A DNA stretch of 64,000 bases from Rhodohalobacter sulfatireducens. Lineage in GTDB: Bacteria > Bacteroidota > Rhodothermia > Balneolales > Balneolaceae. Below are positions 1 to 64,000 of this stretch, one piece after another; position 1 is the stretch's first letter, and every line of letters begins with the position of its first letter. Below the pieces are notes generated by a model. It saw only the letters and a list, made by a program, of their open reading frames with translations. It was not told the origin of the DNA and did no database searches. Location of the stretch: the NCBI RefSeq assembly GCF_022012475.1, contig NZ_JAKLWS010000017.1, positions 1 through 64,000 of the forward strand, given 5' to 3'. The translations under genes and the position numbers were made by a program.

Positions 1-3000
1 TCTTTATAATGAGGCCAAACATCGATGATATGATTTATCCACCGAAGAGCCCACTCCCATTCCCGATTCTCTTCAAATAGTTCTACAGCCATCAATAAGT
101 GTCCCCTGGGTAGCTGTAGCTCCTGACCATTATCCCATGCTTTATCGAATTCGCCCTTTTGTATTTGAACAAGTACTTTACACCCATTCCATTCCGATGC
201 TTCACCAGGGTAGCGTTCCTGAATTGCCTCTAATGCATCTAGAATCTCTATCCAGCGTTTCTGCTCATATTGATATTCAAGCCATGCCGTGGCAGATTCA
301 GAGCTAGCTCCTTTCTCCAATGCTAAACTCCAGGCACCTTCCTTATTACCAATATTCAACAAACATTTTACTCGAAATATGTTGGCGTAAGATCTGTGCT
401 CAAGTGAAATATCGGCTATCTTCTCATGCCACCGAAGGGCCCATTCCCATTCCTGCTTCTCGTGACATAGTAATGCAGAATCCATTAGATAACCGAGGTC
501 TAGCTCACTATCATCTTCCCATGCTTTCTCGAATTCGCCCATTTGTATTTGAACAAGTACTTTATACCCATTCCATTCCGACGCTTCACCAGGGAAGCGT
601 TCCTGAATTGTCTCTAATGCATCTAGAATCTCTATCCAGCGTTTCTGCTCATATTGATGTTTAATCCATGATAGGGCAGATTCAGAGCTAGCTCCTTTCT
701 CCATTGCTAAAGTCCAAGCCTCTTCCTGTTCACCCAAATTTACAAAACAACCTATTATGTGATTTCTTATTTGCTTCGATTGATAGTCAGCATCTTTATT
801 TTGTAGTCTCTTAAATAATTCAAGAGAATATGAGTAATCATTCTTCTTGTAATAATAGCTAGCAGCAGCAAACAATGTGCCACTTGGGTTTTCAGGATCT
901 TCATATATTTCTCGTGCATCTTCTAACAAGTTTAATTCAAGCAAGCACATCACACAAGAGCCCATAGCATTATCATTTGCTTCTGGAAAATGTAAATTAA
1001 TTAATTTCCACCAAGGTAATGCGTCTTTCCACCGTTGAGCATTATGATAAAATTCCGCCATAGTGTATAGAAGTATCTTCTCAGTTTTTTCCTTTTTGAG
1101 TATTGAATGCGCTTTCTTTTCATAACCTAAATTGAGTAAAGCTTTCACATATATATGACCAAATAAAGAATTTTCCGGAAACTTTTTTTTGAGATATTTA
1201 CTCCAATTTAAAACTCTATCCCATTCTTTATTTTGACTTGAAACAAAATGAACAAGTGAGTTCAGAATCTCTTCTAGGTCATGAACTATATTATCTCTTA
1301 AATCACTGTTAGACAATAGATTGTCAATGATCGAGAAGGCACGATCCAATAATTCATGATGTCTAGATTTAGTTTTTTTAGACAATTCGACAAGCATTCT
1401 TGCCCAAGTGCTTAGCTTTTCATCTGGTGTGTGTTCAATTACTTCATTCGCGAGTGAGTTTATCCACACAGAATCATTAAAAAACTTACTTAGACTTCCA
1501 CAAACCCATAATGAACTTGGACCGAGCAAAGAAAGGTCCAATCTCTCTAATGCTTTGATCAGATTATTGATATTTTTTTGGTCCCTGGATTTTGAATAAG
1601 CTATCAAAATAGCTAGTTCACAATAACTCTTATTGGTACTAATACAATCTACCAGAGTTGAAAAGTATTGACGTTCTGTCTTATCTGAAATATCAAGTGC
1701 TAAAGATTCTAATCCATCAACCATGCAGAGGTAATCTATCTCATTATCTGAGAAAAATAACCGATCAGTTTCAATAAATAGATCATGTCTATTAATTAAT
1801 TTATCTAATTTGGCATCTATTATATTATTTGGCTCTTCTCTTAACCTAGCACAAAAATCAATTAGTAGCTCTTGAGTACTGAATCCAATATATGCTGCTG
1901 CTCTTATGATATCTTGATGACGTTCAGATCCACTCCATGTAAGACGAAATAACATTTCTGGAGACATGAGCCCTCTGAACTGATTGATCCAATATTCAGC
2001 CTCATCTAGTGGTTCATTATAATTTTCAATTACAAATGAAGCTATCCAGTATAATGGGATAACATTCTGGTGCTTCTTAAATAAGTTTCTCAACAATGAT
2101 ATATGTTCAGACCCCAAAATTGATTCTGCTGAAGAAAGAATTGCTTCACCATCCTGTGTAATTTCTCCATCTTCATTTGCCACTAACGGATGAAATGGAA
2201 AAGAGGGTACTATTTCAAAATAGCTTTCCAAATTCTCGAAAATAGCTCTCGACTCAATCCATTGATTGAGTCGCTCCTCATCTTCACGACCATTACCTGC
2301 TGGCTGTAAACGCAGATCTGTACAAATTATCGGAACATTTCGCATTGTATGTTTTGATACTCTTAAATTATAAATTGCTCGTATCAAATCTGGTTGTCTA
2401 TATATATCATCTATAAAAAAAACTGGTATTAAACCTTTATTGTTTCTTCTGAAATTTTCAATCCAACTTACAAACCACCTATATACATTCTCAGTTTCAT
2501 CAACATGTCCTACCCATATAGGTTCATATTCATTACTAATTTGTATCAGTTGATATGCTAAATAAGCTAGCCAACTTGATTTTCCAGTTTTTTCATCACT
2601 TCTAAAACAATAAGAGTTGGTTGGTTTAAATTCATTTAGGAACTCCTTATGTTTTTCAAGTTTTATGAAAAGTTGAATCAAATCTAGTGTCACAAGAGGC
2701 TGTTTAGTGAGGCCCTCTAAACTTCTATCATAAGTACGATTTTTAAACAATTCAAAGGGGTTGCCAATAGAAGCTTTGTCTCTAAGTCTCGCAGTATTAC
2801 CAGCAATACCTAAACTAGTAAATTGATTTCGTTTTAAAATCTTATCGTAATACTCAGCGTTTGTATTTGGAGATAAAATTTGATTTATAAAATTAAAATA
2901 ATCAGGTAATTGATATTCTGTTACGAGGGCCTTTGAACCTGATGTATTTAGTTCAATTTGATTAGATTTCTGGGTATATTTATTTTCATCTTTATAAGTA

Positions 3001-3848
3001 TGATCATTTATAAGATTAAGTAAGTACTTCGGAAGATTAGCGTGCTTTCCATAATCCAAAACCTTGAATCTCTTTTGAATTGGAAATTTTGATCTGGCTT
3101 CATCAAATGAATCAGAAGGTGAAAGTATATAAATCGAAGAAGTAAGGTCAGAAAAATGATCTCCAGCCCAAGATAACATATTTCCTATATTTGGGTCTTC
3201 TAAACCTGCACCAAAGCCAATAAATACTGGAGTATAGGGAGATCGTAAAATTCTAAGAAAATGTTGCCCCTTAATATTTTCAGAAATATTGTGATAGGAT
3301 CTCTCACCTAAAACAATTGAATCAGGTTGTGTATAATGTCCATGAAAGTGAAGTATTGCCTCTCCATGACGTAAAGCCTTATCAAACTCATCTAATGATT
3401 GAAGTGTCACTGGCGGAATTTCTAACCACTCACTCAAGAGGTTATCGTAATTTGTCGTGGCGATGATAATCCCACTATCATGTATACGACGAAGAGCTTC
3501 AAGAATCTGAGAGTTTTTTATCTCAAATTGCTCAAAATAATGTTCAAGCCAATCCTTAAAAGCACCTTTTCCATGTTCAGAAAGCAACTCTTGTATCTTG
3601 CTTCCTAAAAAAATCAAATCATCTGGTTGAGGTGAATCTTCAAGAAAACGACTATACTTTTTATACTGTTCATTAAAATTTGGAAAATGATTATTTAGAT
3701 ATTCTAACCCATTTCTGATAAGCCCTACCCATCCTATTTCTTGATTCTCAGTCGCTGCAATTGATACACCTGTCCCAATTACGAAGACAACACGTTCACC
3801 GGGAGCTAAAATTGCTTTTTTTAAATCTTTTTTAAAAGTAGAACTCAT
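1..3848 (-). CDS. SIR2-STAND-type anti-phage protein (Avs-like), partial, C-terminus beyond window
   Basis: Reading the minus strand from ATG at 3848 gives an uninterrupted frame of 1282 codons that runs off base 1, so the protein is incomplete. Residues 1 to about 275 are a SIR2_2-type NADase: GTGVS (25-29) replaces the usual GAGxS, followed by TNYDNLL (from 132), HFHGH (167-171) and GFGAGLEDPN (211-220). Residues 417-425 read SDEKTGKSS, a Walker A-like loop with Ser for the first Gly, and 475-481 (PVFFIDD) fit Walker B, as in STAND ATPases. From about residue 550 the chain is helical and Trp-rich, resembling TPR-like sensor repeats, with two nearly identical 128-residue units near the end. 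SIR2 effector plus STAND plus repeat sensor is the layout of AVAST type V and related defence proteins, in which target sensing leads to NAD depletion; that role is inferred. It stands alone, with no visible partner gene, next to an AbiE locus. Confidence 0.85.
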   Translation of the reverse strand, partial: MSSTFKKDLKKAILAPGERVVFVIGTGVSIAATENQEIGWVGLIRNGLEYLNNHFPNFNEQYKKYSRFLEDSPQPDDLIFLGSKIQELLSEHGKGAFKDWLEHYFEQFEIKNSQILEALRRIHDSGIIIATTNYDNLLSEWLEIPPVTLQSLDEFDKALRHGEAILHFHGHYTQPDSIVLGERSYHNISENIKGQHFLRILRSPYTPVFIGFGAGLEDPNIGNMLSWAGDHFSDLTSSIYILSPSDSFDEARSKFPIQKRFKVLDYGKHANLPKYLLNLINDHTYKDENKYTQKSNQIELNTSGSKALVTEYQLPDYFNFINQILSPNTNAEYYDKILKRNQFTSLGIAGNTARLRDKASIGNPFELFKNRTYDRSLEGLTKQPLVTLDLIQLFIKLEKHKEFLNEFKPTNSYCFRSDEKTGKSSWLAYLAYQLIQISNEYEPIWVGHVDETENVYRWFVSWIENFRRNNKGLIPVFFIDDIYRQPDLIRAIYNLRVSKHTMRNVPIICTDLRLQPAGNGREDEERLNQWIESRAIFENLESYFEIVPSFPFHPLVANEDGEITQDGEAILSSAESILGSEHISLLRNLFKKHQNVIPLYWIASFVIENYNEPLDEAEYWINQFRGLMSPEMLFRLTWSGSERHQDIIRAAAYIGFSTQELLIDFCARLREEPNNIIDAKLDKLINRHDLFIETDRLFFSDNEIDYLCMVDGLESLALDISDKTERQYFSTLVDCISTNKSYCELAILIAYSKSRDQKNINNLIKALERLDLSLLGPSSLWVCGSLSKFFNDSVWINSLANEVIEHTPDEKLSTWARMLVELSKKTKSRHHELLDRAFSIIDNLLSNSDLRDNIVHDLEEILNSLVHFVSSQNKEWDRVLNWSKYLKKKFPENSLFGHIYVKALLNLGYEKKAHSILKKEKTEKILLYTMAEFYHNAQRWKDALPWWKLINLHFPEANDNAMGSCVMCLLELNLLEDAREIYEDPENPSGTLFAAASYYYKKNDYSYSLELFKRLQNKDADYQSKQIRNHIIGCFVNLGEQEEAWTLAMEKGASSESALSWIKHQYEQKRWIEILDALETIQERFPGEASEWNGYKVLVQIQMGEFEKAWEDDSELDLGYLMDSALLCHEKQEWEWALRWHEKIADISLEHRSYANIFRVKCLLNIGNKEGAWSLALEKGASSESATAWLEYQYEQKRWIEILDALEAIQERYPGEASEWNGCKVLVQIQKGEFDKAWDNGQELQLPRGHLLMAVELFEENREWEWALRWINHIIDVWPHYK
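39..735 (-). repeat. Two-copy tandem repeat inside the sensor region of the SIR2-STAND gene
   Basis: Bases about 39-350 and 429-735 are near-identical direct copies offset by 384-390 bp. For example, the stretch beginning cccattccattccg occurs at 183 and 567, and gagctagctcctttctcc at 301 and 685. Each copy encodes one roughly 128-residue helical unit (QYEQKRWIEILDALE and flanking residues). DNA similarity is much higher than selection for protein structure alone would need, so the duplication is probably recent. More copies may lie left of base 1. Confidence 0.85.
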
Positions 3849-4442
3849 TTTTTCAAGTTTATTTTTAAATCAATGCTGAATAATTGGGAGGATGATTTGT
3901 TCTTTTTTTAGTCATTTATATTAATTAATGCTAAATAAATTACTAGAACAGAACAAAATTAACTCAAATGATCTATAAAGTATTAAATGGCTATTTAAAA
4001 TATCTAAAGCCTACCAAAAAAAAATATTTCCTTGAATGAATCGAATTCAGCAGTTTCAATGTAGTCTTCTACGAAAGTTTACCACTTGAAAGTAGAAAAA
4101 GCCTTATCCTTGAAGGATGAAAAAAATTTGTTGAAGCGAATCCCAGATAATATTTATTCTCAACAGAGAGTAACAAGGACTAAAGTGTCGAGATGTTTGT
4201 CGAGATGTTTGTCGAGATCATAAAATAAGTGATACGACCTTTTTATAAGTGGCGTGCCAAGTATGGCGGACTTAACGCAAGTCAGCTTGCTCAATATCAG
4301 TTTATATGAAAAGTAGGTTTCTTTTAAAACCAGTCGACTGAAGATCGATTTCACTTTCCCTTTTCAATAGCTTAAAAAGACGTTTTAGAAAATTTGGTCC
4401 AAATTTTGACACCACAAATTTTTGTGCAGTTAGATATTGATT
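3849..4442. other. Intergenic region with IS remnant and short tandem repeat
   Basis: This AT-rich gap should contain the promoter of the SIR2-STAND gene near 3850-3960. At 4188-4218 a 12-bp unit (tcgagatgtttg) is repeated two and a half times. An IS3-type transposase fragment is listed separately. A 64-codon minus-strand open frame at 4160-4354 overlaps both and has no recognisable family, so it was not called. Confidence 0.6.
4229..4309 (+). pseudogene. IS3-family OrfA (HTH_Tnp_1) fragment
   Basis: In frame with 4244, the plus strand encodes FYKWRAKYGGLNASQLAQYQ before a stop. This matches the helix-turn-helix end of IS3-type OrfA proteins (typically F-Y-x-W-R-x-K-Y-G-G-L/M-x-x-S). The reading frame is closed by TAA at 4226-4228 just upstream, and nothing of OrfB follows. 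It is therefore a short fossil of an insertion sequence, consistent with a mobile-element-rich locus. The identification rests on the motif alone. Confidence 0.5.
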
Positions 4443-5354
4443 TTATCCTTCAGATAAAACTTCTTCTAATTTCTTCAGCATTTCTTGGTGCTTTTTTTCA
4501 TCCATCTTTCGGATGTTCAGCAACTTCCATTTAACACCGGGCAGATTTTTTAAATGAGATACAGGCATCAGATTCCATTGAGGATCACCTTTCTTGAAAG
4601 TGATAAGAAATTCTTTTTCGAGATCCGTTAAATCTTGCAAAATGAGCTTTGGTAATACTTTCTGTACCTCAATGAGTTCTTCTAACTCAACGAGGTCATT
4701 GGTCATGCCCCTGAACTCCTTTTTATAAATATCATCCAGATCTATGGTATTGGGATTTAAAAGTTCGTTCATAGGCCGGGAATGGCTAATTAAATACCCG
4801 ATAAATGCGGTTCGAATTTTCTCGGTGATTCCCTCATTTTCCAGGAGGAGTTTTACATCAAATAAATCTCGGGGGTGCTGTCTGTCCAATGCAGCACACA
4901 ATTTGCCTCCATAAAGATCTTCGAAAGAAAGCGTTTGTAACGCTGCAAATAATTCAAACTCATTTTGGATTCTGGAACTCAACTCTTTTTCAACAGGATC
5001 AAATATAGAACCTCGCAAAACGGTGTTGACTTCCAGTTTAATCTGAGTGTTGGCATTCCTGATAATCAGCCTACTCAGGGTGCCTCCGCTTTTCTGAGGC
5101 TTACCCCTTGTTCCCGGAATCTCTTTCTCAATCGCATCTGCTATTTTCTGGACACTTTTGCTGATTGATGTAAGCGACTCTTTCCTATCGTTTACAGGCA
5201 GATAGGTGAGATCGATGTCTACCGACAGGCGGGGAAAGTCATGCCAGAAAAAATTCAGAGCGGTTCCCCCTTTTAGTACTAGATCCTTCTGCCTTGCAAC
5301 TATGGGCAATACACTCAGTAACAGCCGGACTTGATTTCGATATTCTTCTGTCAT
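4443..5354 (-). CDS. abiEii: AbiEii/AbiGii family nucleotidyltransferase toxin
   Basis: This 303-residue protein has the DUF1814/AbiEii nucleotidyltransferase fold. GGTALN (29-34) and RLSVDIDL (42-49) give the two catalytic aspartates of the Gx(S/T)...DxD motif. EDLYGGKLCAALDR followed by HPRDLFD provides the later Lys/Asp motifs characteristic of AbiEii. AbiEii/MenT-type toxins transfer nucleotides to RNA, including tRNA, and block translation. The start overlaps the stop of the upstream antitoxin gene by 4 bp, so the two are translationally coupled as a type IV toxin-antitoxin pair. All motifs are intact, so the toxin is probably active. Confidence 0.92.
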   Translation of the reverse strand: MTEEYRNQVRLLLSVLPIVARQKDLVLKGGTALNFFWHDFPRLSVDIDLTYLPVNDRKESLTSISKSVQKIADAIEKEIPGTRGKPQKSGGTLSRLIIRNANTQIKLEVNTVLRGSIFDPVEKELSSRIQNEFELFAALQTLSFEDLYGGKLCAALDRQHPRDLFDVKLLLENEGITEKIRTAFIGYLISHSRPMNELLNPNTIDLDDIYKKEFRGMTNDLVELEELIEVQKVLPKLILQDLTDLEKEFLITFKKGDPQWNLMPVSHLKNLPGVKWKLLNIRKMDEKKHQEMLKKLEEVLSEG

Positions 5355-6112
5355 CGCTCTTCCCTCGATAGATCCGGAACGACTATTTTATATTTTTTAT
5401 CCAGTATTCCCCCTTTAACGATCTCTCTTTTTCCACTGCCCAAGTCTATCGTTGAGGGATCGAGTCTTTTGAACCATGCATGATTATGATGCTCTGCCAT
5501 ATACAAGAACAGGCGCTTTACTTTTACAGATTTACAGCCCTCAAGTAATTTCTGAAGAACGGAGGGCCGCAAAGATGTTAATCCCTCCATGATGTAGTTC
5601 GCTTCATCTATGCCTTCATGCTTTGGTACATCATGAAGATATTCAAGTATGGATTGTTCGGCAGATGATATCGTTAATTCTATATTTTCTACCTTCCTTT
5701 TTGTTAGCTCGTTTGCATTATCCCCAAAAAGTGTTGCCGACCGGATTTCTAACTGTGCCGTCCAATTATAATTAACAAACCAGGATGGTAACCTGACGTC
5801 AGGAGTTTTCCAAACCAAGACCAACCGGGTATTACCCATTCTTATATAGTGGCCGTATCCATGCAACTCCAGGGACGTTTTACCTCCTACATGTACCGGA
5901 ATATCTTGCAGCGTTTGTAATGCATACAAACCTCCCGGCCATTCTACGGTATCTCCCTTTCGTTTATAAGCTCCGGGGCCTATCTGTTCTATCCAACCAC
6001 TGTTCTTATAGTTGTCGACCAACTGCCGATATACTCCTTGTTTCTCCAACCAGTGGGTGGTTATTACCGTACCAGGAGGCCATTTCTGCAATATTTGGTT
6101 TATTTTTTTCAA
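5351..6112 (-). CDS. abiEi: AbiEi-type antitoxin, winged-helix transcriptional regulator
   Basis: This 253-residue protein has an N-terminal winged helix (residues about 5-55, ending GWIEQIGPGAYKR) followed by the AbiEi_3 antitoxin region beginning around WPGGLYALQTL. AbiEi proteins neutralise AbiEii without stable complex formation and repress their own operon by binding inverted repeats in the promoter. Candidate operators lie upstream at 6155-6180 and 6260-6280. The gene overlaps abiEii by 4 bp (ATGA). The ATG at 6112 follows an AT-rich leader with no strong Shine-Dalgarno. Confidence 0.9.
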   Translation of the reverse strand: MKKINQILQKWPPGTVITTHWLEKQGVYRQLVDNYKNSGWIEQIGPGAYKRKGDTVEWPGGLYALQTLQDIPVHVGGKTSLELHGYGHYIRMGNTRLVLVWKTPDVRLPSWFVNYNWTAQLEIRSATLFGDNANELTKRKVENIELTISSAEQSILEYLHDVPKHEGIDEANYIMEGLTSLRPSVLQKLLEGCKSVKVKRLFLYMAEHHNHAWFKRLDPSTIDLGSGKREIVKGGILDKKYKIVVPDLSREER

Positions 6113-6154
6113 TTTACGTCAAGGTTTTGTTGACATATTTAAATATTTATAAAC

Positions 6155-6180
6155 TATTTTGGTTTAAATAATACCAATTT
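6155..6180. promoter_or_regulatory. Candidate AbiEi operator (ATTTTGGT / ACCAATTTT half-sites)
   Basis: ATTTTGGT at 6155-6162 and ACCAATTTT at 6172-6180 form an imperfect inverted repeat 43-68 bp upstream of abiEi. The same half-site forms a perfect palindrome at a similar distance upstream of the second AbiEi-like gene. Binding is inferred from known AbiEi autoregulation. Confidence 0.4.
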
Positions 6181-6259
6181 TGTCAATATAATGTAGGCAA
6201 AATTGTGATTTTCTAAACTGAATTTGTAATAATAATCTCTTTTTGTTCACTCATTCTTC

Positions 6260-6280
6260 TTGTTCACGAAACGTGAACAA
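6260..6280. promoter_or_regulatory. 21-bp perfect inverted repeat upstream of abiE
   Basis: The arms TTGTTCACG (6260-6268) and CGTGAACAA (6272-6280) are separated by AAA. Further half-sites (tgttcac at 6244-6250 and tgaacaa near 6289) flank it symmetrically. The arrangement of four half-sites looks like a repressor operator about 150 bp upstream of abiEi. Which protein binds it is unknown. Confidence 0.45.
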
Positions 6281-6383
6281 AAATGAAAATGAACAAAATG
6301 GGTGCGCTAGGAAAATCGTAGGTAAATTTCAGTTTAAAATATCTACTGAATATTGATTAATGGTCAATATTCAGAGTAAAAAT

Positions 6384-6473
6384 TAAACTGATCTTCAATC
6401 GCATAACAGGCTATATAATCGATTTGAAGAAAATTGCAGCATTTCTAAACGGTTTTTATAAAAGGTAATCGAT
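6384..6473. repeat. Dispersed repeat block B, copy 1
   Basis: The block beginning taaactgatcttcaatc and ending near aaggtaatcgatattta recurs with few differences at 11596-11683 in the same orientation. It is non-coding and lies just downstream of the orphan AbiEi gene. Confidence 0.8.
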
Positions 6474-6558
6474 ATTTAGAATTGTTGTCCGGTAATAATA
6501 ATTTTGTATCGCACCAACATTTATAGACGGGCCTTAACGGACTGTTCTAATCTGCTAC

Positions 6559-7158
6559 TCATCCGGATACCAGTGCTTTTAGATAAGGCTTCATCACAGT
6601 TTTAACCCGGCAGATTCCCATATACTTTTGAAGCTCGTTAAGATTGGCTTCGGGCAGTTCCAGGTAGTTTCTGAGTCCTTCGAAAGCAAGATCTTCTCCG
6701 AGTTTGTTTCTGTAATGAAACATATCGCAGACTGTCTTCGGTTTATTATAAACCTTGAAACTCCCATACGAACGTTCAACTTCCTTTTTACCTGCGTTAT
6801 AAATATTCTCCCTGTGGAAGTAAACATCTATGGGCGGATAGTCCAGTTCAAAACGATCTGTGTTGTTTGGAACTGCCACAGTAATTTTTGAGGGATTAAA
6901 AGTAGTAAGTTCATGGTAAGCCAGTGCAGATGAAAGACAAATAACAGCACTATCGTTGGCCTTATGTATATCCACAAAGCTTTCGTATTCATCCCGCTGA
7001 TAATCTTTTAGTTTATAAAGACCTGGCTTGATTTTAATGACAAGATCTTTTTCAAGAGTCTCTTTTACTTTGCGGGTATGAATACCTGCTTCCTTCAGCT
7101 CCTTCATGGTGGCGTAGCCACCTTTACTGCGCATTATTTTGAGAATTGTCTGTGACAT
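6559..7158 (-). CDS. Orphan AbiEi-like antitoxin/regulator
   Basis: This 199-residue protein begins with a winged-helix segment (ILKIMRSKGGYATMKELKEA ... IKPGLYKL). A typical AbiEi body follows: CLSSALAYHELTTFNPSKITVAVP, then a PPIDVYFHR strand and KTVCDMFHYRNKLGEDLA. It is shorter than the AbiEi at 5351-6112 and belongs to a different subgroup. No AbiEii-like toxin lies next to it; the neighbours are a non-coding repeat and an AlpA-like gene. It may be a solitary repressor, an anti-toxin acting on the nearby AbiEii, or the remnant of a lost pair. An 18-bp palindrome upstream suggests autoregulation. Confidence 0.75.
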   Translation of the reverse strand: MSQTILKIMRSKGGYATMKELKEAGIHTRKVKETLEKDLVIKIKPGLYKLKDYQRDEYESFVDIHKANDSAVICLSSALAYHELTTFNPSKITVAVPNNTDRFELDYPPIDVYFHRENIYNAGKKEVERSYGSFKVYNKPKTVCDMFHYRNKLGEDLAFEGLRNYLELPEANLNELQKYMGICRVKTVMKPYLKALVSG

Positions 7159-7207
7159 TTTATTGGTTCTTTTTCAAGGTCGTTTACTTGAAATGACCTT
7201 TTATTCG

Positions 7208-7225
7208 AACCAAAATATTTTGGTT
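7208..7225. promoter_or_regulatory. 18-bp perfect palindrome, candidate operator of the orphan AbiEi
   Basis: AACCAAAATATTTTGGTT lies 50-67 bp upstream of the ATG at 7158. A second inverted repeat, AAGGTC (7176-7181) with GACCTT (7195-7200), lies between it and the gene. The ACCAAAAT half-site is shared with the abiE promoter at 6155-6180. Confidence 0.5.
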
Positions 7226-7251
7226 TTCAATTAAATAAACTAAAGCAGGTA

Positions 7252-7572
7252 TTATCTTTCCTTCCTTAGCAAAAGCCACTCCTCTATATCCGACCTGAGC
7301 CAACCGACTACACGGCTGGAAATTTTCACTTTGAGAGGTAATTGACCTTCATTATACATTTTATAAATCGTTGAAATGCTTAAAGAAAGCATCTCCCCCA
7401 ACTCTTTTGGCCGTATTATTTCTTTCTGTGAAGTAGATGTTTGTGTTTGAGTCGACCGACTCTGTAAGGTCTCGAAATGTATTAAAGTTTTCTTTAGCTC
7501 ATCGAACTCTCTGACCACAGCTTCTTTAACTGCATCTTGGATGGTTTGGGTAAGATAGGTTTCAAAGTTCAT
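7252..7572 (-). CDS. AlpA/excisionase-like helix-turn-helix DNA-binding protein
   Basis: This 106-residue protein has an N-terminal amphipathic segment (TIQDAVKEAVVREFDELKKT). A MerR-like HTH_17 domain follows from about residue 53 (RPKELGEMLSLSISTIYKMY ... GWLRSDIEEWLL). Such proteins act as excisionases or regulators of integrated elements. A truncated copy with an internal stop lies at 11298-11416, showing that this locus has been duplicated. It sits on the same strand as the orphan AbiEi gene 93 bp downstream. Confidence 0.75.
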   Translation of the reverse strand: MNFETYLTQTIQDAVKEAVVREFDELKKTLIHFETLQSRSTQTQTSTSQKEIIRPKELGEMLSLSISTIYKMYNEGQLPLKVKISSRVVGWLRSDIEEWLLLRKER

Positions 7573-7756
7573 AGGCTGGGGCTCTATAAGGTTTTGAATG
7601 AAGTTTAAAAACCTAAAATTAAGCAGGGGAGATCAATCTATTCTAATTTTAGGCTCTTAGAAGCGAAATTTGAAAATCAATTCTCTATAAAACTATCCTT
7701 TATAGACTCTTTCCTGATGCCATTGCAAGAAATCGGGGGATGGACTGTCAATTAAC
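7458..7756. repeat. Dispersed repeat block A, copy 1 (5' end and upstream region of the AlpA-like gene)
   Basis: About 300 bp covering the first 38 codons of the AlpA-like gene and its upstream region recur at about 11298-11598 in direct orientation. Shared landmarks include ggttttgaatga, ttttaggctcttagaagcgaaa and ctttatagac. By eye the copies are roughly 85 percent identical. Confidence 0.85.
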
Positions 7757-8023
7757 AGTTCCGGATGGTTTAGTACAGCATATAAATCATTGTTATAGAG
7801 CTAAATAATTATAAATGGAATCCTAAATATGATTAATATATGACTTAAATAAATACTACATATTTATGTAGTGGTTATTGTGCGATTATTTCGTACAATC
7901 AAAAATTGTTATTTGGTACAACAGCTTCTCCAAAGATGTGCAAGGGATAAGAAGTATAGGACAAAGGGAGTAGCACAACAATTATCTTTACCACCTAATC
8001 AATTTAGATATAAATCGTACTAT
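7573..8023. other. Intergenic region between the divergent AlpA-like gene and the envelope cassette
   Basis: The first half is repeat block A. The second half is AT-rich and should carry the promoter of the plus-strand cassette. An in-frame upstream extension of the first cassette gene (from 7871) exists, but it reads as low-complexity leader ahead of a clear signal peptide, so it was not taken as coding. Confidence 0.5.
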
Positions 8024-9766
8024 ATGCGTACACTATTGCTTCTAATTTATATTTGTTTGGCTTTTCAGAATTCTTTTGCACAAGTAACAGTAGCTTTTGA
8101 CACTAAGACTGGACTCTTTAGGGATGGTGACTACGAAAAAATAACATTTGACGAGCCTTTCTGGATAAAAATTTCTGACCCTGAAATTATATCCATTACT
8201 ACCAGGTTTGGTATTCATGATCATGGAGAAGGAAAAACAAATTCATACAAAAAACGCTGGCACTATAGGTTTTTCCCTAGAGAAAAACTGTACGATGGTA
8301 CTATGATAGAACTTCCTTCATCCCACTCATCTACAGGAAATTTTACAATTATAATGCAACCATTACATCCTAACGAAGACTACGATGTCGTATTTGAGGC
8401 AAAAAGGAAATTGAACTTAGAAAAGACAGCAATTGATGAACTCAGGGGCAGTATAGCCAAGAAAATTGATGAAACATTTCATTACACTAAATCTGTGATT
8501 GATTCATTAGAGATTAAAAATATGCATCCTGAAATTGGAAATTTGATCGCTGAAACTGCTAATTCACGAGAACTATTTTATGCCGATGAAACACGTGTTG
8601 ATTTATCTGACCCCATAACCCAGAGCAATGCATATTCATATTTTCAGAAAATTAAAAACACACAAGATCACCTAAATGGGCAGATTGAAAAGATCTGTGG
8701 ATATAAAAGTAAGCCTAAACTACGCGATCCTGGTGGATCGGGTTACGCATATAATTTTTCTAAGACTATCAATAGTACTCAAGCCACCCTGTTATCAGAT
8801 TTAGATATAATTTTTAATGACAGTCGATATAAGACATTCTTAGATACACCTGTCAATACTATTTTAGATGAAAAAACGACCAACAATCACATTTTAACAA
8901 TTTTAAAGAGAGATTTAGAAACCACATCTGTTGATCTAAAGGAATACGAAAAAGAAAATATTTGTAACATTCACATTTTGAACCGATATACAGATCAACT
9001 TCTAGCAGGTCAGGGGGAAATTAAAGGCAATATAGTCGTAGCTGCTAATAATTTTGATCTCACCGGTGGACAATTGTTAATGTCAGCAATGCTCAATTTA
9101 AAAGATTTAAAGGATGCAGGAGGAAGTTATGTAGTACAAGACATGACGAATCTGGATCATGCCATTGAAATAGTCAGAAAATGGGTATCTGATGTTAGCG
9201 TATTCAATGAGTCATTTAATGATCTCGAAATATACAAAAAAGACTTTCCGAATATTCTTGAGGACGTCTATACCAATTGGTATTCATCTACAAACATTCA
9301 CCTGAACACTCCAATAGACACAGAGGACACTCCCTATATCGGGGTTGACTTCGGTGTTATCGTTGCTCCTGGTATTTCCTCTACCTTTACCTTCCAAGGT
9401 TTTAATATTCATTTAAGGCCTGTGAACAGAAGAGCTAAATTTTCGGATTTAAGACCAATGAATAGGATTTTTAGCCTTGATGAATTTCTAAAACGAACAA
9501 GCATTTCCATAGGCATTGCTCAAAGGATTAATAACTCAGACGATAGTTTTGAAAAACTATTCGCCACAGGTTCGCCGTTTGTAGGGGCCGGATTTCGGAT
9601 AAATAGGATGATACGGGTGAGTGGCGGAGTTATGTTTTATAAAGAGTTCGATGAGAATCCAGTTGTCACAGAATCTATTACAAATTCAACGTGGGGAGTT
9701 GCAGCTTCTTTAGATATCGAATTGAAAAAAATCGGGACAGTTTTCGGTGAACTTTTAAATTTTTAA
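8024..9766 (+). CDS. Secreted envelope protein of unknown function, first gene of a three-gene cassette
   Basis: The ATG at 8024 is preferred over the in-frame ATG at 7871 because it starts a clear signal peptide (MRTLLLLIYICLAFQNSFAQ). The mature protein is about 560 residues. It begins with a beta-rich segment (VTVAFDTKTGLFRDGDYEKI), continues with a long helical middle region, and ends with alternating strands typical of an outer-membrane beta structure (GSPFVGAGFRINRMIRVSGG ... WGVAASLDIELKK). I do not recognise the family. It is followed after 3 bp by a small gene and then a lipoprotein gene, suggesting one envelope complex. Its layout is similar to that of the 535-residue protein at 11734-13341: signal peptide, short beta domain, long helices, C-terminal barrel-like part. 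Confidence 0.7.
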   Translation: MRTLLLLIYICLAFQNSFAQVTVAFDTKTGLFRDGDYEKITFDEPFWIKISDPEIISITTRFGIHDHGEGKTNSYKKRWHYRFFPREKLYDGTMIELPSSHSSTGNFTIIMQPLHPNEDYDVVFEAKRKLNLEKTAIDELRGSIAKKIDETFHYTKSVIDSLEIKNMHPEIGNLIAETANSRELFYADETRVDLSDPITQSNAYSYFQKIKNTQDHLNGQIEKICGYKSKPKLRDPGGSGYAYNFSKTINSTQATLLSDLDIIFNDSRYKTFLDTPVNTILDEKTTNNHILTILKRDLETTSVDLKEYEKENICNIHILNRYTDQLLAGQGEIKGNIVVAANNFDLTGGQLLMSAMLNLKDLKDAGGSYVVQDMTNLDHAIEIVRKWVSDVSVFNESFNDLEIYKKDFPNILEDVYTNWYSSTNIHLNTPIDTEDTPYIGVDFGVIVAPGISSTFTFQGFNIHLRPVNRRAKFSDLRPMNRIFSLDEFLKRTSISIGIAQRINNSDDSFEKLFATGSPFVGAGFRINRMIRVSGGVMFYKEFDENPVVTESITNSTWGVAASLDIELKKIGTVFGELLNF

Positions 9767-9769
9767 TAT

Positions 9770-10156
9770 ATGTATGTCAATTTTTCAAATAAGCCAGATG
9801 TGAAATTCGAGCGTAGTTCAAATCCAGATTTTACATATATCAGTCGGAGAATAACAATTAAAATTAACGTCCGGAGTCATGGTTATTCAATAGAAGAATT
9901 AAGTCTTTTACTTATCATAAAAGACCGCCCGGAGGGTTTTTATTTTGATGACAAAAAAGTACCCTTTAAGGATATATATAGTATAAAGAATGGGGAAAAT
10001 GACGTAGATGTTCATTATTACACAGATTTAAAAAATCCTGCTCAAATGGCTTCGATTAATATGAAAGTAATTTTATTTAAGAATGTCCCTGACAGATCGA
10101 CTGATGATGCAGAACCAATAGATTCGGCTACGGAATCTTTTAACATTTTACCATAA
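9770..10156 (+). CDS. Small protein of unknown function, second gene of the envelope cassette
   Basis: This 128-residue protein has no signal peptide. It is predicted to be mostly beta (ISRRITIKINVRSHGYSIEE, then FYFDDKKVPFKDIYSI). No family is recognised. It starts 3 bp after the preceding gene and ends 4 bp before the lipoprotein gene, so the three are almost certainly co-transcribed. It may be a cytoplasmic or chaperone-like partner of the two exported proteins, but nothing in the sequence proves this. Confidence 0.65.
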   Translation: MYVNFSNKPDVKFERSSNPDFTYISRRITIKINVRSHGYSIEELSLLLIIKDRPEGFYFDDKKVPFKDIYSIKNGENDVDVHYYTDLKNPAQMASINMKVILFKNVPDRSTDDAEPIDSATESFNILP

Positions 10157-10160
10157 AGTA

Positions 10161-11237
10161 ATGAAAGCCTTCAGCACATTAGTTATCATTTTAGGCACCC
10201 TGCTTTTATCATGTGATGGAATAGAAGAGAAACTTGTACAACCAGAGGATATTATTTCTCTTCAGCTATTGGATAAGAATGGGGGAAATTTGTCGGCTGT
10301 TGTTGTTGGAGATGGTGAGTCTGTCATTACTGTAAAAGCAATTATCCCAGAAAATACTGATGAGAAGTTCAAGACTATCAAGTTTAAAACATCAGATGGT
10401 ACGTTTGTAGGTGTTACGGCAGACGCAAGCAGTCAAAAAGCGAACGCACAAGGTGTTGCCCAAACCGGTCTGCGACTACCTCTCGCAAATGTTGAATCAA
10501 GGATCTATATTTCAGCTGAAATAAGTACAGACAGTAAAACGTACACTGCCGAAAAAGAGTTAGTTATTAGTAAAGTGAATGATGTTATATTTGCCGAACT
10601 GTTAAACATAGATGGTTCACCACTTAATGAAGATATTCTTGGTGACGGAGAAAGAGTTGTTTTGATACGTGCTGGACTTTTAGTGAGTAACCCATCGCTA
10701 AATCAAATAACTATTGAAACTACAAGTGGAACCCTTTTGGGGGTTTCCGGAAACAAAGTTGCACTAACTCCAGACGCTGATGCCGTTGTAACTGTAAAAA
10801 TGAGAATACCAAACACTGTTGATCCTATTTTTATTAATGCAAGCGTAGGCAGCAATCCTGTTTTTAATGACTTGCTTACCATCAAGCCAGTAAGAAGCTA
10901 CCCAGAAACAATATTCATTGAACCACAAAAAATCACCATGGCTTTAAATGAGACGAATTCTATTAAGGTCTTTCTTAGAAAGAATGTCGGCAAAGTTTCA
11001 AAGGGACTAACAGTAAATTTTCAAGCTTACCAGCGGGCTGAGTCCAATATAGTGCCGGTTGGAAGATTTACAGGAATCCAGGATTTAAAATCAGATATAA
11101 ATGGAGAAGTAGAAGTCCAATTTCATACTGATACAAAAAACATTGATACTTCGAAAAAAATCATACTTTTGGCACAAACTTTGACCGCTGGTGGATTAGA
11201 TACACTTTCGAATAGTATTGAGATTGATGTGGAGTAA
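10161..11237 (+). CDS. Lipoprotein with Ig-like (Big_1/invasin-type) repeats
   Basis: This 358-residue protein has a lipoprotein signal (MKAFSTLVIILGTLLLSC, lipidated Cys 18). Three beta-sandwich-like repeats follow. The first two are related, each with DGxxxxxVxxxxGDGExVxxVxAxxxxxx...IxxxTxxGTxxGV (from about residues 34 and 145), as in invasin/intimin Big_1 domains. The third spans roughly 250-358. Such lipoproteins are usually surface-exposed or periplasmic adhesion or scaffold proteins. It closes the three-gene cassette whose first product is also exported. Function is unknown. Confidence 0.7.
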   Translation: MKAFSTLVIILGTLLLSCDGIEEKLVQPEDIISLQLLDKNGGNLSAVVVGDGESVITVKAIIPENTDEKFKTIKFKTSDGTFVGVTADASSQKANAQGVAQTGLRLPLANVESRIYISAEISTDSKTYTAEKELVISKVNDVIFAELLNIDGSPLNEDILGDGERVVLIRAGLLVSNPSLNQITIETTSGTLLGVSGNKVALTPDADAVVTVKMRIPNTVDPIFINASVGSNPVFNDLLTIKPVRSYPETIFIEPQKITMALNETNSIKVFLRKNVGKVSKGLTVNFQAYQRAESNIVPVGRFTGIQDLKSDINGEVEVQFHTDTKNIDTSKKIILLAQTLTAGGLDTLSNSIEIDVE

Positions 11238-11297
11238 ATTTAAATGCCATAGGCTTAGCTACTTAATTTTTAGTGGCTACCAACCTCTTTCCGAGCC

Positions 11298-11416
11298 GAA
11301 CGGTTCTGTAAGTAATCGAGTTGCATTAAAGTTTTCTTTAAATCATCGAACTCCCTGGCCACAGCTTCTTTGACTGCATCTTAGATGGTTTGGGTAAGGT
11401 AGGTTTCGAACTTCAT
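11298..11416 (-). pseudogene. Truncated AlpA-like gene copy with internal stop
   Basis: From ATG at 11416 the minus strand reads MKFETYLTQTI, then TAA (11383-11381) where the intact gene at 7252-7572 has CAA (Gln 12), then DAVKEAVAREFDDLKKTL. Homology is lost near 11298, before the HTH domain. It is a non-functional fragment left by duplication and deletion. Confidence 0.85.
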
Positions 11417-11598
11417 AATATGGTCTCCATAAGGTTTTGAATGAGGATAAAAACCCTAAAATTAAGGAGGGGAGACCAATCTTTTCTAAATTTTAGGCTC
11501 TTAGAAGCGAAAATTGAAAATCACTGATATATAAAACTATTCTTTATAGACTTTTTCCTGATGTCATTGCAAAAAATCCGGAAATGGACGGTCAATAA
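11298..11598. repeat. Dispersed repeat block A, copy 2
   Basis: This is a direct copy of 7458-7756 and includes the AlpA-like fragment and its upstream region. Together the two copies flank the three-gene envelope cassette at a spacing of about 3.84 kb. Confidence 0.85.
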
Positions 11599-11683
11599 AC
11601 TGATCTTCAATCACACAATACGCTATATAATCGATTTGAAGAAAATCGTAGCATTTCTAAACGTTTTTTATAAAAAGTAATCG
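11596..11683. repeat. Dispersed repeat block B, copy 2
   Basis: This is a direct copy of 6384-6473. Here it directly abuts block A', whereas in copy 1 the orphan AbiEi and AlpA-like genes separate the two blocks. Confidence 0.8.
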
Positions 11684-11733
11684 TTTTTAAAAAAAATTAA
11701 GAGGTTAATTCTTAATAAAATTCCTTCCTTCAG

Positions 11734-13341
11734 CTAAAATCTGATAATATACCCAGCACTTACAAACCAGCTTCCTTTGAGTTCATTGATAATTAAAGAA
11801 GGTTTTTCAGGGTACTCTCTGTCAAAATCAGCATTATCACTCACTCTTTTCACGTAGCCCGCAATTCCTCCGAAATCAATGGATAGATTATGGGTATGAC
11901 CTAACGAAATGCCAAGTCCATAGAGCAATCTGGGTTTTACTTCTTCACCTAAAGAAAGGCCTGTTCCTACCGAACTATGAAGTCCAAAACCTGAATCCCA
12001 TTTATAACCACTACGAAGTAAAACCGATGCTCCAATTTCATTTTTCAATTCTGATTCTCTCAATAATGAATATCGTGATGTTGAATCACTTACTTGAATT
12101 GTTTCTATCCCTATACGCTCATTCGATAAACCGGAAAAATAGACGGATGGACCTACCGACCAATAAAATCCTCTTTTAGGAAAACGAACCGGAGGCAACG
12201 TTTCGGACTGCAATCCAGAGGTTGAATCTTTTGGAATAAATTTTATTCGTACTTCCGCTTTACCGCCATTATACTGAATAGGCATTGAAGTATATGAGTT
12301 GGTTTGGTATAGGTTTAAAATAGATTTAAACTGTTTTCCAACATTCTCTGTACTAATAAGGGAAATGGCTTTACTGGTCTTTGAGTTAGCTTCAGCCAGA
12401 GTTTTCTTTGACTTTTCAACCTTGTCTTTCAAGTCAATATTCTCATCGTTGTTTAGAAAAACTTTTATTTCCGATCTTTCTGCAAATTCAGCAAGAGATT
12501 TTATTTCCGTCTCTACTCTTCTTTTCAAGCCCTTAAGTTCATTCCTGTATTCTTCGAAATCCTCTAAATCAGATCGAACATTCGGCTTATAACCATCTGC
12601 TTGTTCTCCCGTTTGTCGAAGTATACGATAGGTCATGTAGTCGAATTTTTTATTTTCAATTGCATCCTTGGCAAGTTTCAATTTGGCTTCGAATTTTGTT
12701 GTTTGGGCTTTAACCAAAGCAACTCGAGCTTCAATTTCCTTTCGGGTGTTTTTTACTTTTTCCTGTGCATCTATTTCATCCTGTAAATCTTTAATTGGTT
12801 TATCGCTATACGTTTCGAATAAGTTGAAACTTGTATTAATTTTTGTACCTTCTGTAAGTGATACTTTATCCAAAGCCTCGACTACTTCTTCAATCTCTTT
12901 TTGGTAGCTCGACTCAACAACAAGGCTACTCACCAACCCACTTAGGGTGCTAAGGTCTAAGGTGCCAAAAGTGGGGAAATTCAATGCGGTATTATATACC
13001 GTGTCACTACTTTCAATTTCTAACCGATATTGATTCAAATTAATGCTGTCTATCTGAATTTGATAGAATTCTCCTTTTCTGATCTTTTTGGGAATTGTGA
13101 TATACGACCGAGACCTAAAATCGAATTTAACTTTGGGGAGCGAGTTGTCATATTTTTCATCATCCCTTTTTTTAAGTTCATTCTGTAATTTTTCTATCTC
13201 TTTAATCAATTTATTTTGTTCATCCAGATTCTCTACTTTCTCTTCCAAGGCTTTTTTTTGCTTCTTAAGATCTTCTTTGGATTGAGCATAAAGAGCATCT
13301 ATCACACTAAAAAGGAGTATAATTATCAGTAATTTCTTCAT
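11734..13341 (-). CDS. Secreted coiled-coil protein with beta-barrel-like C-terminus, unknown function
   Basis: This 535-residue protein starts with a signal peptide (MKKLLIIILLFSVIDALYAQ) and then a charged coiled coil (residues about 21-62, rich in K/E/L). A short beta domain follows (VKFDFRSRSYITIPKKIRKG). The long helical middle has further coiled coils around 195-320. The C-terminal 150 residues look like outer-membrane strands (FYWSVGPSVYFSGL ... GSWFVSAGYIIRF, ending in an aromatic residue). No family is recognised. It faces the three-gene cassette and shares its general layout with the first cassette protein. It lies inside the defence island, separated by 140 bp from hsdR. Confidence 0.7.
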   Translation of the reverse strand: MKKLLIIILLFSVIDALYAQSKEDLKKQKKALEEKVENLDEQNKLIKEIEKLQNELKKRDDEKYDNSLPKVKFDFRSRSYITIPKKIRKGEFYQIQIDSINLNQYRLEIESSDTVYNTALNFPTFGTLDLSTLSGLVSSLVVESSYQKEIEEVVEALDKVSLTEGTKINTSFNLFETYSDKPIKDLQDEIDAQEKVKNTRKEIEARVALVKAQTTKFEAKLKLAKDAIENKKFDYMTYRILRQTGEQADGYKPNVRSDLEDFEEYRNELKGLKRRVETEIKSLAEFAERSEIKVFLNNDENIDLKDKVEKSKKTLAEANSKTSKAISLISTENVGKQFKSILNLYQTNSYTSMPIQYNGGKAEVRIKFIPKDSTSGLQSETLPPVRFPKRGFYWSVGPSVYFSGLSNERIGIETIQVSDSTSRYSLLRESELKNEIGASVLLRSGYKWDSGFGLHSSVGTGLSLGEEVKPRLLYGLGISLGHTHNLSIDFGGIAGYVKRVSDNADFDREYPEKPSLIINELKGSWFVSAGYIIRF

Positions 13342-13481
13342 GGTCTTTGATTTTCATTTTAAACGTATAAGGAAATACTTAATATCATTTTGAAAAAATA
13401 CTTCCTCAGTTTCACTACATGAATATGTTGTATTGAGATTCATATTTATACCCGCTCTAATGTGAAACGTATTTTTTAAGA

Positions 13482-16400
13482 TTAAGCCTCAACCAATTCT
13501 TGTGCTATTTTCTTTGCCTGACTGAGGACAGTTTCGGTAGCCAGTTTCTGCATGTCCGGAGGATAGCCATACTGGCGGAGCGTTCTTTTAACAACAACTC
13601 TTAATTTGGCACGGGCACTTTCCTTAAGAGTCCAGTCTATAGAAGCGTTATTTTTGACTTTCTCATAAAGAACTACCGCTAACTCTCTAAGCTTGTCTTT
13701 CTCCATGACCTCACGGGCACTGTCATTATTTGCTATGGCCGTATAGAAGGCATATTCAAACGTGGACAAGCCCATTTCTTGCGGCTCTTTATCCATCTCC
13801 ACAACGGTTCTGCAGTGCTTCACGAGTTCATCGATAAATTCGGCGGCCGTCAGCACCTTATTCTGATATCTTTTGATGGAGTTCTCCAGCATCTCCATTA
13901 AGGTCTTTCCCTGGACAAGGTTAATTCTTGACCGGGATTTAATTTCATCATTAAGCAGTTTTTTGAGCACTTCCATAGCAATATTCTTGTGCTCCATGCT
14001 CTTTACTTCCAGCAGGAAATCCTCAGACAAAATGGAAATCTCCGGCTTCTTAATACCGGCCGCATCAAATACATCAATGACCTGTTCGGATACTAACGCC
14101 TCGTCAATAACTTGGCGGATCACTGATTCAATTTCTTCATTGGTCTTACCTGCACCGGAACTGTCAAACTTAACCAACCGGGCTTTTACCGCCTGGAAAA
14201 AGGCGACTTCTTCTTTAACATCCATCGCCTGCTCATGGGGGAGCGCAATAGAGAAAGACTGGGATAAATGATTCACTTGGTTGATATAGCGCTTCTTGCC
14301 ATCTTCGAGTCCCAGTATATGATCTTCAGCGGCTAAAATAAGGTTTAGTTTTTCAGAGGTACTCGCATCGAAATAGTCTTCATAGGGAAAGCCATGAAAC
14401 ATATGGGAAATAATCTCGATTCTCTCCAGCATTTCTGTAACAGCCTTTTCCTGGGCTTCGGCAGGATCTCCTTTACCTCCGGCTTCTGAATAAAATGACA
14501 AGGCTTTCTTTAAATCAGAGGCGATCCCAAGGTAATCCACTATCAGTCCTGCCGGTTTGTCTTTATATACCCGGTTTACCCGAGCAATGGCCTGCATGAG
14601 GTTGTGACCCTTCATCGGTTTATCGATATACAGTGTGTGTAAACTCGGAGCATCAAAGCCGGTGAGCCACATATCACAGACAATGACCAGCTTTAATTCA
14701 TCTTCCGGATCTTTCATCCGGTCGGCCAGTGTTCTTCTCTGATCTTTGGTGGTATGATGTTTTGACATTTTTGGCCCGTCTGAGGAACTCGCCGTCATAA
14801 CTACCTTAAGCACTCCTTCTTTCAGTTCATCGGAATGCCATTCTGGTTTTATGTTGATGATTTCTTCATAGAGGTCAGCAGCGATACGGCGGGACATGGT
14901 TACAATCATTCCCTTTCCGCCTTCAATCACATTCCGCTCTTTCCAGTGGGCAACAATGTCTTTGGCTATCTGCTTTGTCCGTTCTTTGCTACCCACTAAA
15001 GCTTCAAGCTGCGTCCATTTTGCTTTGGCTTTTTGTGATTCGGTGAGATCATCCTGATCCAGCTCTTCATCTACTTCTTCCACCATTTTACGGCCTTCAT
15101 CGCTCAATCGAATTTTCGCTAAACGACTTTCGTAGAAAATTCGCACCGTTGCCCCGTCTTCTACCGCTTGAGCTATATCATACACATCAATATAGTTACC
15201 GAATACAGCGGGAGTATTGATGTCCGTCTTCTCGATGGGAGTTCCGGTAAACCCTAAATAGGTAGCATTGGGTAATGCGTCTCTCAGATACTTGGCAAAA
15301 CCATAGACTGTTTTCTTACCTACAATATTTCCTTTTTTGTCCTTGTCATCAATAATTTTTGCTTTGAAACCGTACTGCGTACGGTGAGCTTCATCTGCAA
15401 TCACTACTATATTGGTGCGGTCAGATAGTTCTTCGTAAATATTTCCTTCATCCGGCTGAAATTTATGAATGGTGGTAAAAACAATACCACCGGAAGCGAC
15501 TTTTAATAACTCTTTCAGATGTTTTCTGGATTCAGCCTGTTTGGGTTCCTGCCTTAGTAGTTGGGTAGATGAAGCAAAAGTATCAAACAACTGATCATCC
15601 AGATCATTTCGATCAGTAATAACAACAATGGTTGGGTTATCCATTGCCAGTACAATTTTGCCCGTAAAGAATACCATAGATAAAGACTTGCCGCTTCCCT
15701 GGGTATGCCACATCACCCCGCCTTTGCGGTCTCCCATTGGTTGCTGATCCACTCCAGCCACGCCGTATTTCTGGGGTTCTACTTCCACCCGGATATTATC
15801 CGGGGATATAATATTCTCTCTGGAAACAAAGCCGGACGCTCTCAGGGTAGATTCCACGGCCCGGTTCACAGCGTAGTACTGGTGGTAAGCGGCTACTTTC
15901 TTTACGGTCTCAACGGTGGTAATCCCCGTTTCGGGATCTTCCTTTTTAGACTTTTCAAATACCGTGAAATACCGGATCAGGTCTAGCAGGGTTTCTTTAT
16001 TCAGCATGCCCTTTATCAGGGTTTCCAACTGACCGACTAACGGAGAAGCTTCTACTTCACCATCGGCGGTCTTCCAGGCCATAAAGCGTGCAAAGCCCGC
16101 AGACAAAGCTCCGGCTTTTGCTTCCAGTCCATCAGAGATCACCAGAATTCCGTTGTAGGTAAACAAAGACGGAATAGCGTCCTTATAGGTTTGCAATTGC
16201 TTGAATGCGGATCGGATAGAAGCAGTATCGCTGGAGGCATTTTTAAGCTCTAATACGGCCAGCGGCAACCCGTTTACAAATAAAACCACATCCGGGCGTT
16301 TGGTACGGTTGTCATCAGTTACCCTGAATTGATTTACGACCAGAAACCCATTGTTATCAGGGGCCTCAAAATCTACCAACTTAACTAAATCTCCCCGTTC

Positions 16401-16718
16401 CTTGCCCTTTTTCTGGTAACTGACTTTTACGCCTTCGGTTAAGTACCGGTGAAAGGTTTCATTATTGGTAATGAGTTCCGGAGCATTTATGCGTTGGACT
16501 TCCTTTATAGCTTCTTGAATGGCAGGGTATGGCAAATCCGGGTTAATCCGCTGAACCGCGCTTTCCAAGCGTTGGGCCAGCACGACCTCTTCAAAACTGT
16601 CCCGTTCGGGCCGTTCAGTATCCGGGGCTATATTCGGACCATAGATATATTGATAGCCTAACTTCTGCAGAAGTTCTATTGCAAATTCTTCTATGGCGTT
16701 TTCGGTGATTTTGGTCAT
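13482..16718 (-). CDS. hsdR: Type I restriction endonuclease subunit R (HsdR)
   Basis: This 1078-residue protein has the usual HsdR order. The N-terminal PD-(D/E)XK nuclease has Asp 143 (RPDVVLF) and ELK at 157-159 (Glu 157, Lys 159). The SF2 motor has Walker A TQGSGKS (339-345), DEAH at 442-445, and a FTGTP motif further on. A long C-terminal helical region contacts HsdM. It translocates DNA and cuts unmethylated targets as part of an R2M2S1 complex. It is the last gene of an eight-gene minus-strand operon, and its start overlaps the preceding stop by 4 bp. All catalytic motifs look intact. Confidence 0.97.
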   Translation of the reverse strand: MTKITENAIEEFAIELLQKLGYQYIYGPNIAPDTERPERDSFEEVVLAQRLESAVQRINPDLPYPAIQEAIKEVQRINAPELITNNETFHRYLTEGVKVSYQKKGKERGDLVKLVDFEAPDNNGFLVVNQFRVTDDNRTKRPDVVLFVNGLPLAVLELKNASSDTASIRSAFKQLQTYKDAIPSLFTYNGILVISDGLEAKAGALSAGFARFMAWKTADGEVEASPLVGQLETLIKGMLNKETLLDLIRYFTVFEKSKKEDPETGITTVETVKKVAAYHQYYAVNRAVESTLRASGFVSRENIISPDNIRVEVEPQKYGVAGVDQQPMGDRKGGVMWHTQGSGKSLSMVFFTGKIVLAMDNPTIVVITDRNDLDDQLFDTFASSTQLLRQEPKQAESRKHLKELLKVASGGIVFTTIHKFQPDEGNIYEELSDRTNIVVIADEAHRTQYGFKAKIIDDKDKKGNIVGKKTVYGFAKYLRDALPNATYLGFTGTPIEKTDINTPAVFGNYIDVYDIAQAVEDGATVRIFYESRLAKIRLSDEGRKMVEEVDEELDQDDLTESQKAKAKWTQLEALVGSKERTKQIAKDIVAHWKERNVIEGGKGMIVTMSRRIAADLYEEIINIKPEWHSDELKEGVLKVVMTASSSDGPKMSKHHTTKDQRRTLADRMKDPEDELKLVIVCDMWLTGFDAPSLHTLYIDKPMKGHNLMQAIARVNRVYKDKPAGLIVDYLGIASDLKKALSFYSEAGGKGDPAEAQEKAVTEMLERIEIISHMFHGFPYEDYFDASTSEKLNLILAAEDHILGLEDGKKRYINQVNHLSQSFSIALPHEQAMDVKEEVAFFQAVKARLVKFDSSGAGKTNEEIESVIRQVIDEALVSEQVIDVFDAAGIKKPEISILSEDFLLEVKSMEHKNIAMEVLKKLLNDEIKSRSRINLVQGKTLMEMLENSIKRYQNKVLTAAEFIDELVKHCRTVVEMDKEPQEMGLSTFEYAFYTAIANNDSAREVMEKDKLRELAVVLYEKVKNNASIDWTLKESARAKLRVVVKRTLRQYGYPPDMQKLATETVLSQAKKIAQELVEA

Positions 16719-17521
16719 TTATCTGTTACTGTTGACAGATGCTTACCTATATATCCTATAAATATTTCTTTAGTATCATTATTAGGAAAAAAATGGAATC
16801 GTAAATCTCCTGTTTTAATATGTAATTCAAAACTTTCAGTTGATCCATCTGGTAATTGAAAATTTCTCTGATTACCGTATTTATCCATCGTACGTTTGCT
16901 TTCCGGGGAAATATTTAAAGCACTTCTATTATTTATCTCCTTGTAACTAAATGCCCCTTTAGACCATCCATCATTTGCCTCATCAAATTCTTTCAAAATA
17001 TCGACGACCTGACCAAAGTATTTGCCTGTTCCCAATTTTTCTACTTGATCCTTTACTCCATCACAAAAAACCAAATTAGGGAATAGTGATTCTTTTCGAT
17101 CCCAAAAGTTATTGTGATCAACATCCCATAAGTTAGTTTTTCTAAATTGCTGATACTCTATTCGATTTCTTACAAATCTATCAGGTGGAATGTCATGTAT
17201 TTCAATCCCAAAAAAGGCATTATAGATTTCGTAGTCATTATCAAATTGACCTAAATCATTTATTCTTTCAACATTATTTAGAGTACCAAATAATCGAGGT
17301 AATATACTTCGTGATAATTGCTCATCTAGCTTAGAAGAAAAAACCACCTCGCTTAATGGCCCCAACTGTGTCTCAACATTCCAGAAATCATCTGACATTA
17401 AAAAATTGTCATCATCTTTTGATTCAATTACATGAATATGATTCAATTCATTAAAACAATCTTCAAGGTCATTCCTTGAAGCATTAGAATAGCTTTCTTC
17501 AAATAAATAATAGTTAAACAT
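16715..17521 (-). CDS. Unknown 268-residue protein, third component of a Menshen-like module
   Basis: No family is firmly recognised. The N-terminal 150 residues are acidic and mixed alpha/beta (MFNYYLFEESYSNASRNDLE). The C-terminus (FELHIKTGDLRFHFFPN ... EIFIGYIGKHL) resembles the last strands of RelE/HigB-fold proteins, where GxxR and a final IGKH-like strand recur. The gene overlaps the AAA gene by 8 bp upstream and hsdR by 4 bp downstream, so it is co-translated with both. Position after DUF262 and DUF3696 genes matches my recollection of NsnA in Menshen systems. A role as effector or regulator is a guess. Confidence 0.6.
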   Translation of the reverse strand: MFNYYLFEESYSNASRNDLEDCFNELNHIHVIESKDDDNFLMSDDFWNVETQLGPLSEVVFSSKLDEQLSRSILPRLFGTLNNVERINDLGQFDNDYEIYNAFFGIEIHDIPPDRFVRNRIEYQQFRKTNLWDVDHNNFWDRKESLFPNLVFCDGVKDQVEKLGTGKYFGQVVDILKEFDEANDGWSKGAFSYKEINNRSALNISPESKRTMDKYGNQRNFQLPDGSTESFELHIKTGDLRFHFFPNNDTKEIFIGYIGKHLSTVTDK

Positions 17522-18668
17522 CCTTCTGAATATTTAACAAATTTGCATAATCAATTTGCGCTTGATCAAAAAAACCTTTTGGCCATTTAGTTAATTTCCC
17601 ATTCTTCTTTAATTGAATTGATTCTACTTCTGGCTGTGTATTACTCTTATTGCCCCCGAAAAAGTTTACTAATGGAAATTGATAATCTATTGTTTCTTCT
17701 GCTACTGAAATTTGTATGCCATTTATAACATGTTCACTATGTGTTTCAACCAAAATATGTACTCCAGCTTGAGCAATTTGAGCAAGAAATCGACCAACCC
17801 TCGATTGTGCTGAAGGGTGTAAATGAGCTTCAGGATTTTCTACTATGAAATATGATTTTTTCTTTGCTATTAAACCTGTTACAATTATTGGTAAAACATA
17901 ACTTATGCCAAATCCAGCGTTCGTTGGAATTAAAGATCCAGATGAAGAGTATTCATTTTCTAAAAGAATTTCTGCAGAATGAATTGATCCGCTTGAACCG
18001 GACTTTACCCGGATTCCAGGAAATATGAAATCCATCCAATAACTAACTTGTTGTTCAAGGTTTTTATTCGTTGTCCCCTTGAACCATCGTTCTTTTTGAA
18101 CAGATGTAAATCCTCCTTTCTCACTCAATACTTGAGCAGTCAATTCTCCATAAAACCCAACATGATCAAATTCTGTGAATACTATATCCTGCCTAGTTCT
18201 AGGTCCGATTCTTTCAGCATTCAAATAATAAAATTCCTTTGTAAGTAGAGGGGCATTGCTCAATCCTTTACCAGTAGACTTTAAAAGATTTAAATAAAGA
18301 GTATTCGTAAAATCCTCAGCATCATAAATAGCACTAAAATAACCTCTATCATTATGATCTAGCTTAAGTACAATTCCTTCCCCTTCCCTGCTAGAATTTA
18401 ATAGAGAATGACTATCACCGAGGGAGAGGCAGTAATTACCATTAATCGAAATCTTAGTAGATTCTACAAGATTTTCATGTTCAATTTCGTGATCCTCTCT
18501 TGAAATTTTACTTCTAATTGAATCAATTGTATTCCTTAATAATAATATTGATTGAATTGCAGTACTCTTTCCCTGACCATTAGCCCCGGCAAAAATCGTT
18601 AATTGCTTTAATGGTATTTCAACATCCCTAAAACACTTGAATCCTTTTATATGCAGTTTAGCATTCAT
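17514..18668 (-). CDS. AAA ATPase of the DUF3696/OLD-like type (Menshen NsnB-like)
   Basis: This 384-residue ABC/RecF-type ATPase has Walker A GANGQGKST (28-36). Late in the chain it has the Walker B-like ENPEAHLHPSAQ followed by VETHSEH, the switch His seen in OLD and DUF3696 ATPases. FIFPG and GFGIS elements lie between. No TOPRIM nuclease is fused, so a partner must act as effector. Such ATPases in defence loci sense infection and gate a nuclease or other effector. Its start overlaps the DUF262 gene by 4 bp and its stop overlaps the next gene by 8 bp. Confidence 0.85.
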   Translation of the reverse strand: MNAKLHIKGFKCFRDVEIPLKQLTIFAGANGQGKSTAIQSILLLRNTIDSIRSKISREDHEIEHENLVESTKISINGNYCLSLGDSHSLLNSSREGEGIVLKLDHNDRGYFSAIYDAEDFTNTLYLNLLKSTGKGLSNAPLLTKEFYYLNAERIGPRTRQDIVFTEFDHVGFYGELTAQVLSEKGGFTSVQKERWFKGTTNKNLEQQVSYWMDFIFPGIRVKSGSSGSIHSAEILLENEYSSSGSLIPTNAGFGISYVLPIIVTGLIAKKKSYFIVENPEAHLHPSAQSRVGRFLAQIAQAGVHILVETHSEHVINGIQISVAEETIDYQFPLVNFFGGNKSNTQPEVESIQLKKNGKLTKWPKGFFDQAQIDYANLLNIQKDV

Positions 18669-20032
18669 AATTCCAAGGTTGATATTAATTCTTCTGCAGC
18701 TGCAAAAGCTGCCTGAGTATTTGCCTTAGCATTTGTACCGTATGTTAAGTAACTATATAGCTCCTCATCGTTCGTAATTTTTTCGGCAAGTGGTTCTACC
18801 AAACTTCCCCGAGGATTCTGTTTGGCTTGATCAATATCATACTGACTAAGTAATACGGACCAACTCACAAACAGAGCTTTGTTAATTAACTGCCTTCTAG
18901 CACTCGGTTTTAAATGCTCTAATAAATTTTTTCTAAAAGAATATTTACCAAATAAATAAAACGCATTCTTCATAGACTGATCGAAGAGCGGAACGTAGTG
19001 ATCCAGTTCTACACCCTTTTTACTTAACTCTTCAGTCAGACTATTAAGCTCACTGTTTATATTTCCAGTATAACTACTTAATGAGGGATCTGACGTATAC
19101 TTTTTATGAAATAAAATAAACCGCAATGCAAGCTCCTGTGCTTCCATTCTCACGTCTTTAACACTTCCTCCTGTTGCCAATTTAAATGAATCCAGATTCA
19201 CCATTTCATGGAGTAGTTTTCTCAGGCTCTTACCAGCCAAACAGTTTCTAATTTCCTGATTGTTTAATGGCTTACCTCCTGTGTTAATTCTTCTGAATAC
19301 GTCGTATTTGAGTTTAGTAGGTGAAGAAGGATCAATAACGTTTACTGTGATTTGCGTCATATTAAACCATCTGAAGTATTTTTGATCAATTGATGGTCGG
19401 GATTCATGATTATAGTACTTACCCCCGCATTTATCTTCGAGATACTCCAAATCTCTGAGACGAAGTTTATTATCCATAAACTCTTTAATAGTACTAAGCC
19501 GCTGAAGGCCATCTACTACCGAAATATATCCATCTTCATCCTGAGCAAAGTAAAACATCGGTAGTGGTATACGTAGCAGTATTGATTCGATTAATCTGGA
19601 CTTTCTTTTATTATCCCACACCAAATGTCTTTGAAAATCTGGTGTTAGATCTATGTCATCCTGTTTAATCATGTCATAGATTTGTCGCAGGGAAAATTGT
19701 TTGGGTTCTACCCTAATCTTCTCAGGATCGTATGGTCTTTCCTCTTCAAACTCATCATCTGTTTCACTGTTTTCAGAACCGATAGATGACTCGTCTGGTG
19801 ATAATTCAACTAATAATTCCGTTAATATTTGGTCCAATGAAGGATCAGCAATATCTATTGCGGGATCAGATTCTATTATTTTATACCCTTCTTCATTGAA
19901 CAAAAGCTCCAGAAATGATTTACCATTCAATGGATCAACAAGTTTATAACCCTGACCTGCTTCTGTCTCAGCCCCTTCAATTACTCTGAGATCAATTTCT
20001 CTTTCATCCGTTGTTTTTAAACTAATCTCCAT
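18665..20032 (-). CDS. DUF262 (GmrSD-type, ParB/Srx-fold) protein (Menshen NsnC-like)
   Basis: This 455-residue protein has an acidic N-terminal extension (about 1-105, with a cluster of Glu/Asp/Ser at 78-100). A DUF262 domain follows, with DFQRHLVWD (132-140) and the signature DGLQRL (174-179), a variant of the usual DGQQR. No DUF1524 HNH nuclease is visible at the C-terminus, unlike GmrSD enzymes. DUF262 domains bind or hydrolyse nucleotides and are common in phage-defence operons. The gene overlaps the AAA ATPase by 4 bp and follows the PIN gene after 74 bp. Confidence 0.85.
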   Translation of the reverse strand: MEISLKTTDEREIDLRVIEGAETEAGQGYKLVDPLNGKSFLELLFNEEGYKIIESDPAIDIADPSLDQILTELLVELSPDESSIGSENSETDDEFEEERPYDPEKIRVEPKQFSLRQIYDMIKQDDIDLTPDFQRHLVWDNKRKSRLIESILLRIPLPMFYFAQDEDGYISVVDGLQRLSTIKEFMDNKLRLRDLEYLEDKCGGKYYNHESRPSIDQKYFRWFNMTQITVNVIDPSSPTKLKYDVFRRINTGGKPLNNQEIRNCLAGKSLRKLLHEMVNLDSFKLATGGSVKDVRMEAQELALRFILFHKKYTSDPSLSSYTGNINSELNSLTEELSKKGVELDHYVPLFDQSMKNAFYLFGKYSFRKNLLEHLKPSARRQLINKALFVSWSVLLSQYDIDQAKQNPRGSLVEPLAEKITNDEELYSYLTYGTNAKANTQAAFAAAEELISTLEL

Positions 20033-20106
20033 ATGTCATTTTGTATGGTTGATAAATTTGATTTCGATTAGCTATTCATTAGTCAATATAATATGAATAT
20101 GTCTTT

Positions 20107-20856
20107 TTAATAATCATGTTCAATGATTTCCTTTGAATAGAAATCAACAACTAAGGTATGTTCGGCACCGTCAATTTCTACGGATACAATCCAATCGTCA
20201 TCTTCATTAATATTGGCATCCAGAATTTCAATGGATAAGCCTTCATCTACTCCCAAGTCTTCTCTGAGACGGCCAATAAAATACTCATCTGAAAAGTACC
20301 CTTTTCTATATTCATAATATTCATCCACTTCCCCTATTACATTTACCCCTTCTTGCTTAGAAAATGCCTCTTCCAATCTTGAATCATTAGTTAGGACAAA
20401 TATTTCATCATTTGGGTTTTGTTGTATGTATTCAATGACTGTATAAAAAATTAAAGAGTCCTTATATCCCTTATCATTTTTTTTATTGAATGGAGCGTTA
20501 TTATGAATTGCCCTCTCCGTCATATCATCGAAGTATTGAGTTAGATCAAAATCCAATTCAATATGTTCAAGCTCATCCAAGCATTCTTCATAAAGCTGGT
20601 TAATCTTTTGTTCCAGCATTTCTTCCAGGTATTCACTTGTATCTATCTCCAATGCCCCGGTAAAGTAATTCCCTTTAAATCGACTTAAATCAGCTACGAG
20701 TTGACTTCTCTTTTGTACTTTAATCTCTTCAATAACAATTTTTGGAATGGCAATTTGCACATGAGACTGAATTCGTTCCAACTCTTCAATATTGCCAAAA
20801 AAAGAGTTTACTCCATCGTTTCTTATTGCATTGGTATCTATGAATAAAACATCCAT
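20107..20856 (-). CDS. PIN-domain ribonuclease (DUF4935-like)
   Basis: This 249-residue protein has the four acidic residues of a PIN nuclease in order: Asp 7 (LFIDTNA), Glu 43/44 (IVIEEI), Asp 133 (GYKDSLI) and Asp 158 (VLTNDSR). The longer C-terminal tail matches PIN_4/DUF4935 proteins rather than short VapC toxins. PIN enzymes cut RNA, often tRNA. It begins 1 bp after hsdS and lies within the hsd operon, a position reminiscent of the PrrC anticodon nuclease carried in some hsd operons. No antitoxin is apparent, so restraint by the Hsd or Menshen-like proteins is possible (inference). Confidence 0.85.
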   Translation of the reverse strand: MDVLFIDTNAIRNDGVNSFFGNIEELERIQSHVQIAIPKIVIEEIKVQKRSQLVADLSRFKGNYFTGALEIDTSEYLEEMLEQKINQLYEECLDELEHIELDFDLTQYFDDMTERAIHNNAPFNKKNDKGYKDSLIFYTVIEYIQQNPNDEIFVLTNDSRLEEAFSKQEGVNVIGEVDEYYEYRKGYFSDEYFIGRLREDLGVDEGLSIEILDANINEDDDWIVSVEIDGAEHTLVVDFYSKEIIEHDY

Positions 20857-20857
20857 C

Positions 20858-21982
20858 TTACTTCACCCGAATTTTCCCACTCATTAGTTTAGGAAGTAAC
20901 GCATCTCTTAATTCTTCCAATTTGGCAATTTGTTGGTTGTTTGATACAATTTTTGAAATAATTGGAGCAAAGATCTCATCCTTTTCTTCAATTATTTCTT
21001 CCGTATATAATACCATAGCCTCATCTAAATCTTTTCTTCTGATATGCCCCATAGTTGTAGCTTGAGCTCTGGCAATCGCCTGAAACCTATCTAAATGATA
21101 CTTAGACCATAGATAATAAAACCACTTAGGAAACCTCTCTGAAGTCACCTTAAAAAGGTGCTGGTTAAGAATACACCTTTCTCCATCCCAGATTTTAACC
21201 AACAAACTGGCAGACCACGAAAATATCACGTCTCCGTTTTCTACGATATAATCATCTCCTACCTCGGTACTTGCCCAATCCGAACTATCTGTTATGCCAT
21301 TTTTTAATTCTTTAATTTTTAATACAGGAAGTTTTTCTACAGGGTTTTTTGGTGGATATTTTTGGCAAGCCTTTCCATTAAGAAATTCCGCGATATCACT
21401 CAATGGTTCTTCCTCCCAACCCTCATCTACTTCTTCCACAAACCACTGCCGGAAGAGAGTTTCCGCCATAGCTTCCAAAGTTTGGTTCTGGCGGTGGAGC
21501 AAATCTATTTTTTCATCCAAACAACTGAGTACAGAGGCAATGGCTTCTTGTTCGGGTGGGGATGGAAGAGGCCATTTTGTTTCTTTTAAAAAATCCCAAT
21601 CTGCTCTAGGCATTCGTGTCCCACTTGATGACGCATAAGAAAGATTTACCAACTCCTCATTTGCAAAAAAGTAAAAAAGAAAATCTGCATCCACTCCATC
21701 TTTAGGATGAACAACCCAGATATCAGTGGAACATATACCATCAAAATCAGGTTTTACTACCTTGCGAAAATATGGCCGTAGTTTCCCGAAAAGTGTATCT
21801 CCAGCTTTAAATCTGTATTTATTGCTATTGATCTCTTCTGAACTTCCAATGCTATTTAAACGGAGTTTATTCTCTTCAATATGTTGCAAGCCAATATATG
21901 GTAAAACTTCATCTCCTACTTTCCAGCTATTTTTTTTAAGTTCTGCAATATCAGCCAATACATTTTCCTTCCACTCACTCAT
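20858..21982 (-). CDS. hsdS: Type I restriction-modification specificity subunit (HsdS)
   Basis: This 374-residue protein has two target-recognition half-modules, each ending in a conserved helix. The first ends WPLPSPPEQEAIASVLSCLD and continues through DEKIDLLHRQNQTLEAMAET. The second ends in LEELRDALLPKLMSGKIRV. Each half recognises one part of the bipartite DNA target. The start is 3 bp after the stop of the small gene upstream, and the PIN gene follows after 1 bp, so hsdS is co-transcribed with both. No inverted-repeat shuffling copies were seen. Confidence 0.95.
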   Translation of the reverse strand: MSEWKENVLADIAELKKNSWKVGDEVLPYIGLQHIEENKLRLNSIGSSEEINSNKYRFKAGDTLFGKLRPYFRKVVKPDFDGICSTDIWVVHPKDGVDADFLFYFFANEELVNLSYASSSGTRMPRADWDFLKETKWPLPSPPEQEAIASVLSCLDEKIDLLHRQNQTLEAMAETLFRQWFVEEVDEGWEEEPLSDIAEFLNGKACQKYPPKNPVEKLPVLKIKELKNGITDSSDWASTEVGDDYIVENGDVIFSWSASLLVKIWDGERCILNQHLFKVTSERFPKWFYYLWSKYHLDRFQAIARAQATTMGHIRRKDLDEAMVLYTEEIIEEKDEIFAPIISKIVSNNQQIAKLEELRDALLPKLMSGKIRVK

Positions 21983-21985
21983 ATT

Positions 21986-22456
21986 TTACTTCTCCTCCAT
22001 CAGAAAAAAAATCTGGTTTCTAGCATCCTCATTACCAATAAGAACAAATACTCCCAATGTGTAATCATACTCATCACAAGTAATATCTTTCAATTTCTCA
22101 GTATCCTTTTTCCATTCAGCTTTGGATGTCCATACCCCTTTAAACTCAACAGCCAGTTTATTATTTGTGTGAGTATTTCTTTCATGTAATAATAAATCAG
22201 GTCGAATACCCTTAGGATGATTAGCGGTGACTTTAAAACCATTATGGTTTTTATTGTACTCTGAGTCTACATCAAGATTTGCATATTCCGTATCCAAAAT
22301 TAGTTGTTGAAGGTATATGCCTGTCCGAAATACAAAAGCCTGCTCCAAGCCAATCCGACCTTCATCTTCATATTGTAAGAGGGGTCTTTCTTCTTGATAA
22401 ACCTTATTAACAGCAGTTTCCAATAATTGAAAAAGCTCCATCTGTTCTTCACTCAT
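21986..22456 (-). CDS. Small PD-(D/E)XK-like protein within the hsd operon
   Basis: This 156-residue protein carries a plausible PD-(D/E)XK core: Glu 38 (GLEQAFVFR), Asp 87 ([10 protein letters not shown]) and Glu 104-x-Lys 106 (AVEFKGVW), with a following helix ([16 protein letters not shown]). It could be a small nuclease or a DNA-binding accessory. It overlaps hsdM by 8 bp and precedes hsdS by 3 bp, so it is expressed between the two methylase components. It is not a standard Hsd subunit. The nuclease assignment rests on motif spacing only. Confidence 0.65.
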
Positions 22457-23993
22457 TGATTTGAATTTTTTCCAAATTCGCTAAAATCTGTTCATTCAGC
22501 TTTTCTTCTTCTTTCAACTGCTCCTTAAACTCTGTTTTCAGAGATTTAAACCGCTCTTCAAAGTCAAAGTCATCTTCTTCGTCAGGCAGCCCCACATAGC
22601 GGCCGGGTGTTAATACATAATCCAGTTCTTCTACTCGATCAATGGGGGCGGCCTTGCAGAAACCGGCTACATCTTCATAGTCGCCCTCTTCATTCCGCCA
22701 GTTGTGGTAAGTGTCCGCTATTTGGGAAATATCTTCCTCAGACAATACACGGGTTCGGCGGTTAATGAGATGGCCAAGGTTGCGGGCGTCAATGAATAAG
22801 ATTTCATCCCGACGGTCTCTGAATTTATGGTTGCTTCGGTCACGACTCATAAACCAAAGTGCAGCGGGAATTTGGGTATTCAGGAATAACTTAGCCGGTA
22901 GATTTACAATACAATCTATGAGTCCGGCTTCTACCAGGGCTTTGCGTATTTCCCCTTCACCAGAAGTTTTGGAAGTTAAAGCCCCTTTAGCCAATACAAC
23001 CCCGGCCTGCCCGCTGGGTGAGAGGTGGTAAATGAAATGCTGCATCCAGGCAAAGTTAGCATTACCGGAAGGTGGTACTCCATACTTCCAGCGGCCGTCT
23101 TTCCGAAGTAAATCTCCGCTCCAGTCGCTTACATTAAAAGGAGGATTGGCAATAATATAATCAGCCTTCAAATCCTTATGAGCATCATTCAAAAAAGAAC
23201 CTTCGCTGTTCCATTTCACCTGAGAACTGTCAATCCCACGGATGGCCAGGTTCATCTTACACAAGCGCCAGGTCGTTAAATTACTTTCCTGCCCGTAAAT
23301 GGAAATATCTTGTACATTCCCCTGGTGGCTTTCTACGAACTTCTCGGACTGCACAAACATTCCACCGGAACCACAGCAGGGATCAAATACCCTTCCTTTA
23401 TACGGTTCCAGCATTTCAACCAACAACTGAACCACACTACGTGGTGTATAGAACTGTCCGCCTTTTTTTCCTTCCGCAAGGGCAAACTCACCCAAAAAGT
23501 ATTCGAAGACTTTCCCTAACACATCGGTCGAGCCTTTCTTGTCTTCTTTTAAATCAATTTTGCTGATTTCATCAATCAATCCACCCAGAACTGTAGCATC
23601 CAGATTTCGTTTGGCATACACCATAGGAAGCACACCTTTAAGAGAGGCATTCTCACTTTCTATAGCATCCATAGCATCATCTACAGTTTTGCCAATGGTA
23701 GTCTGCTTGGCGTGTGTTTTTAAATAGGACCAACGTGCGGATGGCGGAACGAAGAAAATATTCTCTGCTTTGTACTCGTCTTTGTCTTCAGGATCGGCTC
23801 CGGCATATTCTCCTTCTCCTTTCTTTAGCTTGGAGTGCAGTTCCTCAAAGGCGTCAGAAATGTATTTCAGAAAGATGAGTCCTAATACAATATGCTTGTA
23901 CTCCGCCGCATCAATATTTTTCCTGAGCTTATCTGCTGTTTTCCAGAGTTGTTTTTCGAGAGGTTCTTCTTTTGTACCCTTCTTTTTAGCCAT
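22449..23993 (-). CDS. hsdM: Type I restriction-modification DNA methyltransferase subunit (HsdM)
   Basis: This 514-residue protein has an HsdM_N helical domain (about 10-145). The N6-adenine methyltransferase domain follows with [11 protein letters not shown] (181-191), the SAM-binding motif FDPCCGSGG (203-211) and catalytic NPPF (283-286). It methylates the same bipartite target that HsdS reads, protecting host DNA. It is the first gene of the minus-strand operon that ends with hsdR at 13482; the promoter should lie just right of 23993. Confidence 0.97.
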
Positions 23994-25275
23994 TCAGTTT
24001 GGTTGGTTAATTGCTTTAAATAAGTGTTTCAATCCTAACAAAATCAGGGATGAAGTACAAAGGGTAATTATGAGAAGTGAAGTAAAAAAGTATTCATAGA
24101 AATGAGCGCAACATATGGCCTTTCTATTGTTTAGTGATTCTCTTGAAGCCCTTCATTTAGACATTGAATACACCTCCACTGAAACCCACTGATAGAAATA
24201 GAAAGAATCTGAGTCTCACGGCATGGAATTACTTGCATTTTGCGGTGGAATAGCAAAATAACCGCAAATCACTATGTTTAAGTGCATTCATAGATTTTAT
24301 TGGTGAATTTGATTGGGATGCATGCTCGATTTTAGTTGAAATAGGACAATTCTCTCTATAAACTCCTTCCAGTCAATTGATTGATAACTCATCATTTCGC
24401 TGTTTTTGCGGGTAACGGTTCAATTTAGGCGAAAATAGGGTCAGAATGATTATCTATTCTTCTGAATTAAAAGATTTTGCTTTAAAAGACGAATTGGCAA
24501 TCCCTTCCATCGAATAGGCTGAATACATGAATCAGATTTACTGTTTTTTGCGGCTATTCCCTCATTCTGCGCGAAATGCGATGAATCAGACTTTCGAACT
24601 CATTCTTTAGAAATGAACCGGATGATCTGCGACCATTCGACAGTAGCCGCAATCTGCGCGGTCTGTTTGTTCTTGAAGCACTCTTGCTTTGGTCTATATT
24701 AATGAAAGGTTTCTGTTATTAAGCTGAGAAAAGAATGAATTTCGCGGAATGCATCGAATTAACCGCAAAAATTTAAAATCCTGACATTCTATCTTGAGTT
24801 GGAAAGCCTAACGACATTACTTGATAAAGTCTATTCATGTAATCATTCAGATCATATCATCCCACTGTATTAACTCCTCTTCTGTTTGCGTTTCATAAAT
24901 AATAGGAGGGTAGAGCTTCCCTCTTTTCGGAGTAGATTTTCAGAATTTTCTGAAATGGCGCGAAAATATCCTCCTTCCACTACTTTTTTTGATCCAGCCT
25001 CTCACTCAAAAAATAGTCTGAAAAGTGAAAACAGTTTTCCACATACTTTAAACACTGTTCCTGATCGGCCATGTAGCTGTTGTTTCTCCAAGCTTAGTCT
25101 TAGCAATGGCAGTTTATGTAATTGAGGAGATTTGCGAAAAGCTTTTTTTGCGGAGTATGGGCTAATTTGCGTAAGATTTCCACAGAATTTCAATGAAAGT
25201 TCATGCCATTCGTTTCATAATTGAAAAAGAAGAGTAGGAATACTATTGTATCTTTAGAAATGAAAAGGTTGAATT
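23994..25275. other. Long intergenic region with UPF0175 remnant and GCGG-type inverted repeats
   Basis: This 1.28-kb stretch holds the presumed hsd promoter at its left edge and a fragment of a UPF0175 gene at 24086-24168. It also has repeated ttGCGG / CCGCaa motifs (for example 24242-24274, 24541-24560, 24650-24662, 24738-24770 and 25130-25155), some arranged as inverted repeats. Two open frames of 60-80 codons (24886-25125 plus strand, 25002-25193 minus strand) overlap each other and show no family, so they were not called. Confidence 0.5.
24086..24168 (+). pseudogene. UPF0175 gene fragment (3' end only)
   Basis: The bases from tattcatagaaatga through gtgattctcttgaa to acattgaa align with the 3' third of the intact UPF0175 gene (25414-25497). 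The frame is disrupted and the 5' part is missing. It marks a second, decayed antitoxin locus 1.2 kb from the intact gene. Confidence 0.7.
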
Positions 25276-25503
25276 TTGAAGACACTAAGACTTGACATAC
25301 CGGATTCTGTGGACTTCAATGAAGTTGAAGCGAAGATGCTTTTAGCCGGAAAATTATATGAACGCGGAAAGCTGACACTGGGACAAGCCGCACAACTGAT
25401 CGGGCTGACCAAAAGAGCATTCATAGAAATGATCGGTAAATACGGTTTTTCTATCGTTAGTGATTCTCTTGATGACCTTTATTCAGATATAGAAAATGCA
25501 TAA
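25276..25503 (+). CDS. UPF0175 family antitoxin-like protein
   Basis: This 75-residue protein starts at TTG, because an in-frame TGA immediately upstream leaves no alternative. Its core AKMLLAGKLYERGKLTLGQA followed by IGLTKRAFIEMIGKYG is the UPF0175 ribbon/helix-turn-helix-like motif. These proteins are usually antitoxins of PIN-domain (DUF3368) toxins encoded just downstream. No toxin gene follows here; the next 1.2 kb is non-coding. It may be an orphan regulator or act on a toxin elsewhere, such as the PIN protein at 20107-20856. Confidence 0.85.
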   Translation: MKTLRLDIPDSVDFNEVEAKMLLAGKLYERGKLTLGQAAQLIGLTKRAFIEMIGKYGFSIVSDSLDDLYSDIENA

Positions 25504-26728
25504 TTTTGAAATTATCCTTCCTATTAAAAGTAGCCTACTATTTAGGGTAAAATCGTTGATTCCTATAACCGTTCGGGTAAAAATTCATGGATTTTCAGAA
25601 AAATATACCTGATCGGGTATGAGAGATGTTATTTTGATATGGGAAAAACAAGAGTGAAAAGAAAAGCGATGGTCCGATTTTTAAACCATTTTCAGGATTT
25701 TGATTTTTTAATAATTTAAAAAATAGATTATTGGACGAGACTGTTTTAAAATACCTGATATGACCCTTTAGGTTTTTCAGATATTCGCTTCAAATTTAAA
25801 AAATCTGTTTATTCGACATTGGTATAGATCATCAATCGACGATTATTTTAATATTTGAAAAGCTGTAGTTAGTAGATTTTCCTTGAATTTTCTGCTTTTT
25901 ACCAACCATTGAGTTCGGATACCCACAGTGAGAGAATAGATGAGAAGAGGTAAAAATTAAAAAATTGACCAATTTTGATATAAAAATCGGCAAATTTTTG
26001 AATTTAAGCCGGGAATAGAAATTAACATAATCGTCGTATTTATGGTGTGGATCCGCGAATCAATACAAGAGAAAAAGAGTATTTAATTTTCAACTTTTTG
26101 GTCCTTTTAGTAGCCAATGGACCACTAACTCGCACAAAAAGCTGTAATTCTTATCCGTTATAAAACCTAAAAAGTTAATTATCTAATTTTTTGGATATCT
26201 ATATGAGCTGCTATTCACTCTTAAATGCCTCGATAAAATTTTAAAAATCACCATTTCTAATTCGATTTTTATAAAAATGGTGGATGTTTGTATTTGGGAT
26301 TACGCAGCTCAAGCAATTTGAATACCAATATTTATAAAATTGACGCCAAACTGCTGATTGTAGAGCATTTTTCTGGTTTTCAGAAGTGTTCAGTGACCAA
26401 CATTACTTTGTAGCATCAATAATCTAATTTTTAAGAATACAGGGATGAAAATTAAAAAAGCCGATACTACTGATAACCATTCAATATTCATGTTTTTGAG
26501 TGATAGTTTTGTAAAAGTGTCCAACTGAGTCCAATTTTTTGAAAATCAAACCTGTCATGCGGGAGTATATGTTTAAAATCACAGTTGTGTCATCGTGCAT
26601 TTTTCAACTTTTCATCGATTTTCGGATTATTCTATTTAATAATTTGTTGGTTTTCACAGCGGTTAGATGCTTAAAAATTTGAAAATCAAATAATATCGTA
26701 GTGATTTTCAGAAAATTGAACTTATTTA
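25504..26728. other. AT-rich non-coding region, possible replication or maintenance region
   Basis: No credible gene was found in 1.2 kb. The sequence is very AT-rich and contains scattered related motifs such as gattttcagaaaa (25592, 26702) and ttgaaaatcaaa (near 26540 and 26680). It lies directly downstream of the RepO-like gene, so an origin is conceivable, but there are no clear iterons. Confidence 0.4.
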
Positions 26729-27547
26729 TTATGATTTAAGCTTCCACATCGCCCTACCTTGGTCGTCTTTGATATCAGAAACCATCTCAAAATCAGATTG
26801 TTCATTTTGGCCGCCGGTGACTCTGTCTATCATCTGTTCATATTCAAACAGATCTGCCGGAGTTCGGTGTAGATCGGCTCGAATAGTGTCCGGATAGGGG
26901 AAGAAACACTTTGGGTTATGCTTGAGTGCATAGCGATTTTCATAAAATTTGGCTCCTGAACGGTTGGTCATCGCTTTTTTAAGCTCTTTTTCTGAAAATT
27001 CATGTAAAGATTTCTCAATATCGTCGAGCAGATCGGAATGATGATTTAAAATTTTAAAATAGAACAAGTTGTTCCAGTACTCTGCGATACGAATCAATTT
27101 TTCAGAAAATTCACTACTACTAATAGTAGTATCTTTCTTTTCTTTGGAAGGTTTCTTTTGTGTGTCCGGTTTTCGAACCAATGGTTGGTTTGATTTTCGG
27201 ACCGAATCGGGTTGTTTTTTCGGACCGTCCAAATTTTGCTGGTTCGATTCTACGACCAGGTACTCATGTGGTATTACTTCCTCATTCTTTTTGATGATTT
27301 TCTTTTGAGTCAATTTATGCAATGCGTCAATAACTGTACTCTTGGCTAATCCGGTAGCATCAACCATCTGACTAATCGAGATTTTATCCCGTTTTTTGTG
27401 AAACCCAAATGTTGACCGGCAGATTGTCATTAAAATTTTAAACTCACTGCCCGACAGTTTGCTGATCACTTCATCAAGGATTCTGTTCGGAACTTTTGTA
27501 AACGGTATTCTTTCATCTAAGCCATTCATAATTGCAGTACCTCCCAA
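26729..27547 (-). CDS. RepO-like replication protein / winged-helix DNA-binding protein
   Basis: This 272-residue protein has an N-terminal winged-helix domain of the phage replication protein O type: RIPFTKVPNRILDEVISKLS, then FKILMTICRSTFGFHK and ISQMVDATGLAKSTVIDALH. A Lys/Ser/Pro-rich linker (about 105-145) and a C-terminal domain follow. Such proteins bind the origin of phages, plasmids or integrative elements and recruit the helicase. ATG at 27547 or the internal ATG seven codons later could be the start. It is preceded 2 bp upstream by an excisionase-like gene. Confidence 0.7.
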   Translation of the reverse strand: MGGTAIMNGLDERIPFTKVPNRILDEVISKLSGSEFKILMTICRSTFGFHKKRDKISISQMVDATGLAKSTVIDALHKLTQKKIIKKNEEVIPHEYLVVESNQQNLDGPKKQPDSVRKSNQPLVRKPDTQKKPSKEKKDTTISSSEFSEKLIRIAEYWNNLFYFKILNHHSDLLDDIEKSLHEFSEKELKKAMTNRSGAKFYENRYALKHNPKCFFPYPDTIRADLHRTPADLFEYEQMIDRVTGGQNEQSDFEMVSDIKDDQGRAMWKLKS

Positions 27548-27549
27548 AA

Positions 27550-27807
27550 TTAGCTTAAATGAAAAATTCGTTCGATCACCTTCCGCTCAAAATATTTCCG
27601 TCGGCTTCCCCCAAATTGAATGGAAGGAATGTAACGGGGATTTTGATCGTCCAGATTAGAGCGATTCAGGATGGTACGATGATTCAGCCCGGTGAGGTCT
27701 TCTACCTCTCTGGCCGTGATATACTTTTTCTCATTGATACGATGTTTGTTGGAGTTCAGAAGGAGGTCCAACTTTTTTTCGATTCTGGTTAATTTTTCTT
27801 CACTCAT
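27550..27807 (-). CDS. Excisionase-like helix-turn-helix protein
   Basis: This 85-residue basic protein has a short coiled N-terminus (LTRIEKKLDLLLNSN) and a MerR/HTH_17-like domain (ITAREVEDLTGLNHRTILNR ... IQFGGSRRKYFERKVIERI). Its position between the integrase module and the RepO-like gene suits an excisionase or element regulator. It differs from the AlpA-like protein at 7252-7572, so the element encodes two such factors. Confidence 0.7.
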   Translation of the reverse strand: MSEEKLTRIEKKLDLLLNSNKHRINEKKYITAREVEDLTGLNHRTILNRSNLDDQNPRYIPSIQFGGSRRKYFERKVIERIFHLS

Positions 27808-27989
27808 TTGTATGGGGTTTCATTAATGATTTCATTTCATTAATTATATCCCCGTAAATTCAAAATTAACAGTCTATTAGAACATAAAAGTCTATAGTAA
27901 GTTATAGAAAATCTGGTTTTTGGAATAGAAAAGTGTCTTATCTTATAGAAGAATGGCAACAAACTATAGACGGCTAAAAAACATGAAAT

Positions 27990-28727
27990 TTACTTGTGCG
28001 GGATTTTCTGTTTATTGGGTTTTTTCCCTTCATCATGTACCCATGTATTGATTCTCCCATTAATAGTACTCCACTCTACTTTCTCTCCATTTTCATAAAA
28101 AACTGCAAATTTTTTTATTTGAGACTTCAACCTATCCCTAGTGATCTCTTCTCCTAGCTCTTTTTCATAATAACGGCAAGCATCCGGAACTGTATCGAAC
28201 TCTTGTTTTAAACTAAAGCTACCTTCAAGCTCAATATCTTCAATTACGGTCTCAATGATATTCAATTTTATATGAGCCTTTCCAATCTTGTTTAGTGGAG
28301 CATTAAGCGGTGCAACAACGTTAGGTTCACAATTGATGAATCGAACTATGTTTAAATTGCTCCTTGCTGTAGAACGATTAAATGAAATACAGAAATTTTT
28401 AAGCTTTTCAGAGGATATTTCCGAAAGTGATATCTCTTTGCGGCTATGGTTTTCAATCATGGGTTTATAGTCATCCAACACCTTGAGATTTTTTTCAATG
28501 ATCTTGATCAATCGTTTTTTATTTTTTTCCAGCTCTTCAACTTGCTCTTTCCCGAAGCCATCGTAATCCGATAAATATTGATATTTGAGATCCTCAATGT
28601 CATTATCCAGCTCTGCATAAATCATAGCGGCTTTCTTATAAGACGGTCGACCGTTCACAAAGCCACTTTCAACTTTGCTTGAGCAGATGAGGTCGAGTAC
28701 TAATTTCTTTAGGTCATTCTTCTCCAT
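27990..28727 (-). CDS. Unknown 245-residue protein directly downstream of the integrase
   Basis: No family is recognised. The protein is charged and helical (DNDIEDLKYQYLSDYDGFGK, then a long Lys/Glu helix). Its C-terminal part (about 175-235) may be a small DNA-binding fold. Its ATG is directly adjacent to the integrase stop codon, so the two are co-transcribed. It is probably an element-mobility or maintenance factor; this is inference from position only. Confidence 0.65.
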   Translation of the reverse strand: MEKNDLKKLVLDLICSSKVESGFVNGRPSYKKAAMIYAELDNDIEDLKYQYLSDYDGFGKEQVEELEKNKKRLIKIIEKNLKVLDDYKPMIENHSRKEISLSEISSEKLKNFCISFNRSTARSNLNIVRFINCEPNVVAPLNAPLNKIGKAHIKLNIIETVIEDIELEGSFSLKQEFDTVPDACRYYEKELGEEITRDRLKSQIKKFAVFYENGEKVEWSTINGRINTWVHDEGKKPNKQKIPHK

Positions 28728-29903
28728 TTATTCGATTCCTTTAATCGCGTTCGTAATATCGTTTTGGTCCAGGTGCTCATAAATTTGAGTTACGTGAACA
28801 GATGAGTGTCCCATTATTTTTTGGACGATATGGATGGGAACTCCTTTTCTCAGCAGGTCCGTTGCGCAGGAATGTCTTAATCCATGCAGCGTTACGGTAT
28901 TTGGGACCTTGGAGGCCTTCTTCACAAATTTCTTGAAGGATTTAGACAGTGATCCGGGACTCATTCCATGATATCGATTCAGCCCTGTTGAGCTGGGAAA
29001 TACATAACCGTCACTCGGTTCTCCCTGGTCTTTATACCATTGTTCGAGCCACGGTTTTAGCGGTTTACGGATCGGAATTACACGCTCCTTACCGGATTTT
29101 GTCGTGTTATCATCCCTGTTTGTAATGTATATACGACCAAAGTCCTCAGGATCATTTGGATTTCCAGTCAAATCTATATCAGTCCATTGTAGATTCACCG
29201 CTTCCTTTGCCCTGAGTCCGCAATAATAGATAGTATTGATCATCGGTTTAAACCACAACCGTTTTTGATGAGGTTTGGTGACCGATCCTTTTTTCTCCTG
29301 GATCTTATAAAATTTATCAAACGCTTTAAACACTTCATCCAATTGCTTTCTTGAAATCGTTTTTTGCGAAATTTTCTGTGGAATTCGCGGAGGCTTGATA
29401 TTTGAGGTAATATCTTCTTTTAAAATATCCTTTTCATGAAGCCAACTGAAAAACACTTTCAGATGGCGCAAATAACTGGCCTGAGTTGCGGGAGCTAAAT
29501 CAGACCGAAAGCAAAACTCTCGGATATCCGATTCATAAATTTTAGTTACAGGCATAGTTTTTCCCAGCTTCTTCATTAACATATCCAGATGCTTGCGGTA
29601 ATTTTTCTTGGTAGTTGCGTTTGCCTGGCTTCGTTGTTCAATGAATTGATCTGCCGCTTTGTGCAGGGGAACATATTTGCCCTTTAGTTTCTCCCTCTTC
29701 TTTTCTGCTTCTTTTTGAGGCGTCCAGCCGTTGAAGGGATCGATCTCCCCACGAATATGTTTGTCTTCAAATTCGATCCGCAGCTTCTCGGCTTCCCTTT
29801 TAATTGTCGTTCCTAAACTGAATGCTTTCCGCTCTCTCTTTCCATTTATTTTTCTAAAGAAACGGATGTAATAGATATCACCTCTTTTCTTAAGACTGGC
29901 CAT
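28728..29903 (-). CDS. Tyrosine recombinase/integrase of the element
   Basis: This 391-residue protein has an N-terminal Arm-type segment and a SAM-like core-binding domain (about 85-180). The catalytic domain has Arg in YYCGLRAKEAVNL, His 340-x-x-Arg 343 (HGLRH), His 366 (MGHSS) and nucleophile Tyr 375 (QIYEHL), so all catalytic residues are present. It lies 480 bp from the 3' end of a tRNA gene and is oriented away from it, the usual arrangement for tRNA-targeting integrative elements. It probably integrated the defence island. Confidence 0.95.
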   Translation of the reverse strand: MASLKKRGDIYYIRFFRKINGKRERKAFSLGTTIKREAEKLRIEFEDKHIRGEIDPFNGWTPQKEAEKKREKLKGKYVPLHKAADQFIEQRSQANATTKKNYRKHLDMLMKKLGKTMPVTKIYESDIREFCFRSDLAPATQASYLRHLKVFFSWLHEKDILKEDITSNIKPPRIPQKISQKTISRKQLDEVFKAFDKFYKIQEKKGSVTKPHQKRLWFKPMINTIYYCGLRAKEAVNLQWTDIDLTGNPNDPEDFGRIYITNRDDNTTKSGKERVIPIRKPLKPWLEQWYKDQGEPSDGYVFPSSTGLNRYHGMSPGSLSKSFKKFVKKASKVPNTVTLHGLRHSCATDLLRKGVPIHIVQKIMGHSSVHVTQIYEHLDQNDITNAIKGIE

Positions 29904-30382
29904 AAATAACGTAGTTTATTTGAGTTCGAATTAAGAATTTGTAAAAATAGTCTCCCCTTGAGGGTCCCGAACCGTCGGGACGCCTTTAAGCGGAGGGGTG
30001 TACATCCCCCGAGTTCACACGACATTCGTCATGCTCACATTCACCCTTCAAAGGGGGACTTTCCGGCCCAAAATTCAGAATTTTTAATTCAAGCTACCCT
30101 GCATAAAGTTCAAAATTCCAATTGGGTATGAGAGTGTGGAACATTTGCACCTGCTAAAGGGGGTTTAAAAAGTCCCAAATAACTCACAAAATCGTGGGTG
30201 AAAAGTGTTAACTAACCTCAATTTTGTACCCACTGGTGTACCCACTAATTACGTAATTCGTGTTTAAAAATGAAAATGATTCACTTGAACTTTTTTTGAT
30301 GGAATTAGAAAAACGCCAAAAAATGTACGTTTAAACGGTTTTAAGGGCGATTATTCGGGAAATTTTGGGAGGGAGAAAAAAG
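29904..30382. other. Integrase-tRNA intergenic region, expected to contain the attachment site
   Basis: No gene was seen. An imperfect palindromic element occupies about 29950-30060. The remainder is AT-rich. The attachment core should overlap the tRNA 3' end near 30383. I found no second copy of the tRNA 3' end elsewhere in the window, so the opposite junction must lie left of base 1 or be degenerate. Confidence 0.55.
29950..30060. repeat. Imperfect palindromic element
   Basis: Outer arms agtctccccttgagggt (29949-29965) and acccttcaaagggggact (30043-30060) are inverted copies with one indel. Inside lie the hairpins GTCCCGA/TCGGGAC (29964-29981) and a GGGG/CCCC stem near 29995-30010. It resembles the REP-like elements between core genes at 41.8-42.1 kb and 49.9 kb. 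Confidence 0.55.
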
Positions 30383-30456
30383 TGGGCCCGGAGGGACTTG
30401 AACCCCCGACCAATCGATTATGAGTCGACTGCTCTAACCGGCTGAGCTACGGGCCC
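30383..30456 (-). tRNA. tRNA with CAT anticodon, probably tRNA-Ile2 (lysidine-modified)
   Basis: The minus strand folds as a complete 74-nt tRNA without encoded CCA. The acceptor stem is GGGCCCG/CGGGCCC with discriminator A. The D-arm is AGCTC...GAGC. The anticodon stem-loop is CGACTCATAATCG with anticodon CAT, and the T-arm loop is GGTTCAAGTCC. The anticodon stem and the TTGGTCG variable region resemble tRNA-Ile(CAU) more than elongator tRNA-Met. The 3' end faces the integrase, so it is the likely integration target. Confidence 0.92.
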
Positions 30457-30774
30457 GTTTATGGATGGGCAGCGATTGATCTTCAATCAATCGAAAGACC
30501 CTAAAATTACGAGCTTTCAAACCGAGATACAAGATTATTGTCATATGAGTTACCCCGTACACGAGATAAACACAATACATACCGATTTTTTAATTTCCAC
30601 TTAAAAACCCCATTGAAATTTGTAGATTTATTATAATTTATAGGGGTTATTGTCTACTGTTATTGGACAGATAACAAGTAAAGACCATCCCCTTCATTAT
30701 TCCGTTTTTTAGCGGAATAGGGAAGGGGATTGATACCTGTTTTCCATAGCCTTGGCGGTGGTAGGAGACGGGTA
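30457..30774. other. Intergenic region between tRNA and porin gene
   Basis: It contains the tRNA promoter side and two hairpins near the porin stop. No gene was seen. Confidence 0.5.
30687..30730. terminator. Hairpin downstream of the porin gene
   Basis: Arms ATCCCCTTC plus ATTCCG and CGGAAT plus GGGAAGGGGAT pair around a T-rich loop. It lies about 45 bp beyond the porin stop (minus strand). A second stem (gatacc ... gggtatc, 30732-30777) abuts the stop itself. It probably ends porin transcription, although a U-tract after the stem is not evident. Confidence 0.5.
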
Positions 30775-31800
30775 TCAAAACTGGAACTGGAAATTGGCTT
30801 TCAAACCAAATTGATTTTCTCCATCGTACTCTTCACTATCCATCAGAGCAAGTGCATTTATATGAATGCTGAAAAGGCTCGTGATTTTTCGTTTCCAGGC
30901 CAAAATAAGCAGCTCGGAGTTGCGCTCTAAGAGGTTATACTCTAAATGATCCCATCGGGCTATGAGTTGATCTCTCTCAGAGAGATTTGTTCCGAGAGTA
31001 GCATAGAAGCCGGATATTGTTTCTTCAGCTTGAAGTTCTTGAGCATCAAAGGTAGTCTGTAAATACTCAACGGTGCCAAAGAGCGGATCGCGGTTAAATT
31101 CAGCATAGATACCGAATAGTTCACGGTCACCCATTGAGGTTAGGCCGCTCTTTCCCACTCGTTCCATCTTTGTTTGATTAAAAGCCCCGTTAAGTCCAAG
31201 TTCGAGTGAATTGCCTTCATTGCCAAATGTATAGGAAAGACGTCCTGTATAAAGAAACCTGCCATCATTTTCGTTCTGCAGCCGGTTTCCATTGTACATT
31301 CCAAAGGCGTAGTTAAATCCATCATTTTCGCCCAGAAATGTGATGCCAATTTCCCTGTTGTTCATCATGGCACCTGTAATACGAGCCCTGTCAATAAAGT
31401 CGGTGATGCCGGGGTTGGGATCAAGATCTGCACTTAAGCGGGGTTTGAATGAACCGACCTGCATTTCAAAATTATCTGAAAAATGATATCCCATACGGGC
31501 GTCTAGAATACTTGGTGCATCTGTATATTCAAGTTGGAATCGATAACTAAATTTACCATCCAAAACACCCCGGAACCCCAGGCGGTTTGCATCAAGCTCG
31601 TAGCCATTTCCACTATTAAAATTCCTGTCTGTAAATGTTACGTTTCCGAAAGTCTGTAATAGAAAAGTTACATTAAACTCTTCTGATTTTAATTTCTCCT
31701 TCATACGGTCACCAAGAGGTTCCTGAGCTTGAAGTGAAGTTGAATAAAATAAAACCAGGCTGAAAAGGAGAACGATGATCGTTTGTATTTTGGATTTCAT
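30775..31800 (-). CDS. Phosphate-selective porin O/P-like outer-membrane channel
   Basis: This 341-residue protein has a signal peptide (MKSKIQTIIVLLFSLVLFYS ... LQAQ). The barrel sequence is typical of porin O/P: LGFRGVLDGKFSYRFQLEY, ILDARMGYHFSDNFEMQVGS, FDRARITGAMMNNREIGIT-like elements, and a final strand ending FQFQF. It forms an outer-membrane pore for phosphate or other anions. It is transcribed away from the phosphohexomutase gene; a divergent promoter region lies at 31801-31980. Confidence 0.85.
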   Translation of the reverse strand: MKSKIQTIIVLLFSLVLFYSTSLQAQEPLGDRMKEKLKSEEFNVTFLLQTFGNVTFTDRNFNSGNGYELDANRLGFRGVLDGKFSYRFQLEYTDAPSILDARMGYHFSDNFEMQVGSFKPRLSADLDPNPGITDFIDRARITGAMMNNREIGITFLGENDGFNYAFGMYNGNRLQNENDGRFLYTGRLSYTFGNEGNSLELGLNGAFNQTKMERVGKSGLTSMGDRELFGIYAEFNRDPLFGTVEYLQTTFDAQELQAEETISGFYATLGTNLSERDQLIARWDHLEYNLLERNSELLILAWKRKITSLFSIHINALALMDSEEYDGENQFGLKANFQFQF

Positions 31801-31980
31801 GATTATTTATTGATTTATCATTGATCAGATCGACAGGTGGACGTATTAAATCAAAAAATTCAACAAGTCTATTCTTCTAATCGTTGCATATCCGAACTAA
31901 TCATAGATTTTTGTTAAAAGGCATTGTACTTTTTCGAAACCAATAAGAAAATAATTATAGTTGAAGAATTGGTGAAAAAT

Positions 31981-33399
31981 TTGAAAAAGATCAGATTCGG
32001 TACCGACGGATGGAGAGCGGTAATCGCTGAAAATTACACGTTTAAAAATGTAGGGATTGTTACCCAGGCTGTTGCGAGATGGATTGTAGATGAGGAAGTC
32101 ACGGAAAACGGCGTGGTGATTGGGTATGACGCCCGGTTTCTCAGTGAGCGGTTTGCCAAACATGCTGCTAAAATGTTTGCGGCCATGCAGATTCCGGTTC
32201 GAATTGCAGATCGTATCACCCCAACTCCTGCAATTAGCTGGGCTGCAAAGCATTTTCAAGCGGTGGGAGTCGTCATAACGGCAAGCCACAATCCACCCGA
32301 ATACAACGGCTACAAGATCAAGGCGCTTTACGGGGGATCGGCAGGGCCGGATCAGATAGCGGGAATTGAATTTAGGTTGGATCTTTATGATGAATCACTG
32401 GATACCAAATCGTACGATTTTTTAGTGAAAAGTGGATTGATCCGGGAGATGAATTTTTCTGAAGGATACTTGTCCCTGATTCGTCAATCGATCGACCTGG
32501 ACTCGATTCGGAAAAGTGGGATAAAGATTGCGCATGATCCGATGTATGGGTCCGGAAGAACCATTTTGAAACAGTTATTGGATGATCAGGTATTGGAAAT
32601 TCACGGCGAGATCAATCCCTCGTTTGGAGGTATAGCACCGGAACCGATGGGGAAAAATGTAGATGAACTTTCAGGGTTTGTCGTTCAAAACGATTGTTCG
32701 GTGGGGATCGCGAATGACGGCGATGCCGACCGGATCGGTATGGTTGATGAAAACGGGAAATTTGTGAATTCCCATCAGCTTTTAAGCCTTTTGGTGAAGT
32801 ATTTGGTTGATGAGAAAAAGATGACCGGTAAAATTGTTAAAACCGTATCTACAACCACCATGCTTGATAAACAGGCGGATAAATACGGCTTGCAACTGGA
32901 TGTAACTCCCATTGGATTTAAATATATCGCAGAAAAAATTGTAGCGGAAGATGTTTTGGTGGGCGGGGAGGAATCGGGTGGCCTGGCTGTGAAGGGGCAT
33001 CTGCCGGAGAGAGATGGAATCTATATCGGGCTATTAATCACAGAGATGATGGTAAAATCCGGCAAATCTTTGAGTGAGCTTGTTACGGATCTGTTTGATG
33101 AATATGGTTTGCACGAAACGCACAGAAATGATATCCATACGGAAGATCAAAAAAAGATAGGGATGATCGAATATTGCCGTGAGAAGAAATTGCGAGAAAT
33201 TGCAGGCCAAAAAGTGGTAGATTGGGATATGAAGGACGGTATTAAGCATTACCTTAACGATGGATCCTGGCTTTTAGTCAGGCAATCGGGCACGGAACCG
33301 GTATTACGAATTTACTCGGAAGCATCCTCAAAGGAGAAAGCCGTTGCCCTTGTTGAGGATACTACAGCATGGGTGGATCGTCCGGAAATCCTGGAATAG
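31981..33399 (+). CDS. Phosphoglucomutase/phosphomannomutase family alpha-D-phosphohexomutase
   Basis: The protein carries all four signature loops: IRFGTDGWRA at the start, the phosphoserine loop TASHNPPEYNGYK, the metal loop DGDADRIG and the sugar loop GGEESGGLAVKGH. The phosphate-binding RQSGTEPVLRIY is near the end. It interconverts hexose 1- and 6-phosphates for cell-envelope and storage sugars. The frame is open from ATG 31924, but homologues start just before IRFGTDG. TTG at 31981 (KKIRFG) or GTG at 31972 is therefore preferred; TTG starts are used elsewhere here. The next gene follows after 26 bp. Confidence 0.9.
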   Translation: MKKIRFGTDGWRAVIAENYTFKNVGIVTQAVARWIVDEEVTENGVVIGYDARFLSERFAKHAAKMFAAMQIPVRIADRITPTPAISWAAKHFQAVGVVITASHNPPEYNGYKIKALYGGSAGPDQIAGIEFRLDLYDESLDTKSYDFLVKSGLIREMNFSEGYLSLIRQSIDLDSIRKSGIKIAHDPMYGSGRTILKQLLDDQVLEIHGEINPSFGGIAPEPMGKNVDELSGFVVQNDCSVGIANDGDADRIGMVDENGKFVNSHQLLSLLVKYLVDEKKMTGKIVKTVSTTTMLDKQADKYGLQLDVTPIGFKYIAEKIVAEDVLVGGEESGGLAVKGHLPERDGIYIGLLITEMMVKSGKSLSELVTDLFDEYGLHETHRNDIHTEDQKKIGMIEYCREKKLREIAGQKVVDWDMKDGIKHYLNDGSWLLVRQSGTEPVLRIYSEASSKEKAVALVEDTTAWVDRPEILE

Positions 33400-33425
33400 A
33401 AACGGTTTGATGGAGAGGGCAAACT

Positions 33426-35342
33426 ATGTCCCAACAAGAAACGGGCGGGAAGCTGCAAATTTGGCTTACAGTACTCTGTGCAGTTTTTTTGCTGGCCGGT
33501 ATTGTCAGTGAACATCTTTTTTTATGGCCGAATGAAGTATCCGTTACTTTTTACATTCTCTCATATCTTACCGGTGGATACAGCGGTTTTGTTGAGACCA
33601 TTAAGCACCTGAGACAATTTCAGCTAAACATCGACTTTCTGATGATTTTTGCAGCTCTTGGAGCTGCAGTCATTGACCAGTGGATTGAAGGTGCTACACT
33701 GTTGTTTCTTTTTTCACTGAGCGGTGCACTGGAAACGTATGCCCTCGGAAAAAGCCGAAACGCAATCCATTCCCTGTTAAAGTTACGTCCATCCGAGGGA
33801 TTACTGAAAATGGAGGATGGTTCCGAAAAATTAGTTCCGATTGAAGAACTTGAAGTTGGCCAGGTAGTGATCGTAAAACCGGGAGAGCATATTCCCATCG
33901 ATGGTAAAATTGTAAAAGGACAGACCTCCGTTAACGAAGCAACCATTACGGGTGAAAGTATGCCTGTATCTAAAGGAATCGGGGAATCGGTGTTTGCAGC
34001 TACGCTCAATGAAAATGGGGTTATTGAGATCGAAGTAACCCGGCGGGCAAGTGATACCACAGTTGCTAAAATTATCCAATTGGTGGAGGAGGCACAGAAA
34101 TCTAAAGCTCAGACTCAACGATTCCTGGATACGTTTGAACCCCGATATGCACTGGCAGTTGTAGTTTCTGTTATCTTGCTGATCTTTATTCCCTGGGGAG
34201 TGTTTGGTCAGGATTTTGATCCCACATTCTACCGGGCGATGACGGTTTTGGTGGTGGCATCGCCGTGTGCATTAATCATTAGCACACCGGCATCTATTAT
34301 CTCCGCAATTGCCAACGGTGCAAAAAATGGTGTTCTGTTCAAAGGGGGCGCATACGTGGAGCATGCCGTTGATATCGATACGATTGCATTTGATAAGACG
34401 GGCACGCTTACAAAGGGAGAGCCTGAGGTCACAGATTTGATATCTTTTGATCGGGATAACGAGAAATTTTCAGAGGATGGATCCGAAGTTTTAGAGATGT
34501 TGGCTATCGCAGCCGGTTGCGAATATCATTCAGAACATCACCTGGCTCACGCTATTGTTAAAAAAGCTGAAGAACTTCATGTTGATCTGACCCGTGTTGA
34601 TGACATGCAATCTACTCCGGGGCAGGGGGTTGAGGGAAAATTGAATGGACACCACGTTTCTGTAGGAAATTCTCAAATGTTCAATAAGCAGCTTGAAAAA
34701 TGGAATCCAATGATTTCAGAAAAAGCTGATTTCCTGAGAGAACAGGGTAAAACTGTTGTTTTTGTTGTTCAGGATGAGATTGCGCTGGGCGTCATTGCTC
34801 TTGCTGATAAAGTTCGGGAGGACGCAAAAATAGTTGTTTCGAAATTGCAATCTCTAGGAATAAAACAGATTGTTATGCTGACGGGGGATAATAAAGGTGT
34901 AGCAAAATCTGTTGCGGCAGAATTGAATATCAGTCATGTATATGCTGAACTTTTACCGGAGAAAAAAGTTGATATCATTAAAAAGCTTCGTGAAAAGGGT
35001 GTTGTAGCGATGGTTGGAGATGGTGTGAATGATGCACCGGCGCTGGCTGTAAGTGATATCGGAATAGCTATGGGAGCAGCCGGAACAGATGTGGCACTCG
35101 AAACGGCCGATATTGTTTTAATGGGCGATGATCTTACAAAACTGCCCTATTTGCTCTGGCTGTCACGAAAGGCTAAAAAAGTTGTTTGGCAAAATATCGC
35201 GTTCAGTTTGTCGGTTATTCTCTTTCTCTTGGTCTGTGTTTTTACGATTGAACTTCCACTTACTATTGGTGTTATTGGTCACGAAGGAAGTACGCTGTTG
35301 GTAGTTCTGAATGGCCTTAGATTGTTGAAAAAAGGCAAATGA
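33426..35342 (+). CDS. P1B-4-type heavy-metal transporting P-type ATPase
   Basis: This 638-residue protein lacks an N-terminal metal-binding HMA domain. It has the actuator TGES loop (TITGESMPVSK), the phosphorylation motif DKTGT (Asp 323) and GDGVNDAPAL. The metal-site motif is SPC (279-281) instead of CPC, and HEGST occurs in the last membrane helix (619-623). SPC plus HEG(G/S)T defines the P1B-4 group, which exports Fe(II), Co(II) or related ions. The nucleotide-domain motif reads SEHHLAHAIV; the usual Pro after His 371 is His 372, an uncommon change. It may be co-transcribed with the phosphohexomutase gene. Confidence 0.9.
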   Translation: MSQQETGGKLQIWLTVLCAVFLLAGIVSEHLFLWPNEVSVTFYILSYLTGGYSGFVETIKHLRQFQLNIDFLMIFAALGAAVIDQWIEGATLLFLFSLSGALETYALGKSRNAIHSLLKLRPSEGLLKMEDGSEKLVPIEELEVGQVVIVKPGEHIPIDGKIVKGQTSVNEATITGESMPVSKGIGESVFAATLNENGVIEIEVTRRASDTTVAKIIQLVEEAQKSKAQTQRFLDTFEPRYALAVVVSVILLIFIPWGVFGQDFDPTFYRAMTVLVVASPCALIISTPASIISAIANGAKNGVLFKGGAYVEHAVDIDTIAFDKTGTLTKGEPEVTDLISFDRDNEKFSEDGSEVLEMLAIAAGCEYHSEHHLAHAIVKKAEELHVDLTRVDDMQSTPGQGVEGKLNGHHVSVGNSQMFNKQLEKWNPMISEKADFLREQGKTVVFVVQDEIALGVIALADKVREDAKIVVSKLQSLGIKQIVMLTGDNKGVAKSVAAELNISHVYAELLPEKKVDIIKKLREKGVVAMVGDGVNDAPALAVSDIGIAMGAAGTDVALETADIVLMGDDLTKLPYLLWLSRKAKKVVWQNIAFSLSVILFLLVCVFTIELPLTIGVIGHEGSTLLVVLNGLRLLKKGK

Positions 35343-35475
35343 AGATTAATTATCTCAAAAGGATCTTTAAACCCGGTATCAAAGTTTTTTGAGGATTGCC
35401 TATCTTATCTAATGTAAGAAACCACAGATCGTGTCGTTGACTATTGGTTTAAAATCTCTATTGAAGTAAATAAAT

Positions 35476-37779
35476 ATGCTTACAAATTTATTTGATTATT
35501 CGAAGTGCTCATTTTTTGTTCTCTTTCTTTTCTTCATTCATTGGGTGTTTATACCCGGCCAGTCTCATGCTCAACAGGAATATCAAAATGTTGAACACGC
35601 CCTTTTTTCATCGAGCCAGTTATCAGGGAACAGTGGCCCACAGAATGTAACATGGATAGATGGTGGAGATCGCTACTCTTATATGCAATACAATCAATCA
35701 GAAAGAAGCAACGAGATTCGAGTGTACAATCCTGCAAACGGAGAAGATGAGCTAATATTCAGAAATACCAACTATACATTCCCCGGAACAGGAGAACCGT
35801 TTAGTTTTAAATCGTTTCAGTGGTCGAATAATTTTCAATACTTGGTATTTCAGTCTGATTTTACCCCGATCTACCGCCATTCTGGAATTGCCAATTATTA
35901 CTACTATTCGCTGGAGGATGACAGGCTGAGTTTGCTCGTTGAAGATGCATTTACGGCAAAGTTATCCCCGGACGGGGAAAAAGTTGCGTACCATCGCAAC
36001 GGAGAGATGTTTCTGTTTGATTTAAATAGCGGAGAGGAAACACAACTTACTTTTGATTCACAAAAAAATCTTTACAATGGCCGGTTTGGATGGGTGTATG
36101 AGGAGGAATTTAGCTTGGTTCAAGCCTGGAAATGGTCGCCCGACAGTCAGCACATAGCGTATTGGCAATCCGACGAACGAGATGTAAAACGTTTTGTATC
36201 TACATCCTATGAAGGGCAGTATCCCGAATATACCGACATTCCGTATCCTAAAGTTGGAGAGAAAAATCCCGGTGTTAGAATTGGTGTGATTGATATTGAG
36301 TCCGGCGAAAACAGCTGGCTTACGGAAACGGAAGAGGATGAACTTATTCCAAGAATTTTATGGACAAGCAATGCCGGTGAACTGGCGGTTGTAAAGATGA
36401 ATCGTCAGCAAAATCATGTCGACCTCACATTTTTTGATGTGAGCACCGGTGAAGGCCGACATGTGATGGAAGAAACATCAGAGGACGGGTGGATTGAAGT
36501 GTATGACCACCGGTCGGACCTGGAAAGTTACTTTATATTCCCGGATGGCAAAGAGGAATTTTTGTGGCTATCTACCCGTGACGGATATAAACATCTCTAT
36601 CGCTACAGTTATGATGGAGATTTGATCAACCAGGTTACGCAGGGAGATTGGGAGGTAATGAACATCCTCGCCGTAAATACCGACCGGGAACGCATTTATT
36701 ACTTATCAACCGAGGAAAATCCGCTTGAGCGGCATCTCTACTCAATTGGATTTGATGGCTCCGGTAAACAGAAATACACTGATTCGGAAGGGATGCACTC
36801 CATCAGTATGGGCTCTAATGGCAAGTATTATATTGATACATGGTCGAATACGACCACCCCGACACAGGTTGAGTTGTGGAGCACGGCAGATGGCGGAGAA
36901 AAGCTGGAAACCTTTGTGGATAATGAATCTGTAAAAAGATATATAGACCAATATGCATACTCGCCGAGGGAATTGATTAAAGTCACTACTTCAGATGGCA
37001 GGGAGTTGGATGCATTTATCATAAAACCAACCGATTATAATCCAAACCGATCATACCCAATGGTGATGATGGTATATGGCGGACCCGGCTCTCAGGGGGT
37101 CCAGAATGAGTTCGACACAACAGCCTGGTATCAATACCTGGCTCAGCAGGGATATGTGATTGCGAATGTAAATAATCGCGGAAATGGTGGGTATGGATGG
37201 GAGTTTGAAAATTCAGTGTACAAAAACCTCGGGGAGCTTGAAGCGGAAGATTTTGCTGAAACAGCAAAATATCTCTCTTCTGAATATGAATGGATTGATG
37301 CGGATCGGATGGCAATCCGGGGACACAGTTACGGCGGTTACATGGCTGCGCTGACGATGGTACTTCACCCCGATGTTTTTAAGGCTGGAATTGTAGCGGC
37401 ACCGGTAACCGATTGGCGTCTTTACGATACCATATACACGGAGCGATATATGGGACTGTTGGAAGAGAATGAAGATGGATATATCAACAGCTCAGTGATG
37501 GCCCATGCAAAAAATCTGAAAGGAGATTTGTTGGTTGTACACTCGTCAATGGATGAGAATGTGCACGTTCAAAATACGATGCAGATGATAACGGCTTTCA
37601 CCACTGCCGGGAAAGATGTTGATTTGAGAATCTACCCACCGGGTGATCATAGTGTTTCTTATAACCTGCAAAGCGAAATTTTACTCTATAAAACCTATAC
37701 AAACTACCTGGATAGGATTTTACAACCGGGGCAAGAGGTGCGAATTCCAAGCAGCCCCGGCAACACAAGCAGTCATTAA
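35476..37779 (+). CDS. Dipeptidyl peptidase IV (S9B family)
   Basis: This 767-residue protein has a hydrophobic export signal (ending about SHAQQ), a beta-propeller, and a C-terminal alpha/beta-hydrolase domain. The catalytic triad is Ser 618 (GHSYGG), Asp 693 (SSMDENVH) and His 725 (GDHSVSY). The double-Glu motif VYEEEF in the propeller anchors the substrate N-terminus and is diagnostic of true DPP-IV. It removes X-Pro/X-Ala dipeptides from peptides in the periplasm or outside. The stop overlaps the start of the deaminase gene by one base. Confidence 0.93.
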   Translation: MLTNLFDYSKCSFFVLFLFFIHWVFIPGQSHAQQEYQNVEHALFSSSQLSGNSGPQNVTWIDGGDRYSYMQYNQSERSNEIRVYNPANGEDELIFRNTNYTFPGTGEPFSFKSFQWSNNFQYLVFQSDFTPIYRHSGIANYYYYSLEDDRLSLLVEDAFTAKLSPDGEKVAYHRNGEMFLFDLNSGEETQLTFDSQKNLYNGRFGWVYEEEFSLVQAWKWSPDSQHIAYWQSDERDVKRFVSTSYEGQYPEYTDIPYPKVGEKNPGVRIGVIDIESGENSWLTETEEDELIPRILWTSNAGELAVVKMNRQQNHVDLTFFDVSTGEGRHVMEETSEDGWIEVYDHRSDLESYFIFPDGKEEFLWLSTRDGYKHLYRYSYDGDLINQVTQGDWEVMNILAVNTDRERIYYLSTEENPLERHLYSIGFDGSGKQKYTDSEGMHSISMGSNGKYYIDTWSNTTTPTQVELWSTADGGEKLETFVDNESVKRYIDQYAYSPRELIKVTTSDGRELDAFIIKPTDYNPNRSYPMVMMVYGGPGSQGVQNEFDTTAWYQYLAQQGYVIANVNNRGNGGYGWEFENSVYKNLGELEAEDFAETAKYLSSEYEWIDADRMAIRGHSYGGYMAALTMVLHPDVFKAGIVAAPVTDWRLYDTIYTERYMGLLEENEDGYINSSVMAHAKNLKGDLLVVHSSMDENVHVQNTMQMITAFTTAGKDVDLRIYPPGDHSVSYNLQSEILLYKTYTNYLDRILQPGQEVRIPSSPGNTSSH

Positions 37780-38222
37780 TGGTGAGTATAAAATCAAACA
37801 AAGAAATTATGCAGGCGGCGATCCATGTTGCCGAAAAAAATGAAACGCCGTTCGGTGCAGCCCTGGCGATGGGAAATGAGCTATTTGCAGCGGCTGCCAA
37901 TCAAACCTCACAGAAGAGCGATCCTACAGCTCATGCCGAAATTGAAGTCATACGAAAGCTCTCAGATCAACTTCAGAAGAAAGATCTCTCAGGATTTACT
38001 CTTTACACAACTTGTGAACCCTGTCCCATGTGTATGAGTGCCATCATCTGGTCGGGAATATCAACCGTTGTTTTTGGTTGTGATATACCAATCATCTCAA
38101 CCTACATGAAACAGATCCACATTCGGGCGGAAGAGATCGCTCAAAAAAGCTCAGCAGATGTAGAGATACATTCGGGTTTTATGATAGCTGAGTGTGAGGA
38201 TTTGCTACGTAAATATTCGTAG
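37779..38222 (+). CDS. Nucleoside/guanine deaminase (CDA superfamily)
   Basis: This 147-residue protein has the zinc site His 52-Ala-Glu 54 (AHAEIEVI) and Pro-Cys 82-Pro-Met-Cys 85 (CEPCPMCMSAI). Length and the SAIIWSGI continuation fit the guanine/nucleoside deaminase branch rather than TadA. It hydrolytically deaminates a purine base or nucleoside in the cytoplasm. Its ATG overlaps the stop of the DPP-IV gene, so the two are coupled although functionally unrelated. Confidence 0.88.
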   Translation: MVSIKSNKEIMQAAIHVAEKNETPFGAALAMGNELFAAAANQTSQKSDPTAHAEIEVIRKLSDQLQKKDLSGFTLYTTCEPCPMCMSAIIWSGISTVVFGCDIPIISTYMKQIHIRAEEIAQKSSADVEIHSGFMIAECEDLLRKYS

Positions 38223-38479
38223 AGAAGGGGCTTGTCCCTGTCATTCAGGTGAATGTCACGAACAAGTATGGGGCCGTTGCAAGGGGATTCTTCGCTGTGA
38301 CTCATGTTGTTCATCTATAAATAGAGAGAAACGTTCGGTTGCTTATTGTCTTTTTCAATTGCTGAATAATAAGGATTCGAAATGAGTTATCGGATGAGTA
38401 AAAAGCTCGAATTATGTTTTGTAAGCTGATAAACTCATCCGATGACTGAAAGAACGGACCTATTCGTAAATAAAAACTT

Positions 38480-38599
38480 GTATGAATGTCGAATATCCAA
38501 TATCCCCCGCAAGGGATCCCTCAGGGAGAACACCGAATGTTGAAGTGACAGAATCCTTCGAAATTCGAGATTGGATGTTCAGTGTTCGATATTCATACA
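38480..38599. repeat. IVP-associated palindromic repeat, copy R1
   Basis: The left arm gtatgaatgtcgaatatcc is inverted at the right end (gttcgatattcatac). The core contains ccgaatgttgaagtgacag and ccttcgaaattcgag. It is nearly identical to R2 at 38707-38825 and related to R3 and R4 near 46 kb. Confidence 0.85.
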
Positions 38600-38640
38600 C
38601 TTTTCTGATCCAGGATTCACTACCTTAATCAAATGTATGT

Positions 38641-38712
38641 ATTGCAGAGGTAAATGAACCTATGCCGGTTTTTGTAAAAAGTATTCAAACAGCGAAGAAA
38701 AACCTGGTATGA
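38641..38712 (+). pseudogene. 3' remnant of a four-helix-bundle (23S IVP-like) protein gene
   Basis: The frame encodes EVNEPMPVFVKSIQTAKKNL followed by a stop. It matches the C-terminal end (EVNELISIFVKSIQTAKKNL) of the pseudogene at 46201-46566. Everything upstream of this tail is gone. Confidence 0.8.
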
Positions 38713-38825
38713 ATGTCGAGTATCCAATATCCCCGCAAGGGCTCCCTCAGGGAGAACACCGAATGTTGAAGTTACAGAGCCCTTCGAAATTCGAGATTGG
38801 ATATTCAATAATCAATATTCACACA
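38707..38825. repeat. IVP-associated palindromic repeat, copy R2
   Basis: This is the same sequence family as R1. It starts exactly at the stop codon of the four-helix-bundle remnant (ctggtatgaatgtcgag), as R4 does at 46561. Confidence 0.85.
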
Positions 38826-38889
38826 ACCTTTCAATTTCTATGGAATAAGTGATAACTTTGAATGATTCTTTTCAAAAACGAGGAAACCA

Positions 38890-40236
38890 TTGAAAATAGT
38901 TATCGCGGGTGCGGGTGAGGTTGGATATGAACTGAGTAAGGTTCTGTCAATCGAAAAACACGATGTTACCGTTATAGATGAGAGAAAAAAATGCCTGCAG
39001 CGTGTGTTGGAAAACCTGGATGTGCTTACAGTAGAGGGCAATGCCACATCTCCAAATGTACTTGTTGAAGCCGGGGCACAAGACGCCGACCTGATGGTTG
39101 CCGTTACCAGCGTAGATGAGGTCAATATTATCGCTTCGATGATGGCTAAACGGCTTGGCGTTAAGCGAGTGATCGCCCGTGTTCGAAACAATGAACTATC
39201 ACGCCCGGATTCACCTCTTACACCTTCAGAGTTGGGGATTGACGTTTTGATCCATCCCGAAGAGAGTGCAGCTAACGAGATCCATCAGCTGGTTAAAAGA
39301 GCCTCTGCAACGGATGTTGTTTCCCTGGCTGACGGCCAATTACAGTTGGTTGGACTACGGGTTGAAAAAAACTCCGACATCATCAACACAACGCTCGAAG
39401 ATCTTGCCGAATCCTATTCAGAGATACCATTTCGAGTGGTTGCCATATCAAGACGGGGACGGACCATCATCCCGCGCGGTAACAACCAGATCATGCCGCT
39501 GGACCACATTTTTATTATCACAAAGGTGGAACATATCCGGGATATTGTTGAAGCAACGGGGCACAAAGATGTAAGCCTCCGCCGAATAATGATTGCAGGC
39601 GGCGATGAAGTGGGCCGTATGCTCGCCAGAAAGCTCTCAAAGGACAAACAGAAATGGGAGATTAAACTGATCGAACCCAATCCCGATATCGCAACTGAAA
39701 TTGCGAATAATCAGCGTGATATCCTTGTTTTGAACGGTGATCCGACAGACCCGAATTTGCTTGTTGTGGAAGGGATCCAGGAGATGGATGCGTTTGTATC
39801 GGTAACCGAAGATGAGGAATCGAATATTATCTCCTGTTTGATGTCGAAACACCTGGAGGTAAAAAAGGCTGTGGCCCTCGTATCAAAACCGCAGTATATA
39901 CCCCTCAGTCAAACCATCGGTATCGATGCTGTTGTAAACGTAAAAGCATCAGCTTCGGATGAAATTCACCGTCATATCCGCCAGGGACAACTGCTAACGG
40001 TAAAAGCGCTCCAGGGAATTAAAGCGGAAATAATGGAGGTCGTTGCCGGGAAAAATTGTGATATCTCAGACAAACCCATTCATTCCATTGGCATCCCGGA
40101 AGGAATTGTGATCGGTGGAATTTTGAGTGGTGATTCAGCTGAAGTTGCAACCGGAGATTCCGTCATCAAAAAAGGAGATCGCGTAATTGTTCTCGCCCTT
40201 CCGAATGCTATCAATCAAGTAGAAAAACTTTTCTGA
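38890..40236 (+). CDS. trkA: Trk system potassium uptake regulator TrkA
   Basis: This 448-residue protein consists of two RCK units. The first has GAGEVGYELSKVL at residues 6-18 with the acidic ribose-binding Asp after VTVI. The second starts near residue 232 (MIAGGDEVGRMLARKLS). Each is followed by a TrkA_C domain. It binds NAD(H)/ATP on the cytoplasmic face and gates TrkH. The start is TTG at 38890, placed directly before the glycine-rich loop as in homologues. It overlaps trkH by one base and sits just downstream of repeat R2. Confidence 0.95.
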   Translation: MKIVIAGAGEVGYELSKVLSIEKHDVTVIDERKKCLQRVLENLDVLTVEGNATSPNVLVEAGAQDADLMVAVTSVDEVNIIASMMAKRLGVKRVIARVRNNELSRPDSPLTPSELGIDVLIHPEESAANEIHQLVKRASATDVVSLADGQLQLVGLRVEKNSDIINTTLEDLAESYSEIPFRVVAISRRGRTIIPRGNNQIMPLDHIFIITKVEHIRDIVEATGHKDVSLRRIMIAGGDEVGRMLARKLSKDKQKWEIKLIEPNPDIATEIANNQRDILVLNGDPTDPNLLVVEGIQEMDAFVSVTEDEESNIISCLMSKHLEVKKAVALVSKPQYIPLSQTIGIDAVVNVKASASDEIHRHIRQGQLLTVKALQGIKAEIMEVVAGKNCDISDKPIHSIGIPEGIVIGGILSGDSAEVATGDSVIKKGDRVIVLALPNAINQVEKLF

Positions 40237-41750
40237 TGATTGAATTCATGACTCAAAATGTAAATCGGCCGCGGATTGATTTCCGGTTGATTTCAGGCAT
40301 CCTCGGTGGTCTTCTCTTCTTTCTTGGAGTTGCAATGCTGCTTCCATTATTAATTGCTTTGATCTACCAGGAATCCTCCTGGAGTGCATTTTTGATCACA
40401 GCGGGCGGTACTATGCTCATCGGCGGAACCCTTTTCTATATTTTTAGGCCGAAGGATGAGCTGCGAATGCGGGAAGCTTTTATGATCGTAGCTCTCATTT
40501 GGTTTCTCGGCTCCATTTTCGGGGCTTTTCCGTTTACACTTTCTGGTTCACTCGAATCATATACCGATGCAGTGTTCGAGTCCATGAGCGGGCTTACAAC
40601 GACCGGTGCCACTATTTTCGGAGGTATTACGGCGAGTGGAATTCAAAACCCGGATATTGAATCACTGGATAAAAGCATCCTCTTCTGGCGGTCACTCTCC
40701 CACTGGCTTGGCGGGATGGGAATTATTGTTTTAACGCTGGCTTTGCTTCCGCTATTGGGGATTGGGGGAATGCAGCTCTATCAAGCGGAATATTCAGGAA
40801 ATACGGCTGATAAAATCACACCCAGAATCCAGGAAACGGCGATGCTGCTCTGGACGATTTACGTGGGCCTGACTGCCGGGGAGTTTATCCTGTTATGGCT
40901 TCATCCCTCCATGGATTGGTTTGAGGCGATCAACCATGCGTTTGCCACACTGGCAACGGGGGGATTTTCTACAAAAAACGCCTCGATTGCCGCTTTCGAT
41001 TCCGTCTATATCGACATTGTGATAACGGTTTTTATGTTCCTTGCAGGTATTAACTTTGCTCTGCATTACAGGCTTTTTACGGGAGATTCAAAGAGTTTTT
41101 TTCAAAATCGTGAGTTTCGTTTTTACGTTCTACTTACGATCCTATTTATGGCAGCAATAACGGTGGGTTTATTAATTACACAAGATTATTCGATCGGGAA
41201 AGCTCTTCAATATGGTTCCTTCCAGGTTGTATCAATCCTGACGACCACCGGCTTCGGCACGGACGATTACATGCTCTGGATGCCATTCACTTCCTTCCTG
41301 CTCTTTCTGTTATTCTTTACCGGCGGATGTGCTGGATCGACCGGTGGCGGTATAAAGATGATGAGGCTTATGATCATTATGAAAAATATTGGGAGGGAGT
41401 TCCGGCAAATTATTCATCCTCAGGCTGTACTTCCAATCCGGATTGGGGAGCGGGTGGTTGAGTCAAAAATTCTGAAAACAATTCTTGGCTTTTTTGTTAT
41501 GTATTTTATCGTTTTTGCCGCCGGCGCTATCATAATGACGCTGATGGGATTTGATATGATGTCGGCAATGGGCGCGAGTATAGCCAGCCTGGGGAATATC
41601 GGGCCGGCATGGGGAGAGTTTGGTCCGGTGGATAACTATGCAAAAGTACCGATTCTTGGGAAATGGGTACTTCTAATGTTGATGATGATTGGCCGGCTGG
41701 AACTGTTTACGGTACTCGTGTTATTCACCCCCTGGTACTGGAAGAATTGA
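40236..41750 (+). CDS. trkH: Trk potassium transporter membrane subunit TrkH
   Basis: This 504-residue membrane protein has about ten hydrophobic segments and four pore-loop repeats: TTTGATIF, TLATGGFSTKN, LTTTGFGTDDY and IASLGNIGPAWG. The central Gly of each contributes to the K+ filter. The GGCAGSTGGGIKMMR loop is a family hallmark. It is translationally coupled with trkA (overlap ATGA). Together they import K+ at the inner membrane. Confidence 0.95.
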   Translation: MIEFMTQNVNRPRIDFRLISGILGGLLFFLGVAMLLPLLIALIYQESSWSAFLITAGGTMLIGGTLFYIFRPKDELRMREAFMIVALIWFLGSIFGAFPFTLSGSLESYTDAVFESMSGLTTTGATIFGGITASGIQNPDIESLDKSILFWRSLSHWLGGMGIIVLTLALLPLLGIGGMQLYQAEYSGNTADKITPRIQETAMLLWTIYVGLTAGEFILLWLHPSMDWFEAINHAFATLATGGFSTKNASIAAFDSVYIDIVITVFMFLAGINFALHYRLFTGDSKSFFQNREFRFYVLLTILFMAAITVGLLITQDYSIGKALQYGSFQVVSILTTTGFGTDDYMLWMPFTSFLLFLLFFTGGCAGSTGGGIKMMRLMIIMKNIGREFRQIIHPQAVLPIRIGERVVESKILKTILGFFVMYFIVFAAGAIIMTLMGFDMMSAMGASIASLGNIGPAWGEFGPVDNYAKVPILGKWVLLMLMMIGRLELFTVLVLFTPWYWKN

Positions 41751-42167
41751 TGAGGATAAGACCGCGTAACTAATTTAGGGTGAGAGTTTATTGAAGAGTG
41801 TCCCCTTTTGGAGATTGTGAGAAAACAGATAGTCAACTAGAGTAGCCATTTGTTTTTTGCCAAGAAGACGCAAAGTCGCGAAGGTTCACAAAGTAAAATA
41901 AAATCAGAATAATAATCGTTGTGAAACTTAGTGTCCTTGTACCTTCGTGGCCTCAAATCGCGAGTGTTTGCAATGCTTATTGTTATATTTTCTCATAGCC
42001 TCTTTGAATGGGAAAGGATAAACAGGGTGTTTCAGTTAGATGACAAATGAATGTTGAATTGGTTAATTCTACATTTTTAAACTTAATATACGCTGTTTTC
42101 ATCCCCCATTGCCTCCACGAAGGGGGACACTCTCCTCAAATTTTTTTCTGATCTGTTAACGAGATTT
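41751..42167. other. Convergent intergenic region with nested imperfect palindromes
   Basis: There is no gene. Outer arms agagtgtccccttttgg (about 41797) and gaagggggacactctcc (about 42119-42135) are inverted. A second nested pair is gccaagaagacgcaaagtcg (41858) against cttagtgtccttgtaccttc (41927). The region separates the converging trkH and potassium-channel genes and may form bidirectional terminators. Confidence 0.55.
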
Positions 42168-43865
42168 TTAAGGCTCGTACTTATCATTAAAAGCTACTTC
42201 ACCTTCAAAAGAACCGATCAGAACAATTTCACGGTTGAGTTCTAAAATGGTATCCGGTCCCGGGTTAACCTGCATGCTGTCATCTTCGCAATTAATGGCA
42301 ATTACCGTACACCCGGTTTCATTTCGAATGTTACATTGTTTCAATGCTTTTCCGGCTAATTTTTTGTTGACACGATGATTGAACACATTGAGCCCCTCTG
42401 CCAGTACCATTGCATCCTGCCCCTCCAGTATGTTAAAAAATGAATTGGCACCCATTGAGGCGTACGACATCACAAAATCGGCACCGGCGCGATGCATGGT
42501 GTTGATGTTCTTCTCATAAGTTGTCCGGCTGATGATCTGCATTTCGGGCGAAAGTTGACGGCAATAGATTGTCAGGTAGATATTGACGTCATCGTCATGC
42601 GTTGTGATCAGTGCGGTGTGTGCTTCCTGAATGCCTGCACGATAGAGTACGCTGATATCCGCTGCATCGCCCAAAATATGTCGTTCATCATCTTCAATAC
42701 GTTCCGGGTTTTTGTCGATCATTCGATAATCGATTCCGCGATCTTCCAGGCTCTTCGAAGCAGCTCGCCCAACTCGACCTCCCCCGATAATCACAACCGG
42801 ATGATCTGAAACATGATAGATGCTCATCAACTCGTCATATGTTCGAAATTGATCGACCGTACCGGCCAGAACAAGAACACTTTCCTCGTGGATAACCGTC
42901 TCAGGCGTTGGGTCGATAAATTTGCCGCGCTCCCAGATTCCTACAATGCTTACTCCAATCTTTTCACGAATCTTACTTTCTTTAATTTTTTTCCCGACAA
43001 GTGGAGTTTGCTGTACAGTCGATTCGCCAATTACCAAGCGGTCGATATGGCCGATGACATGTACCCTTGCATCACCGCCGAGAGTTCTCCGTGCGAGTGC
43101 CCGCCCCAGGATCTCTCCCATTTGCAGTACATGATTTGCACCGGCAAGCTGGAGTACATCCACAGAATCAGGAGAGGCAGCCGTGGTCACAATTTTTATA
43201 TCAGGATTGAAATCTTCAGCCGTAAAAGTGATATTGGTGTTTTCCGTATCCGATCCTGTGGATACAATCATGGAGGCATCTTCAATATTCAGGTATTTGT
43301 AGGTATCAAAATCGGTGGGATCGAGATTTACAACATTATAATCCATGTCGGACAGATCCAGTGCTTCCTGCAGATCGGGTTCCAATATGACATAGTCTAT
43401 TTTATAGGCATTCAGTTTTTTAATGAGTGCTTCGGTAATAGAATCGAGATGGGTGATGATGACATGATCCTTCATCGCCTCATCCACTTTTTTGGGCGCC
43501 CGGGCCTGGTTTTGTGCCTTCAGCCAGGGAGCGTAGAAAAATTCAATAAATGTGAAGGGAAGCAAAATCAACAGGAAGAGTACACCGGAAAACAGAACCA
43601 CCATCGAGAAGATACGGCCCAAATCACTGTGAAATACAATATCACCAAAACCAAGAGTAGACATGGTTACCAGTGTCCAGTAAAACCCGGTGATCCAGGA
43701 ATACCCTTCCTCCACACCCTCGTAAATAGCGATGTAGTGAAATGCAATAGAATAGGTGATATACATTGCCACCAAAACACCGAGAAATTTCAGCAACTTT
43801 CGAACGTTGGTCTTTGTCCGGCGGTTGGCAAAAAAATAGGATAATTGTGAACCGAGAAATTTCAA
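42168..43865 (-). CDS. Two-RCK potassium channel protein
   Basis: This 565-residue protein has two membrane helices (about 27-47 and 83-107) around a pore loop whose filter reads TLGFGD (70-75) instead of TVGYGD. Two cytoplasmic RCK/TrkA_N-TrkA_C units follow, the second with VIIGGGRVGRAASKSLEDRG. The C-terminus is a TrkA_C domain. It is a ligand-gated K+ channel of the MthK/GsuK type and probably balances the TrkAH importer encoded convergently beside it. The family and topology are clear; the ligand is unknown. Confidence 0.9.
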   Translation of the reverse strand: MKFLGSQLSYFFANRRTKTNVRKLLKFLGVLVAMYITYSIAFHYIAIYEGVEEGYSWITGFYWTLVTMSTLGFGDIVFHSDLGRIFSMVVLFSGVLFLLILLPFTFIEFFYAPWLKAQNQARAPKKVDEAMKDHVIITHLDSITEALIKKLNAYKIDYVILEPDLQEALDLSDMDYNVVNLDPTDFDTYKYLNIEDASMIVSTGSDTENTNITFTAEDFNPDIKIVTTAASPDSVDVLQLAGANHVLQMGEILGRALARRTLGGDARVHVIGHIDRLVIGESTVQQTPLVGKKIKESKIREKIGVSIVGIWERGKFIDPTPETVIHEESVLVLAGTVDQFRTYDELMSIYHVSDHPVVIIGGGRVGRAASKSLEDRGIDYRMIDKNPERIEDDERHILGDAADISVLYRAGIQEAHTALITTHDDDVNIYLTIYCRQLSPEMQIISRTTYEKNINTMHRAGADFVMSYASMGANSFFNILEGQDAMVLAEGLNVFNHRVNKKLAGKALKQCNIRNETGCTVIAINCEDDSMQVNPGPDTILELNREIVLIGSFEGEVAFNDKYEP

Positions 43866-44093
43866 GTTTTTTGGATGTATGGTTCGTCTTACTTGATATT
43901 ACGAAATCAAAAAATAGTTTGACGATAATTTGATTTCGTAAAATGAACACTCAAATAAAGAACAAAATTTCTGTTTCCAAAAATATATCAAACCTTTTAC
44001 AAACTCATTGTGGGTTTCATTGGATATTCACAGTTTGAATTGATTACTTTTACGAGTCTACAAACAGATCAAATAATAGAGTAACAGAAGTTC

Positions 44094-45344
44094 GTGTTTC
44101 GCCGAATAACAGTCATTTTCTTCTTACTATTACTACCGCAAGCTCTTCTGGCTCAAGGCAATGACTCTCAGAATTCTATTCCAAACGTCTATCTCGATTG
44201 TGGCTCTTGCGATTTTTCCTACATTCGTACTAATGTTACTTTTGTGAATTATGTGAGAGATCAGAGTGATGCCAACATCTATATTTTAATTAATGATTTG
44301 GGAACAGCGGGCGGCGGGCGCGAATATACGCTTGTCTTTTCGGATATCAATATGGAGATGAACCGCTCGGATACACTTAAATATGTATCCCCCAGTACCG
44401 ATTCAGGTGATGAGCGAAGGAGAGGTCTAACCCGGTATATAAAAGTGGGGCTTGTGCCCTTTGTGAGCAGTACACGTGCCATGGAGACGCTGGATGTCTT
44501 TTATGAAGAACCGGATGAAGATGAAACGAATGGTGAAACGGTTGAGGATCCATGGAATAACTGGGTATTCGATATTGATGTACGGTCAAATATGTGGGGG
44601 GAGTCTTCGGAATTTAATTTTGGCCTATATAACGGTATTGAGGTTGAACGAATCACCCCGGTATGGAAAATCCGGTCGAGAGCAAGAGGTGAAATTCGAC
44701 GTAGAAATGTAGAGTTGACCGATCGAACCATTAATGTAAACCGGGATTGGGGACAATACTGGACGATGGTGGCTTACACGATCAACGATCATGCATCCAT
44801 TGGCTTGTTTAATAATTTGAACTTTTCAAGAACCCGAAATATTGCACTTAATGCTGAACTTTCCCCTGCTTTTGAATATAATTTCTTTCCATATACAGAG
44901 TACGAGGAACGCCGGTTTATCATTCAATACAGTCTTTCTCCTGCATACCGAAAATATTTTAATACCACGATATTTTTGAAAGATTCTGAGTTTGTAATGA
45001 ACCAGGAGCTGAGTACCCGGTTGCGATACGACCAGCGATGGGGGAGAGTAGATATTCGGGTAGGGGGCGCCAACTATTTCCATGATCTGTCCATAAACAG
45101 GTTGGAGATCAATCCATCATTTAATGTTAGAATTGTTCGGGGACTTTCTGTAAGTATATCCGGCAGGTACCGTTTGATCAATGATCAGCTTTCATTGGAA
45201 CTGCCCTCGGAAGTGGACCCCAACGATCCTATTAGCATTATCGAAGGAGTCCAGCGCCCAACAGCTTATGATTATAGCCTTTCTTTTGGCCTTTCCTATA
45301 CATTTGGTTCGATCTATAACAACGTGGTGAATCCCCGTTTTTAA
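44094..45344 (+). CDS. Secreted/outer-membrane protein with N-terminal CxxC domain, unknown function
   Basis: This 416-residue protein starts at GTG with a signal peptide (residues 1-20, ending ALLA). The mature N-terminal domain begins VYLDCGSCDFSYIRTNVTFV, with Cys 36 and Cys 39 in a CGSC motif, and continues NYVRDQSDANIYIL and GGGREYTLVF. I have seen this arrangement in unnamed envelope proteins of Bacteroidota and relatives. From about 155 to the end, alternating strands (FNFGLYNG, WTMVAYTIND, FGLSYTFGS) suggest a beta-barrel. A divergent promoter region separates it from the K+ channel gene. Confidence 0.75.
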   Translation: MFRRITVIFFLLLLPQALLAQGNDSQNSIPNVYLDCGSCDFSYIRTNVTFVNYVRDQSDANIYILINDLGTAGGGREYTLVFSDINMEMNRSDTLKYVSPSTDSGDERRRGLTRYIKVGLVPFVSSTRAMETLDVFYEEPDEDETNGETVEDPWNNWVFDIDVRSNMWGESSEFNFGLYNGIEVERITPVWKIRSRARGEIRRRNVELTDRTINVNRDWGQYWTMVAYTINDHASIGLFNNLNFSRTRNIALNAELSPAFEYNFFPYTEYEERRFIIQYSLSPAYRKYFNTTIFLKDSEFVMNQELSTRLRYDQRWGRVDIRVGGANYFHDLSINRLEINPSFNVRIVRGLSVSISGRYRLINDQLSLELPSEVDPNDPISIIEGVQRPTAYDYSLSFGLSYTFGSIYNNVVNPRF

Positions 45345-45404
45345 GATTGTTATTTTTTTGTGACTCTATTACGGGTTCAAACAGGTAGATTTAAAGAAAA
45401 CACC

Positions 45405-46028
45405 ATGAAATACCTTTGGCATTTATTTTATACCATTCTCGTAGTAACATTTATTTCTTGCTCAGGAGGAGAGATCGCATCTACTGCGGAAGAGGTTTCT
45501 CCTGCAGAAGTTGGAGAAGAGATACCTAATGTTACGTTGAAGGATCCCTTTGGCGATGATGCCGAACTTCAAGATCTAATCTCAAAAAAACCAACACTTC
45601 TCATTTTTTACCGTGGCGGATGGTGCCCGTACTGCAATACACATTTAAGTCAGCTTGCCGAGATCGAAGAACAGTTATATGATATGGGAATTCAAATTTT
45701 AGCGGTGAGTCCAGACAAGCCTTCCTATCTGAAGGACTCCATGATGGAACATGATTTGAACTATCAGCTGCTTTCTGATAGTGATATGAGTGCAACCAAA
45801 GAGTTTGGGCTTGCTTTCCGGGTAGATACAACAACGGTGAACCGATACAAAAGAAATGGTATGGATTTAGCCGAAAGATCCGGATATGATCATTACCTGT
45901 TGCCCGTCCCGGCAGCATTTTTAGTTGATACGAATGCCATGATCGAATACCGGTATTTCAACCCAGATTATACCGTTCGAATTGAGAATGACGAGATTTT
46001 GTCAGCAGTTGAAGAGATGCTGGAATGA
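45405..46028 (+). CDS. Lipoprotein peroxiredoxin-like protein (AhpC/TSA family)
   Basis: The start at ATG 45405 is preferred over an in-frame GTG at 45360 because it begins a lipoprotein signal (MKYLWHLFYTILVVTFISC, lipidated Cys 19). The thioredoxin-fold domain contains GGWCPYCNTHLSQL with Cys 74 and Cys 77. Downstream elements (LLSDSDMSATKEFGLAFRV, PAAFLVDT) fit the Prx-like2 AhpC/TSA group. It probably reduces peroxides or disulfides in the periplasm. Its stop codon lies inside the first bases of palindromic repeat R3. Confidence 0.85.
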   Translation: MKYLWHLFYTILVVTFISCSGGEIASTAEEVSPAEVGEEIPNVTLKDPFGDDAELQDLISKKPTLLIFYRGGWCPYCNTHLSQLAEIEEQLYDMGIQILAVSPDKPSYLKDSMMEHDLNYQLLSDSDMSATKEFGLAFRVDTTTVNRYKRNGMDLAERSGYDHYLLPVPAAFLVDTNAMIEYRYFNPDYTVRIENDEILSAVEEMLE

Positions 46029-46130
46029 ATATCGAATTCTCTGAATATCGAATAACCAATATTGAACAACAAATGTAGAAGTGACAGAACCCTTCGATAT
46101 TCTACATTGGATATTCTTTATTCGAAATTC
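46023..46130. repeat. IVP-associated palindromic repeat, copy R3
   Basis: It begins gaatgaatatcgaattctc, overlapping the stop codon of the peroxiredoxin-like gene, and ends ttattcgaaattc. The core aatgtagaagtgacagaacc is shared with R4. The related core in R1/R2 is aatgttgaagtgacag. Confidence 0.85.
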
Positions 46131-46200
46131 AAAAATAATCTGTAAGGGTTTTCAATTTTCAGGTTCATACAACTGACAGACCTAATAAAACAATAATATT

Positions 46201-46566
46201 ATGGATGAAAATGTGTATGACCTTGAAGATCGGCTGATTGAATTTGCAGTACATACAATGGAAGTTGCTGAAGCATTGCCGCGTTCAGATTCAGGTAGAT
46301 ATTTGTCAGGGCAGATGATTCGCTCAGGAACTTCACCTGCATTGGTCTATGGTGAGGCTCAGAGTGCGGAATAAAGAAAAGATTTTATACATAAAATGAA
46401 AGTAGCGTTGAAAGAGCTAAGGGAAACTTCTATAAATTTAAAGATTACTCAGAGAAAAGGATTTCGAACACTGCCAGAAAATCTTCCAGTCGCACTTGAG
46501 GAAGTTAATGAACTCATATCCATTTTTGTAAAAAGTATTCAAACAGCAAAGAAAAACCTGGAATGA
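46201..46566 (+). pseudogene. Four-helix-bundle (23S rRNA intervening-sequence protein-like) gene with in-frame stop
   Basis: The 122-codon frame encodes MDENVYDLEDRLIEFAVHTM ... QMIRSGTSPALVYGEAQSAE, then TAA at 46372-46374, then RKDFIHKMKVALKELRETS through to a normal stop at 46566. The family usually has Ser at the stop position (QSAESRKDFIHK), so a single base change (TCA to TAA) explains it. The rest of the frame is intact, which suggests recent inactivation or a sequencing error. These proteins are small helical bundles of unknown function found in 23S IVSs and as free genes. It lies between repeats R3 and R4. Confidence 0.85.
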
Positions 46567-46670
46567 ATATCGAACTCTCTGAATATCGAATAGCCAATAT
46601 TGAACACCGAATGTAGAAGTGAGCCAATCCTTCGATATTCTACATTGGATATTCTTTATTCGAAATTCAT
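46561..46670. repeat. IVP-associated palindromic repeat, copy R4
   Basis: It starts at the stop codon of the four-helix-bundle pseudogene (gaatgaatatcgaactctc) and ends ttattcgaaattcat, about 40 bp before the rlmN start. It is nearly identical to R3. Confidence 0.85.
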
Positions 46671-46711
46671 ACCCTCTGTTGATTCCGCCCGTATGTTTGT
46701 ATCTTTGGCCC

Positions 46712-47830
46712 ATGGAAAACAATCAGATCACAGAGACCCCGACAACAGATCTAAAAAGTCTACCAAAAGAACAACTCACCGAATACCTTGAAGACCTGGG
46801 ACTGCAAAGTTACCGATCGGATCAAGTATTTCAATGGCTGTACCAAAAGGGAGCAAGTACGTTTGAGGAGATGACCAATCTTTCGAAAGATCTTCGTGCT
46901 ACGCTTTCCGAATTGGCGGAGATTAAGCGTATTGAAGTTTTTAATCAGCAGGAATCCAAAGACGGTACCATCAAGTTTCTTTTTAAGTTGGATGATCCCA
47001 ATGATTACAAAGTGGAAGCCGTTCTTATCCCTGATTATTATTCGGACGGGTCGATCAACAGAATTACGGTTTGTGTATCATCACAGGTGGGCTGCATGTT
47101 TGGATGTTCCTTTTGTGCAACCGGTAAAATGGGTTATTTCAGAAATCTTACGCATGGGGAAATTGTAGACCAGGTCCAGATTATCAATGAGGTGGCCGAG
47201 GAGAAGTTTGGTAAGAAGATCAACAACATCGTGTATATGGGGATGGGCGAGCCGCTCCACAACTACAAAGCGGTGGTTGAGTCTGCCAAGATTTTGTCGG
47301 ATCCGCTCGGATTGGAGATGTCACCCCGCAGAATTACAGTTTCCACGGTAGGCCTTTCAAAACAGATTAAACAGCTTGCCGATGAAGACCTGGGTGTGAA
47401 CCTGGCAATTTCATTGCATGCAGCTGACGATGAGAAGCGAGATAAAATCATGCCGATCAATGAATCGCTGAACCTGGAAAAGCTGAAAGAAGCAGTAACC
47501 TATTTCTTCCAACGAACACAGCAGCCGGTCACCTACGAATACTTGTTGTTTGATCAGTTCAATGACTTTGTTGAGGATGCCCATAAATTGGCTCAAATCA
47601 CTCGATGGGTTCCGTCAAAGGTAAACATCATCATGTATAACAATGTTGCCGGTGTGGAGCTGAAACGCGTACGAGAGAACCGACTCGATCAGTTTATGCA
47701 GGCCCTGATCAGCAAAGATGTGACGGCAACCGTTCGCCGCAGCCGGGGAGATGACATCGATGCAGGGTGTGGTCAGCTTGCGATAAAAGAGGGGCAGGAA
47801 AGAGGAAAGAGTATGGCGAAGGATAGCTAA
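46712..47830 (+). CDS. rlmN: 23S rRNA/tRNA adenine-C2 methyltransferase RlmN
   Basis: ATG at 46712 (MENNQITETP) is chosen; the in-frame GTG at 46619 lies inside repeat R4. The N-terminal helical domain (LPKEQLTEYLEDLGLQSYRS) precedes the radical-SAM barrel. The barrel has Cys 128-x3-Cys 132-x2-Cys 135 (CMFGCSFC) binding the 4Fe-4S cluster, and GMGEPLHNY. Cys 353 in GCGQLA is the second catalytic cysteine region. It methylates A2503 of 23S rRNA and A37 of tRNAs. Confidence 0.95.
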   Translation: MENNQITETPTTDLKSLPKEQLTEYLEDLGLQSYRSDQVFQWLYQKGASTFEEMTNLSKDLRATLSELAEIKRIEVFNQQESKDGTIKFLFKLDDPNDYKVEAVLIPDYYSDGSINRITVCVSSQVGCMFGCSFCATGKMGYFRNLTHGEIVDQVQIINEVAEEKFGKKINNIVYMGMGEPLHNYKAVVESAKILSDPLGLEMSPRRITVSTVGLSKQIKQLADEDLGVNLAISLHAADDEKRDKIMPINESLNLEKLKEAVTYFFQRTQQPVTYEYLLFDQFNDFVEDAHKLAQITRWVPSKVNIIMYNNVAGVELKRVRENRLDQFMQALISKDVTATVRRSRGDDIDAGCGQLAIKEGQERGKSMAKDS

Positions 47831-48294
47831 ATTCCGCCATATTTAGAAAATTGGGTACGAGCGAGACGCTCGCTCAATCAGAATTTTAAATAAATATCAG
47901 TTCTGAAAGAGAGAGATTTCAATTCTTTTCATGAGGTCATTTAATCCGCTTTTCAAAGAATTTGCTTGAAAGAGTTAGCGTAAGTGTTGCGCATGTGCTT
48001 ACGAAATTAGGATCGAGTCGAACGCTCATGCCATCAGGAAAATAGTTCAGAGGGGTTGAGCTGATGGATGCAAATAATGTTGAGGAATCAAACAGGGGTT
48101 CGCTAAAGTATATTGGGCTAAAGCCAACGGCAATAAATTTAATAGAGGAATCTGGTACAATGGGGCTATCAATTACCGTCAGTTTTAACTGACTGTTGAA
48201 AACAGACAGATACAGTAAGTGGCTTAAGCCGCATTTATAATAGCAATGAAGATATCGTACCGGCGAGACGCTTCCTCCGTCTTTAAACTTAGAC
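47831..48294. other. Intergenic region without convincing gene
   Basis: It contains the hairpin at 47859-47875 just after rlmN and several short inverted repeats. A 128-codon minus-strand frame (47937-48323) overlaps the dehydrogenase gene and has Ser/Leu-rich, unfamiliar sequence, so it was not called. Confidence 0.5.
47859..47875 (+). terminator. Hairpin downstream of rlmN
   Basis: GAGCGAG and CTCGCTC form a perfect 7-bp stem around ACG, 28 bp after the rlmN stop. An AT-rich stretch follows. It is a plausible transcription terminator. Confidence 0.5.
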
Positions 48295-49212
48295 TCAGTA
48301 TCCCTTCTCCCTGTCAACAACATTCTTCAACTCCATCCCCGAAAGCAGTCGCTTATAGTTTTCTGTTAATTCTTCTGCAACATTATCGGGATCGCTTCCC
48401 CCGGCAATATGAGGTGTAATGTGAATATTTTTTCGGTTCCAAAACGGGTGTGAATCCGGCAGCGGTTCCTCAGAAAAGACATCCAAATATGCCTCTTCAA
48501 TTATATTGGTATCCAATGCGTAGATCAGATCTTCATCTATTAAATGATCTCCGCGTGCCGCATTAATCAAAAAAGAAGGAGATGTGAGTTTCTTAAAAAG
48601 ATCGAGATCGAGGATTCCTTCCGTTTTCCCAGTAAGGGGCAGCAGGTTAACAAGAATACTTACGCCGCTGAGAAAATCATCCGTTTGGTCAGGTGTAAAG
48701 GTTTGAATATCGGGTAGATCTTTTTTTGAATGGGAGAGGCCGGACACACAAAATCCCTGGTCAGCCAGGTAGATAGCTACCTCTTTCCCAATATTTCCCA
48801 ATCCCATAACGCCGATGTTCAGATCCTCCCGGGTAAATTTTCGTTGAGGATTCCAGCTTTTCGAGTCGCGGTAAGTATCAAGCTTTAGCATGATAGAGAG
48901 TACACATGCGTACACATAATCAATCATCTGGGTGACCAGGGATTGTTCTGTAATCTTTGTAAAAGTAATATGATCCGGTATGGTCGAATCATTTAAAAGA
49001 TGATCGACACCGGCTCCCAATGATGAGATAACTTTCAAATTCGGATAGGAATCGAACACATTTTTGGGTTGATTCCAGGCAACAGCAAATTGCACTCTTT
49101 CAGGTTTGTCAACATTCGGCCAGGTTTCAATATCCAGGTTTCTATCGGCCTTGTGCAGTGCTTCCTTAAAAGGTTTTAAATTCCTGTCTTTTGCGACGAG
49201 TAGTATCGACAT
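48295..49212 (-). CDS. D-2-hydroxyacid dehydrogenase (GhrA-like)
   Basis: This 305-residue protein has the NAD(P)-binding loop GVMGLGNIGKEVAIYLADQG. Catalytic Arg is in INAARGDHLIDEDL, the acid residue is in the EEAYLDVFSEEPLP segment, and His is in HITPHIAGGS. The short length and Ser-His after the cofactor loop (SGLSHSKKD) fit glyoxylate/hydroxypyruvate reductase A and suggest NADPH preference. It probably reduces 2-oxo acids such as glyoxylate. It is followed upstream by the DinB gene on the same strand. Confidence 0.88.
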   Translation of the reverse strand: MSILLVAKDRNLKPFKEALHKADRNLDIETWPNVDKPERVQFAVAWNQPKNVFDSYPNLKVISSLGAGVDHLLNDSTIPDHITFTKITEQSLVTQMIDYVYACVLSIMLKLDTYRDSKSWNPQRKFTREDLNIGVMGLGNIGKEVAIYLADQGFCVSGLSHSKKDLPDIQTFTPDQTDDFLSGVSILVNLLPLTGKTEGILDLDLFKKLTSPSFLINAARGDHLIDEDLIYALDTNIIEEAYLDVFSEEPLPDSHPFWNRKNIHITPHIAGGSDPDNVAEELTENYKRLLSGMELKNVVDREKGY

Positions 49213-49239
49213 AGGTGCTAAATGATGATCAATTCGAAA

Positions 49240-49812
49240 TCAGTATTTATTTCCGGAAAGTCTTAAAAGAGTTTGCTCTAACTGCCAGAAGTGCCGCCGT
49301 TGATGAGCTTCAAGTATCAAAATAAACTCAATTAAACTCATAGAAACCCACTGCAATACCGGGTTCTTTCCTTTAATATTATTCAAATCCAACTGCTGGT
49401 CCCGGTAATCTTCAATACGCTTGCTGATCTGAAGGTTGCTCTCTTTTAAATTTTGAATGGGTTTTTCCGGGTTGATCTCGCCCGTATTGTTCGGATACAT
49501 CGGGGCAATCGTTTTTGTCTTTAACTTGTAGGGCGGCTCAAGGAAACGGATGAACTGCCTGAAAATGAATCTCGGTTTGAACTGCTGACCGTTGGCTTTC
49601 AACATCTCCCCGGATTCTAACGCTTTATCGATCTGTTCTACATAAAGTCCGTTGAACTTACAGATATGCTGGATAATTTCACACGCACTCCAGCTATCCG
49701 GTTCTGGCTTCAGAGAAATCAGGTCATTCGGTATTTCAAAAAAATTATCAATCCGATCCAGATCTTTATTGATGAGATCCAACATTTCATCGTAAGAGTA
49801 TGTTTTAGCCAT
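49240..49812 (-). CDS. DinB-family protein (DinB_2 superfamily)
   Basis: This 190-residue four-helix protein has the DinB_2 pattern WSACEIIQHICKFNGLYVEQ early and EAHQRRHFWQLEQTLLRL near the end. Metal-binding His residues occur at both sites. Members include bacillithiol- and mycothiol-dependent transferases and other putative metal enzymes; the substrate here is unknown. It is 27 bp upstream of the dehydrogenase gene and probably co-transcribed. Confidence 0.82.
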   Translation of the reverse strand: MAKTYSYDEMLDLINKDLDRIDNFFEIPNDLISLKPEPDSWSACEIIQHICKFNGLYVEQIDKALESGEMLKANGQQFKPRFIFRQFIRFLEPPYKLKTKTIAPMYPNNTGEINPEKPIQNLKESNLQISKRIEDYRDQQLDLNNIKGKNPVLQWVSMSLIEFILILEAHQRRHFWQLEQTLLRLSGNKY

Positions 49813-49865
49813 TTTACGCTGTATTAAATTCTATAATTCAAGGGATATTAATTGATTTGCAATGA

Positions 49866-50068
49866 GTTTACCGGTTAAGATTGTAAGCCATAAAGCTCTA
49901 TACTCAACTGGAATGAACTTATGTAGTTACCCAGCATTTGTCATCCCCCTATTCGGCAAAGGCACCCGAATTTTCCCCCTTTGAAGGGGGGACATGGGGA
50001 TGATCAGCCTATAAAACATGTTTTATTCAATATTAACGGCTAAAACTTTGTAAAGTCAACCGGTAAAC
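49866..50068. repeat. Palindromic element with GTTTACCGGTT ends, copy 1
   Basis: GTTTACCGGTT (49866-49876) is inverted as AACCGGTAAAC (50058-50068). Inside, tcatcccc and ggggatga (49941, 49995) bracket a ttccccctttgaaggggg hairpin. It fills the gap between the DinB and GH3 genes. A related element lies at 51816-52034. Confidence 0.7.
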
Positions 50069-50076
50069 ATGTTGAT

Positions 50077-51177
50077 TTACAAAGAATTTTTAGCATTCAT
50101 AATTCGTCTGTATGATGTATCAATTCGGTCTTCTGGAATTTCGCCCGACTCCACTTTTTGCTTGATGATCTCCACTGCCTGAGGTACAACATCGGGCCAG
50201 TAGACCGAATTATTCCCGAATACAAGTACATCCACACCGGCATTGATCGCCCGGGTAATGGCCGTTTCAAGTCCATAAAATGAACGGATCGCTTCCATCT
50301 GCATATCATCCGAAAAAAGAACTCCTTCGAACCCAAGCTGATTCCTGAGAATATTGGTTTGAACCTCTTCAGAAAGAGTGGCCGGCCATTCAGCATCGAG
50401 ATTTTCGTTTAAAACATGAGCCGTCATTATCGCAAACCGGTTATCTGTTTGAATAAGATCGCGATAGGGTTCAAGTTCTGATTCCTGCCATGTTTCAGTG
50501 ACATCAGCCATACCCACATGAGAATCGTTCCAGGCACTGCCATGTCCCGGGTAGTGTTTTAACACACCCAGAATATTATGCTCATTAAATTCATTCAGAA
50601 AAATGGAAGCGTGTTTTACAACAGCGTCAGGATCAGCACTAAAACTGCGCTCAATCCGCCCAATGACCGGATTATCAGGGTTGATATTCAGATCAACCAC
50701 GGGGGCAAAATTTATATTAAAGCCGAGTTCATCGAGTTGATCGGCCATCGTTTCTGCGTAGTAGCGGGTTGAATCAACATTGTCAATTTCACCCAAATAT
50801 TCAGCCGAAACATTAGGTATAAATCCACGGGACTCCTTAAGCCGTGCCACTCGACCCCCTTCCTGATCCACGGCAATAAATAGTTTTCTGTCGGTAAGAT
50901 TGTTGAGCTGAGTGATGAGGTTTACTAGTTGATCCGGACTCTCAACATTTCGCACGGGCCGGTCAGTCGGTACATCGTAATCAAAAAGTACGACTCCGCC
51001 CAAGTGATAATCCTCGATATCCCGAACAATGTGTGAGGTGTCACTAACTTCATAACCTTTGAACCCGATCATAAGCATTTCACCAATTTTTTCATCCAGT
51101 GAAGCTTCGTTGGATTGGGCAAAGAGGGAAGGAGCGATAAAGAAAAGTGTGAATAAGAGAAAAATCAGTTTATTCAT
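50077..51177 (-). CDS. Glycoside hydrolase family 3 beta-N-acetylhexosaminidase (NagZ-like)
   Basis: This 366-residue protein has a signal peptide (ending SLFAQ) and a single GH3 TIM barrel. Motifs are IAVDQEGGRVARL, the KHYPGHGSAWNDSHVG loop carrying the His/Asp general acid dyad, and FSDDMQM with the nucleophile Asp. This set defines the GH3 N-acetylglucosaminidases that act on peptidoglycan fragments. Unlike cytoplasmic NagZ, it appears exported. It lies 17 bp after the cupin gene on the same strand. Confidence 0.92.
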   Translation of the reverse strand: MNKLIFLLFTLFFIAPSLFAQSNEASLDEKIGEMLMIGFKGYEVSDTSHIVRDIEDYHLGGVVLFDYDVPTDRPVRNVESPDQLVNLITQLNNLTDRKLFIAVDQEGGRVARLKESRGFIPNVSAEYLGEIDNVDSTRYYAETMADQLDELGFNINFAPVVDLNINPDNPVIGRIERSFSADPDAVVKHASIFLNEFNEHNILGVLKHYPGHGSAWNDSHVGMADVTETWQESELEPYRDLIQTDNRFAIMTAHVLNENLDAEWPATLSEEVQTNILRNQLGFEGVLFSDDMQMEAIRSFYGLETAITRAINAGVDVLVFGNNSVYWPDVVPQAVEIIKQKVESGEIPEDRIDTSYRRIMNAKNSL

Positions 51178-51194
51178 AGTCTAATGCATCAATT

Positions 51195-51707
51195 TTAGCG
51201 TCCGAAGTCGTCATCAAGACGCACGATATCATCTTCATCAGATGGGTTGGACGAATCCGTATGCTGCCAAATTTCAGCAACGACTCCCCAATCTTGCAAT
51301 CCTACTAAACGATGACGCTGGCCTTTTTCTATGGTCAATATCTCACCGGAGTCAAATGATTGGACTTCTGTTTGATTATCATCTTCACTTAAAACAATTC
51401 CAACGGGTCCGTTCACAACTTTCCACAGTTCCGATCGACGATGATGATATTGCCAGGAGAGTCGTTTTTGGGGTTCAACAAGTAAAACTTTTGGACTTAA
51501 TGCCTGGTTTTGTCCATTTTTTTGAGGGTCGATTCCGGGAAAAAAGTGATTTGTAAAAATCGAAAGAGAACCATCTTCAATCACAAAAAAACCACCCCAG
51601 GGGCGGGTCATATCTTTTTTTAAAATGTTAAGCCCAATTGATTGAATATAGCTCTCTACCGAGTCAAAGGCCGACTTTTTATCAGTTTTTTGAGATAAAT
51701 CCAGCAT
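51195..51707 (-). CDS. Cupin protein, mannose-6-phosphate isomerase type II-like
   Basis: This 170-residue protein carries the RPWGGFFVIED opening and a cupin core: KVLLVEPQKRLSWQYHHRRS, ELWKVVNGPVGI, IEKGQRHRLV, then VVAEIWQ. These match the C-terminal isomerase domain of type II PMI/GMP enzymes, with His residues and Glu for metal. Here the domain stands alone. It probably interconverts mannose and fructose 6-phosphates. It is upstream of the GH3 gene in the same direction. Confidence 0.85.
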   Translation of the reverse strand: MLDLSQKTDKKSAFDSVESYIQSIGLNILKKDMTRPWGGFFVIEDGSLSIFTNHFFPGIDPQKNGQNQALSPKVLLVEPQKRLSWQYHHRRSELWKVVNGPVGIVLSEDDNQTEVQSFDSGEILTIEKGQRHRLVGLQDWGVVAEIWQHTDSSNPSDEDDIVRLDDDFGR

Positions 51708-52048
51708 CCGATATTTTCTGTTTTAGGGTAAGTTGTTTATTACCAGAGAAATGTACGGCAAAAGATTGGCACCTTAAAATTGAATAAGAGAGGTTTACTT
51801 TTTCAATAAGTTAAAGCGTTTACCGGTTAGAGCTCCATCCCTGCCACTCTTGGAGGTCCTGCGGACACTTCAAGGAGGCTCAAATCAAACAACCTCCAAG
51901 AGTACGCAGCGGAGCGAAGTTCTTTTCCCAAAAGGATCGCCTTGCGGGAAGGGTTGTGGGCACCTCGGTTATTCACGTTAGTGAGTGGTTAAGACTTCTA
52001 TCCCGCCACTTAAAGGGTCTTAACTGGTAAACGCGTTATATTCATTTA
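51708..52048. other. Intergenic region dominated by a palindromic element
   Basis: No gene was seen. Most of the gap is the inverted-repeat element at 51816-52034. The cupin promoter should lie within 51708-51800. Confidence 0.6.
51816..52034. repeat. Palindromic element with GTTTACCGGTT ends, copy 2
   Basis: Ends gcgtttaccggtta (51816-51829) and taactggtaaacgc (52021-52034) are inverted with one mismatch. An inner perfect 12-bp pair is actcttggaggt (51846-51857) with acctccaagagt (51892-51903). It shares its end motif with the element at 49866-50068. Confidence 0.7.
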
Positions 52049-53248
52049 TCAGGAGTTTTCGCCTGAAAGAGGGAAGCGTATGGTAAACGTAGTGCCTTTG
52101 CCCGGCGTGCTGTCTACATCAATTGAACCGTTGTGGAGTTCAGTAAAGTGTTTGATAATGTTGAGTCCTAAGCCTGTGCCTTTTTCTCCAGCTGTTCCCT
52201 GTTGTCCTTTTGAATTTTCTGTAAACAAATTTTGTATCACTTCATCTTTCATCCCAACACCGGTATCACTGACTTCAAGGACAAGGCTGTCACCTTCATC
52301 ATAAACTTTTCCACGGATTTTACCATTCTCAGTTGTGAATTTAATAGCATTTGAAAGCAGGTTTCCAAAAATTTGTTCAAATTTTTTATCATCCAGCTGT
52401 ACATCTCTATCTACATCCGATTCAAAAGCCAGGTCGATATTCTTGAGTCTGGCCGATGGCTTGTACAGGCGCTTCATATTCTCAACAATGGAGTTGATAT
52501 CGGTCTCTGTAAGATTCAGAGAAAATCCTTTTGATTCGATGATGGTATAGTTGAGAATATCATCAATCAGTTGGTTAAGCTGCTTGGCACTCTGGTTAAC
52601 GAGTGAAGACATCTCCAGGGCTTCTTCGTTATCTTTGGCCACCAGTTCACTGAGCAGATCACTCATTCCAATGATTCCACTGAGAGGAGATCTTAAATCG
52701 TGGCTGAGAACTTTCATGAGATTGTTTTTCTGCTCATTCATCTCTGTGAGTCGCTGGTTTTGTATTCGCAACTCAAGGGATGTCATCACCTGGTCGGCCA
52801 GAATTTTTAGTTCTTTTTTCTTCCTGTCTGGTAAACGGCGTTCTTCATAATCCAGGACACAAAGAGCGCCAATGGCATATCCATCCGGGTTGAAGAGCTG
52901 GGCTCCAAGATAATACCTGAAGTAAGGTTCCCCTTTAACGTACGAGAGATCTCTAAAACGGAGATCTTTAGTTAGATTCGGAATTTCAAGGATTGTGTTT
53001 TGTCGAACTGTGAATTGGCAAATGGAGCGATCTCGTTTTATGGACCAAACTCTTTCATTTTCATCAGAACCGAAATCTGATTTAGTCCACTGGATATCTC
53101 TCCCAATCAGGTTTATTTTTGCAACGGGTGCATCACAAATAGATGCTGCCAGTTCCGTAATTTTATCGAGTTCGTCCTCGCTTTTCTCATTGATGAGATC
53201 GTAAGCTTCAAGTGCCTTGAGTCTTGCTGTTTCATTCTTTTGTTCCAT
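52049..53248 (-). CDS. GAF-domain sensor histidine kinase
   Basis: This 399-residue cytoplasmic protein has an N-terminal GAF domain (about 15-165; ICDAPVAKINLIGRDIQWTK, GALCVLDYEERRL). The HisKA dimerisation helix has phospho-acceptor His 183 (LSHDLRSPLSG). The HATPase domain has NLLSNAIKF, SDTGVGM and GTGLGLNIIKH. No membrane segment was seen. It lies 24 bp downstream of a single-domain response regulator on the same strand, which could be its partner. Confidence 0.92.
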   Translation of the reverse strand: MEQKNETARLKALEAYDLINEKSEDELDKITELAASICDAPVAKINLIGRDIQWTKSDFGSDENERVWSIKRDRSICQFTVRQNTILEIPNLTKDLRFRDLSYVKGEPYFRYYLGAQLFNPDGYAIGALCVLDYEERRLPDRKKKELKILADQVMTSLELRIQNQRLTEMNEQKNNLMKVLSHDLRSPLSGIIGMSDLLSELVAKDNEEALEMSSLVNQSAKQLNQLIDDILNYTIIESKGFSLNLTETDINSIVENMKRLYKPSARLKNIDLAFESDVDRDVQLDDKKFEQIFGNLLSNAIKFTTENGKIRGKVYDEGDSLVLEVSDTGVGMKDEVIQNLFTENSKGQQGTAGEKGTGLGLNIIKHFTELHNGSIDVDSTPGKGTTFTIRFPLSGENS

Positions 53249-53272
53249 ACTCCCGTGTTGAGCATTAAAATT

Positions 53273-53659
53273 TCAGGAGGTTATTAAACTTTCATTCTCC
53301 AGGACTTTTTTAATCTGAAATGGATCGATCGGTTTAATTATATAGTCGATGTAGGAGGTTTCGTCCGCCATACGTTTATGATGTGAATCGGAGTTCCCGG
53401 TTATGTAGAGAACAAGAGTCGGGTGTTTTTGTTGTACATTTTTTACAATGTCTACTCCGGTTTCATCCGTTCCAAGATTAATATCCACAAGCATTAAATC
53501 CGGTGTAAAGTGTTCCATAATTTCGTACGCTTGTGGTGGTGAATAAACTTTTTCAACGTCTGCAAAACCCAATCGTTGTACAATCATTTCGAGGTTTAAA
53601 GCTTGTATTGCATTATCTTCGATAATTAAAATACGCATGATCTTAGTATTTTTAAGCAA
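53273..53659 (-). CDS. Single-domain response regulator (CheY-like)
   Basis: This 128-residue receiver domain has acidic pocket Glu/Asp (IIEDN), phospho-acceptor Asp 59 (LMLVDINLG), Thr 87 (YITGNS) and Lys 109 (IIKPID). ATG at the eighth codon (MRILIIEDN) is an equally likely start. With no output domain, it probably relays phosphate between the kinases encoded on either side. Confidence 0.9.
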   Translation of the reverse strand: MLKNTKIMRILIIEDNAIQALNLEMIVQRLGFADVEKVYSPPQAYEIMEHFTPDLMLVDINLGTDETGVDIVKNVQQKHPTLVLYITGNSDSHHKRMADETSYIDYIIKPIDPFQIKKVLENESLITS

Positions 53660-53670
53660 CGCTTTTTTAG

Positions 53671-55836
53671 TTATAAACTCTTGCGATTCGTTATTGGGTT
53701 ATGGTTAGGCCCTTCTACTGAATTCATTTTTTGGAAAGTGATCACAAATTTGTCTTTGTGATTTTTTACTATGTCGATCTTTGCATCAATCTGCTTTAAA
53801 AATGTTTCGATGAGCAGTTGATGAAATTCTGTTTCCTCTGATTCAGAACTAAAGTCTTCAGCTTGTTTGTCAAGCCCGCTGATGGTAATCGTTACATTAT
53901 CTCCCTCGCAATTGTAGTTCAATTCTGCTTTTTGGTATTCATCTTCTGTGTGTGGAGTAAGATGTACAAGTTCATTAATGAGTAGTCCAAGCGGTACTGC
54001 CTGGTTTACATTGAGGATGAGGGGAGAGTCCTGAACATTGATATTCAAGTCAAACTCGCTTGATCGTGCCACATTCGGCATGGTTTCTATAATGGAGTTC
54101 AGGTAATCCGGAAAACTTATTTCAGCTACATTGTCGCTGTTGTAAAGATTTTCGTGAATTTTCGCTATCGAAAAAATACGGCTGTAGGCTTCTTGTAATT
54201 TTGGTTTTGCAAGTTCATTGCTGTCATTTATAATTTGCAGTTGCAATAGGCTGGCTATGATCGCAAGGTTATTTTTTACGCGATGGTGAACCTCCTGGAG
54301 TAAAATATCTTTCTCTTCCAGTGATTTCTGCAGATGATTCTCAAGTTTCACCTGTTCGGACAAGTCAATATACATTCCGTAAACAGCAATAATATCCCCG
54401 TTACTGCGAACGGGTACGGTTGATAACAGGCTCGGTACTTCATGCCCATTTTTCGTAAATCTTAATGCCTTGCGCTGATCTGAACTTCCATTAAATGCAA
54501 GGCGGCTGATTTCATCGGCTTCCTTCTGCAACTTCTTATTTGTAATCAGTGTGTTGATGTTACGTCCAAGAAGTTCTTTTTCGGAATAACCAAACAGATC
54601 AATAAAGGCTCTGTTTATCTTTTGAGCTTCATTTTTCGGGTTGATCATTACTGTTGCGATGGGAGAGTTGTCGAATAACTCAGTCATCAATTGAAGATTT
54701 TGGTCCCGTACTTTTTCTGATTCCACAAGCTCGGTTTTATCAATACCTGTTACAACCAGGTATCTTCTCCCACTACTCTCAAAAGCATTGAAATATAGCT
54801 GGTAATCACGAATTCCAGAGTTCTTTGAGATGATTTTACCATTGTACTCCATTTGTCCGTTTTTAAAAGCCTCATCAAAAAATGGCAGAATGGTATCCTG
54901 TTCTGAGGGGTCGAAAATATCGAGAACCGTTTTCTCCATCATCTCTTCGTCACTGTATCCAAGGGTGGTATGCAGTGACCGATTCCATCGAACAAACTTT
55001 CGCTTTGAGTCAACCACAAAAAAGATGCCGGGTATACTGTTCAGAGCTGTTTTTGTAAATCGTCGTTCCTCTGCAAGAGTATGTTGATTCAATTTTTCGT
55101 GCTGAATATCCTGGAACGTGTTGATGATCTGTTCTTCACCGTTTTCAGATCTAAAGCTAACAGAAGTTAACTGAACGGGGACGTAATGACCGTCTTTATG
55201 CTTATACTCTTTTTCTCCCCGGAAGACAGATTTTTCATTCCGGGCACGTACAACTTCTTTGTGGGCTGGATCATCTTCATCCACTATCATACTTCTGCCG
55301 CCTTCAATCAATTCCGGTTTACTGTACCCAAGGATTTTACATGCGGCAGGATTTACATCCAGAATCTCTCCACTCCGTTTTCCAAAAATAATTCCAGCGG
55401 TAGAGTATTTAAAATTCTGTCGGTAAAGTGCTTCCGAATTTCTTAAGTAATTGACTGTTTTAATATTTCCGGATACGTCATGAAACAGAAGTAATACATG
55501 ATTTTTGGAATTAATATCAATGGGTGTGACCTCCACTTTGTACCACTTTTTCTCACCTGACGCAGGAAGCATTATGGTAATATTGAAGGATTTCTTGCGG
55601 CCGTTTAAAACCTTTCTGGTTCCAAAAAGTAATTGCAAAGCGTAATCGTTACCTTCTTCGATTGCCAGCCTGCAGTGTTTAAAATAGTTCTCGCCAGGGG
55701 GTGTATTTTCGGTTAACATCAGGGAGTCATTTCCGTTATTCCATTTCTTATTGGTAAAGGTAATATTGCCGTTTTCGTCTACTATAATGGCTGCACCCTG
55801 CAGTGCGTCTAAAATTGTGGAGTCGTACGTATTCAT
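53671..55836 (-). CDS. Multi-PAS HisKA_2-type sensor kinase with degenerate ATPase domain
   Basis: This 721-residue protein has four PAS domains (about 5-125, 135-250, 260-370, 380-495), a HisKA_2 helix HHRVKNNLAIIASLLQLQ (His 517/518), and a C-terminal region where the HATPase_c domain should be. The N-box keeps NELV (621-624) but continues HLTPHTE instead of Asn-Ser-xx-Lys. The DxGxG box is replaced by SGLDKQ, and no GLGL box is visible. It may therefore not bind ATP and could act as a sensor or phosphatase scaffold. The response-regulator gene starts 11 bp after its stop. Confidence 0.85.
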   Translation of the reverse strand: MNTYDSTILDALQGAAIIVDENGNITFTNKKWNNGNDSLMLTENTPPGENYFKHCRLAIEEGNDYALQLLFGTRKVLNGRKKSFNITIMLPASGEKKWYKVEVTPIDINSKNHVLLLFHDVSGNIKTVNYLRNSEALYRQNFKYSTAGIIFGKRSGEILDVNPAACKILGYSKPELIEGGRSMIVDEDDPAHKEVVRARNEKSVFRGEKEYKHKDGHYVPVQLTSVSFRSENGEEQIINTFQDIQHEKLNQHTLAEERRFTKTALNSIPGIFFVVDSKRKFVRWNRSLHTTLGYSDEEMMEKTVLDIFDPSEQDTILPFFDEAFKNGQMEYNGKIISKNSGIRDYQLYFNAFESSGRRYLVVTGIDKTELVESEKVRDQNLQLMTELFDNSPIATVMINPKNEAQKINRAFIDLFGYSEKELLGRNINTLITNKKLQKEADEISRLAFNGSSDQRKALRFTKNGHEVPSLLSTVPVRSNGDIIAVYGMYIDLSEQVKLENHLQKSLEEKDILLQEVHHRVKNNLAIIASLLQLQIINDSNELAKPKLQEAYSRIFSIAKIHENLYNSDNVAEISFPDYLNSIIETMPNVARSSEFDLNINVQDSPLILNVNQAVPLGLLINELVHLTPHTEDEYQKAELNYNCEGDNVTITISGLDKQAEDFSSESEETEFHQLLIETFLKQIDAKIDIVKNHKDKFVITFQKMNSVEGPNHNPITNRKSL

Positions 55837-55995
55837 GATTCTACTGAAAGGAATTCAATCTCTTTGATAATTATAGTCTTGGTTTCTCTTCTCATATTAA
55901 ATTATCTTAATTGGATGAAAAGAGGTTGACGTGAAAGACGTATTTTTTATTTCAGTAACTACCTATAATACTCGTCAGTTTGACTGTAGGTTTTT

Positions 55996-56430
55996 TTACG
56001 CAGATCGCAGATATTCCGGTTTATAGGTCTCTCCATTCGTTACTTTTTCTATGGCATGAATCAATTCTTCTCGAGATGGCTCATAGAAGACATACCCATT
56101 TACCCCCATATTGTAGAGTGGATGGATCAACTTTGGGGTCTGGTAGATGTGTAGGGCAATCATTTTAAAATCTGAATTCATCTCTCTTAACGGGAGGATA
56201 ATTTCTTTTGGCTTTTTATTTGATCCCATTAAATCAATGAGAAGCAGAAGGTGTTTATTGATATTTGTTAAGGAGCCTAGATTATCAGTGTCAATAATTG
56301 GGATCTTTGAAATTTCTTTATAATAACTTTTAATAATCTTGCACAGTGCTTCCGTGCGTGGCTTATGATCCGAGATGATTGTTATACTATGATCCCACTG
56401 TTCCATATAATCAATGTATAAATGGGGCAT
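55996..56430 (-). CDS. Degenerate receiver-domain protein
   Basis: This 144-residue protein has a receiver-like fold pattern. SITIISDHKPRTEALCKII takes the place of the acidic pair, LLLIDLMGSN holds a candidate Asp, and VNGYVFYEPSREELIHAIEK ends the domain with Glu-Pro where Lys-Pro is expected. The Thr/Ser switch position reads ALHIYQ. Missing Lys and acidic pocket suggest it is not phosphorylated in the usual way. ATG at codon 9 (MEQWDHSI) may be the true start. It lies between a NarL regulator and the pseudo-kinase gene. Confidence 0.65.
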   Translation of the reverse strand: MPHLYIDYMEQWDHSITIISDHKPRTEALCKIIKSYYKEISKIPIIDTDNLGSLTNINKHLLLLIDLMGSNKKPKEIILPLREMNSDFKMIALHIYQTPKLIHPLYNMGVNGYVFYEPSREELIHAIEKVTNGETYKPEYLRSA

Positions 56431-56549
56431 GCAAAAGTATATTGGTTGAAGGGCGTATTTTTGGGGCGTATGTTTACGTAAAAAGACCTAATAGAAAGCC
56501 TTTACCCATCTTAATAACCATCCGGCTTACATTGGTGATTTTATCGAAA

Positions 56550-57209
56550 CTACTCGTCTGCAGATGAAATTAGATTGTGCTGAAATGCGTATTTGACGAG
56601 ACCTGCAGTATTGCGTGCACCTGTTTTTTGCAACAGGTTTCGGCGATGTGCATCCACGGTTCGGGAACTGATAAATAGTTTTTCGGCAATCTCCTGGTTT
56701 GTGAATTCCTGCACGATAAGTTCGAGGATTTCAAGTTCGCGGTCAGTTATATGTACTGCATCCATAGTCGTTGATTTGCCTTTTCCTTTCACCAGGTCCA
56801 TCATAATACTTTTTGTGGCTTCATCGCTAAAGTAGTGTTGCCCTTTCATGATAGTTTCAATAGCGTTTTTGAGTTCCTGTCTTCCGGCGCTTTTCATAAT
56901 ATAGCCCGATGCACCTGCCTGGATCATCTGGCGGATATGCAGATCATCGTTACTCATGGTCAGGGCTAATACCTTCAGATTTGGATGCTTCTCCTTCAGC
57001 TCTTTGGTAGCTCGAATACCATCTTTCTCCGGCATACTGATATCCATTATAACCAAATCAACCAGGTTATCTTTCACTTTTTCCAGGATTTCATTTCCAT
57101 CTGATGCTTCCGCGACTACGTCTATCTCAGACTGAGATTCAAGTAAGGTTTTTATACCGTCGCGTACAATCTTATGATCGTCTGCCAAAGCTATCTTAAC
57201 ATTCGCCAT
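56550..57209 (-). CDS. NarL/LuxR-family response regulator
   Basis: This 219-residue protein has a receiver domain with Asp 10/11 (LADDH), phospho-acceptor Asp 56 (VIMDISMP), Thr 84 and Lys 106 (YIMKSAG). A LuxR HTH follows (about 150-210: LTDREL-like ITDRELEILELIVQEFTNQE, then SRTVDAHRRNLLQKTGA). It lies 12 bp after the 912-residue kinase gene on the same strand, so the pair form a two-component system. Confidence 0.95.
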   Translation of the reverse strand: MANVKIALADDHKIVRDGIKTLLESQSEIDVVAEASDGNEILEKVKDNLVDLVIMDISMPEKDGIRATKELKEKHPNLKVLALTMSNDDLHIRQMIQAGASGYIMKSAGRQELKNAIETIMKGQHYFSDEATKSIMMDLVKGKGKSTTMDAVHITDRELEILELIVQEFTNQEIAEKLFISSRTVDAHRRNLLQKTGARNTAGLVKYAFQHNLISSADE

Positions 57210-57221
57210 ATGTGTATCGGT

Positions 57222-59960
57222 TTAATGAATAGGAACAACTACTGATACAATCGTCCCTCTGTCCTTATTACTAACAATATCTAAATTTGCAGACATAGCA
57301 CCAACTCTGGTTTTTATACTACGTATTCCAAGGCCATTTTCGCCTGCTTTATTGATATCGAAACCTACGCCATTGTCCTCAATTGTCATGAGAACCTCGC
57401 CCTCTGAATAGACCAGTTGGACCTCAATTTTTGTAGGATTTGCATGTCTTGTAGCGTTGTTTAGGGCTTCTTGTAAAATTCTATAGAGGTTTATCTGCAC
57501 TTTATCGGAAAGTTCAACGTCATTCAAATTTGAATAAAAATAGACATCAATATTGTGCAGTTTTCGAAGCTGATTTGTTAGCGATTCGGCGGCAAGTTCC
57601 AGTCCATAATCCTGTATGGCTTTCGGCAGGAGGTTTTGCGAAATACTGCGTGTTTCAGAAATTGCATGATTCAGAAATCGAAGGCCGGCTTCAAATGTGG
57701 ATTTTAGTTCATCCGGGATCTCCCCGATATCTTCATACACAGACTTAAGGTTCATATTAGATGCCGAAAGGTACTGACCCAGTCCGTCGTGAAGTTCTTT
57801 GGCAATTCGTTGTCGTTCTCTCTCTTCACCTTCAATAATGGCACTGATTGCTCGCTCCTCCGCCTCACGCTGATCAGTAATATCATTTGCGATGACAAGC
57901 CGTTGTTTTTTGCCTTTATATAGAATGTTGGAGGAGGATATTTCTACAATTATTTTTTTACCATTTTTTGTTTGATGAATGGTTTCGTGAAAACTTGCCC
58001 GATGTTTGTCCGAATATTCATTAAGTACCTTTTTTAAATATTCAACTTCCGATTTCGGTCGAATATCAAAAATGGATAACCCAATCATCTCCTCTTCTTT
58101 ATAGCCATATTTTTGGATTGCCGCTTCATTTACGGTGGTAAATTGAAGAGAATCGGGGTCGTAAATAAACATCGGTATGGGATTCTGCTTAAACAGCAGC
58201 CTGTACTGTTCTTCGGATGCTTTCAACTCCTCTTTCGCTATAACGTCCGCGGTGATATCTGAAATGGTGCCCACCATATATTCATATTCATCATGGTCCC
58301 TTTTCAAGAAATATCCGCGATCTACAACATGTGAGTAACTTCCATCTCCATTTTTAAACCGGTAATATGAAGTCCAGTATTCACTCTGTGATTCCAATAC
58401 TTTCTTAAGGCTGTTGATGATTTTTTCTCTATCCTCCGGATGGATATTGCTTTCCCACCATTCGTAAGTGGGGGGCACAGTATCTTCCGGATAGTTAAAT
58501 CGGGCCTGCCATCCTTCACTCCACCAAACATGATTGGTTTTCATGTTCCATTCGTAGAGCACATCGTTCGAACTTTTTGCAATCATCTCAAACCGGTGAC
58601 TCTGGTGACGCAGCGCTTCCTGGTATTCAATCTCCTTTGTTTGGTCTACCATGGCACCAATAATCCTGCGGATACTACCATCATCATTTCGAATTATAAC
58701 CGCAGAATCTTTAATCTTTCGTAAGGTTCCGTCGGCGGCAATAAATTCATACTCTTCGTTCCACTGAAGATCACCCGACTTTTCGGCTTTTTTCATACTA
58801 TTGTAAACCCTCTCGCGATCATGTTGTGCGATATGAGTTTTCCAAAAGTCTGGATCTCCCTTATAGTCTTTCGGGGCATATCCGAATACGGTTTCAATAC
58901 CTTCACCCCACCAAAGTTGATTGGTGTAAGGCTTCCATTCCCAAATAACATCACTGGTTAGGTTTGAAGCAATTTCGAATCGCTGGCGCTCTGCATTAAT
59001 ACGTTGCTCTATATTTTTTTGATTTGTAATGTCAACGTGCGTTCCCACGAGCTTGGTGGGGTACCCTTCATCATCCCATTCAACAGCACGGCCCCGATCC
59101 AAAATCCAGACCCAATGCCCGTCTTTATGTTTCATCCGTACTTCAGATTCATAGATAGGGGTCTCACCGGAAAAGTAACGTGCGATTTCATTCTCAAACT
59201 TGTGAAGATCATCAGGATGAAGCAATCCATTCCAGGTTTCAATACTGATGGGTTGTAGTTCATCCAGCGTGTATCCAACGAGGTTGGCCCAAACTTCATC
59301 TAAGACAGCTTTGCCGGTTTGTGGGTGCCATTCCCATAATCCCACGTTTGAGCTGGTTGTGGTGATATGCAACCATTCCTGGTTCTTTTTGAACTCCTGT
59401 TCAATTTTTTTTCTCTCCGTAATGTCAAGCCCAATTCCGATCTGGGTCTCGTCGGAGAGTTTAATATTTGTCCAGGTTGATTGGATTTCTTCGCCGTTTT
59501 TAGTCACCATTTTAAAGTCTTTCCAACCGGCGTTCGATTTATCCATAAATTCTCTGACCTGCTTTTGATAGTCTTGGTCGGGATAAATCTTGTCCATTAC
59601 ATTTATCGAGTTGATCTCCTGATTGCTCCAGCCGGTAACATTTTCAAACTCGTTGTTAACCGATATTTCCGATAGATCAGGACGATACACCGTAATCATC
59701 ACCGGTATGGTTTCAATGATGCGCCTCTGTAACTCTTGCTCTCTCTTAAGGGTTTCTTCATGGCTTTTAACCATCCAGTAAAGGAATAAACCAGTTGCCA
59801 GCACATAAAAGTAACCTTTTATGATCTGAATCCTGGTAATGAGCTCTTCGCCCTCAACCATAGATTCCACCAGCTGATCCGTCGTGGTGATCCAGAGAAG
59901 GGCGATACCTATGTAAATAAAAGTTATGCGAAGCGGTGTAAACTTCATGACAGCCGACAT
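57222..59960 (-). CDS. Membrane-anchored multi-PAS HisKA_3 sensor histidine kinase
   Basis: This 912-residue protein has two N-terminal membrane helices (about 10-30 and 47-65) and five PAS/PAC modules (about 75-190, 190-315, 316-445, 446-575, 580-700). The third and fourth look duplicated (EWKPYTNQLWWGEG against EWNMKTNHVWWSEG). A HisKA_3 helix with phospho-acceptor His 724 (AKELHDGLGQ) and a HATPase domain (NNATRHA, DNGVGF, GLGIRSIK) follow. It is the NarX/DegS type of kinase and pairs with the NarL-type regulator encoded 12 bp downstream. Confidence 0.95.
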   Translation of the reverse strand: MSAVMKFTPLRITFIYIGIALLWITTTDQLVESMVEGEELITRIQIIKGYFYVLATGLFLYWMVKSHEETLKREQELQRRIIETIPVMITVYRPDLSEISVNNEFENVTGWSNQEINSINVMDKIYPDQDYQKQVREFMDKSNAGWKDFKMVTKNGEEIQSTWTNIKLSDETQIGIGLDITERKKIEQEFKKNQEWLHITTTSSNVGLWEWHPQTGKAVLDEVWANLVGYTLDELQPISIETWNGLLHPDDLHKFENEIARYFSGETPIYESEVRMKHKDGHWVWILDRGRAVEWDDEGYPTKLVGTHVDITNQKNIEQRINAERQRFEIASNLTSDVIWEWKPYTNQLWWGEGIETVFGYAPKDYKGDPDFWKTHIAQHDRERVYNSMKKAEKSGDLQWNEEYEFIAADGTLRKIKDSAVIIRNDDGSIRRIIGAMVDQTKEIEYQEALRHQSHRFEMIAKSSNDVLYEWNMKTNHVWWSEGWQARFNYPEDTVPPTYEWWESNIHPEDREKIINSLKKVLESQSEYWTSYYRFKNGDGSYSHVVDRGYFLKRDHDEYEYMVGTISDITADVIAKEELKASEEQYRLLFKQNPIPMFIYDPDSLQFTTVNEAAIQKYGYKEEEMIGLSIFDIRPKSEVEYLKKVLNEYSDKHRASFHETIHQTKNGKKIIVEISSSNILYKGKKQRLVIANDITDQREAEERAISAIIEGEERERQRIAKELHDGLGQYLSASNMNLKSVYEDIGEIPDELKSTFEAGLRFLNHAISETRSISQNLLPKAIQDYGLELAAESLTNQLRKLHNIDVYFYSNLNDVELSDKVQINLYRILQEALNNATRHANPTKIEVQLVYSEGEVLMTIEDNGVGFDINKAGENGLGIRSIKTRVGAMSANLDIVSNKDRGTIVSVVVPIH

Positions 59961-60083
59961 TAGTTGCCCCTAACATTACAATATTGAAGTCTTTCAATCA
60001 ACTTCAATACAAAGTGCCTCTCATTAAAAATGAATTCAATAAGATTTTTAAAACTACAGATGCCGGTGCAAAAGCAGCAGCTC

Positions 60084-61232
60084 TTACCATTTACCTTCAC
60101 GAACCGGGTAACTGCCTAAGTTCTTAAAATACTGGGCTTTTTTCTGAAGTTTTTGGAGGGCATCCTCAATTCGCGGCTCCTGCATGTTGCCTTCAATATC
60201 AAGATAAAAAAGAGACTGCCATGGATGCCCCATCCGCGGTCGGGATTCAAGTTTCGTCATGTTAATTCCGTTGTCGCCGAGAAGATTCAGGCACTTCAGT
60301 AGGGCACCTTTTTCATCTACCGTTGCAAAAATCAGGGAAGTTTTACAGTTGAGCTGGGGATCGCAGGTAACCGTTTCGGGACTTACGATAACAAATCGAG
60401 TATAGTTCTCTTTTTGATTGGCAAGATCGCGTTTCAGGATTTTTAAACCGTAAATTTCAGCTGCAAATGCACTTGCAATTGCTGCCTGAGAGAGATCGGC
60501 ATCATCCCGTACTTTTCGGGCAGCCATCGCCGTATCGAAATAGGATTCAACGTGACAGCGAGGCAATGAAGTTAAAAACTTGCTGCATTGTGCAATCGCC
60601 TGAGGATGAGACAAAATTCTGCGTATGTTTTCAACCTGGACCTCTTCCGGCCCCATCAAACAGTGTTGCACTTTCAGAACTTCCTCACCAATAATATACA
60701 GCTCTTTTTCATTCAGCAGATCATATGTATCGTTGATCGACCCCGCCGTAGTATTTTCTATGGGGAGAAAACCAACATCCACTTCGCCGTCTTCAACAGC
60801 TTGAGCGGCCTCATCAAACCGGGTATACCCAATGCATTCCACATTGGAGTATCGCTGTTCAAAATGACGCATGGCTGCCTGGTGGCTAAATGCACCGTCG
60901 GTTCCCTGGTACGATACTCGAATCGTCTCATCTCTGGATCTGTCATTTTGATGATCCATCAGGGCATGAGTCTGATACCGAACGGAATGGTGGATAATCT
61001 CCCTGAAAAGCTGCTCCAGGAAATAGGGGTCCATCCCAACTTCGGGTGCCTTGTGGCGAATTTTCTCGAGAAGTTTTTCCTCCCTGTCGGGATCGCGAAT
61101 TTCATCCTCACGCTCAAGTTTATCATCAAGAATTTCGCGTACAATCTTTTGCCGTTCACCGAGCGCTTTTACAATCGTTTCGTCCAGCTTATCGATAGAC
61201 TCCCGAATTTCTTTCAACCTGTCTCTAGACAT
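60084..61232 (-). CDS. pheA: Bifunctional chorismate mutase/prephenate dehydratase
   Basis: This 382-residue protein has an AroQ-type chorismate mutase (1-90; LKEIRESIDKLDETIVKALG). Prephenate dehydratase follows (about 108-290; VSYQGTDGAFSHQAA, IENTTAGSI, and the catalytic TRF in NYTRFVIVS). A regulatory ACT domain (about 300-380) has KLESRPRMGHPWQ, the ESRP motif that binds phenylalanine. It turns chorismate into phenylpyruvate and is feedback-inhibited by Phe. It is separated by 3 bp from the AAA ATPase gene upstream. Confidence 0.95.
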   Translation of the reverse strand: MSRDRLKEIRESIDKLDETIVKALGERQKIVREILDDKLEREDEIRDPDREEKLLEKIRHKAPEVGMDPYFLEQLFREIIHHSVRYQTHALMDHQNDRSRDETIRVSYQGTDGAFSHQAAMRHFEQRYSNVECIGYTRFDEAAQAVEDGEVDVGFLPIENTTAGSINDTYDLLNEKELYIIGEEVLKVQHCLMGPEEVQVENIRRILSHPQAIAQCSKFLTSLPRCHVESYFDTAMAARKVRDDADLSQAAIASAFAAEIYGLKILKRDLANQKENYTRFVIVSPETVTCDPQLNCKTSLIFATVDEKGALLKCLNLLGDNGINMTKLESRPRMGHPWQSLFYLDIEGNMQEPRIEDALQKLQKKAQYFKNLGSYPVREGKW

Positions 61233-61235
61233 CTC

Positions 61236-62948
61236 TTACCGTATGGTTTGTTTTAATTCCTGAATTCGAGTTAAAATTTTATTTCGATCTAATTTACGAA
61301 ATCGTTCAGGCAATAGCGCCTTTGATGTACATTCCGAAACAGCCGTTAATGTTTGCAGCTCAACTTCTTCAGGATAAGTAGGAGGAAGAAAGTCTTCAAA
61401 TACCTGGTCCAGAATTTGTGGAGTTGTTTCTTCTAAATCTTCAGAAGCTGTTTTGAACTTCGCACGGGTGAGTGCGGCTTCCATATCTGCACCGGAATAG
61501 TGAGTATTTCCTTTTAATACAGTTTTTGGGATATGATTTTCAGTGACTTTAATCCCGGTTTTTTTCTTCATTGCATCAAACAGCTCAATTCGTTCCTCTT
61601 CCGTTTCAGGTGGGAATAGTGCAATGTGTTCTTCGGCACGTCCCTGTCTTTTCAGGTCAATCGGCATGAGATCGGGACGGGCTGTCATCAGGAACCATAA
61701 AATTCTGCCACGGTTCCGGGTATCACTCATAAATGTAGCAATCTGTGAAAAAACCCGGCTCGACACGCCGCTATCTCCCGAGGCAGCACGATCTCCAAGA
61801 TAAGCATCCGCTTCATCGATCATCACGGCTACAGGCGACATCGCTTTCAAAAGACTCAAAATCTTTTCGAGGTTACCTTCCGTAACTCCCTGCCATTGAC
61901 TTCTGAAATTTTTCAGTTTAACCATTGGAATTCCTACCTCACCCGAAAAACAAGTTACCATGTAGGTTTTACCTGTTCCAACAGGCCCGCAGACAAGATA
62001 GCCCATCGGGATTACATCGTGTCGTCCGGATTTTAACGCCTCTACTGCATGCCGTAGATGTTTCTTCACATTTTTATGGCCGGCAACATTGTCGAGTGTA
62101 GCGTCTGTCGTTACAAACTCTAGCAGTCCGTACGCCTCAGCCTCAATCATCTCTTTTTTGATCGCAGTAAGCGAATCGAAGGTGATTTTCTCTGAATTTT
62201 GGACGGCATTTTGGAGTATACTTTTTAGCTTGAGAAATCCAAGGCCTGCCGTCATTTGAGCCATCACCGGTTTGGGAACTTCGGAAATCTCTTCATAAGT
62301 ATCGGGATGGCACTCCTGTGCGATATATGAAAGACGATCGCTCTCATTTGGAAGCGGGATTTTTAACTCAGATGAGTATGGATTCTGCACCAGCGTTCGG
62401 TTCAGGTCAGATAGGTTTTCCGTGAACAGAACCGTGGTAAAATCGGCGGCGAGGAAAAGGGGATCATGTGCCCATTTCAAAAGGTAAACAAGTGCATTCC
62501 GGTCTTCAGACCCGGTACTTCCCGCTTCGTTTACCGGCACTATGGTTTCGGCAAAATCAACAATTAAAGCGATGCTCTTTTTTTGATCCAGCCGTGAGCG
62601 GATATACTGTTCCAAGACATTAAAAGCACCAACGGGATCTTTAGGTAATTTTTTGGCGTATTCGGTCCCGATCAGCGAATCTCTTCCTGCGAGAGCCCGG
62701 TTGAAATCTCGCTGAGAATCCTGGTCTCGAAAATAGATTCCGGATGCGCGATCATAAAAAAGGACAATATCCCTGGCGCCAAAAAACTCCTCTGCCATAA
62801 ACGTTTTTAGCCGCAGGTACCGGTGCTTATCTTCATCTTTTATGGAAACCAAGTCGTTTACGTTTCCATGGATAACAAACTGGTTCAGCGTGCGGCTCAG
62901 GTATTTTTTGGCAAGTTCTTGTGCCCAATGTGGATATTTTTCAATCAT
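61236..62948 (-). CDS. Tandem AAA+ ATPase with degenerate first domain
   Basis: This 570-residue protein has a C-terminal AAA+ module with Walker A GPVGTGKT (321-328), Walker B IDEAD (377-381), and the FtsH/Cdc48-like sensor region WFLMTARPDLMPIDLKRQGR. The N-terminal half (about 20-240) has AAA-like order (IALIVDFAETIVP, then TTVLFTENLSDLN) but no P-loop, so it is probably an inactive paralogous domain. No protease domain is fused. Substrates are unknown. It precedes pheA by 3 bp. Confidence 0.8.
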   Translation of the reverse strand: MIEKYPHWAQELAKKYLSRTLNQFVIHGNVNDLVSIKDEDKHRYLRLKTFMAEEFFGARDIVLFYDRASGIYFRDQDSQRDFNRALAGRDSLIGTEYAKKLPKDPVGAFNVLEQYIRSRLDQKKSIALIVDFAETIVPVNEAGSTGSEDRNALVYLLKWAHDPLFLAADFTTVLFTENLSDLNRTLVQNPYSSELKIPLPNESDRLSYIAQECHPDTYEEISEVPKPVMAQMTAGLGFLKLKSILQNAVQNSEKITFDSLTAIKKEMIEAEAYGLLEFVTTDATLDNVAGHKNVKKHLRHAVEALKSGRHDVIPMGYLVCGPVGTGKTYMVTCFSGEVGIPMVKLKNFRSQWQGVTEGNLEKILSLLKAMSPVAVMIDEADAYLGDRAASGDSGVSSRVFSQIATFMSDTRNRGRILWFLMTARPDLMPIDLKRQGRAEEHIALFPPETEEERIELFDAMKKKTGIKVTENHIPKTVLKGNTHYSGADMEAALTRAKFKTASEDLEETTPQILDQVFEDFLPPTYPEEVELQTLTAVSECTSKALLPERFRKLDRNKILTRIQELKQTIR

Positions 62949-62990
62949 CTGACTTTTCCTGGAATGTTATTGAATATCAAACCGGGTTGA

Positions 62991-64000
62991 TTATTCACCG
63001 GTCAGCGTAATCAATTTAACGTTTTCGAGTTTACTCTGCGTAGCTTTGGTAATGATAAATGTGTTACCGTGAATTTGAAGCTCTTCATTAACTTTGGGGA
63101 TTCGACCGGTATAATGGATGATATACCCGGCAACAGTTTCAAAATCTCCCTCCTCAAAATCCAGATTAATTTCGGGATGAAGCTCAATCAGTTCATCCAG
63201 TTCAACAGAACCTGAGAGCAAAAAGGTATTATTTGATAGTTTTTTGATCTGGTCATCTTCCTTGTCATACTCATCCTGTATATCGCCAACTACCTCTTCG
63301 ATCAAATCTTCAATCGTTACCATTCCGGCTGTACCACCATATTCATCAATTACGATGGCAACAGATATATTACTTTGCCTGAATTCGGTCAACAGATCTT
63401 TCGATTTTTTACTGGAGGGAATCAGGTTAACCGGCCGGGTAATCTGGCTGATACTTTTCGGGTTGCTGAAAAGGTCGTAGGCAAAAACAACGCCAATAAT
63501 GTCATCAATGGTATCCTGGTACACGGGAACTTTCGAGAATCCCGATTCAATAAACGCTTTCTTCAGCTCTTCGAGTGTAGCGTTTCGGTCAATCGCGACG
63601 ATTTCAGTACGGGGTACCATCGTTTCGCGTACCCGTTTGTTAGACAGTTCAAGCACGTTATGGAGTATCTCTGAATCATCATGATCGATCTCCTGGCTGC
63701 CGCCGCTGTCTTTCAGTTCCCTGAAAATCATCTCTACATCCTGGCGTCGAAATACTTTATCACTTCGCTCATTTCCGATATTAAAGAGATTTACAATTAA
63801 CCCGGATGAATAATTAGTGAGAAAGATGAGAGGAGACAGAACATAGTTGGTAATTCGGAGTGGAACCGCGATAAATGAGATCAAAAAATCTGCCTGAACT
63901 CTGAAGATCGCTTTTGCAAGGATCTCACCAAATAGAAGAATAATGATCGATGCGACCATGGTCTGAATGAAGAGGATCATTGCCGTTGTGGGCATTTCAC
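62991..64000 (-). CDS. DUF21/CBS/CorC_HlyC membrane protein (CNNM family), 5' end beyond window
   Basis: The frame is open to the window edge. The first visible residues (MILFIQTMVASIIILLFGEI) correspond to the middle of a DUF21 domain, so the ATG at 63995 is internal and about 90-100 residues are missing. Two CBS domains follow (MVPRTEIVAIDRNATLEELK; SVAIVIDEYGGTAGMVTIED), then a CorC_HlyC domain to the end. Members move or sense Mg2+ or, in gliding Bacteroidota, correspond to GldE; context here does not decide between these. Confidence 0.88.
   Translation of the reverse strand, partial: EMPTTAMILFIQTMVASIIILLFGEILAKAIFRVQADFLISFIAVPLRITNYVLSPLIFLTNYSSGLIVNLFNIGNERSDKVFRRQDVEMIFRELKDSGGSQEIDHDDSEILHNVLELSNKRVRETMVPRTEIVAIDRNATLEELKKAFIESGFSKVPVYQDTIDDIIGVVFAYDLFSNPKSISQITRPVNLIPSSKKSKDLLTEFRQSNISVAIVIDEYGGTAGMVTIEDLIEEVVGDIQDEYDKEDDQIKKLSNNTFLLSGSVELDELIELHPEINLDFEEGDFETVAGYIIHYTGRIPKVNEELQIHGNTFIITKATQSKLENVKLITLTGE

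Follow-up and report, generated by a model that had tools for sequence, protein, structure and literature searches.

The IVP gene at 46201–46566 of the window (the whole stretch of 64,000 nucleotides that was analysed) and the repeats on either side of it, R3 and R4, may form a mobile unit composed of a gene and its own repeat, which resembles the RAYT/REPIN system but encodes no transposase. We place the probability of this reading at about 0.5; in it, R3, the gene and R4 represent one copy, now broken, of a DNA unit that contains a single gene and is widespread. The unit would consist of a 5′ arm, a promoter, a gene encoding an IVP/S23 four-helix-bundle protein and a 3′ arm. The arms would be arrays of a degenerate 7-nt word that are able to pair mutually; in some units (including that of the window), each arm would also form a hairpin on its own. 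PF05635, the family to which the gene belongs, is widespread and of unknown function; in the papers found, it appears mainly as a gene located inside 23S rRNA intervening sequences.

The features identified in the window are as follows (all on the + strand).

about 38480–38600: R1, a palindrome of heptads on the left side of the gene tail, with a GC-rich nested sub-palindrome, ccccgcaagggatccctcaggga
38642–38712: 3′ tail of an IVP-type gene, terminated by TGA, between R1 and R2
38706–38826: R2, a heptad palindrome
45360–46028: AhpC/TSA-family gene (Pfam AhpC-TSA, 82.6 bits), left neighbour, outside the unit
46021–46135: R3, a palindrome of heptads that forms the unit's left arm
46141–46169: putative promoter-like motif of the IVP gene, TGTAAGG-N14-GGTTCATA
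46201–46566: IVP gene, PF05635 (23S_rRNA_IVP), broken by a single in-frame TAA (46372–46374)
46559–46673: R4, a palindrome of heptads that forms the unit's right arm
46712–47830: rlmN (Pfam RlmN_N and Radical_SAM), right neighbour, outside the unit

An earlier, sequence-only reading of this DNA had described R1–R4 as palindromic repeats. Their existence was confirmed. They have a 7-nt period, and the description is corrected in that each repeat alone is a hairpin of heptads. Self-match within R1–R4 reached 0.42–0.44 at lag 7 and 0.38–0.46 at lag 14, compared to 0.18–0.32 at the remaining lags from 4 to 15, and Tandem Repeats Finder assigned a period of 14 to the right half of each of R3 and R4. 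Folding of R1, R2, R3 and R4 as single-stranded DNA gave z-scores of −4.70, −2.21, −2.93 and −3.02, respectively, relative to 200 dinucleotide shuffles, of which 0, 5, 0 and 0 folded equally well. R3 and R4 are 93% alike and R1 and R2 89%, with 65–69% likeness between the pairs. The four-helix-bundle gene proposed to lie between R3 and R4 does match PF05635 (E-value 4.3e-9, 38.6 bits; cut-off 33.8), but it is broken, and its reading frame continues unchanged past the TAA codon.

The right-hand repeats begin at stop codons, as had been claimed (R4 at that of the IVP gene, R2 at that of the tail), and R3 begins with the same bases where the AhpC/TSA gene before it has its stop codon (ctggaatgaatatcgaa, present at both 46021 and 46559). 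These 17 identical bases were considered as proof of a cut site; this was rejected, since in a relative (G005) the AhpC gene ends in the same way beside a single repeat, and the 17 bases are therefore the edge of the repeat. Only the tail of a gene is found between R1 and R2, in agreement with the earlier description, and over 38642–38719 it shows 83% identity to the 3′ end of the 46201–46566 gene. Since the relative L062 contains gene, repeat, tail and repeat in consecutive order, R1–R2 is most simply explained as the remnant of a duplication or deletion. The possibility that R1–R2 is a separate functional unit was rejected on the same layout and on its content, a gene tail only.

At the level of sequence comparison, the arms and the gene are shown to be inherited together, and units and gene-less hairpins to occupy places that are empty in relatives. 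Corresponding places were found to be empty, to carry a solo hairpin, to be full or to be decayed. The suggested search for empty sites revealed two relatives (G012 and G021) with no repeat at the corresponding place and one (G005) with a solo repeat whose edges are the same as in the window. Elsewhere, solo hairpins stand between tRNA-His and tRNA-Glu genes, and at the L073 locus a newer unit is nested within the remnants of older arms. A single IVP clade was present at 12 of 24 places, which suggests that movement is infrequent; some of the places are shared by unrelated IVPs. When the empty places were compared by eye, no target-site duplication was recognised at the unit's ends, the flanks being too diverged for a clear reading.

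As judged by comparison, the word follows the IVP protein and not the place. Among IVP loci without shared neighbours, a common word was found in 34 of 65 pairs with at least 60% protein identity, and in 2 of 421 pairs with less than 20% identity. None of the seven cases of unrelated IVPs at one place showed a shared word. This coupling across genomes, together with the relatives that have no repeat or a solo repeat, upholds the earlier proposal that repeat, gene and repeat constitute a unit.

Paired arms appear to be a general feature of IVP genes. In the window's own order, the complementarity of the flanks reached the 95th percentile of shuffled pairs at 85 of 111 loci (26 stayed below it) and exceeded the 99th at 38. 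For IVP loci of named genomes the corresponding numbers were 60 of 78 (18 below) and 25 of 78; when fake genes from the same contigs were used as the control, 60/78 and 45/78 loci passed the 95th and 99th percentiles, respectively. Of 12 loci on cyanobacterial plasmids, 11 reached a score of at least 29 and eight exceeded the control's 95th percentile. Ordinary intergenic palindromes were rejected as an explanation of the arms, as shuffled pairs and fake genes fall short of them. The arms are composed of degenerate heptads (match of about 0.5 at lag 7 vs 0.25) with a word particular to each unit. When each flank was considered by itself, hairpins above the control's 95th percentile were present in only 19/107 flanks on the 5′ side and 17/107 on the 3′ side; thus, pairing occurs mostly across the gene.

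An 800-kb stretch of G012 contained four heptad-type inverted pairs among 13318 positions, two of them at IVP genes; a third IVP gene of this stretch (273501) failed the paired-scan filter. Eight strong arrays were detected there at lag 7, whereas with an equal threshold each of the remaining lags between 5 and 16 gave 0–4, which is a modest excess. Some of these arrays are IVP arms or their remnants, and one is apparently located in a coding frame.

The refuting condition set earlier, that the repeats occur mostly singly and with no association with four-helix-bundle genes, gave a mixed result: paired arms surround most IVP genes, but gene-less repeats also exist. Some words (GAGTCNT, CTGGTTN) are multiplied as arrays without a gene, and gene-less hairpins carrying a gene's own repeat were found elsewhere in the genome for both of them and for the repeat of the window. 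In the latter case, R3 has nine genome matches, five of them beyond the window, and blastn revealed no traces of the window's IVP gene around these five. For some IVPs, gene-less copies are weak or absent. In G012, only four matches accompany an IVP with GAGTC words; G003 has 35 GAGTATY matches and a decayed unit; and G015 has five CTGGTTN matches, with no IVP carrying this word among the IVPs read. The number of words and the presence of the IVP do not always match, which counts against the mobile-unit reading, as do the loci with flanks below the control's 95th percentile, the places with a single IVP clade and the failure to see a target-site duplication.

The heptads might instead be operator arrays of the IVP, acting as a nucleic-acid-binding autoregulator, with arms that grow and shrink by slippage and no mobility involved. 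We consider this unlikely. Such a model agrees with the tracking of the protein by the word (the coupling would persist because binding must be retained), with the 12 monophyletic groups of 24, i.e. many IVPs that keep one place, and with the somewhat better pairing of arms within one genome than between species (favoured by 39 pairs, contradicted by 18 and tied in 5, the pairs not being independent). However, it leaves unaccounted for (i) the filled and empty places, (ii) the solo hairpins between tRNA genes, (iii) the unrelated IVPs at one place and (iv) the multiplied gene-less arrays. Moreover, an operator array need not stand at both sides of a gene.

The promoter-like motif TGTAAGG-N14-GGTTCATA occurs at 27 sites in the window's own genome (0 for the reversed control). 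It is present at about half of the IVP genes of the order; in other lineages it is almost never found (2/80 named loci), another point against the mobile-unit reading. Genes sharing the motif include those of IVPs (four in the own genome), comEC, a comEA-like gene, recA and Y1 transposase genes. The latter lie behind six of the 27 sites (five above the Pfam cut-off), and four of the six are flanked by inverted arms with a score of at least 30. RAYT-type Y1 transposases could move the hairpins in trans, with the IVP gene as a passenger or cofactor, but this is quite unlikely: the Y1 arms that were read resemble compact REP hairpins and not heptad arrays, and in the comparison of IVP proteins the word of the heptads followed the protein.

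The mechanism suggested earlier, in which the element acts at the RNA level like a 23S intervening sequence, with arms pairing in the transcript and spread or tolerance via RNA, is also quite unlikely: it draws on the shared protein family and on the Coxiella element, in which, according to the accessible part of PMC4990558, terminal complementary sequences form a 28-bp stem, RNase III cuts in vitro and tandem heptamers (GACAGAT) precede the gene, but the 5′ arm is upstream of the putative promoter at 36 of 40 scorable loci (overlapping at 1, downstream at 3) and hence would be absent from the gene's own transcript, although read-through transcripts could hold both arms. This position argues for DNA and not RNA. 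An association with rRNA was also rejected, as no Rfam rRNA match was found in the window or at 16 IVP loci outside Bacteroidota.

The solved relatives of the IVP protein (2GSC and 2RLD only) are pentamers. Avd of diversity-generating retroelements, a related four-helix-bundle family, is likewise a pentamer; the annotations of the genes around the 12 plasmid IVP loci that were read mention no reverse transcriptase. In the mobile-unit reading, the IVP pentamer would recognise its own word, each subunit perhaps taking one heptad, in DNA that is single-stranded or extruded as a hairpin. It would thereby assist the unit and its solo hairpins in being copied into, or joined to, intergenic DNA. In the window's own genus, this activity may coincide with the expression of competence and recombination genes. 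The strand-transfer enzyme would be encoded outside the unit, candidates being host recombination or repair functions, or a Y1 transposase acting in trans. The most far-reaching form of this model is tentative and somewhat doubtful: IVP/S23 pentamers would read a heptad code, each recognising its own 7-nt word on hairpin DNA with one word unit for every subunit, and would propagate both their gene and hairpins that lack it, in step with the onset of natural competence. This one transposase-less system would have produced the intervening sequences of 23S rRNA as well as the heptanucleotide arrays found in Cyanobacteria and Bacteroidota.

If IVPs do carry and spread a private 7-nt word, then IVP function, the origin of intervening sequences and the frequent occurrence of heptanucleotide repeats in Cyanobacteria and some Bacteroidota become one testable system. 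RAYT/REPIN would then no longer be the only system that couples a gene to its own repeat, and the new one would rely on a ring protein without enzymatic activity where RAYT/REPIN has a transposase. With many word–protein pairs available, a recognition code would be readable by comparison and testable in vitro.

As in RAYT/REPIN, the gene of the IVP unit has palindromic repeats of its own, and further hairpins of the same kind stand in the genome without the gene; in P. fluorescens SBW25, each RAYT adjoins a different REPIN cluster, according to the part of PMC3116915 available. In the window's genus the two also share the promoter-like motif. They differ in the encoded protein (PF05635 and not a Y1 (HUH) transposase) and in the repeat (an array of a 7-nt word, whereas REP is a fixed hairpin). 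With 23S rRNA intervening sequences the unit shares an S23p/IVP protein between complementary ends and, in the Coxiella element (PMC4990558, accessible part), heptamers before the gene. In contrast to them, it is free-standing in intergenic DNA with its own promoter-like motif, and at the loci checked it is not inside a 23S rRNA gene. No account linking IVPs with heptad repeats was found in the open-access literature, to which the search was confined (subscription papers and preprints lay outside its scope), and no link to IVP/S23 was found in the accessible part of the report on TAACTGA-type heptanucleotide repeats of Cyanobacteria, Beggiatoaceae and Bacteroidetes (PMC4679880). Joint spread of gene and word may explain such long-puzzling repeats of bacterial genomes. 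Those described in that part of the report have the same 7-nt period and intergenic location as the IVP arms, and the complement of their word, TCAGTTA, occurs in the arms of the L112 locus.

The repeats R1–R4, placed by the sequence-only reading around a four-helix-bundle gene and the tail of another, proved to be real.

38480..38600, repeat R1
38706..38826, repeat R2
46021..46135, repeat R3
46141-46169, promoter-like motif, the TGTAAGG-N14-GGTTCATA site of the R3-gene-R4 unit
46201..46566, plus strand, gene of the 23S_rRNA_IVP family (PF05635; hereafter IVP)
46559..46673, repeat R4

R3 and R4 are 93% alike and enclose the IVP gene, which carries one in-frame TAA; this unit is bordered by an AhpC/TSA gene and rlmN. 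R1 and R2 are 89% alike, and the tail between them is 83% identical to the 3′ end of the R3/R4 gene. Folded as single-stranded DNA, R1–R4 are more stable than shuffled sequences (z = -4.70, -2.21, -2.93 and -3.02, respectively). All four have a period of 7 nt (at lags 7 and 14, self-match is 0.42-0.44 and 0.38-0.46, respectively, compared to 0.18-0.32 at other lags), and for the right halves of R3 and R4, TRF gave a period of 14. R1 and R2 each contain a small GC-rich sub-palindrome, ccccgcaagggatccctcaggga (38505-38528 and 38731-38754), which is absent from R3 and R4 and recurs in repeat copies on contig C69 (L205, about 1105-1128). The sole Rfam match of the window at the gathering threshold is a tRNA (30383-30456, minus strand).

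The genome of R. sulfatireducens (5.1 Mb, 138 contigs) contains 13 PF05635 matches; two that adjoin were taken for the halves of a single gene, which gives 12 genes. The same search of 14 control genomes found no match. Inspection of the flanks revealed that most of these IVP genes lie between a pair of arms: the two flanking stretches are complementary, and each carries its own 7-nt word, e.g. CTGGTTG (L009) or AGTTGAC (L004).

The arms were scored as the best inverted alignment of the two 350-nt flanks, which was possible for 111 of 115 IVP loci sampled, among the matches listed, from this genome and relatives of the same genus or order. The median score was 35; a control in which flanks were paired across loci gave 19. 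Its 95th percentile was reached by 85 of the 111 loci, and its 99th was exceeded by 38. In direct orientation, the 95th percentile was reached by 23 loci; the window unit and its relatives L062, L071 and L081 score strongly in this test, since each has near-copies of one palindrome on its two sides. Fake genes slid over the window (n = 1050) gave a median of 19 and a 99th percentile of 30. In arms scoring at least 28 (85 of 112 loci), self-match at lag 7 was 0.51 and 0.49 and was echoed at lags 14 and 21; DNA close by gave 0.25. The C content of the 5′ arm on the gene strand was 11% versus 23%. An IVP-independent scan of 800 kb of the relative G012 (13318 fake genes) yielded 99 inverted pairs scoring at least 26, four of heptad character, two of which were IVP loci; it missed the third IVP of that stretch. 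One IVP gene (L110, genome G014) lies between very long direct repeats (direct score 244) with a period above 7.

When ten IVPs of this order were used to query named genomes, the best 80 loci among the matches listed were mostly from Bacteroidota, with candidate-phyla bacteria, Chloroflexota, Planctomycetota, KSB1, SAR324 and others. With shuffled pairs as the control, 60 of the 78 loci whose flanks were long enough for scoring reached the 95th percentile and 25 exceeded the 99th; with 2417 fake genes taken from the contigs of these loci, the corresponding percentiles were exceeded by 60 and 45. The best period among the 60 armed loci was 7 in 46 cases and 8 in 11. IVP relatives are also encoded in 27 plasmid records, mostly of Cyanobacteria. 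Arms scoring at least 29 were present in 11 of the 12 plasmid regions read. The control made from these regions had a high 95th percentile, 39, since plasmid loci share words; eight regions exceeded it. The plasmid genes lie in the cas6–cas4 or cas10–cmr3 interval, between ribonucleotide reductase subunits or next to conjugation genes. In Pseudanabaena, Anabaena and Picosynechococcus plasmids (L393, L395 and L401), heptad-armed IVP genes stand within CRISPR-cas gene rows.

Word sharing was examined in 78 armed loci with long two-sided flanks, using the 2897 pairs without any shared flanking protein. At protein identities of 0.6 or more, 34 of 65 pairs shared the word; the corresponding figures were 18/80 at 0.5-0.6, 11/240 at 0.4-0.5, 17/760 at 0.3-0.4, 12/1331 at 0.2-0.3 and 2/421 below 0.2. 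Unrelated IVPs (identity up to 0.30) at one place shared it in none of seven pairs, and none of 300 label permutations of a wider set reached the observed word-protein correlation. Grouping of loci by shared flanking proteins (some on one side only) gave 24 places, 12 of them monophyletic in the IVP tree; eight others had members from far-apart branches, some of these members being truncated sequences. For same-place pairs, arms paired better within a genome than across species in 39 of 62 cases, worse in 18 and equally in five. To judge from these sequence comparisons, the word belongs to the IVP protein.

The sequence-only reading had proposed a search for empty sites, and such sites were found at the place of the R3-gene-R4 unit. 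The AhpC gene adjoins rlmN in only four of 30 rlmN loci: in the window's own genome, G012, G021 and G005. The spacer of G012 and G021 (about 0.1 kb or less) holds no repeat, and that of G005 (L213) holds one solo repeat with the same two edges as in the window. The loop of the L213 repeat is interrupted by about 0.6 kb of unrelated DNA flanked on either side by GATAGAAYCC, as if another mobile element had targeted the repeat.

A second place is bounded by genes that we take to be trpS and trpG. Among 20 loci read of 24 fetched, four had full-length units (at least one with an internal stop), four arms with a decayed gene, three solo hairpins with other words and one a remnant; seven were empty and one was cut by a contig end. 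In the tRNA-His/tRNA-Glu spacer (20 loci tried), three had a solo GAGTCNT hairpin and two other repeats; the remaining spacers measured 10-23 nt (8 loci), 39-68 nt (5) or 188 nt (1), and one was not found. In L073, a new word is nested within remnants of a word still kept by its relative L008, and L043 has TAGATGG arms with a GAGTCTT remnant outside them.

Some words also occur multiplied without the gene. Doubled GAGTCNT (all counts are overlapping matches) occurs 111 times in G015, 58 in G014 (reversed control, 18), 28 in G002, 22 in G003 and 3-4 in five other genomes, including G012, whose IVP L053 has this word; 28 of 30 partly overlapping GAGTCNT loci fetched had no visible IVP. CTGGTTN was counted 63 times in the window's genome, 18 in G019 and 6 in G005, each of which has an IVP with this word, 5 in G015 and 0 in five others. 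GAGTATY reached 35 in G003 and 9 in G012, in both of which the unit at the trp place is decayed, 18 in G019, 3-5 in four genomes whose unit is full-length and 0-3 in six others. Therefore, words usually accompany a present or former IVP of their own, but their amount varies, and an intact IVP gene is not required.

These observations are consistent with a unit made up of a ring protein without enzymatic activity and its private heptad arms, which would be inherited, replaced and spread together. The PDB relatives 2GSC and 2RLD are each one entry with five chains, and the Xanthomonas protein is given as a homopentamer in PMC4990558; speculatively, each pentamer subunit might take one heptad. 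The unit would work like RAYT/REPIN systems, but lacks their defining transposase. With 23S intervening sequences it shares a protein and complementary ends, but differs in genomic place. In the open-access literature we found no account linking PF05635 genes to heptad arms; the nearest idea in print came from PMC4679880, where it is remarked that the mobile element might be a TAACTGA-binding protein itself.

The promoter-like motif TGTAAGR occurs within 200 nt 5′ of 56 of the 115 IVP genes, as against one occurrence in 3′ flanks and three on the opposite strand. It was present at only two of the best 80 named loci, and therefore belongs to this lineage. Among the 40 loci that could be scored, 36 have the 5′ arm upstream of the motif, three have it downstream, and in one the two overlap. 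For the stricter, sharply conserved TGTAAGG-N14-GGTTCATA, 27 sites were counted in the window's genome (L266-L292; none for the reversed pattern), 15 in G012 and 2 in G023. Four of the 27 precede IVP genes; for 17 of the other 23, the downstream frame was run through Pfam. Behind them stand comEC (PF03772), a comEA-like HHH_3 protein, recA, an integrase-like protein, six Y1 transposases (one below cut-off), a PDDEXK_3 (GxxExxY-type) nuclease, a DUF559 protein, a ComF-like protein recognized solely by a zinc-ribbon match below cut-off, and several unrelated or unannotated genes. The sites of G012 likewise precede comEC, an HHH_3 protein, recA, an integrase-like protein, two Y1, two PDDEXK_3 and 2 IVPs. 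These genes look like a competence/recombination regulon of this genus. Inverted arms (scores 28-64) also flank four of the six Y1 genes, the DUF559 gene and the PDDEXK_3 gene (L285, L276, L268, L272, L277 and L280), so several one-gene units may share one way of life.
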